From positions 1-25,828 of the IMG/VR virus record IMGVR_UViG_3300017987_000329: 25,828 nt of DNA; one strand, 5' to 3'. The first letter of the stretch is position 1, and the number at the start of each line of letters is the position of its first letter. A model generated the notes under the pieces. It made no database searches. It worked only from the letters and a program-made list of their open reading frames with translations, and was not told the DNA's origin. The DNA comes from a virus. Below are positions 1 through 25,828 of the stretch, piece after piece. Position numbers and translations under genes: made by a program.

Positions 1-471
1 AGTCAGAGTCACACCCCGCTGATCGCCAAGCGTCCAGTTCGTGAGTGTGTGCCATGTCGTCGTATCGCTGATCGTTGTCGGATAATACGCCCCCGCAGCC
101 AGGTACAACTCACCGTAGATCTGGTTTGTCGCGCCAACTGCAGCGCCGGCCACCTGTGCATCCACATACGCCTTGTTCGCCGCCTCGTCGTTGTTAAGCG
201 GCGTCGGTACATGGATATCGCCCGAGAACGTGCTCGTGCCGGGCCCGGTCGCCGTGAAGGTATCAGCCTCCACGTCGCCGGCATTTGTGATATCGAATCC
301 GCCGGCGTTGATATTCGTGTCCGCCGGATACTCCGCCCACACACTGATATCCGTGGGGTTAACCACCCCACCGCCGCCAACTTGACCGTGCGCCTGTGCC
401 GCCAGGAACAACACCAGGGCGACGAACACCAGGATCACTGTCAGCAATATTTCAGGATATACCTTGCGCAT
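1..471 (-). CDS. Fibre-like virion protein with signal peptide (3' end beyond window)
   Basis: This reading frame is open from an ATG at 471 to the left edge, so at least 157 residues are visible and the C-terminus is missing. The ribosome site GGAGG lies 8 bases before the ATG, just downstream of the preceding gene. Residues 1-30 look like a Sec signal or membrane anchor: a basic MRK start, a long hydrophobic run and a small-residue AQAHG site. A glycine-rich stretch follows, then beta-rich sequence with fibre-like motifs such as GGFDITNAGDVEADTF and NNDEAANKAYVDAQV, the latter common in phage tail-fibre stalks. It is last in the visible virion block, after three other fibre-like genes, so a tail-fibre or receptor-interaction role is inferred. 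A signal peptide is odd for a virion protein, which normally assembles in the cytoplasm. An envelope-anchored, non-virion role is the alternative. Confidence 0.65.
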   Translation of the reverse strand, partial: MRKVYPEILLTVILVFVALVLFLAAQAHGQVGGGGVVNPTDISVWAEYPADTNINAGGFDITNAGDVEADTFTATGPGTSTFSGDIHVPTPLNNDEAANKAYVDAQVAGAAVGATNQIYGELYLAAGAYYPTTISDTTTWHTLTNWTLGDQRGVTLT

Positions 472-474
472 CGT

Positions 475-966
475 TTACGCCTCCTGGATGCAGAGCACCT
501 TGCTCGATCCCGTGTTCGTGATTCCATACACATCGCCCTGCGGGCAGTAACCCATTGCCTGCGTCGCATTGAACGTGCCACCGCGCGCCGTCAGCCGGAT
601 CCCCTTGTTCCCCTCGGCCGCATACCCGAACGAGAGATAGATCGTCGTGTCCGAGTCGTTGGTGATAATCAGCTGATTCCGCCGGCCGCGGATCCGGCGC
701 CAGGTCACCGCAGAGTCGGTTGTGTCGTCACCGTCTTCTGCCGTCGGCTGCTTCGCTGCCGTTGCCACACCTGCCGAGATGCACCAGTAACCGCGCTTCG
801 TCCCGTTCGCATCCTCAACATAGACCTTATCGCCCACTGCATACGTCGCACCCGCCGCCCACGCTGTCAGAGCCGCCACCTGGCTGGGCCCCAGCACGGC
901 CGGCACAATGAGCTCCGACGCGTTTCCGATCGATCGCTGCAAAGGCTTGTAATTGATAAACTGCAT
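475..966 (-). CDS. Small virion-associated protein with carbohydrate-binding-like module
   Basis: The gene encodes 163 residues. AGGAGG sits 7 bases before the ATG and overlaps the stop of the upstream gene, so the two are translationally coupled. Residues 34-92 have the spacing of small aromatic carbohydrate-binding modules (CBM5/12-like): AWAAGATYAVGDKVYV, then GYWCISAG, a KQPT turn and a closing TWRRI. The second half (about 98-163) is beta-rich and resembles generic phage structural domains, with NQLIITNDSDTTIYLSFG and a glycine-rich turn before the end. The position among fibre genes suggests a surface-binding accessory of the tail. The similarity is a pattern match by eye; the family could simply be a conserved phage structural protein with no sugar binding. 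Confidence 0.65.
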   Translation of the reverse strand: MQFINYKPLQRSIGNASELIVPAVLGPSQVAALTAWAAGATYAVGDKVYVEDANGTKRGYWCISAGVATAAKQPTAEDGDDTTDSAVTWRRIRGRRNQLIITNDSDTTIYLSFGYAAEGNKGIRLTARGGTFNATQAMGYCPQGDVYGITNTGSSKVLCIQEA

Positions 967-977
967 CCGTCTTCCTC

Positions 978-1550
978 CTAGTCACTCACCACGTATTCAC
1001 AGAAAAGCACCAACACACCCGCCGTCAGGTCCGCCACCTTGATCACCATCGTCAGCTGACGTGCCGCCGTGCAGATCACCATGTTCGATCCGGCCCCGTC
1101 CTGGATCCCGTCATGGATCCCGACTGTGCCGGCAGTACCGAGCACCTCATCCGCCAGCAGATCCTCCACCCCCTCGGCCTGGAAATTGATCTCAGCCGCA
1201 CCGCCACTGGTGACCGCCGTTATGACGTGATAGAAGGTGCGCTTGATAATCGCGTTATCCGGAATCGTCACACCGAGCAGGATCGAGCCCTGTGCCCCAC
1301 CATGCTCATCAAAGTCATACGTCGCCCGCGCAACGCGTCCCGGATGTAACCCGTCCGTTGTCTGCGGCCCCAGCTTGGCCTCAGTTATCGCGGCATCCTG
1401 AACGTCGGCCGTAGCCACTGAATCATCGAGGGGCACAACCACGCTCGGTGTCCCGAGCAGAAGCCAGCGATCCGGCGTCATGAGGTACCGGCCTTGTGCA
1501 TCAGCAACCGGCGTGTAACCCGGTGTCACATTCGCGTTGACGTTACTCAT
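978..1550 (-). CDS. Putative beta-sandwich virion structural protein
   Basis: The gene encodes 190 residues from an ATG preceded by AGGAG 6 bases upstream; that site overlaps the TAG of the preceding gene. The N-terminal half (about 1-75) is extended and low in predicted structure, with a short fibre-like segment DAAITEAKLGPQTTDG. Residues 85-190 read as alternating beta strands: LLGVTIPDNAIIKRTFYHV, then AEINFQAEGVEDLL, ending in VLVLFCEYVVS. Compact proteins of this type are frequent near the tail-fibre genes of environmental phages, where they are annotated only as virion structural proteins. The family is not securely recognised. The position between two fibre-like genes supports a tail or capsid-surface role. 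Confidence 0.65.
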   Translation of the reverse strand: MSNVNANVTPGYTPVADAQGRYLMTPDRWLLLGTPSVVVPLDDSVATADVQDAAITEAKLGPQTTDGLHPGRVARATYDFDEHGGAQGSILLGVTIPDNAIIKRTFYHVITAVTSGGAAEINFQAEGVEDLLADEVLGTAGTVGIHDGIQDGAGSNMVICTAARQLTMVIKVADLTAGVLVLFCEYVVSD

Positions 1551-1559
1551 AGTCTTCTC

Positions 1560-2366
1560 CTAGCCCCAGCTGTTCGCTATTCCGCCGCCGAGGTACGTGT
1601 AAGAGCGGGATCCGCCCAGCACATTCCTGTTACTCGTTGAATTGTGATAAACCGCCAGCTGCACATAATCAGTCACCGACGCGAGCCGAAGCCGGCTCAC
1701 CGCGACAATACTGGTGGGATCATCGAGCACGGCCGTCTTCTGCGTGCTCCCTTCCTTGACCACGCTCCCATTCACCAGGAGCACCGCGCGCATAAAGGAA
1801 CCGGCCGCAATGTTCTCCATCTTCACCGCGCCAACAAAGTCGTAGTAACCCTTCACGCCTGGCGTATACTTGTACGTGCTCGTGTCGAACACGTTGCCGG
1901 GGTCATACTGCTGGCTGCTCAATGCCACCACCCGGTACCCGTTCTTCGCAACCGACTGAGTAGCAGCACCTGAAAACGCCTCGAAAACCAGACCATCAGT
2001 ACCGTTCGCCAGGCCCCCACGCGTTGCCAGCTTCGCGTTCGTGAGCTCACCATCGGGGATAGCAGCCACAGGGATAGCATCATCCGCGATCTGATCCGCC
2101 GTGATCGCATCATCCGCGATCTGGTCAGTATCCACCGCATCATCCGCAATCTTCGCACCCGTCACCGCATCATCCGCAAGCTGCGGAGTGTCAATCCCGC
2201 CGGCCTTAACCTGTGCCTTGCCGGAGCCGTCGTCCTCGATCGTTACCTGGTCAAGTGCCCCACTGGACGCCGCGAACAATGCCTCGCGCACCAGGTCACG
2301 CAGATTCGTGTCTGCCTTCAGCCCCGTTGCTCCGATGAAATCATGGCCTGGATCAAAATTCGGCAT
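1560..2366 (-). CDS. Tail-fibre-like protein with 10-residue stalk repeats
   Basis: The predicted product has 268 residues. The ATG at 2366 is preferred because AAGGAG lies 8 bases upstream; an in-frame GTG at 2375 overlaps that site. Residues 60-115 form a stalk of 10-residue repeats with the core IADDAV/IADDAI followed by TxxQI, a pattern typical of trimeric phage fibre shafts. Residues 116-268 form a beta-rich head with aromatic and glycine-rich turns (TYKYTPGVKGYYDFVGAV, RSYTYLGGG) reminiscent of C1q/TNF-like jelly-roll receptor-binding heads. The upstream gene stops one base before this ATG, and the downstream gene overlaps its stop with its own ribosome site. A receptor-contact role is inferred from architecture and position. 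Confidence 0.75.
   Translation of the reverse strand: MPNFDPGHDFIGATGLKADTNLRDLVREALFAASSGALDQVTIEDDGSGKAQVKAGGIDTPQLADDAVTGAKIADDAVDTDQIADDAITADQIADDAIPVAAIPDGELTNAKLATRGGLANGTDGLVFEAFSGAATQSVAKNGYRVVALSSQQYDPGNVFDTSTYKYTPGVKGYYDFVGAVKMENIAAGSFMRAVLLVNGSVVKEGSTQKTAVLDDPTSIVAVSRLRLASVTDYVQLAVYHNSTSNRNVLGGSRSYTYLGGGIANSWG
2077..2196 (-). repeat. 30-bp tandem coding repeat in fibre stalk
   Basis: On the plus strand the core GCATCATCCGC begins at 2077, 2107, 2137 and 2167, an exact 30-bp period. On the minus strand each unit encodes one 10-residue shaft repeat (IADDA-x5). Nucleotide conservation is higher in the core than in the variable half of each unit, consistent with recent duplication under a structural constraint. 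Confidence 0.8.
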
Positions 2367-2367
2367 C

Positions 2368-4272
2368 TCATACACTCCTTACAGCGTGCCGGCGTAGCTG
2401 TGCCGCCACGGCAACACTCTTTATGCGGATCTTGCCGCGGGTATTACGGATCTTCAGTGCGAACGACCGATCCATCGTGAGCCGTCTCAGGAACCGGAAC
2501 GGATGTTCCGCATACATGTTCAGCTGGATCCCGGCCGAGCTCAGATAGAAGTTTCCGCTGTCCGGTATGGCCGTCGCATAGTCCTGTCGGAACGCATCAT
2601 CGTGATCAAGGTTCGCGTTCTCATCGTCCCAATCATCCTTAACAATGTCGTAGGAGGTCGGCGTGAACTCAGTATCCGTGAACAGGGCATGTTCCTCGCG
2701 GAAGTCGGACCCGAGCATCGTGATCGAGATCTTAGAATCCCAATGTTCCAGGATAACTTCACCCCGGCCCATTCTCTTGTTCGACGGATCCTCGTGCCGG
2801 TATTGCCTGGTCACGATATAGGAATCGATATCGAAGACCGTTGACGTCTCCGTGTGCTGTGTCCAGTAGTCCGTATCAGTGGGCAGGTTCCCCTTCGTAT
2901 AGTCAAGGGCCTCATACACCGCCGTCTCACCCGTCTCATACCGGACCATCTCACCAGGGAGATAAAGGGAGCTCCCGTCATACTGCGGGCAATCCCCGAT
3001 AGCATCCTCGCTATCCCACGGATCCCCCGTGAACATTTCCCGGATCAGCCCGTCGTATCCAACGAAATACAGCTTGCTCCCCATCTTCAGGAACTTCTGC
3101 ACGTTCGTCTGCCCGCTCTGCCACAGACCAACCCACGCACCTTGCTCACCCGAGTCCGGATCCATTGCCAGCATGTCATACACGATCATGGCATTGTTCG
3201 TGTCGGACCCGTCGATCGGTACCGCCCAGACCAGGTAATTGTCATACTCGATCGCAGCCACGCCATTCAGAGCCGTTTCACTCGTCCAGTTGATACGATC
3301 GATCAGAGGCTGTATCGGCCACGACAACGGCCGATCGATCCCCTGCAGGTAATTCTCATTGTTCCGCTGCAGACTGTAGATCCCGCCATATCCCAGGTAT
3401 GACACCTGTTCCCCGTGCGCGATCGCACCGTTCCGGCCGACACTCCCACGGTTCCGGTCAACAGTAAGTCGCGTGAGACTCGACCCAAGATTCTGCGCGG
3501 AGATGTTCACCAGGGCAGACACGCTCTTGCGCTTGAAGACGATGATCTTATCGTCATTGTGCGGCAACACCTGCATGATCTCGTCGCCATCACCTGGCGT
3601 GATCGAGAACGTGCCATACACCAGATCCCAATCATTGAAGTCGAGGATGTCACTCGCGCCGATCGTGGACCGGTTACGGTGGGCCCATAGCCGGCCGGCC
3701 GCATACACAGCGCCCCGCGAATTGGGTATCACGTCACCCGTATCCGGCGCCGGCACACTCACGAAGCCCGTATCCGTCCCGTTCCACTGCAGGGGCTCAT
3801 CACTCTCACCCCGCCACATAAACACGTAATCATTCGCCTGTGTGAACGTGATCTCTTCATCCGAGCCAAGCGTCTCCGACACTGCGATCTCTTCAACCAC
3901 GCCGTAATCGTTCTTGTAGACAATCCCATCCTTAACGATCAGCACAGAATCATGATCATCCGTAGACAGCCTGATCTGGCCCACGCCCTGCACCGAGCCC
4001 CATATCGTCTCGGCAAACTGGAACGGGAACCAGAAGCCCGTGTGCGTCGCGTCGTTGTGCCTGGCATTATCCTCATTGAAATAGAACGAAGACTTGTAAC
4101 CGGACGTAACAAAGGCGCGCCGGATCCCGCCACGCGTTTCCGGCCATCCGTTGCGGAACGTCATGTTCAACGCCTCCAGACACTGGTACCTGGTAGGGTC
4201 AATCATGTTCACCCCACCCAGCCACCGTGTCTGACCGTCAAACACTTCATCTCTGTTCTGCGGTTTCGGCAT
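2368..4272 (-). CDS. Large tail/stabilisation protein, beta-propeller-like
   Basis: The gene encodes 634 residues; its ATG abuts the TAA of the preceding gene (TAAATG). The N-terminus (FDGQTRWLGGVNMIDP, then a NxTFRNGWPETRGG turn) matches the start of podovirus tail proteins of the P22 gp10 stabilisation or T7 gp12 nozzle type. Residues 100-410 carry repeated strand-turn modules such as YVFMWRG, AGRLWAHRN, DKIIVFKR, YLVWAVPIDG and KLYFVGYDGLI, as expected for a propeller. Residues 429-471 resemble a small aromatic binding module (PGEMVRY, TAVYEA, GNLPTDTDYW). The last third is beta-rich and ends with a basic tail. The likely role is the central tail hub or nozzle below the adaptor. Assignment rests on pattern and gene order. 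Confidence 0.65.
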   Translation of the reverse strand: MPKPQNRDEVFDGQTRWLGGVNMIDPTRYQCLEALNMTFRNGWPETRGGIRRAFVTSGYKSSFYFNEDNARHNDATHTGFWFPFQFAETIWGSVQGVGQIRLSTDDHDSVLIVKDGIVYKNDYGVVEEIAVSETLGSDEEITFTQANDYVFMWRGESDEPLQWNGTDTGFVSVPAPDTGDVIPNSRGAVYAAGRLWAHRNRSTIGASDILDFNDWDLVYGTFSITPGDGDEIMQVLPHNDDKIIVFKRKSVSALVNISAQNLGSSLTRLTVDRNRGSVGRNGAIAHGEQVSYLGYGGIYSLQRNNENYLQGIDRPLSWPIQPLIDRINWTSETALNGVAAIEYDNYLVWAVPIDGSDTNNAMIVYDMLAMDPDSGEQGAWVGLWQSGQTNVQKFLKMGSKLYFVGYDGLIREMFTGDPWDSEDAIGDCPQYDGSSLYLPGEMVRYETGETAVYEALDYTKGNLPTDTDYWTQHTETSTVFDIDSYIVTRQYRHEDPSNKRMGRGEVILEHWDSKISITMLGSDFREEHALFTDTEFTPTSYDIVKDDWDDENANLDHDDAFRQDYATAIPDSGNFYLSSAGIQLNMYAEHPFRFLRRLTMDRSFALKIRNTRGKIRIKSVAVAAQLRRHAVRSV

Positions 4273-4986
4273 TTAGTGCCAGTTCCCTATTTCCGTGAAG
4301 CAGGGGTTCCGCGGGTTCAACCGCTTCTCCCTGTCCGTGTCCTTGATATCCCGGTTAATCGCCATCCCGAGCAGCCGCTCCGCGTTCTTCAGCTGCGGCC
4401 GATCGTCATACTCCCGAAGCACATCCTTCACGTACGCACGCAAAGCCGGCTCCGCTCGATCGATAATGAAAGTCAGCACCCGGTAATCCGTAGGCGTCGC
4501 TGACGGATCAAGAGGGTCATAGTTCGCGTCCACCACCGCATCAGACCAGTGCTTCAGTGCCAGCACGCGGTAAGTGGGGTATGTCGTCTCGACCGGCACC
4601 TGGATCCGCCGGTACCCGTTCGTGTCTGCCGACAGATGCTTGAAGCGCGTATCCGAGATATCCACGCCCCGTTCCATTGCCAGCAGATCACTCTCTGCGT
4701 AAATCCGTTGCCCGCTATCCGCGGAAGAGGATGAGTCGAGCGATCGCAGTGCCCGGACCACATCCACATTCGCCGCGAACGTGATGATCCCGTCCGCATC
4801 AGGAGTCGGAGAATCAAACTCGTCCAGCTTCTCGTTATCCCACGGCCAACTGTCCCAGATAATCCGCCCCTGTTCATTCATAGCCGACAGAGCCAGATCC
4901 CGGAGCTCCACTTCCAACTGGTCCCGCGGCAAGCCAAGTGCCTGTTGCACACAGTCTGTGATGATCTCCGAGAATGTAGCTGCCAT
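4273..4986 (-). CDS. Head-tail adaptor / tail-tube-A-like protein candidate
   Basis: The gene encodes 237 residues from an ATG with GGAGG 7 bases upstream. It begins with an amphipathic helix (FSEIITDCVQQALG) and a second helix ending in GRIIWDSWPWDNEKL. That helix-turn-W pattern resembles phage adaptor proteins of the T7 gp11 class, where a helical bundle inserts into the portal. The middle is mixed and includes a tyrosine-rich stretch around residues 120-140. The end carries a helical YVKDVLREYDDRPQLKNAE segment. It lies between coat-associated genes and the large propeller-like tail gene, the usual place for an adaptor, and its stop abuts the next start. No enzyme motif is seen. Confidence 0.5.
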   Translation of the reverse strand: MAATFSEIITDCVQQALGLPRDQLEVELRDLALSAMNEQGRIIWDSWPWDNEKLDEFDSPTPDADGIITFAANVDVVRALRSLDSSSSADSGQRIYAESDLLAMERGVDISDTRFKHLSADTNGYRRIQVPVETTYPTYRVLALKHWSDAVVDANYDPLDPSATPTDYRVLTFIIDRAEPALRAYVKDVLREYDDRPQLKNAERLLGMAINRDIKDTDREKRLNPRNPCFTEIGNWH

Positions 4987-5009
4987 CAGCCAACCTCCGC
5001 CGGGGATCC

Positions 5010-5037
5010 CCGCGGGCCCAGAACTCCGGGCCCGCGG
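5010..5037 (-). other. GC-rich hairpin between decoration and adaptor genes
   Basis: CCGCGGGCCC at 5010-5019 pairs perfectly with GGGCCCGCGG at 5028-5037 around an 8-base loop. No T-tract follows in the direction of transcription. Instead the stem is followed by the palindrome GGGGATCCCC and the ribosome site of the adaptor gene. A processing, stability or partial-attenuation role is more likely than a simple terminator. Confidence 0.6.
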
Positions 5038-5049
5038 AGTCTCCGGGCC

Positions 5050-5592
5050 CTATTGCTCTACGTCGTAAGACACCGAAATCCGGCAGGTACCCGTTGCAGC
5101 GAGAACTGCATGGACGGGGTACTTCCGGTAGGAGTTGAACGCGTACTCCTGTGTGGTCGTCTCGTTCGCCGTGACCAGAGTCACGATGTCCGCAGCGCGC
5201 ACGACATAGATCGTGTCGCTGGCCGCACAGGTGATTGCGGTACCAAGCGTCAAAGCAACCGTGCTGCTTGACACAGTGCCAACAACCGAGATTGCCGACA
5301 GCTGCCACCCACCGGATCCGCCACTGTCAAAGACAAGCACGTAATCATTGGTGGTCAGAACTGCACCACCGACATAACCGAGCGCGGTCGTGTCAATGGT
5401 CAGGGCAGTACTTGCTGCGACTGCCGCGTTCGCGGTCGTCTTCTGCTTCGGCCGATAGACCGTAATGGTCCCGGCTGCCGGCGACGTGTACCACAGCTGC
5501 CGCGCGACGATCTGGCCGAGATACTCAGCCACAGTCAGGGAGCACGTATCGGTACCGGTCGCGTACTCCATTCCTCTATCAATTACATTCAT
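5050..5592 (-). CDS. Putative capsid decoration or head-fibre protein
   Basis: The gene encodes 180 residues starting MNVIDRGMEYATG. The ribosome site is weak (AGGT 8 bases upstream). The sequence is almost entirely beta, rich in A, T, V and S, with alternating hydrophobic strands (TITVYRP, ALTIDTTALGYVGG, YVLVFDSGG, STVALTLGTAI, DTIYVVRAADIVTLV). There are no enzyme motifs. A small beta protein directly after the major capsid gene is most often a decoration or head-fibre protein, and that is the inferred role. It is flanked by GC hairpins at 5654-5675 and 5010-5037, which may set its expression apart from the capsid and adaptor genes. Confidence 0.55.
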   Translation of the reverse strand: MNVIDRGMEYATGTDTCSLTVAEYLGQIVARQLWYTSPAAGTITVYRPKQKTTANAAVAASTALTIDTTALGYVGGAVLTTNDYVLVFDSGGSGGWQLSAISVVGTVSSSTVALTLGTAITCAASDTIYVVRAADIVTLVTANETTTQEYAFNSYRKYPVHAVLAATGTCRISVSYDVEQ

Positions 5593-5653
5593 CGTGTTAC
5601 CTACTTCCTTTCTTCAGGTTTTTCTGAAACTCGGATACGTCCTTTCAGGGGAG

Positions 5654-5675
5654 GGGCCCGGCCGAAGCCGGGCCC
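5654..5675 (-). other. Stable hairpin with UUCG loop after the capsid gene
   Basis: GGGCCCGGC at 5654-5662 pairs perfectly with GCCGGGCCC at 5667-5675. On the transcribed minus strand the loop reads TTCG closed by C-G, the extra-stable C(UUCG)G tetraloop. It lies 12 bases past the capsid stop and lacks a T-tract. It could protect the capsid mRNA 3' end or reduce read-through into the next gene. Confidence 0.65.
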
Positions 5676-5687
5676 ACAGGTTCGGGG

Positions 5688-6770
5688 TTAGCCGTTGTTA
5701 GGCGTGTAATGGCTCACAGGAGCGGTCAGCGTGCAGCACCAGGCCGGGTTACTGACTGCTGCCTGGAAAGGCACCAGGTAACCGATGGTCTTCTCCACAC
5801 CGGTCTTGCTCAGATCCTGCACCTTGAACTTGGGCTTGCCCTTGCCCATCGAGCCCAGACGCTGGTAGGCGAAAGCACTCTTGCCAAAGCAGAAGGCAGT
5901 GTGAATCGGGCCGTTTGTCGCGCGGACAAGCGGGGCGCCCCAATCCTCAGTGAACGGCTCATCGTCAATCATGAACCACCAGCGCTTGTACTTGACCAGG
6001 GTGCCCTGCCGGATCCCCTCGCCCTTCCACGCTTCCACTGCAGTCTTGAAGTACTTGTCGTCTTCCTGCAGGTCACTTGCCATCGATTCGGAAAGCACGC
6101 ACACGTACGCGCCATCGATCGTGCGGGCCCCGGCAAGGCTCAGTGCAACCTTGCGCGCTTCCAGATCCCCAAAGGTGATCCGGTCATTCTCGTCCAGGGC
6201 ATTGAACGAGTTCTTCGCGTTGGCGAAGTAAGCCGGCGCCGAGTCAAAGGTGAAGGAATTGCCCTGCTTCGTGACTGTCGCTTCGACGGTCGTATCAAAA
6301 GCAACTGAAGCAGTTCCATCTGCAGCCCAGACACCAGGCTTGAAACGGCCCACCTTGAGCGCGTTCTGCGTCAGCTGGTGGTTACGCCGCATCAGCGCTT
6401 CCGGCATATCCTCGTCCGCCCAATTCTCCAGATCGACCCATGATTCCCATTCGGCAATCGTCTGGATCGGCACATACTCGTGTATGTACTCCTGGGGAAC
6501 CTTCAGCGTCTCGGCACTGTATTCAGCACCACTGGCAGGATCCACAGCCGGGGTACTCATCGGTACCTTCTGCGGCATACGGAAACGCCCCTTACGGAGC
6601 ACCTTCAGAGAGCCGCCGGCGTTCTTCGGGAGCTGGAACTCCTGTGCGAACTGGCTGTTTGCGAGAACTGTGTCGTAGTCACGACGTTCCAGGAAACGCT
6701 GCGAAAGATACTCTTCCACAAGCGCGGCATTCCCGTCCTGGTCGAGAATAGTTGCGAGTTGGTCGTCCAT
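5688..6770 (-). CDS. Major capsid protein, N4-gp56-like HK97 fold
   Basis: The product has 360 residues. The ATG at 6770 has a near-perfect AAAGGAGGT site 5-6 bases upstream; an in-frame ATG 24 bases earlier has none. The order of motifs fits HK97-fold coat proteins of the N4 gp56 family. There is an N-terminal helical arm, then AQEFQLPKNAGGSLKVLRKG as the start of the E-loop/P-domain. An EYIHEYVPIQTIAEW segment follows, then an A-domain with ARTIDGAYVCVLSESMASDL. Near the end come AFCFGKSAFAYQRLG and TIGYLVPFQAAVSN. It follows the scaffold candidate, as is standard, and the strong ribosome site fits very high expression. Two cysteines (WCCT) lie near the C-terminus. Confidence in the coat assignment is high, in the subfamily moderate. 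Confidence 0.85.
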   Translation of the reverse strand: MDDQLATILDQDGNAALVEEYLSQRFLERRDYDTVLANSQFAQEFQLPKNAGGSLKVLRKGRFRMPQKVPMSTPAVDPASGAEYSAETLKVPQEYIHEYVPIQTIAEWESWVDLENWADEDMPEALMRRNHQLTQNALKVGRFKPGVWAADGTASVAFDTTVEATVTKQGNSFTFDSAPAYFANAKNSFNALDENDRITFGDLEARKVALSLAGARTIDGAYVCVLSESMASDLQEDDKYFKTAVEAWKGEGIRQGTLVKYKRWWFMIDDEPFTEDWGAPLVRATNGPIHTAFCFGKSAFAYQRLGSMGKGKPKFKVQDLSKTGVEKTIGYLVPFQAAVSNPAWCCTLTAPVSHYTPNNG

Positions 6771-6935
6771 TACGGACCTCCTTTCAAGGTTCAAACACTG
6801 GTTTTGAGCGTCATTCGACGCGCTCCAGGTTTGGCCCTGGGAAGCCGCAAGGACGTTTAAGGCGTCCCTACCCGCCCCTTTGGATTAGGCTCCAAGCAGC
6901 CGCGCAGTTTTGAGCCTTGCGCAAGGCACTCGCCG
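6771..6935 (-). promoter_or_regulatory. Scaffold-capsid intergenic leader with palindromes
   Basis: This 165-bp gap precedes the major capsid gene and is one of the longer gaps in the virion block. It holds the perfect 14-bp palindrome GCCTTGCGCAAGGC (6914-6927) and smaller hairpins: GCGTC/GACGC near 6805-6825, CCAGG/CCTGG near 6825-6840, and GGACG/CGTCC near 6850-6870. No clear -35/-10 pair was found on the minus strand. A structured leader or processing region that boosts capsid expression is inferred. Confidence 0.35.
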
Positions 6936-8087
6936 TTAGGCGGACATACCCGGAGTCCGGGCTATAATCTTGTCCCGCAGCTGGTCACTCTTGCGCCTGG
7001 TCGTGGACGAACTACCGTCCGCGCCGGCGCCAGAGCTCAAAGGCTGCTCATCGTTCTCAATCTGTTGGCGGAACGTATCCCGCTCTTTCTTCAATGGTCC
7101 CGTCTGCTTCGCAGCGTGTTCGCTCCTGATCACCCGGAACAGACTCCGCAGCTGTGCCGGCGTCCCGTGTGCAAGCGAGAAGAACTCGCCCGGCTTCTCC
7201 GCCGTGCCCACGTTGTCCTCGATCCACTTCATCGCGAACTTGAACTCAGGCGTTGCTTCCTTGCCCTCTGCAGGTGGTGCCACTTCCGGCCACGACTCAT
7301 ACACCGAGCCCAACGCCTGGTCATATTCCGCCAACTGCGCGTTATGCTGGTCCTGCACCGCCCTCGATCGCGTCTGCACTACCGGCATCTCTGCCAGAGC
7401 AGCCCGTGCAATATCCTCGCTGGCATCACCCAGCCGACCCTGCCGACCCAGCGCCACAACCGTTGCCACCGTCTGCTCACTTGGCAGACGGTTAATCGCT
7501 GCGTTTGTGCTGCGCACCAGCTGCTGTGCCTGCTCGTCCGTCATTTCAACGCCGTCAATAATGTCGCCCGCCAGGATCCGCTCTGCCTGGTGCCGTGCCC
7601 TGAACACACCAGCAACCACTGCCGGATCCGTCAGATCCAACTCAGGCGCCTGTGTCCGTGCCGGCTTCCGGGGATCCCCGAGCCCGGCCGGATCCGCCGG
7701 CGGCGCCGGCCGTGCCGTCTTCGACTCTTCAAGCTCCTGCTTCAGCCGCGCGTTCTCAGCCGCAAGCTCCCGCTTCTCCTTACGGTTCTTGATCCGCTCC
7801 TTAATGAAAGGCGTACGCGCGGCCGGGTCCGATATCTGTTCCGCTTCCGCGAGATCCTCTGCCGTCGGCTCATCAGGATCCGGTTCGGGATCCGGTTCGG
7901 GATCCGCATCCTCGCCGGCAGGCGGTTCGTCGGTCGGCCCAGCTTCAGGAGGTGCACCCTCGTCGCCGGGATCCGCCGCGTCTTCCTCCGCTGCCGCTGC
8001 GAGGATCTTTTCTTTCAATTCGTCTGAGGCAGAGTGATCCACTTCATCCGCCTGCTCATCTGTATGGTCGTTATTCAATCCGTCCAT
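6936..8087 (-). CDS. Putative capsid scaffolding protein
   Basis: The gene encodes 383 residues with a GGGGGTAGGA ribosome region before the ATG. The N-terminal 80 residues are extremely acidic and Pro-rich, including a D-P-E-P repeat written with three GGATCC sites 12 bp apart. Next comes a charged coiled coil (KERIKNRKEKRELAAENARL). The middle is helical and Ala/Gln/Glu-rich. The C-terminal 60 residues are mixed-charge, with a basic KSDQLRDKIIA end of the kind that contacts coat protein in many scaffolds. Composition, disorder and position directly upstream of the capsid gene support the role. No protease motif is seen, so scaffold removal, if proteolytic, must use another gene. Confidence 0.65.
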   Translation of the reverse strand: MDGLNNDHTDEQADEVDHSASDELKEKILAAAAEEDAADPGDEGAPPEAGPTDEPPAGEDADPEPDPEPDPDEPTAEDLAEAEQISDPAARTPFIKERIKNRKEKRELAAENARLKQELEESKTARPAPPADPAGLGDPRKPARTQAPELDLTDPAVVAGVFRARHQAERILAGDIIDGVEMTDEQAQQLVRSTNAAINRLPSEQTVATVVALGRQGRLGDASEDIARAALAEMPVVQTRSRAVQDQHNAQLAEYDQALGSVYESWPEVAPPAEGKEATPEFKFAMKWIEDNVGTAEKPGEFFSLAHGTPAQLRSLFRVIRSEHAAKQTGPLKKERDTFRQQIENDEQPLSSGAGADGSSSTTRRKSDQLRDKIIARTPGMSA

Positions 8088-8102
8088 CGTCCTACCCCCA
8101 CC

Positions 8103-8555
8103 TTATTCGTAGTCCATGTCCCACTGGATAGGTGTCAGCGTCTCAGCACTGTCCACCTCTGCTCCTGATCCGAGCAGGACGCTCCTGTCCATCTCCGCCA
8201 ACACCTCTGACGAAGCCTCCATAAATGTTTCCGCGCGCGTGTTCTGCGCCTCATCCGGTGCATGCCGGAACATGTACTCAAGCATCTTCGCCTTGCCCAT
8301 CGAGTACGCCGACTGATACGCCGCGTCGAACTCCGTACCCGGATGAGGGATCGAGCTCTGCAGGATGTAGTCTTCCAGCCGCTTCACCAGGAGAACACCG
8401 GCCCTGCTCTGCAGGAACCTGCGCAATACCGCCGCATCACCCTTCGTCCACTTGATCGCTGCTTCATCCTTATGGATGAACACCAGCACCTCACCACGCG
8501 AACGCCGGATCCGGTACTGCCGCCTCAACCACCATCTGCGGATCCGCTCTCTCAT
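8103..8555 (-). CDS. Small conserved phage protein between portal and scaffold
   Basis: The gene encodes 150 residues. Its ATG overlaps the portal stop by four bases (ATGA), so translation is coupled. The N-terminus is very basic (MRERIRRWWLRRQYRIRRSR). An alpha/beta middle follows (EVLVFIHKDEAAIKW), then a long helical region (FDAAYQSAYSMGKAKMLEYMF), and the C-terminus is acidic. The family is not recognised. A basic N-terminus and acidic C-terminus in a gene coupled to portal suggest a small assembly or internal head protein, but no function can be shown from the sequence. Confidence 0.6.
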   Translation of the reverse strand: MRERIRRWWLRRQYRIRRSRGEVLVFIHKDEAAIKWTKGDAAVLRRFLQSRAGVLLVKRLEDYILQSSIPHPGTEFDAAYQSAYSMGKAKMLEYMFRHAPDEAQNTRAETFMEASSEVLAEMDRSVLLGSGAEVDSAETLTPIQWDMDYE

Positions 8556-10405
8556 GCTTGTGCCCCCAACACCTGGTCAAGTCGCTGCGCGTTCTCTTCA
8601 GCAAGAGCCGCAAGAGCCTTGAGCGTGTCCATCACACCCGCGTCCTGCTCCGTGTTCTGCTGCAACTTCTGCTCCACCTGCTGCAACACCTGGTACACCG
8701 GCAACTGGCCTTGCGGGCCCTCTTCCCCTGCCGTACGCAACCAGCGCATTGCCGCCATCGGATCCCAATGTGAAAGGATATCCATGATCGCGCCGTCAAC
8801 ATCCACCACCACGCCCAGATCCAGCTGTGCCCGCACGAAGTCCCAAGCAGCCATTGCCCGGTTGAACTGCATATCAGGATTCATCGTCTTCGCATTGCCC
8901 GCCGGCACAACAAGCATCGGCACATCGTAGATATCTTCGGGGGCCTCGCCCTGGTACTCGTCACCATCGATCATCGGCAGAGGCTTCCGCATCTGCGCCA
9001 GGTCATCCCAGATCATCTGGAACACGTCAGCCCACGGCTGATTGAACCGGTCAACATCCACCGAGGAAACCGTCGCGCCCCGCGCACTTTCCTCCGCCAC
9101 TTCTGTCGCCGTCTTCTGGATCCCCTTCTTGGAACTCATGTCAGAAGAGAACTCGTATTGGCTCATCGCACCCACACGCCTGGCCGCAACCCGCTTGTGG
9201 TTGTTGATATCGAAATCGAAATTAGCCGGGAACGCCGGCGGCGTCACATACTGCACATTGCCAGGCAGGAAGGATCCCGGCTCATGGCTGATATTCCCAC
9301 TCGGCCGCTCGTCACCCGTCAGCATCGGCTGCTGATAATAGTCGTAGAGCGTCAGCTTCATATTCTGCAGCGCACTCGCCGCAAGCTGATCATCCATGCA
9401 AAGCCGGCCAATACCCCGAGTGTCATAGTACTGCTTCGACCGGTTCTCGAAACGAGGCTGCGAATACGGCCACGGCTTATCCGCGCCCAGCACCACCTCG
9501 GGCTCGTCTTCGGGATCCGCGTCGGGCCCAAGCTCCTGCACCACATCCCGCTCACGCCACGGGAACACCGCAAGAACATCATCAGGGGAATCAGGAGAGA
9601 ATATCGTGCAGCACTTCCGCCCCTTCTTCACACGTCCGCTTCCGTCCTGCTCAACGTCCCACTGCGTCGCGTAGTGCCAATGGGCCCACAACACCAGGCG
9701 CTTCTTCTTCGTGTTCGCCGTCGTCACACCCACCAGGTGTTTCGTCTCTTCAAAAGCATCTGTCACCCCGTGCCCGCCGCCGTCGTCTCGTTTCGAGCGG
9801 AGCGCACGCGTGATAATCACATCCACATTCTTCCACTTCGGATGTCGCTTCGCGTTCGACTTGAACTCACCCTCACTCCATCGGATGATCTCAGTCAGGA
9901 ACCGCGCCTTCTGGATATGCTTCGTATCCGTCGGCACAATCAGGTCACGCGGATCCAGCGCCTCGCACGTCGGGCACAGCCCAAAGCGCGGCACCTCTTC
10001 CCGGTAATTCTTAACCACTGTGAAGCCACGCACGTTCTTCGTGTCACTCGCCTCTTCGATCGTAGCCAGGATCTTAATGACGTGCCGGAGATAAGTATCG
10101 AAGCCCACCTCTGCCTTGGCCTTCTGGTTCGGATCCATTTGAGCCATAGGAATCAGCGTCGCGTAACGCGGCGCGTTGGAGATCATTGCGACCTCCTGGT
10201 TCGTCTTCTCGCGCGTAGTATCGTCCACGATCGGAACAATGAAGTTCGCCGCACCGTTGTACGGCTTCGTCTTCTTCTTCTTCCGCTCACACAGACGCCG
10301 CTTAATGATCTGCGAATCAATGTCCGCCCATTCAGAACGGTTATTGATCGCGTCAACGATCTCTTCTACGTGCGGGTTCTCGATATTTGGACGTTCTTCA
10401 GGCAT
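8552..10405 (-). CDS. Portal protein
   Basis: The predicted product has 617 residues. The ATG at 10405 follows GGGAAGGA; an in-frame upstream start at 10435 would run through the 10425-10465 hairpin. The N-terminus has the portal pattern of a charged helix followed by GAANFIVPIVDDTTREKTN and SNAPRYATLIPMA. A central region with CPTC and tryptophan-rich segments (VLWAHWHYATQW) follows. A helical crown and stem region come next (TATEVAEESARGATVSSVDV), and a Gln-rich C-terminal coiled coil ends the protein (VYQVLQQVEQKLQQN). The length is normal for podovirus portals (about 500-750). It sits upstream of scaffold and coat, as expected. The product would form the dodecameric ring through which DNA is packaged and ejected. 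Confidence 0.8.
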   Translation of the reverse strand: MPEERPNIENPHVEEIVDAINNRSEWADIDSQIIKRRLCERKKKKTKPYNGAANFIVPIVDDTTREKTNQEVAMISNAPRYATLIPMAQMDPNQKAKAEVGFDTYLRHVIKILATIEEASDTKNVRGFTVVKNYREEVPRFGLCPTCEALDPRDLIVPTDTKHIQKARFLTEIIRWSEGEFKSNAKRHPKWKNVDVIITRALRSKRDDGGGHGVTDAFEETKHLVGVTTANTKKKRLVLWAHWHYATQWDVEQDGSGRVKKGRKCCTIFSPDSPDDVLAVFPWRERDVVQELGPDADPEDEPEVVLGADKPWPYSQPRFENRSKQYYDTRGIGRLCMDDQLAASALQNMKLTLYDYYQQPMLTGDERPSGNISHEPGSFLPGNVQYVTPPAFPANFDFDINNHKRVAARRVGAMSQYEFSSDMSSKKGIQKTATEVAEESARGATVSSVDVDRFNQPWADVFQMIWDDLAQMRKPLPMIDGDEYQGEAPEDIYDVPMLVVPAGNAKTMNPDMQFNRAMAAWDFVRAQLDLGVVVDVDGAIMDILSHWDPMAAMRWLRTAGEEGPQGQLPVYQVLQQVEQKLQQNTEQDAGVMDTLKALAALAEENAQRLDQVLGAQA

Positions 10406-10424
10406 TGCATCCTTCCCTGGCGTC

Positions 10425-10465
10425 GGCGGGACCAACAGCCGGCTTCACTTGCCGCTGGTCCCGCC
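10425..10465 (-). other. 10-bp GC hairpin just before the portal gene
   Basis: GGCGGGACCA (10425-10434) pairs perfectly with TGGTCCCGCC (10456-10465). The 21-base loop can fold further (AGCGGC with GCCGGCT, one bulge). No T-tract follows on the minus strand, and the portal ribosome site starts about 7 bases downstream. It may be an RNA processing or translation-control structure. Confidence 0.6.
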
Positions 10466-10501
10466 CGTGGTCAGACAGACAAACACCAGGACGCAACAAA
10501 A

Positions 10502-11101
10502 CTATTCGATACCTATGAACTCGTTCGTAGCAACGGCGAAGAACAGCAGCCCTTCATCCGGGTCCAACTCAACCGCGGCACTCTTCCAGGTTCCCGAAAG
10601 CGCAATCGCGATCTTGTTCGTGCTCGCGCTCCGATTACCAAGGAAGTAGAACCGGCCGGCCTCATCCACATTGGCAAGCGTGATGATGTTTGTGCCGTTA
10701 GCAGCCTCACCACTCGCGTTCAGCAGGTTGATAACATCCGCAGCAAGCGTCACTGCCTGGCCGTTCGTAATCACGACGGCAGAAGGCGGCGTGAAAGCAA
10801 CCGCGCCAGCAAACGTAGCGTTACCAGCAACAGACTCAGTTCCGCCAACCGTTGAGTTGCCGGTGATAGTCTCATTGCCGCTAACTGCCAACGTAGTCGC
10901 ACTGACATTAGTTGCCGTAACAGTACCCAGCGTACCGGTCATGATCCGATCGATGTACAGCTGGATACAGTTCGCGCCCGACAAGTCGGACGGGTTATAG
11001 GTCCATGAACCCACACCCCGCGCGTGCGCAACCATTACCGACGCCACCAGAAGCAGCATCACTATGCAGCACCACCCCACCAGATTTTGAAACCTTCTCA
11101 T
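10502..11101 (-). CDS. Signal-peptide protein with fibre-shaft repeats
   Basis: The gene encodes 199 residues. AAGGAG lies about 9 bases before the ATG. Residues 1-28 form a clear Sec signal or anchor: MRRF, a hydrophobic run ending VASVMVAHA, then RG. Residues 58-100 have the short repeating strand pattern of trimeric fibre shafts (VSGNETITGNSTVGGTESV). The C-terminal 90 residues are beta-rich and end with VELDPDEGLLFFAVATNEF, a pattern seen at the ends of phage decoration and fibre domains. It lies between the terminase operon and portal, away from the other fibre genes, and directly after a strong terminator. An envelope-anchored fibre-like protein, for example in exclusion or release, is as likely as a virion fibre. 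Confidence 0.65.
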   Translation of the reverse strand: MRRFQNLVGWCCIVMLLLVASVMVAHARGVGSWTYNPSDLSGANCIQLYIDRIMTGTLGTVTATNVSATTLAVSGNETITGNSTVGGTESVAGNATFAGAVAFTPPSAVVITNGQAVTLAADVINLLNASGEAANGTNIITLANVDEAGRFYFLGNRSASTNKIAIALSGTWKSAAVELDPDEGLLFFAVATNEFIGIE

Positions 11102-11139
11102 ACTCCATGTCTCCTTCCTGTTGTTTGTTCTGTCCCCAC

Positions 11140-11178
11140 AAAAAAAGGGAGCACCCGCTTATCCAGCGCAGTACTCCC
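11140..11178 (-). terminator. Strong intrinsic terminator upstream of the fibre-like gene
   Basis: Read on the minus strand, GGGAGTAC (11178-11171) pairs with GTGCTCCC (11054+100-11147) with one G-U pair. An inner CGCT/AGCG stem closes a GGATA loop, and seven T residues follow (11146-11140). This is a textbook rho-independent terminator. It lies 39 bases before the next start, leaving almost no room for a new promoter, so read-through or antitermination is implied if 10502-11101 and portal are on the same transcript. Confidence 0.85.
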
Positions 11179-11317
11179 GTAGGATCCGTACTCAATGTCC
11201 GCCCAAAGGCAGCGATATGTCACACCGTGACTATTCCATCTGTCCGCCTCGTTCTGTAGTTTCCTAATGTCATAATCTCCCTTTACTTACTAGATCGCTA
11301 CCTAGGCAACAGGTTTT

Positions 11318-11974
11318 TTACCTAGATTTTCCCGTCAACCCCAGGCGCTTGCCCCGCTCCTTCAGCTGCTCCAGGCGATCCTCCCGCGACATTGGCTCCG
11401 TTTCCGGTAGCGGCTTGCCTGCAACCCAATACAAACCAGGCTTCACGCGCCTGAAGTGAGGCGCCGCTAACCGCGACCCGGATCCCACCGACAACATTAC
11501 CCCGACCGCCTTGAGCGGATCCGCGCTCTTGAACACAGCACCTGCAGCCTGCATACCCTCGTAGACCTCCGCCGGCCTCAGAGGCTTGCCCGCCGTCAGT
11601 ATCACCTGCTGCGCGATAACGTGCAGCTGCACCGGCGCGTTCCTGCCCGAGCTCACCCGGTTCTCCGGGCACCCTTTCACCCGCGCCTTAGTCGTCGCCT
11701 TCTTCCGGGCTTTCCTCTTCGGCTTTCGCGTTGCCGGCCGCGGCGCCGGTGGCGACGGCGGATCCTGTTGCCCAAGGTCTTCCACTGCCTTCTCGTCTCC
11801 AAACACCGACAGCGCCTGCAGCCGTTCCGCCAGCGCAAGAATCTTGCCGCACACTTCCTCGCGCCCCGCCAGGCCCTCCATGCGTTCCAGTACATCGGCG
11901 TCAACAATGCACATCTTCTTCCCGTCGGCCATCTCGCCCACGACTAACACACAACCCTCTTTCGTTTTGCTCAT
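11318..11974 (-). CDS. HARE-HTH-like winged-helix DNA-binding protein
   Basis: The predicted product has 218 residues. The ATG at 11974 is favoured because GGGAAG lies 6-7 bases upstream and the large-terminase stop is one base before it (TGATATG); an upstream ATG at 12034 lacks a good site. Residues 1-60 are alpha/beta with a leucine-rich helix. Residues 75-102 are a Pro/Lys/Arg-rich linker. Residues 111-185 match the HARE-HTH pattern (a winged helix named from HB1, ASXL and restriction enzymes): HVIAQQVILTAGKPLRPAEV, then YEGMQAAG and HFRRVKPGLYWV. A charged tail follows. The role may be DNA recognition during packaging or late-gene control; no catalytic domain is fused. The family call is by eye. 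Confidence 0.6.
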   Translation of the reverse strand: MSKTKEGCVLVVGEMADGKKMCIVDADVLERMEGLAGREEVCGKILALAERLQALSVFGDEKAVEDLGQQDPPSPPAPRPATRKPKRKARKKATTKARVKGCPENRVSSGRNAPVQLHVIAQQVILTAGKPLRPAEVYEGMQAAGAVFKSADPLKAVGVMLSVGSGSRLAAPHFRRVKPGLYWVAGKPLPETEPMSREDRLEQLKERGKRLGLTGKSR

Positions 11975-11975
11975 A

Positions 11976-13493
11976 TCAATCTTCCCATCGGCAACTGGCC
12001 CAGAAGCCAGTACCTTCTTCTCGTTTGTTTGCATCCCTGTGAGCTTGACCAGGCGTAGGGCACCGCGTCAGTGTGCCGGCTTTCCGCTCCGCCTCTTCTA
12101 GCTCTCTCGCCAATGGCGTCATTGAAGACACCAGCATCGCGCACGTATCCAACCGATCGGGACTGCCTTCCCCCCGGTTCCGCCCCTTATCTTTCGGCTC
12201 AAGGCGGATCCGGTTACTGTCGTCGTTCGGCATCTCGTAGCGCCTACGTCTCATCTGCGTTTCCAGTTTGTTATCCTTTGGCATCCGCAGTGCTCCCTGC
12301 GAAAGCCGGAACCGCATCTCAAAATGATCCTCTGCAGCAATACTCTTGAACTGCTTATCGTCGCGCGCCTTGGCATTGTTCGTATAGCGACGGATCCCCA
12401 GCCAGCCCTTGCGCTCCAGGTAGTCAATACACGGCTTCCCCAGGCCACCGTTATCCGCCGTGATATCTTCAGGCTTCACCCCGAGATCCCGAAAGCGATC
12501 GATGAACTTGTCACCCAGCACCGTCGTATCACTTTCCCGGTACACCTCCAGGGGCATGATCTCGTTGCCCACGCGCCACCCAAGCACCTGCTCATCACCA
12601 CCGCCCGAGAACTCCAGCGCAACCTTCACCGGCCCGCGGATCCGGCGGATCAACCCGGCCATAGCGAACCGGACCTTCTCCGTATCATCGAACACATACT
12701 TCGCGCCCTTCCTGAAGAACTTGCCGAACACCCACGACAGGATGTACGGATGATTCTCGCCCAGCCGTGCAATCTCTTCCTGCCGCTCCTTCAACTTGAA
12801 GCCCTCACGCAGATGCGGACAATCGTGCCACCCAATTTCGTGCGCCTTCCACGGATTCCCCCGGGCCTCATGGAAACAATCGTAGAACGGGCCCGTATCC
12901 TCACCAGGCGTAGAAATCACCAGCCACACATCAGGACTACACCTCTGAAACGCGCGGAACATATCATCGTTGTCAAAGCTCTTGGCCTCATCGATGATCA
13001 CCGCCAACGGTGCATACCTGATCACTCCATCCTCATCGCGGTACCAGCGAGAATGAAATCCTTCCGCCGCATCAGGATCCTTTGTCGAGAACGCCTTCCA
13101 GGTAGAGCCCGGCATCCCCCGCACACCTGGTGCCGTGATTTCAAGATCGTCCACGATCCGCCACTTCGGATACCGTCTCAGGCTCTGCTTCAGAACCGGC
13201 CACAGATTCTCTTTGATCTGTCGTTCAACACCCGCCGTGCTCACAACCTGCGCGCCCGGAAACGCCGCCATGAACGACAACCCGAACACCGGCAACAGCA
13301 CCGACGTTTTCCCCGACTCATTTGGAGTCACCACCGACACACGGGCCCCAAGCACCATCAGGTCATACAAGATATCCATCTGCCACTTGTACATCCGCTC
13401 AGGAACCCACATCGACGCCTGGGACACCGGATCCGTGCCCGGCTCCCAAACCAGTTCCCTCGCTTCCCCGCTCGATAACTCCGCCCTACTCAC
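11976..13493 (-). CDS. terL: Terminase large subunit (packaging ATPase-nuclease)
   Basis: The gene encodes 505 residues and starts at a GTG that overlaps the upstream stop (GTGA). The N-terminal ATPase shows Walker A TPNESGKT (56-63), Walker B AVIIDEA (164-170) and a coupling motif ISTPG (193-197). The C-terminal RNase H-like nuclease starts near 289. The first acidic site reads VALEFSGGGDEQV, with Glu294 where most families have Asp. The second is ITADNGGLG (Asp347) and the last is RLDTCAM (Asp449). The protein pumps DNA into the prohead through the portal and cuts the concatemer. The small subunit candidate is not adjacent but at 16456-17241. The C-terminus nearly abuts the HARE-HTH gene. 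Confidence 0.93.
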   Translation of the reverse strand: MSRAELSSGEARELVWEPGTDPVSQASMWVPERMYKWQMDILYDLMVLGARVSVVTPNESGKTSVLLPVFGLSFMAAFPGAQVVSTAGVERQIKENLWPVLKQSLRRYPKWRIVDDLEITAPGVRGMPGSTWKAFSTKDPDAAEGFHSRWYRDEDGVIRYAPLAVIIDEAKSFDNDDMFRAFQRCSPDVWLVISTPGEDTGPFYDCFHEARGNPWKAHEIGWHDCPHLREGFKLKERQEEIARLGENHPYILSWVFGKFFRKGAKYVFDDTEKVRFAMAGLIRRIRGPVKVALEFSGGGDEQVLGWRVGNEIMPLEVYRESDTTVLGDKFIDRFRDLGVKPEDITADNGGLGKPCIDYLERKGWLGIRRYTNNAKARDDKQFKSIAAEDHFEMRFRLSQGALRMPKDNKLETQMRRRRYEMPNDDSNRIRLEPKDKGRNRGEGSPDRLDTCAMLVSSMTPLARELEEAERKAGTLTRCPTPGQAHRDANKREEGTGFWASCRWED

Positions 13494-13786
13494 CTGCTAT
13501 CCTCATACGCCTTCACAATATTGTCCCACGACGAACTAGCTCCGCTCGGATCATCCTCATAGTGCCCCGGCGCCCTCGTTCCCACCGCGATCGCGAGCGG
13601 GTTCCCACACAGACACCCCTTGCAAATGAACGGCGGCATGGTAGGCGGTACCGGGATGATCTCCCGGCACCTCTTACACCTGATACCCTCTTTGAGCGGA
13701 GGCACTGGTCGCCCGTCAGGTTTGCGCCACTTGCGATACGCCCGCTTCGGCTTAACGAGCCAGATCCTACGCACCCTCCCCTCCAT
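13490..13786 (-). CDS. Small zinc-ribbon protein
   Basis: The predicted product has 98 residues. The ATG at 13786 overlaps the preceding stop (TGATG) with AGGAGG 5-6 bases upstream; a TTG one codon earlier is less likely. The N-terminus is very basic (RRIWLVKPKRAYRKWRK). Cysteines at 37, 40, 55, 58 and 60 (CKRC, then CKGCLC) form a probable zinc ribbon. The tail is acidic and ends in an amphipathic helix. It overlaps the terminase start, so it is made in step with TerL. A nucleic-acid-binding role is plausible, but no family is recognised. Confidence 0.6.
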   Translation of the reverse strand: MEGRVRRIWLVKPKRAYRKWRKPDGRPVPPLKEGIRCKRCREIIPVPPTMPPFICKGCLCGNPLAIAVGTRAPGHYEDDPSGASSSWDNIVKAYEDSR

Positions 13787-14055
13787 CAATTCCTCCTGTA
13801 CCGCGTCACATCACCGCGGACCACTGCCACCAGTTCATCGAACTCCACGAAGACCATCCGCCTCTCACGCGCCAGCATGAACAGCTCCGTACACTCCACA
13901 TGTACCGCATAGGCCGGCTCCGGTGAGCCATCCTCATTCTCTTCAGCCAGAAGGTGGGCCCGCGTACCCCGCTCGATCTCCTGTTCACAGTGATCGCAGA
14001 ACACGCGCAACGAAGCCGCCAACGCCTCACGCCCAACCTTCAAAGCCAACGTCAT
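13786..14055 (-). CDS. Small C2HC-type zinc-binding protein
   Basis: The gene encodes 89 residues. AAGGA lies directly before the ATG, which is 6 bases after the upstream stop. Residues 19-55 contain FCDHCEQEIERG and, after a spacer, HVEC. This Cys-x2-Cys ... His-x2-Cys set (C20, C23, H52, C55) is typical of treble-clef zinc knuckles in small phage proteins. The remainder is helical and acidic/basic mixed. It is coupled to the following zinc-ribbon gene by a one-base stop-start overlap. A structurally similar motif occurs in the early gene at 22534-22839. The function is unknown; nucleic-acid or protein binding is inferred. Confidence 0.6.
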   Translation of the reverse strand: MTLALKVGREALAASLRVFCDHCEQEIERGTRAHLLAEENEDGSPEPAYAVHVECTELFMLARERRMVFVEFDELVAVVRGDVTRYRRN

Positions 14056-14061
14056 TCCTTC

Positions 14062-14844
14062 TTACCTACCTTCGCGCGGCAAGTTGCTCACCGGCCTCGT
14101 ACGCCTCTCCGCCAGGAACTCACGCACCGCCGCGACCTCTGCCGGCGTGAGAAACATCCCCGCCTCATCGCTCACGCCTTGGCTCCGCACAAACTCCGGG
14201 CCGCAGAAACCTGCCTCCGCTGCAATCGCGTCCTTAGTAGCCGCCTCGTACATCTTTACCTGGCCGACGATTCGCTCGACCGCGATCGGCACGCTGTCGC
14301 CCTCCGCCTCTAACCGTGCAGGAGCCCTCTTGACAGTGCACACACAGTGCCCATCCTCCCCCTCGGCAGGCCACGCAACCGCCACACTCCAACCATCTAG
14401 CCGCAACTCATCGATCATTCGCGCAGTCGGCCGCCCCGTGTACCAGGCTTCAAACTCACTTGCGGCAACGTGCCCCGCTGACGTATTCGGGAAAGACGGA
14501 TCCTCCGCCTGCACCGGCTGTCCATCAGGAACCGAGTACTGCGCGAAGATATTGATCATCTTCCGCGCCTCATTCCGATCGATCTCCTTTTCCTGCTCAC
14601 TCAGGTCCGAGTAATCCGTTTCCACCTGCCGCCACCATCGGTCCACCGTTGCCTGCAGGAAATCTCCCTCCAAGTGCTTACGCACAATCCGGGCCCAGCA
14701 GTCATGCGCGTACGCCGCCAGGTGTTCTATCAAGGGATCCACACCCAGCATCGGCTCTGTCCATCCCGCGCACGCGTAATCATCCTGCTTCAGAGGATCC
14801 TCACACTCGTCACGCTTCCCGCAGTTCAAGCACCTCATACTCAC
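14062..14844 (-). CDS. Zinc-ribbon plus RyR-like helical domain protein
   Basis: The product has 260 residues from a GTG overlapping the upstream stop (GTGA), or 258 from the ATG at 14838; both have GGAGG/AAGG sites in range. The N-terminus has cysteines 5, 8, 14 and 25 (CLNC, then C and C), a likely zinc site. Residues 39-101 fit a recurrent phage helical domain related in pattern to the RyR repeat: AAYAHDCWARIVRKHL, then VDRWWRQVETDYSDLSEQEK and an EARKMI helix. The remaining 150 residues have an alpha/beta stretch with MIDELRLDGWSVAVAWPAEG and a C-terminal helix resembling a small regulatory tail (FLTPAEVAAVREFLAERR). RyR-like domains in phages are thought to bind nucleotides or modified ligands. 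That role is family knowledge, not shown here. Confidence 0.55.
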   Translation of the reverse strand: MSMRCLNCGKRDECEDPLKQDDYACAGWTEPMLGVDPLIEHLAAYAHDCWARIVRKHLEGDFLQATVDRWWRQVETDYSDLSEQEKEIDRNEARKMINIFAQYSVPDGQPVQAEDPSFPNTSAGHVAASEFEAWYTGRPTARMIDELRLDGWSVAVAWPAEGEDGHCVCTVKRAPARLEAEGDSVPIAVERIVGQVKMYEAATKDAIAAEAGFCGPEFVRSQGVSDEAGMFLTPAEVAAVREFLAERRTRPVSNLPREGR

Positions 14845-15107
14845 ACCTTCCTCCGATCTGTCAGTTGCCAGTTCCTGTACGGCAGACCCTTCTTATGACG
14901 CACATGGAATATCGTGCCCTCACTCGGCCAGGTAGGCCGCGGATCCGGCCAACGCCGAACGCGCAACACCTCAAGCCGATACCCTTCCCATTCACCGTCG
15001 CTAACATCCGCCAACACCTTCACATCCGCCACCAAGCCACTCGGTGGCTCTCGATACATAGCCAGCTGCACCTGTTCCTGCTCCTTATCCATCGGGTACA
15101 CCCTCAT
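14841..15107 (-). CDS. Small hypothetical beta-rich protein
   Basis: The product has 88 residues from the ATG at 15107, or 83 from the ATG at 15092. The first start overlaps the stop of the small upstream frame (ATGA), the junction style of this operon. The second has GAGGGTG 8 bases upstream. The sequence is short, beta-rich and Trp/Arg/Pro-rich (GYRLEVLRVRRWPDPRPTWP, FHVRHKKG). No family is recognised. Its stop overlaps the next start (GTGA), which places it firmly in the small-gene run leading to terL. Confidence 0.5.
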   Translation of the reverse strand: MRVYPMDKEQEQVQLAMYREPPSGLVADVKVLADVSDGEWEGYRLEVLRVRRWPDPRPTWPSEGTIFHVRHKKGLPYRNWQLTDRRKV

Positions 15108-15274
15108 TCAAAAGCCCCGGCCTGCGGGCTATTACCGATCCGACCGGGTAGACCGTTACGAATCCCGCCGCCTAGGGGCATGCCAGTGCCACTCCCAACA
15201 ACCCAGGCAGCGGACGCATAGCCCGCATGACGCACGCAAGAACGAGTCGGGAGCTTCGGCAAATTCACATCCAT
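15104..15274 (-). CDS. Possible 56-residue leader gene of the terL operon
   Basis: An open frame runs from an ATG at 15274 (or a GTG at 15268) to a TGA at 15104-15106. AGGAG lies 6 bases before the GTG. The stop overlaps the ATG of the next gene as ATGA, the same junction used repeatedly in this operon, which is the main argument that it is real. The product is Gly/Pro-rich with one hydrophobic patch (YASAAWVVGSGTGMPLGG) and has no recognised family. It is the first possible gene after the 15286-15337 terminator, so a promoter would have to lie in or just before it, and none is obvious. It may be a leader peptide or chance. Confidence 0.35.
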   Translation of the reverse strand: MDVNLPKLPTRSCVRHAGYASAAWVVGSGTGMPLGGGIRNGLPGRIGNSPQAGAFE

Positions 15275-15285
15275 CTCCTAAAACG

Positions 15286-15337
15286 CAAAAAGCGGCGGCA
15301 TCCTGTCCATACATCACATGGACTGAACACCGCCGCT
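15286..15337 (-). terminator. Intrinsic terminator after the ribbon-helix-helix gene
   Basis: On the minus strand AGCGGCGG (15337-15330) pairs with CCGCCGCT (15298-15291), with an inner GTCCAT/ATGGAC stem. Directly after the stem come TTTTTGCGTTTT residues. It lies about 30 bases past the stop of the regulator gene and separates it from the small-gene/terL operon. Confidence 0.8.
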
Positions 15338-15367
15338 CTTGGCAGGTTGCGCTACGCGCTAATCAAA

Positions 15368-15649
15368 TCACTCAGCGTTATCTGCCGCCGAGTCGAACAA
15401 CTCCGGGGTTAAATCACCCGGATCAACATCATCGGGTTCCGTAAGCTCACGCTCACGCTCCGCTGTCGCCTTCTTCATCGCCACCCAGATCTTCTCCCTT
15501 TGCCACTTGGGCAACCTCGACACCTGGCGTTGACGAATCGCCTTCTCGATCTCCTTCGTCCGATCCGAGCCGGCATGTTTCGCTGCCTCGGCCTCAAGAA
15601 ACTCCAGGAGATCAAGAGGGAGACGCACTGAGATTCGATTCGACTTCAC
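15368..15649 (-). CDS. Ribbon-helix-helix transcriptional regulator candidate
   Basis: The product is 93 residues from a GTG at 15649, chosen because GGGAGG lies 9 bases upstream; an in-frame ATG at 15721 has no ribosome site. The opening KSNRISVRLPLDLLEFLEAE is the classic strand-helix start of Arc/MetJ/CopG-type RHH proteins, followed by a second helix with a DRTKEIEKAIRQR turn. The basic segment SRLPKWQREKIWVAMKKA and an acidic tail (about residues 70-93) extend beyond the usual 45-60 residue core. It stands alone between an intrinsic terminator and a 325-bp repeat field, the arrangement of autoregulated RHH repressors. It could control the terL operon, copy number or the late switch. Confidence 0.75.
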   Translation of the reverse strand: MKSNRISVRLPLDLLEFLEAEAAKHAGSDRTKEIEKAIRQRQVSRLPKWQREKIWVAMKKATAERERELTEPDDVDPGDLTPELFDSAADNAE

Positions 15650-15764
15650 AATCTCATCCCTCCCATCTTCACATGCACCTCTCAAAATCCGCCACTTCAC
15701 ATCCACCCTTGGGGGGATCATAGGGGGGTTTTGTTATTATCCCTTTCTTGTCATACTGGCCGTA
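15650..15764 (-). promoter_or_regulatory. Leader of the RHH gene with weak -10-like site
   Basis: The sequence just upstream of the regulator start includes GATAAT on the minus strand (15742-15737). It is preceded by AAAGGG but has no TTGACA-like -35 at 16-18 bases. The first 37-bp repeat starts 22 bases farther upstream, where an activator or autorepressor would sit. Promoter assignment is tentative. Confidence 0.25.
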
Positions 15765-15903
15765 TCGCCAACTGTTCGCCAGCTGACCGCCAACTGTTCG
15801 CGGACATATCTGGTGAAGCCGAGTTGAGGCCGTGCTGACGGGCCTCGAAACCCCTTTCTGATATGTTCGCCAACTGTTCGCCAGCTGACCGCCAACTGTT
15901 CGC
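15765..15903. repeat. Pair of identical 37-bp repeats built from CCAACTGTTCGC
   Basis: Identical 37-bp blocks lie at 15765-15801 and 15867-15903. Each holds two CGCCAACTGTTCGC units separated by CAGCTGAC, so the core CCAACTGTTCGC occurs four times. Outside the blocks, GCGGACATATC (15800-15810) and GATATGTTCGC (15860-15870) form an inverted pair with one mismatch, giving the 140-bp unit partial mirror symmetry. GAGGCC/GGCCTC can form a small hairpin in the middle. No convincing gene covers it. Likely a binding array for the adjacent RHH protein or an initiator. Confidence 0.85.
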
Positions 15904-15928
15904 ACGGCCCTTACTGCAATTGCATTGC

Positions 15929-16089
15929 TGTCCGACACGCACGCCTGTCGGACAAAAGCGCCCAAACCCCTGCTATTAGGCACTTTATGCCCGTGTCCGA
16001 CACGGTTGCATTGCTGTCCGACAAAACAGAGGCATGCCTGTCCGACACGCACGCCTACCTCAGATCCCACGGCCCTGCTCTGTCCGACA
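15929..16089. repeat. Six-copy palindromic operator array TGTCSGACA
   Basis: The 9-bp palindrome TGTCCGACA (or its complement TGTCGGACA) occurs at 15929, 15946, 15994, 16015, 16039 and 16081. Longer shared flanks exist: TTGCATTGCTGTCCGACA appears at 15920 and 16006 (minor edge differences), and CTGTCCGACACGCACGCCT at 15928 and 16038. Start spacings are 17, 48, 21, 24 and 42 bp. No exact copy was noticed elsewhere in the window. The array sits between the small terminase and the RHH gene, and fits an operator set, origin iterons or a packaging recognition site. Confidence 0.85.
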
Positions 16090-16243
16090 GTTGCAAAATG
16101 CACCGCCGCCCCGTATACACCATTATAAACGGCGCGGGGCGCGCCGGGGGGGATCCGGTGGGGTAGGTACCTTGCTTCCACTCCTTGACGACCACGGGAA
16201 CCCGATCGCTGCTCACCAGGTACACTTGCCGGCCGCTCTCCAT
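16055..16243 (-). CDS. Possible 62-residue protein in the control region
   Basis: An ATG-started frame of 62 residues with G/C-rich third positions in its first half. The protein alternates beta-like segments (RQVYLVSSDRVPVVVKEW, FIMVYTGRRCILQLS) with a Pro-rich turn. No good ribosome site precedes it, and one TGTCSGACA site lies inside its 3' end. No family is recognised. It may be a real small gene or a chance frame in the 15650-16455 control region. Confidence 0.25.
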   Translation of the reverse strand: MESGRQVYLVSSDRVPVVVKEWKQGTYPTGSPPARPAPFIMVYTGRRCILQLSDRAGPWDLR

Positions 16244-16455
16244 CTCTATGGCCGATCCGCTCCACCTCGATCACACCACCACCTGGCGCCCGACGAACGC
16301 CGCTGAAATCTCTCCGCGAATGAGTAGACCTAATCGCTGTTATCCGACCTTGGCCCTGATTTTGGGCATATTTCCTAGGAAACTCGGCACTTTCAAAAAA
16401 GTTCATCAAGTTATTTTGGCCCCGAAAAAGGCCAAACCACAATATGTTGTGGTCC
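16244..16455. other. Non-coding gap with tandem palindromes after terS
   Basis: No convincing gene is seen. Immediately past the terS stop lie the near-palindrome CCACAATATGTTGTGG (16437-16452) and the hairpin TTTGGCC/GGCCAAA (16415-16421 with 16430-16436). A T-rich stretch on the minus strand follows after about 15 bases. These may end the terS transcript, but the T-tract is poorly placed. The first palindrome shares its half-site with sequences at 18019-18034 and 21681-21740. Confidence 0.45.
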
Positions 16456-17241
16456 TCACTCATCAGATTGCCTCGAAATCGCCTCAGAATCGCCTGTGAG
16501 CTCCGCCCCTGGTTCACACCCGTTCGGGCCCGCGATCGCCTCAGATTCGCCCTGCTGCCTTCCCTCACGCTCAAGATCTTCCAGCGTCTTGCCCTGCTCC
16601 CGGGCCCGCCTCAGATAGTCACACACGAACACCGGATCAGGATCATTCACATCTCGATCGCGACCGAGCAGCCGTTCACGGGCTCGATCGTACGCTGCTA
16701 TCGCCGCCACACGGTCACGCAGGTTCGGAGCCGTACGAATGACCTCTTCCAGCTGCTCCAGGATGTCCTCGTCCGTCATAGGCCCGCTACGCTTGCCTTT
16801 TCCGCCGGGATCCGGGAGCTCCACCCCGCCACCGCCCTGGGAGATCAACCATTGCAATCGAGAACGGATATCCTCCCGCCGCATCAGCCTACACCCTTGT
16901 TCCTTGGCCGTTTTGCCACTTCTGGTGCCCTTCCGAGGGGGGAAAGCAGCGTTGTATGCAACATCGTTACGCCTGACCTTGAGCCATGTCTGCAAGAATA
17001 GTTCGTGCTGCGCGTTCGGCAAAGGCAGTGAGAAGTCGCCGTCAAACAGGGAACCCTCACTATTCTCGGGGTTAAGCTCCGCATCGACAAGAGCCTCAAC
17101 ATCCGGCGGAGCCGTGCCGTCGGACACTGCAAGCAACTCAGGAACCGATACCCGGTGGAGCGTCATGAAGTCAGCAGCAGCTACGTTCAGCTGCTCCATC
17201 TCGTCGGCCTGTTCGAAGGCATGGACGTCTCTATCACGCAT
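16456..17241 (-). CDS. terS: Putative terminase small subunit
   Basis: The gene encodes 261 residues; its ATG lies two bases after the upstream TAG. Residues 1-70 are acidic and poorly ordered. Residues 70-145 resemble the helix-turn-helix and oligomerisation core of small terminases: LPNAQHELFLQTWLKVRRN, then DVAYNAAF (the usual N-xxxAAxxA pattern) and REDIRSRLQWLI. A Gly/Pro linker and a helical DEDILEQLEEVIRT to AIAAYDRARERLLG segment follow. The tail is acidic. The protein would recognise the packaging site and recruit the large subunit. It is separated from terL by nearly 3 kb. Assignment is moderate because small terminases diverge strongly. Confidence 0.6.
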   Translation of the reverse strand: MRDRDVHAFEQADEMEQLNVAAADFMTLHRVSVPELLAVSDGTAPPDVEALVDAELNPENSEGSLFDGDFSLPLPNAQHELFLQTWLKVRRNDVAYNAAFPPRKGTRSGKTAKEQGCRLMRREDIRSRLQWLISQGGGGVELPDPGGKGKRSGPMTDEDILEQLEEVIRTAPNLRDRVAAIAAYDRARERLLGRDRDVNDPDPVFVCDYLRRAREQGKTLEDLEREGRQQGESEAIAGPNGCEPGAELTGDSEAISRQSDE

Positions 17242-17243
17242 CC

Positions 17244-17774
17244 CTATTCCGTATCCTCTGAGTACGAGAGCATTTGATCGATCCTGACCATGAGATCCAC
17301 GATCTCCTGGCGCGCCTCTCGGAGCATGTCTTCCAATTCTCCGATCCGTTGCTTGCCGCGGTGAGCTCCGGGCCCTTCCAGATACCTATCACGCCGGCTC
17401 TTGCCTCGGGTGACACGACCGATCACCAGGTGGTACTTATCGACCAAGCGCTTCCACATCTGATACTCCGGCGTCACGCTGCCGGCCAGCTTCGCGATAG
17501 GCTTATCAAGAATCACTATGAGATCATCGCGCGGGATCTCACGTAGGTCGTTCTCATCGAGGTAGTGCAGGATCTGACAACTCACGCACTCGCTATCACT
17601 GTCGCATGGCCGCTTGAACAACTGCACGATCTCCGCGAACGAGAGCTTCGTTGCGAGTACCTCTAACTTGGTGGACGGAATATCTGGAAACTTGAAATCA
17701 AAACGCTTCCCTGGTGCCACAACACTCTCCCCCCGATGCGTCTCATTACTGGCCTTGCATTCCTGTATTGACAT
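17244..17774 (-). CDS. Hypothetical protein upstream of terS
   Basis: The gene encodes 176 residues with AGGAG about 10 bases before the ATG. The middle has an alpha/beta appearance (STKLEVLATKLSFAEIVQLF) with a Cys cluster (C, then CVSC) near residues 57-67 that could bind metal. This is followed by helical DDLIVILDKPIAKLAG and a basic loop (RVTRGKSRRDRY). The last 35 residues predict a coiled coil (IGELEDMLREARQEIVDLMV). It is the first gene of the minus-strand block, right beside the divergent promoter region, so it is probably expressed early in that block. A DNA-associated or regulatory role is possible; no family is recognised. Confidence 0.6.
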   Translation of the reverse strand: MSIQECKASNETHRGESVVAPGKRFDFKFPDIPSTKLEVLATKLSFAEIVQLFKRPCDSDSECVSCQILHYLDENDLREIPRDDLIVILDKPIAKLAGSVTPEYQMWKRLVDKYHLVIGRVTRGKSRRDRYLEGPGAHRGKQRIGELEDMLREARQEIVDLMVRIDQMLSYSEDTE

Positions 17775-17847
17775 CGTGAGAGACTCCTGTGTTCCAATCC
17801 CACCTACAGAGCACTATCGAAGGTATCAGCATCGCCCCGGTTCGCGC

Positions 17848-17884
17848 AATAACTTTTATGACATTTTCCCAAAACAGAGTTATT
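17848..17884. promoter_or_regulatory. Inverted repeat overlapping the early -35 box
   Basis: AATAACT at 17848-17854 and AGTTATT at 17878-17884 are exact inverted copies separated by 23 bp. The right arm overlaps the first bases of the TTGACA box. The arrangement fits a repressor operator. Confidence 0.4.
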
Positions 17885-17911
17885 GACACCCCTCCTGTAT
17901 AATGCGAGAAT
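17883..17911 (+). promoter_or_regulatory. Early promoter candidate
   Basis: A consensus TTGACA (17883-17888) is followed after exactly 17 bp by GAGAAT (17906-17911). A consensus TATAAT (17898-17903), preceded by TG, lies only 9 bp after the TTGACA. Either the 17-bp pair or an extended -10 at TATAAT would direct transcription rightward into the early genes. Confidence 0.55.
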
Positions 17912-18129
17912 CCCGGTCAATGAGAACTTTAACGCAATATGCAGCGGTTGCCCCCGCTAACCTTTCGACACTTTTTCGCGCATATTATATCTTATGTCTA
18001 CTCACGAAAGCCCATGAACCACAACATTTAGTGGCTTTTCTGCCGAAACGGGCGTCGCATAATCAATCACCTTTTGCCCAAGAAGCTGTCAAGGTTGTCA
18101 CCGACCAGGTGCATGTGAGGACATAAACC

Positions 18130-18540
18130 ATGCCAAACGTACAAGGCGAAGGCGTCACCCCGCAGCAGAGGCATGACATGAATCTGCTGCTGAAGATCAT
18201 CCACAACAGTAACGGGAAGTGGATCACGGCGAAGGAAATCCGGCAGGTGGCACATGGGCAAGCAAAGGCATCGGGCTCATGGCATCGACGGTACATCGCG
18301 GAACTGGCGGACCTCGCAAGCGGCCGCATCATCTCTACCACTCACGGCTACAAGATCCAGGACCAGGCGACCGACAAGGAGATCATGGAGTCGTATCACC
18401 AGTTGACAGACAAGGCGGAGCGCACCGGTAAACGCGCATCCGCGATCATGGCGTATTACCACAACCACCGGCTACGTCCCGCAAAGGAGACGGACACAGC
18501 AGCTGACCCCGGCACGCCAGTACAGCAGACGCTCATTTGA
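18130..18540 (+). CDS. Winged-helix phage regulatory protein
   Basis: The gene encodes 136 residues; AGGA lies about 9 bases before the ATG. Residues 14-80 look like a winged helix: MNLLLKIIHNSNGKWITAKE, a second helix after a short loop, a recognition-like RRYIAELADLASG and a wing ending ISTTHGYKI. Residues 82-115 form a helix (KEIMESYHQLTDKAERTGK) commonly seen after such wings in small phage proteins that sit beside replication initiators. The last 20 residues are polar. As the first rightward gene it may act as an early regulator or helper of the initiator. The family is recognised only as a general pattern. Confidence 0.65.
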   Translation: MPNVQGEGVTPQQRHDMNLLLKIIHNSNGKWITAKEIRQVAHGQAKASGSWHRRYIAELADLASGRIISTTHGYKIQDQATDKEIMESYHQLTDKAERTGKRASAIMAYYHNHRLRPAKETDTAADPGTPVQQTLI

Positions 18541-18563
18541 TCAACATACAGTAGGGACGCGAC

Positions 18564-19394
18564 ATGCAAGGCTTCATCATTCTCGCGCGCAAGATCCGGG
18601 ACAGTGAGATCTGGACCGACAAACCCGACAGTTGGCTGAAGATCTTTCTGGACCTGATCCTTGAAGCCACCTTTGCCCACGATCACAAGTACCCCCGCGG
18701 ATCCGCGCCGATCTCATGGACTACCGCATCCGGCCGGCTTCCCGGTATCAGCCGGCAAACCTGGAACCGTTGCCTACGCTGGATGGAAGACGAGGGCATG
18801 ATCGAGCGGGACCGGCTCGGTAGACGAATCCTCGTGCACCTCAATAACTACGAGATGTATCAAGATCCCGACTACTACAAGAACACACCCGAGGCGACAA
18901 CCAAACCGCGGCGCCGGCGGAAGCCCCGAGCCCAGGAACCAGAACCGGCCGCGCCCCCGGAAGAATCAGACGATCCCGCTTTCAATATTCTCCAGGCAAG
19001 CGAACACCTGCAACGGCTCACGCTCACACAGTACCAGGCCGCGATCGAGCCCCTCCCCCCGGACTATCCCCTCCTACGCGTAGCCAAGGAGTGTGCACGA
19101 CGCGCGAAGCTGGAAGGACACATCACCAAGCCGGGCCCGTTCGTCTCTGCCTTCTTCCAACGCTGGCACCAGCAGCACGGGCACGAAATCTCTGCGAAGA
19201 AACGCGCGGCCGAGCAGACCAAGGCTCTCTGCCAGGAGTTCTATCAGATCCTCGTGGACAACATGGGAGGCAACGGCGAGAGCAAGGCCGTCCGCGACCG
19301 AGCAGCGAAGCAATACGAAGGCATCATCGGCAAGCGCCTTGTCGCTGAAGTGAAACAGAAGGCCAAGCAAAACTACGAACGGAGACATGGATGA
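18564..19394 (+). CDS. Replication initiator, replisome-organiser-like
   Basis: The gene encodes 276 residues. The N-terminal 105 residues follow the pattern of phage replisome-organiser winged helices: GFIILARKIRDSEIW, then DKPDSWLKIFLDLILEATF, a glycine-initiated strand, and a GISRQTWNRCLRWMEDEGMI helix-wing. Residues 110-145 are a basic then Pro/Glu-rich linker (RRRRKPRAQEPEPAAPPEES). The C-terminal half is helical and Lys/Arg-rich, probably for helicase or loader contact. Its stop overlaps the next start (ATGA). It would bind the phage origin and recruit the replisome; no origin is obvious within the gene. Alternatively it could be only a regulator. Confidence 0.7.
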   Translation: MQGFIILARKIRDSEIWTDKPDSWLKIFLDLILEATFAHDHKYPRGSAPISWTTASGRLPGISRQTWNRCLRWMEDEGMIERDRLGRRILVHLNNYEMYQDPDYYKNTPEATTKPRRRRKPRAQEPEPAAPPEESDDPAFNILQASEHLQRLTLTQYQAAIEPLPPDYPLLRVAKECARRAKLEGHITKPGPFVSAFFQRWHQQHGHEISAKKRAAEQTKALCQEFYQILVDNMGGNGESKAVRDRAAKQYEGIIGKRLVAEVKQKAKQNYERRHG

Positions 19395-20155
19395 AGGTAC
19401 TCTACCGACCCAAGGGACGCGCACAGGAATACAGCCCCCTCGCTGTCAATCTATATAGAGGGTGCCCCCACCGGTGTAAGTACTGCTATGCACCGCTCGT
19501 CCTGAAGAAGTCCGCGGAGTCCCTCGCAATGGTCAGCCCCCGCGCCGGCGTGCTCAAGGATCTCCACGCGGATCTGGCCCGCTTCCGGGAACATAACACC
19601 ATGGCGTTCGGGCCCGTCCTAATGTGCTTCACCTGTGACCCCTACCCCGATATCGAAAAGGATCTACTCGTAACCAAACGCGCGATCGAGCTTCTGAAGC
19701 ACTACGCCTTTCACTTCAAGATCCTGTCGAAACACCCCGCCCTCGCCCTCCGCGATCTCCACCTGTACGGGCCCGGAGACGTGTTCGGCACGTCGCTCAC
19801 ACTTCTCGATCGAGAGGATAGCCGGCGGTGGGAGCCCGGCGCCGACGAACCAGGTGACCGCATACAAGCTCTCAAGGAAGCATACGCCCGCGGCAAGAAC
19901 ACCTGGGTCAGCATGGAACCCGTGCTCGATCCCGAGCAATCCCTTGAGCTCATCCGCATGACACACCCGTACGTGCGGCACTACTCCCTCGGCGTGATCA
20001 ACTATGACCCCATCCGCAAGACCATCGATTGGGGCAAGTACCTCGATGATGCTCGGGCCCTGCTCTACCGGCACGACAAGTCTTTCCAGGTCAAGCGCGA
20101 CCTTGAACGCGCCGCACAACAGACACCGAAAGGACACAGGAACAATGACAACTGA
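19391..20155 (+). CDS. Radical SAM protein, SPL/COG1533-like
   Basis: The gene encodes 254 residues and overlaps the initiator stop (ATGA). The cluster motif is LYRGCPHRCKYCYAP, with C25, C29 and C32 binding a 4Fe-4S cluster that cleaves S-adenosylmethionine. A GxxxxxxTCDPYPDIE segment follows as in the spore-photoproduct-lyase-like group, then FKILSKHP, DVFGTSLTLL and WVSMEPVLDP, which form the rest of the barrel. The length is close to the short phage versions, without C-terminal extensions. In this group the substrates are often nucleic acids or unknown. Position in the replication block suggests DNA repair or base modification, which is inference. It ends overlapping the following small gene by 11 bases. 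Confidence 0.85.
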   Translation: MKVLYRPKGRAQEYSPLAVNLYRGCPHRCKYCYAPLVLKKSAESLAMVSPRAGVLKDLHADLARFREHNTMAFGPVLMCFTCDPYPDIEKDLLVTKRAIELLKHYAFHFKILSKHPALALRDLHLYGPGDVFGTSLTLLDREDSRRWEPGADEPGDRIQALKEAYARGKNTWVSMEPVLDPEQSLELIRMTHPYVRHYSLGVINYDPIRKTIDWGKYLDDARALLYRHDKSFQVKRDLERAAQQTPKGHRNNDN

Positions 20156-20354
20156 TCTCAAGAGGCCCGTAGTGCGTCGCACAACGCGCCCGGACACTCG
20201 CCGGAAGCTGATCGTCTCTCTTGAACCCGGAGACATTCTCAGCATCCGCGAAGAACGCTGCAGGACAACCTACAGCGAACCCCTGTCGGCCGTATTCGCC
20301 TGGATGGCCCGACGGGAAGCTGACCGCATCGCCCACAGGAATCAACAGGCATAA
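20145..20354 (+). CDS. Small conserved phage protein (69 residues)
   Basis: The start at 20145 lies inside the last codons of the radical SAM gene, with CAGGA upstream. The product has a basic N-terminus (RRTTRPDTRRK), a strand LIVSLEPGDILSIREE with the R-x-C turn, and a C-terminal helix FAWMARREADRIA. Short proteins with this strand-turn-helix layout are common beside phage recombination and replication genes and usually lack annotation. It is probably DNA-associated, given its basic charge. No exact family is named. Confidence 0.6.
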   Translation: MTTDLKRPVVRRTTRPDTRRKLIVSLEPGDILSIREERCRTTYSEPLSAVFAWMARREADRIAHRNQQA

Positions 20355-20418
20355 AGGAGACGCCTATACGCACCACACTCGACGCTGACCCATTAACTCA
20401 CAACATCGAAAGGACATC

Positions 20419-20730
20419 ATGTACGAGAAGACAGGTTACAAGCTCAACGCCGACGGCACCGCCCTGCTGGCAGAAGTCAAAGGCGGCAAGGATACCGTCC
20501 TCCAGGACGGCGACCTGACCCCGGCAGAAACGCAGCTGAAAGCTCTGCTGCAGGACATCCACGACGGCAGACTCGTCGCGCCCGCAGAAGAGACGACCGC
20601 CGACGACGTTCCCGCGGATCCCGACGGCGGCGAAGGCACTGACGCGGATCCCGACGGTGGCGAAGGCACTGACGCGGATCCCGACGGCGACGCGGACAAG
20701 GACGCGGATCCCGACGGCAAAGAGGAATAG
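20419..20730 (+). CDS. Highly acidic repeat protein
   Basis: The gene encodes 103 residues with AAAGGA before the ATG. The first half is mixed, with a short helix (ETQLKALLQDIHDGR). The second half is a low-complexity acidic tail of ADPDGGEGTD repeats ending in DPDGKEE. About 30 of 103 residues are Asp or Glu. The repeats are encoded by 30-bp DNA units, each carrying GGATCC. Small highly acidic phage proteins can mimic DNA, but this one is probably disordered, so a charge-based binding role is only a possibility. It stands between the 69-residue gene and a GC hairpin. Confidence 0.6.
   Translation: MYEKTGYKLNADGTALLAEVKGGKDTVLQDGDLTPAETQLKALLQDIHDGRLVAPAEETTADDVPADPDGGEGTDADPDGGEGTDADPDGDADKDADPDGKEE
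20611..20720 (+). repeat. 30-bp tandem repeats carrying GGATCC
   Basis: Units begin at 20611, 20641, 20671 and 20701. Each starts (GA)CGCGGATCCCGACGG; the first two continue with nearly identical GGCGAAGGCACT, while the third has diverged and the fourth is partial. They encode the acidic tail of the gene at 20419-20730. Confidence 0.85.
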
Positions 20731-20742
20731 CAACTAACCGGA

Positions 20743-20778
20743 GCCGGTCGGTACCACCCTTTCCCGGTACCGGCCGGC
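20743..20778 (+). other. 13-bp intergenic hairpin
   Basis: GCCGGTCGGTACC (20743-20755) pairs with GGTACCGGCCGGC (20766-20778), with one G-U pair and a 10-base loop. No T-tract follows. It precedes the ribosome site of the next gene by only a few bases, so processing or translational control is likely. Confidence 0.65.
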
Positions 20779-20793
20779 ACCTGGAGACGAACA

Positions 20794-21153
20794 ATGGTAG
20801 TACTACTCGACACCAAAGGACGCAGACAGCCCAATCTGAAGCAACGCCTGAAGATGGCAACAGTTGATAACAATGAACTGTGCGCCGTTGTTGGCTTCTC
20901 CGGCGCCGCGTTCGACAAGATCAAGAAGCTGGCCGTCGTCCTGGCGACTCAGCTGCGGACAAAGAAGCTCATCCAGTTCCCCGGCAAGGCCGACATGATC
21001 ACCGCTCTCGACGCAATCACCGAGCTCTGCCTCGACTTTGAAGCACGCGTGCAGGCCCGTAACGCCCGGCTCCGCGGTGAAGACCCGGATCCGATCGGCA
21101 CGGCCGTCGCACAGACCACACAAGAACCCACGAAAGGAGAACCCGGAGCATGA
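20794..21153 (+). CDS. Hypothetical early protein
   Basis: The gene encodes 119 residues with GGAG 8 bases before the ATG. It begins with a strand and a basic stretch (VVLLDTKGRRQPNLKQRLKM). Two helical segments follow, NELCAVVGFSGAAFDKIKKL and ADMITALDAITELCLDFEAR. The last 25 residues are polar and disordered. There are no recognised motifs or membrane segments. Its stop overlaps the next start (ATGA), so it is translated together with the membrane-anchored protein that follows. Confidence 0.55.
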   Translation: MVVLLDTKGRRQPNLKQRLKMATVDNNELCAVVGFSGAAFDKIKKLAVVLATQLRTKKLIQFPGKADMITALDAITELCLDFEARVQARNARLRGEDPDPIGTAVAQTTQEPTKGEPGA

Positions 21154-21680
21154 CCCCATACATCATAGTCGGAATAGTCTGGACGGTGACCATCATCCTC
21201 GCCTTTGCCCTCGGCCGATCGTCAACGAAAGTGAAATATCCTGTACAAGATTTCACACATTCGCCGCTGGCCTCCCGGATCCTGTCCGTTACGATCGCCG
21301 GCATTGTGTGCCTGTCCTGCACCGGTTGCTTGCGTGACCTGGCGGAGATCATCGTCGCCGTGGATCCGCCGGCCGAGACGGAGCCGGTAATGCCCCCCGT
21401 AGTGGTACCGGATCCCGAGCCGGATCCCGAGCCCGAGGCGCCCACGGTTGACGACAACGCGCCCCGCACGTTCGTCGCCGGCAACTACCTCTATGTTGTC
21501 GGCCGGCCAGGCTGGACCCACGAACCCGACATCCCCGGCGAGTTTACCGGCTGCACCGTTGACGGTGTACGTGTTCACTCCTACGGCTGGCAGAACGAAC
21601 GCCCCTTGTGGCGTTCCCGGATCCTCTCCGGCCGTGTCGTCTTCCGCCAGAAAGGCGTGATCATTGAGACGATCGACTAG
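21150..21680 (+). CDS. Membrane-anchored protein with Pro-Asp linker
   Basis: The gene encodes 176 residues. Residues 1-21 form a hydrophobic anchor (TPYIIVGIVWTVTIILAFAL). A second hydrophobic stretch at about 43-60 ends in CLSCTGC, close to but not matching a lipobox. Residues 70-98 are a rigid acidic Pro linker with PDPEPDPEPE, again written with GGATCC sites. The C-terminal 75 residues are beta-rich (YLYVVGRPGWTHEP, RVVFRQKGVIIETID) and probably lie outside the cytoplasmic membrane. The anchor-plus-linker shape recalls spanins or superinfection-exclusion proteins, but no family is recognised. Confidence 0.55.
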   Translation: MTPYIIVGIVWTVTIILAFALGRSSTKVKYPVQDFTHSPLASRILSVTIAGIVCLSCTGCLRDLAEIIVAVDPPAETEPVMPPVVVPDPEPDPEPEAPTVDDNAPRTFVAGNYLYVVGRPGWTHEPDIPGEFTGCTVDGVRVHSYGWQNERPLWRSRILSGRVVFRQKGVIIETID

Positions 21681-21740
21681 CCACAACATCTTGTAGGGCC
21701 CGCGCGCGGATCCAGACGCGGACCCTACGACATATTGTGG
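21681..21740. other. 24-bp imperfect inverted repeat in an intergenic gap
   Basis: The arms 21681-21704 and 21717-21740 pair along 24 positions with three mismatches and one G-U, closing a 12-base loop that contains GGATCC. The left arm begins immediately after the stop of 21150-21680. The outer ends CCACAACAT and ATATTGTGG equal the halves of a 16-bp palindrome found after terS. There is no T-tract in either direction. Possibilities include an RNA processing or stability element, or a protein site. Confidence 0.75.
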
Positions 21741-21766
21741 AACCGACAGAGAAAGGCAACGAACGA

Positions 21767-21985
21767 ATGATAGCGATCGTATGGAGTGACTACGAAGGGA
21801 CGAAGCTCAGACGCTGCAAGGACCGAGCCGAGGCGGAGGCATTTCTCGCAGAGGCACAGGCGAACATCGATCGAGGCGGAATGTACGTGCCCAAGATCGA
21901 GGGAGTCTTTGAAGGCGTCGAACGCGGATACTCCGTCGTCAACGTCGCAAGGGAAGTAACACTCACGGAACAGGTCAACAGGTAA
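21767..21985 (+). CDS. Small hypothetical protein (72 residues)
   Basis: The ATG at 21767 is chosen over an in-frame GTG at 21737, because the latter lies within the arm of the inverted repeat; AAAGG precedes the ATG by about 10 bases. The fold looks like beta-alpha-beta: IAIVWSDYEGTKLRR, then a helix RAEAEAFLAEAQANID, then GGMYVPKIEGVFEGVERG. This is a pattern seen in small host-interaction proteins, but nothing specific is recognised. Confidence 0.5.
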   Translation: MIAIVWSDYEGTKLRRCKDRAEAEAFLAEAQANIDRGGMYVPKIEGVFEGVERGYSVVNVAREVTLTEQVNR

Positions 21986-21990
21986 CCATA

Positions 21991-22007
21991 CCGCCGAGAT
22001 CCGGCGG
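21991..22007 (+). other. Short GC hairpin before the Cys-pair protein gene
   Basis: CCGCCG (21991-21996) pairs with CGGCGG (22002-22007) around an AGATC loop, followed by the strong ribosome site AAGGAG of the next gene. Confidence 0.45.
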
Positions 22008-22025
22008 AGAAAGAAGGAGACGGAG

Positions 22026-22550
22026 ATGAGCAACAAGGAGCACACGCCGCACACAGGAGAACCATTAGATCTATCGGCCGCGCTGACTAGCCTACTCGGC
22101 GCCGACCTAGCGCCGCACAGTATTGACGGGGATCCAGACTGCGACGCCTGCTGCGCCCTGCGGAGCGCCGCCGTAGCCGTGTTCCACTGGTGCACACAGC
22201 AAGCAAAGGCAGCGGCGGAGACATGGGAGGCGAGTCAAGAGTTGGAAGAACGCCTGGCCACGGCTGTAGCAGAAAAGAAACAGCGCGAGGCTGACACCGT
22301 TCTCGACCCCAACGCCGACGTAGACGCCTTCATTGCGCGGCTGGAAGAAGAGATAGAGGATCTGGACATTGCGGACGAATCCGCAACAGCAGCCAGCGCC
22401 GACTGCGAATCATGCCAGAACTCATCAAGGAGGGTCCACATCCTCACTGAATTGATAAGGCAGAAGAACGCCGAGCGTGAGAGTCGCGCTATTGCGCGTA
22501 CTTCTCCACGCTCTTGTTCGACAGGAGGTTGCGATGTGGACACACATTGA
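22026..22550 (+). CDS. Cys-pair coiled-coil protein
   Basis: The gene encodes 174 residues with AAGGAG well placed. Two CxxC-bearing helices, DPDCDACCALRSAAVAVFHW and later DCESCQNSSRRVHIL, flank a long charged coiled coil (about residues 60-125, including QELEERLATAVAEKKQRE). This symmetric Cys-helix-coil-Cys-helix layout suggests metal- or disulphide-linked pairing of the ends, as in zinc-hook-like proteins, though no canonical hook (CPxC) is seen. The last 17 bases overlap the next gene, so translation is coupled. No function is recognised. Confidence 0.55.
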   Translation: MSNKEHTPHTGEPLDLSAALTSLLGADLAPHSIDGDPDCDACCALRSAAVAVFHWCTQQAKAAAETWEASQELEERLATAVAEKKQREADTVLDPNADVDAFIARLEEEIEDLDIADESATAASADCESCQNSSRRVHILTELIRQKNAERESRAIARTSPRSCSTGGCDVDTH

Positions 22551-22839
22551 GGATTCGACTCCCAAAGCTCGCAAGGATCACCGCTGTTGCCTGTGCGGCC
22601 TGACGATTCCAAAAGGCGTCAAGCACGTCAAGCGGGTCGGGTTTGACTCGGGCGAGGGCCTTGTCACGATGCGAATGCACGAGCAGTGCGAGATGGTGAC
22701 GCGGGACTGGCATTGGGACGATTGGGAGTGCATGCCAGATGAATGGGCGTTTCGCCACGAGGACTTGCCTCCCGAAACGCTGGCAGAGATTCAGAGTATG
22801 TCCAACAAGCTGATCGCCGCAATCCTAAAGAACAGATAG
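22534..22839 (+). CDS. Treble-clef zinc protein
   Basis: The product has 101 residues. The ATG at 22534 has AGGAGG 5 bases upstream, better than an in-frame ATG farther back. Residues 11-52 contain KARKDHRCCLCGLTIPKG and, after a strand pair, MRMHEQC, giving C18, C21, H49 and C52, the same C-x2-C ... H-x2-C pattern as the gene at 13786-14055. The following segment is Trp-rich (DWHWDDWECMPDEW) and the end is a short helix. Small proteins of this pattern are common in phages and are often taken to be nucleic-acid binding. It is the last gene of the rightward block. Confidence 0.65.
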   Translation: MWTHIEDSTPKARKDHRCCLCGLTIPKGVKHVKRVGFDSGEGLVTMRMHEQCEMVTRDWHWDDWECMPDEWAFRHEDLPPETLAEIQSMSNKLIAAILKNR

Positions 22840-23005
22840 CCAACCTACGCCGGGTAGTGCCGACGAACACCCTGGGACGGCACCATCCTACAGAGCGAGA
22901 AGTCCAACAGGAACTGACGCACTGCCCGGCGGTCTTACCGAGCCAATGAAGAAAGACAGACCATTACTCCCGGTGATTGAGCAGGTAACCCGGATCAATA
23001 GCACC
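22840..23005. other. Convergent intergenic region
   Basis: The rightward early block ends at 22839 and the leftward block ends at 23006. GTGCCG (22857-22862) can pair with CGGCAC (22878-22883) around a 15-base loop, but neither strand shows a T-tract. No promoter or convincing gene is seen; a short frame from 22946 lacks a ribosome site and runs antisense to the membrane protein. Confidence 0.45.
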
Positions 23006-23326
23006 CTAAGAGCGATCCGCGACGGCCGCTGCGGTACGATCAGCAAGGATACCGATCGTGGAAACACCGGCAGAGAGCACCCCACCTACGAGGAAGACAA
23101 TGGCAATGACCGTCTTAACGACGGCCCACTTCTTCCAGATCGCGCCGGCGATCAGACCAATGAGCCAGGGCACAGCGACGTAGGGAACCAGCACGGTTAC
23201 GAGTAACCGGGCAATGTGCCCCCCGATCGTGTACTCACCACGCACTGCCACCGTATCCACCCCAAAGGAGAAGACGAAGAGGCAGGCACCAACGACGTAC
23301 AGCCAGATAAGCGTTGTCCTTTTCAT
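23006..23326 (-). CDS. Three-segment membrane protein, holin-like candidate
   Basis: The gene encodes 106 residues. There are three hydrophobic segments: about 5-23 (TLIWLYVVGACLFVFSFGV), 39-64 (ARLLVTVLVPYVAVPWLIGL) and 68-92 (VVKTVIAIVFLVGGVLSAG), with a WKKW turn between the last two. Size and segment number match class I holins, and it follows an internal-protein gene, but no lysin gene is in the window to confirm this. A general membrane protein is the alternative. The ribosome site is weak, and the gene starts 38 bases after the previous stop. The protein sequence and clear hydrophobicity argue strongly that it is real. Confidence 0.6.
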   Translation of the reverse strand: MKRTTLIWLYVVGACLFVFSFGVDTVAVRGEYTIGGHIARLLVTVLVPYVAVPWLIGLIAGAIWKKWAVVKTVIAIVFLVGGVLSAGVSTIGILADRTAAAVADRS

Positions 23327-23364
23327 GCCGGCAGTGTAACGCCTCGACGGTAGGTGACAAGGAT

Positions 23365-25828
23365 TTATTCCAGGCCGAGAGGCACCGGGCCCATTGCTTC
23401 GCGCATCTCTTCGACGTATTCCTCGGTGACCCGGACCACCTCATCCCAATCCTGCCCCATTGCCAGGGCAGTCTGCGCGACGGGGATCATGGCCTGCTGC
23501 ATATCACGCGCAAAGGCGGGATCATCAAAGGCTTCATGGAGCTCACGCCCCATACTCCCGAGCTCATCGATCATGTTCATGGACGTGTGAAGCATCTCCA
23601 GCTGATTCACCTGGACAATCAGCCGCGGATCATGGACCCGTAACCAGGTGCCACCGCCCCGTTGCCGCTCGATCGTTGCCGCGCCCATCTCTACCAGGCG
23701 CCGGCGGACACGTTCATACCTCTGATTCAACGCGGAGACGCTTTGCACGGACGCCGCATTGAAGCCGACCGGATTCCTGATAAAGAGCCGGCCGACAAGC
23801 GGGATATCCGCACGCTCAGGAGCGATCTCCTGCCCGCGCTCCACGCGATCGAGCATCCTGATCACTTCATCGTATTGCCTGGCGAAGCCCTGCCGCACTA
23901 TGTGCTGGATCCGCAACGGCGAATAGTTGAACCACCGGCCTAGTGCCTTGTAGAACTTCGGAGTGTCCAGGTGGGCCCGCTCGGACATCGGCAGATCCTG
24001 TGCTTCCATCCACGGCGAATCAATGTTACGGCCGAAGTAGTAACTCCTGTTATGCGTTGCCTCCACAAAGGCCCGCTGCGTCGGCTGCAGGAAGTCCATC
24101 GGACTACCTGGCAAATCGATCAGCCGCTTCAGCACCTGGTGCGCCGCCTCACGCCTTTGCAGGATCGGCCGGCCCCCGTACATGTGGTCTAAGGTGTTCC
24201 AGACTGTGCTCTCGATCGCACCGAGGGCCCCGTAGTCGAACGGGATCCTGATTCCCTTGATATCCATGTACCCCATACGATCCCAGACCGGCCGCTCACG
24301 TTCCCGCTTCGCGTCGTCCTCATCAGCAATCATCTGCTTGAGTGCCCAGCCGGCCGCGGCGGTCACTGCCACCACCCCCAGCCGATACCATGCCGTCGCC
24401 CTGGTCGCCGGATCCACATCCGAGAGCCGGAGATATTGCCGGTACATAATCTGAAGGCCGGCGTTCGTGAAGCCCAACGGCCGCAAGAGGGCCCGCACCG
24501 ACGAGAAGCCCGAGTGCTCCCCGAAGTTACCCGTCACAGTGTCATAGGCCATACGTGCCGCCTCTGTGCTTTCGCCCTGCCTCTTCTTCCACACAAAGGC
24601 ACCTTCACGGCCGAGTTCCTCACCAAGACCCGAGATGAACTTCCCGCCCGTAATGAAGTTGAGCACATCGACAGGCTTCAGAATCGTGGACATCACCACA
24701 CCAGGTACCGCCGCCGCCTTCTCGGCCGGCGCCAGGCCCCGCCACTTGTCCAGGATGATACCTTCAGACAGCATCCGCGTGAACGCGTTCAGGCGGATCC
24801 GGTGGGCCCCGCTCGTCGTTGTCTCCAGCGTACGCGTAAAGAGCTCTGCAGTCTTCCGCGCTTCCGGGACGCCCTTCTTGCCGGCGATCCGGTTAAGCAA
24901 CCCCGTCAGCAGGTACATACCCTTCAGCTGACCCTCGCGCCCCTCACCCATCAGGACCGCATTGGAAGGATCCCTACTCAACATATTCCCCACGGCGAAC
25001 GGCAGAGTCTGCGTGATCGCCCGCTTCCACGGTTCAGTTACCGGAGTCGCGATCTTATCGATCCACTTCATGAACGCTGCCGGCTCCCTGCTGCCGGCAA
25101 ACATCTGGAACAGGACCGGATCCTCAATCTGCAGGTACACCCGCCGGCCGTCCAGGATAGGAGCAATGATATTCACGCCCCGCGGCGCCGTAGCCCGCCA
25201 CACTGCCTTACCAACAGAATCGAAAGCCACATCCTTTGCCGTCACCGCTTCCCCGATCGGATCCAACGGCCGGCCAAGCTCCTGCTCCATCTTCTGGTTC
25301 AGGTAATCAGCGATAACATCCTTCATCTCTTCTTCACTGAGCGTCGCCATCTTCTTAACGTCCAGCTTCATCGGCACGGCAACCCGCGCCATAGCTGCCC
25401 GCGCTTCAAAGGAGAGGCTCTTATCGTTGCTCGTACGCCTGATAACATCGAGCAGCATCAACGCCGCGCGGTTCTCGTAGTAGGCCCCGATCACTTCCCC
25501 TGTCCGCTTCTGCATGGCATCGAGAATCGGCATCCTGCCCCGCGCACTACCGAACGCACGCCGGAACCCGGCCGACGGGGATCCGCGCCGGCCCCGACCC
25601 GACACCACCTCACGGCCCGCACCAGGCATAGGCGGCAACGGCCAATAGTGTTCGTAGGCTCCGCGGATCCGCTCTGCCTCTTCTTCACTCATGTCACCGC
25701 CCATCACCGCAACCTCAAGTAACGCCTGCATGTAGTCCTGCACGTCCTTGTATGCCTCATCGAACTTCGGCACCGCATCTCGTGCTTCCGCCACGATCTG
25801 CGCCAGGTGTTCCGGCGTCAGCCCGTCA
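23365..25828 (-). CDS. Large polyvalent-type phage protein, LPD38-like (5' end beyond window)
   Basis: The frame is open to the right edge, so more than 820 residues are visible without the true start; a GTG at 25794 is internal in appearance. The C-terminal part resembles the LPD38 domain of polyvalent proteins. After a helical region come DGRRVYLQIEDPVLFQMFAG and then ITQTLPFAVGNMLSRDPSN, matching the family's dP-x-L and NxxRD signatures. Farther on are a likely transmembrane helix (LGVVAVTAAAGWALKQM) and long helical segments. Polyvalent proteins are very large, multi-domain and thought to be injected with the genome to act early in the host. The upstream, unseen part may carry effector domains. 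A virion-internal role is inferred. Confidence 0.7.
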   Translation of the reverse strand, partial: DGLTPEHLAQIVAEARDAVPKFDEAYKDVQDYMQALLEVAVMGGDMSEEEAERIRGAYEHYWPLPPMPGAGREVVSGRGRRGSPSAGFRRAFGSARGRMPILDAMQKRTGEVIGAYYENRAALMLLDVIRRTSNDKSLSFEARAAMARVAVPMKLDVKKMATLSEEEMKDVIADYLNQKMEQELGRPLDPIGEAVTAKDVAFDSVGKAVWRATAPRGVNIIAPILDGRRVYLQIEDPVLFQMFAGSREPAAFMKWIDKIATPVTEPWKRAITQTLPFAVGNMLSRDPSNAVLMGEGREGQLKGMYLLTGLLNRIAGKKGVPEARKTAELFTRTLETTTSGAHRIRLNAFTRMLSEGIILDKWRGLAPAEKAAAVPGVVMSTILKPVDVLNFITGGKFISGLGEELGREGAFVWKKRQGESTEAARMAYDTVTGNFGEHSGFSSVRALLRPLGFTNAGLQIMYRQYLRLSDVDPATRATAWYRLGVVAVTAAAGWALKQMIADEDDAKRERERPVWDRMGYMDIKGIRIPFDYGALGAIESTVWNTLDHMYGGRPILQRREAAHQVLKRLIDLPGSPMDFLQPTQRAFVEATHNRSYYFGRNIDSPWMEAQDLPMSERAHLDTPKFYKALGRWFNYSPLRIQHIVRQGFARQYDEVIRMLDRVERGQEIAPERADIPLVGRLFIRNPVGFNAASVQSVSALNQRYERVRRRLVEMGAATIERQRGGGTWLRVHDPRLIVQVNQLEMLHTSMNMIDELGSMGRELHEAFDDPAFARDMQQAMIPVAQTALAMGQDWDEVVRVTEEYVEEMREAMGPVPLGLE

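Follow-up and report, generated by a model that had tools for sequence, protein, structure and literature searches.

A clustered TGTCSGACA palindrome array beside a ribbon-helix-helix gene in an uncultured tailed phage suggests a recurrent protein-DNA switch

The interval between terS and terL

The DNA analyzed (here called the window) was IMG/VR record IMGVR_UViG_3300017987_000329, positions 1 to 25,828 (25.8 kb), which, judged from its gene content, is a partial genome of an uncultured tailed phage. The minus-strand gene order was found to be terS, about 800 bp without coding signal, a ribbon-helix-helix (RHH) gene, an unusually strong terminator, four small genes (15107 down to 13490), and terL (Table 1). 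A previous sequence-only reading had described the RHH gene and its repeats as a module separating terS from terL; the flanking positions of the two terminase genes were confirmed, but terL is set apart from the RHH gene by the four small genes as well. The strong terminator behind the RHH gene means that this gene does not form one transcription unit with terL. Elsewhere in the window, a gene for a Radical SAM protein (Pfam Radical_SAM, above the cut-off) was located at 19391-20155, right behind the DnaD/O-like loader gene; 30-bp tandem repeats in a gene for a small protein (20419-20730) encode an acidic DPDGGEGTDA repeat; and an LPD38 domain was detected in an 809-amino-acid protein (23365-25794) close to the contig end.

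Table 1. Features of the window and their coordinates
Feature	Position	Strand	Details
terL, terminase large subunit	11976..13493	-	phrog_2, E 1.4e-20; ~29% identity to Akkermansia phage TerL
Intrinsic terminator of RHH gene	15283..15345	-	fold -39 kcal/mol, z -7.5, TTTTT tail
RHH protein gene	15368..15649	-	93 aa, GTG start, N-terminal strand motif NRISVRL; from translation, Pfam, codon score
37-bp repeat, copy A	15765..15801		11-bp tandem; two GCCAACTGTTCGC pseudo-palindromes 22 bp apart
Inverted repeat GAGGCC-N9-GGCCTC	15826..15846		between the 37-bp repeats; weak fold, z -1.9
37-bp repeat, copy B	15867..15903		100% identical to copy A
Palindrome 1, TGTCCGACA	15929..15937		exact TGTCSGACA
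Palindrome 2, TGTCGGACA	15946..15954		exact TGTCSGACA
Weak promoter-like site ATGCAA-18-TAAAGT	16011-15982	-	palindrome 3 in spacer
Palindrome 3, TGTCCGACA	15994..16002		inside spacer of weak minus-strand promoter-like site
Palindrome 4, TGTCCGACA	16015..16023		exact TGTCSGACA
Palindrome 5, TGTCCGACA	16039..16047		exact TGTCSGACA
Palindrome 6, TGTCCGACA	16081..16089		adjoins plus-strand promoter-like site
Promoter-like site TTGCAA-17-TATACA	from 16091	+	abuts palindrome 6
Joint AT-richest 60-mer of window	16359..16418		67% AT
Best minus-strand promoter-like site of region, TTGAAA-17-AAATAT	16396-16368	-	within AT-rich 60-mer, upstream of array
Terminator-like double hairpin after terS	16405..16456	-	-18.5 kcal/mol, z -3.9
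terS, terminase small subunit	16456..17241	-	phrog_51, E 1e-4
DnaD/O-like loader gene	18564-19394	opposite to RHH gene	

The RHH open reading frame, with a codon score of +0.34 bits/codon compared with -0.26 for the overlapping open frame across the intergenic region, is a genuine gene, and the earlier description of it as carrying its own terminator was borne out. Residues 5 to 41 of the product matched Pfam RHH_5 (E 1.7e-4) and RHH_1 (E 1.8e-3), both below the curated cut-offs; these sub-threshold but consistent matches, together with the positive codon score, place the predicted protein in the RHH class. Helices were predicted at residues 12 to 24 and 29 to 39 with low confidence, whereas the monomer model, predicted from the single sequence and of poor quality (pLDDT 65), did not resolve the strand and found no match in a fold search. 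A PDB profile search returned a weak RHH match only, to the antitoxin Rv0298 (E 0.04). A toxin-antitoxin pair found no support within this fragment: the 88-amino-acid downstream neighbor had no family match, the upstream neighbor is TerS, and the RHH gene ends in a terminator of its own.

All six exact TGTCSGACA sites of the 25.8-kb window fall in a single cluster, 280 to 440 bp upstream of the RHH start, so that any action of a TGTCSGACA-binding protein within the window would be local. This exact cluster accompanies an RHH gene whose strand has the form [KR]-x-[STD]-x-R. In dinucleotide-shuffled versions of the window, exact sites averaged 0.27, with at most 2 inside any 170 bp, and for any 9-bp palindrome the maximum recurrence within 170 bp was 2 in 200 shuffles, against the 6 observed. 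Likewise, shuffling the intergenic region produced no exact repeat longer than 14 bp, against the 37 bp observed. The two identical 37-bp repeats and six palindromes previously noted within 325 bp therefore both stand far above shuffled sequence. The gene had also been placed directly downstream of this region; it is downstream, but 115 bp separate the two.

Each 37-mer is internally an 11-bp tandem of about 3.4 units, and its GCCAACTGTTCGC pseudo-palindromes are absent from the rest of the window. Matches of 7/9 to the TGTCSGACA box at 11-bp steps occur only within the 37-mers, which can be read from their letters as 11-bp phased degenerate copies of the box. Because the 37-mer is itself an 11-bp tandem, this phase is explicable by one chance match, the chance of which we roughly estimate at a few percent. 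Elsewhere, degenerate boxes differ mainly at the outer positions. Given that both repeat families may represent the same box, the earlier suggestion that they imply at least two binding proteins is unproven. Two further explanations of the region were discarded. Coding repeats do not account for it, as the intergenic open frame scores like a spurious ORF and the palindromes lie in different frames, and an RNA element was rejected, with no Rfam match and no tRNA found.

TGTCSGACA arrays in other phages

No homologue of the RHH protein, TerS, or the loader was found in viral contigs, genomes, or phage and plasmid records, and the closest relative of any window protein searched (RHH, TerL, TerS, loader) was a TerL at ~30% identity. 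A 21-mer from the 37-bp repeat gave no match in a sequence search. As no close relative of the phage was found, 2.9 million viral contigs were searched by palindrome array instead of by homology, with a first scan for three TGTCSGACA sites with both gaps of 3 to 33 and a second with one gap of 34 to 64. The two scans yielded 50 loci with clustered TGTCSGACA. Many were DNA coding for peptide repeats, with site spacings divisible by three within long ORFs, and the remainder represented about 14 other lineages with non-coding arrays, the lineages being counted by eye from neighbors and sequence.

At or beside the array, 8 of the ~14 non-coding lineages (L043/L066, L046/L092, L085/L088, the L044 group, L056, L082, L083, and the L086-L099 group) carry an RHH-type gene whose strand fits [KR]-x-[STD]-x-R, a motif that was partly defined after the first matches and to which D was added later because of one group. 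The second scan contributed six new non-coding lineages, three of which have the motif when D is left out and four when it is included. The form [KR]-x-[ST]-x-R is frequent among RHH proteins, and thus the motif alone is no proof of specificity. Near random positions of the same loci, the strict motif occurred at 3.5%. When the scrambled palindrome TCTGSCAGA was searched with the first-scan pattern as a control, eight loci were recovered, with one non-coding lineage and zero strict-motif matches. Non-coding TCTGSCAGA palindrome arrays, with no RHH motif nearby, were seen in the related phages L223 (1646-1847), L224, and L225.

RHH identity had profile support in L044 (phrog_7325, CopG-like) and L096 (phrog_7906, Arc-like) and weak profile support in L083 (RHH_1) and L082 (MobC_2). 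The RHH domains of the other lineages were ~16 to 25% identical to that of the window. Since the lineages are unlike in GC content, neighbors, and RHH sequence, common descent of the whole locus does not explain the pairing. About six lineages (L047/L049, L058, L070, L073, L089, and L090, the last at a contig edge) had a non-coding array but showed no RHH gene. The proposed link between the RHH gene and the palindrome array is thus supported by RHH genes beside the same array in other phages; conservation of the array in phages with the same RHH gene, which had been named as a test, was seen at the level of RHH-type genes, although no close homologues were found.

Location in the terminase/portal region recurred in two or three lineages. 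The order in L043/L066 (TerS-like gene, array, RHH, TerL) is the same as in the window, with TerS-like genes in other loci being assigned by position or layout and mutual similarity, without profile matches. In L046/L092, the array and RHH gene are followed by a possible HNH gene, small genes, TerL, and portal, and in L088 by a large unidentified gene and portal. By sequence reading, the palindromes of four loci lie at the likely promoter of the RHH gene itself: inside the spacer in L066 (TTGACA-17-TAGACT) and L043 (TTGTGC-17-TATACT), overlapping the -10 in L056, and flanking the promoter in L046. Within the L066/L043/L075 TerL family, palindrome and RHH domain vary together. L066 has TGTCSGACA; L043 has TGTATATACA ahead of one RHH gene and TGTCSGACA ahead of an operon with a second; and L075 has seven TGTACGTACA palindromes (upstream 100-310), the last within a likely promoter spacer, before a fused double RHH gene (310-618) directly ahead of terL. 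The L043 terL (1788-4022) is interrupted by an intein-like Hint domain.

A different layout was observed in L044 (1245-1817), where the array lies inside a gene with an RHH N terminus (phrog_7325) and an initiator-like C terminus (phrog_270, DnaD-like), followed by DnaB. Such fusions with an internal array were also found in L045, L051, L054, L055, L059, and L068. The L044 group is a possible RHH-based phage origin, resembling in its organization the lambda O type, with iterons in the initiator gene; the DNA-binding part is RHH and not the O N-terminal domain. The window has no such fusion: no initiator domain was found in its 93-amino-acid RHH protein, and the array lies outside the gene. In L070, the array is inside an O-like initiator gene, and in L073 and L089 it lies beside primase-like genes. 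The L089 array region (9400-9560) also carries a second, GTTCGGAGATCTCCGAAC-like palindrome family.

A scan of genomes for the array gave, among the matches listed, mostly tandem coding or repeat DNA; also among them was the archaeal genome L166, with an array 23 bp before an RHH gene. A large recombinase-like gene with three TGTCCGACA sites next to it was present in Pseudomonas elements (L148, 930-1292 and 1941-1997; L105, 856-912), and L148 had a MobC-type RHH gene with a KISIRI strand ~650 bp from the array. In Pedosphaera assemblies (L106, L117, L120, L139, L156, L159, and L172), a four-site TGTCSGACA element with spacings of 23/21/51 occurred in several places, often near contig ends, and resembled a dispersed repeat.

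Proposed autorepression and other possible uses of the array

The RHH protein of the window phage is predicted to bind the TGTCSGACA palindromes, and we regard this step as likely. Binding would probably involve one RHH dimer per 9-bp box, in the manner of MetJ- and Arc-type proteins, whose boxes are short and palindromic or sub-palindromic. The array would then be the control region of the RHH gene's own transcription unit, insulated by terminators on both sides. Accumulating protein would cover the array and perhaps spread across the 11-bp phased 37-bp repeats towards its own gene, shutting off leftward transcription into it. Such spreading from strong to degenerate sites, modeled on AvtR and SvtR, would allow the array to silence a start that lies farther downstream; the 11-bp phasing of the 37-mers is compatible with this but is not proof. 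We infer binding, dimer stoichiometry, spreading, and repression in the window phage, as well as the use of the array, be it autorepression, an origin, or a packaging site. For the explanation as a whole (binding, control of the own unit, and autorepression), we give a probability of about 0.5, and whether autorepression is the main use of the array stands at roughly even odds. Against it, the array of the window is 280 to 440 bp away from the RHH start, and no convincing sigma-70 promoter overlaps its palindromes (best minus-strand score, 5.8 bits), unlike in L066, L043, and L046; the array could therefore be more than a simple operator. Candidate promoters are TTGAAA-17-AAATAT, upstream of the array, and the weak ATGCAA-18-TAAAGT, whose spacer holds palindrome 3.

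Several known systems resemble this arrangement in part. Arc and Mnt of P22 (immI region) are likewise small phage RHH proteins with short operators beside their own genes, and the L086-L099 group is also Arc-like, with an antirepressor-like gene nearby. The P22 boxes differ, however, and in the window six scattered boxes and the pair of 37-bp repeats are situated between terminase genes; an antirepressor gene was not seen there. RHH dimers of the CopG/MetJ/Omega type bind several adjacent short boxes cooperatively, but those boxes differ from TGTCSGACA in sequence and size. CopG and MetJ have T or S as the strand residue that follows [ST]-x, whereas the window protein has R. SvtR and AvtR are RHH autorepressors of archaeal viruses; AvtR protects ~100 nt, spreading from strong to degenerate sites has been proposed for both proteins, and SvtR acts also on a structural gene promoter (PMC5569661). 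AvtR has two fused RHH motifs, as does L075 (PMC5569661). Both differ from the present case in belonging to archaeal viruses, with other consensus sites and no TGTCSGACA box. MobC of plasmid RA3 is an RHH autorepressor with a palindrome between -35 and -10 (PMC4175270), the palindrome layout of L066 and L043, but it has a single imperfect palindrome, a conjugation function, and another sequence.

Use of the array as an RHH-bound replication origin, with iterons and an AT-rich opening region helping to load phage replication proteins, appears fairly unlikely in the window but, given the L044 group and the AT-rich stretch near the array, is a serious alternative. The internal arrays of the L044 group with DnaB directly next, the array in the O-like initiator gene of L070, and those next to the primase-like genes of L073 and L089 argue for it, as do, in the window, a DnaD-like loader and the joint AT-richest 60-mer at a distance of 270 bp. 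However, that loader is 2.5 kb off and on the opposite strand, the AT-rich stretch overlaps both the terS terminator and a promoter-like site, the RHH protein is without an initiator domain, and in most other lineages the array is at the RHH promoter and not at replication genes. GC skew, proposed earlier as a check, has no turn at the array region of this fragment contig. A packaging site (pac or cosB) bound by TerS, comprising the 37-bp repeats or the whole region and leaving only the TGTCSGACA boxes to the RHH neighbor, is quite doubtful. Helically phased repeats close to terminase genes are a usual feature of cosB and pac sites, and the repeats here lie between terS and terL with their pseudo-palindromes 22 bp apart and confined to the 37-mers. 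Nonetheless, arrays lie away from terminase genes in the L044 group, L056, and L082, and neither a genome end nor terminal redundancy is visible in the fragment contig.

It is improbable that the arrays are bound by a host or other phage protein and adjoin RHH genes by chance. RHH genes are common in phages, ~6 array lineages lack a visible one, and RHH binding is a prediction; yet the frequency of RHH-type genes beside non-coding arrays against that at random positions, their absence beside the scrambled palindrome, and the covariation of palindrome and RHH in the L066/L043/L075 family all speak against coincidence. The partition-like system suggested by the sequence-only reading, in which the array would be a centromere and the RHH protein a ParG/Omega/ParR-like adaptor of a plasmid prophage, is highly improbable. 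An RHH protein with an array near its own gene is the parFG-type and omega layout, and there is a precedent in a Bacillus plasmid-prophage, where an RHH gene lies downstream of parM (PMC6669507). The genes adjoining the window RHH gene, however, are terminase-region genes with no motor gene, and no ParA/ParM-like protein was found among the scanned window proteins, which is weak evidence in a fragment.

A possible shared box for phage RHH proteins

The occurrence of a TGTCSGACA array paired with an RHH gene in several phage lineages suggests, at the level of sequence, a recurrent protein-DNA switch. No description of such a switch was found in the literature searched, in which neither TGTCGGACA nor TGTCCGACA occurred as a whole word. 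More tentatively, and at somewhat less than an even chance, TGTCSGACA may be a widespread box of one phage RHH class ([KR]-x-[STD]-x-R), present in unrelated phages, perhaps in archaea too, and put to various uses: for operon control in the terminase region, for antirepressor control, and for origin marking by RHH-initiator fusions. If so, RHH proteins too diverged for reliable recognition by sequence would share one DNA box, and this box could serve to identify phage regulators and pair them up in genomes that lack annotation. The strand residues would provide a testable recognition code, with TGTCSGACA, TGTACGTACA, and TGTATATACA paired with different RHH domains in one family. It would also suggest dedicated transcriptional control in the terminase region, as well as RHH-based replication origins.
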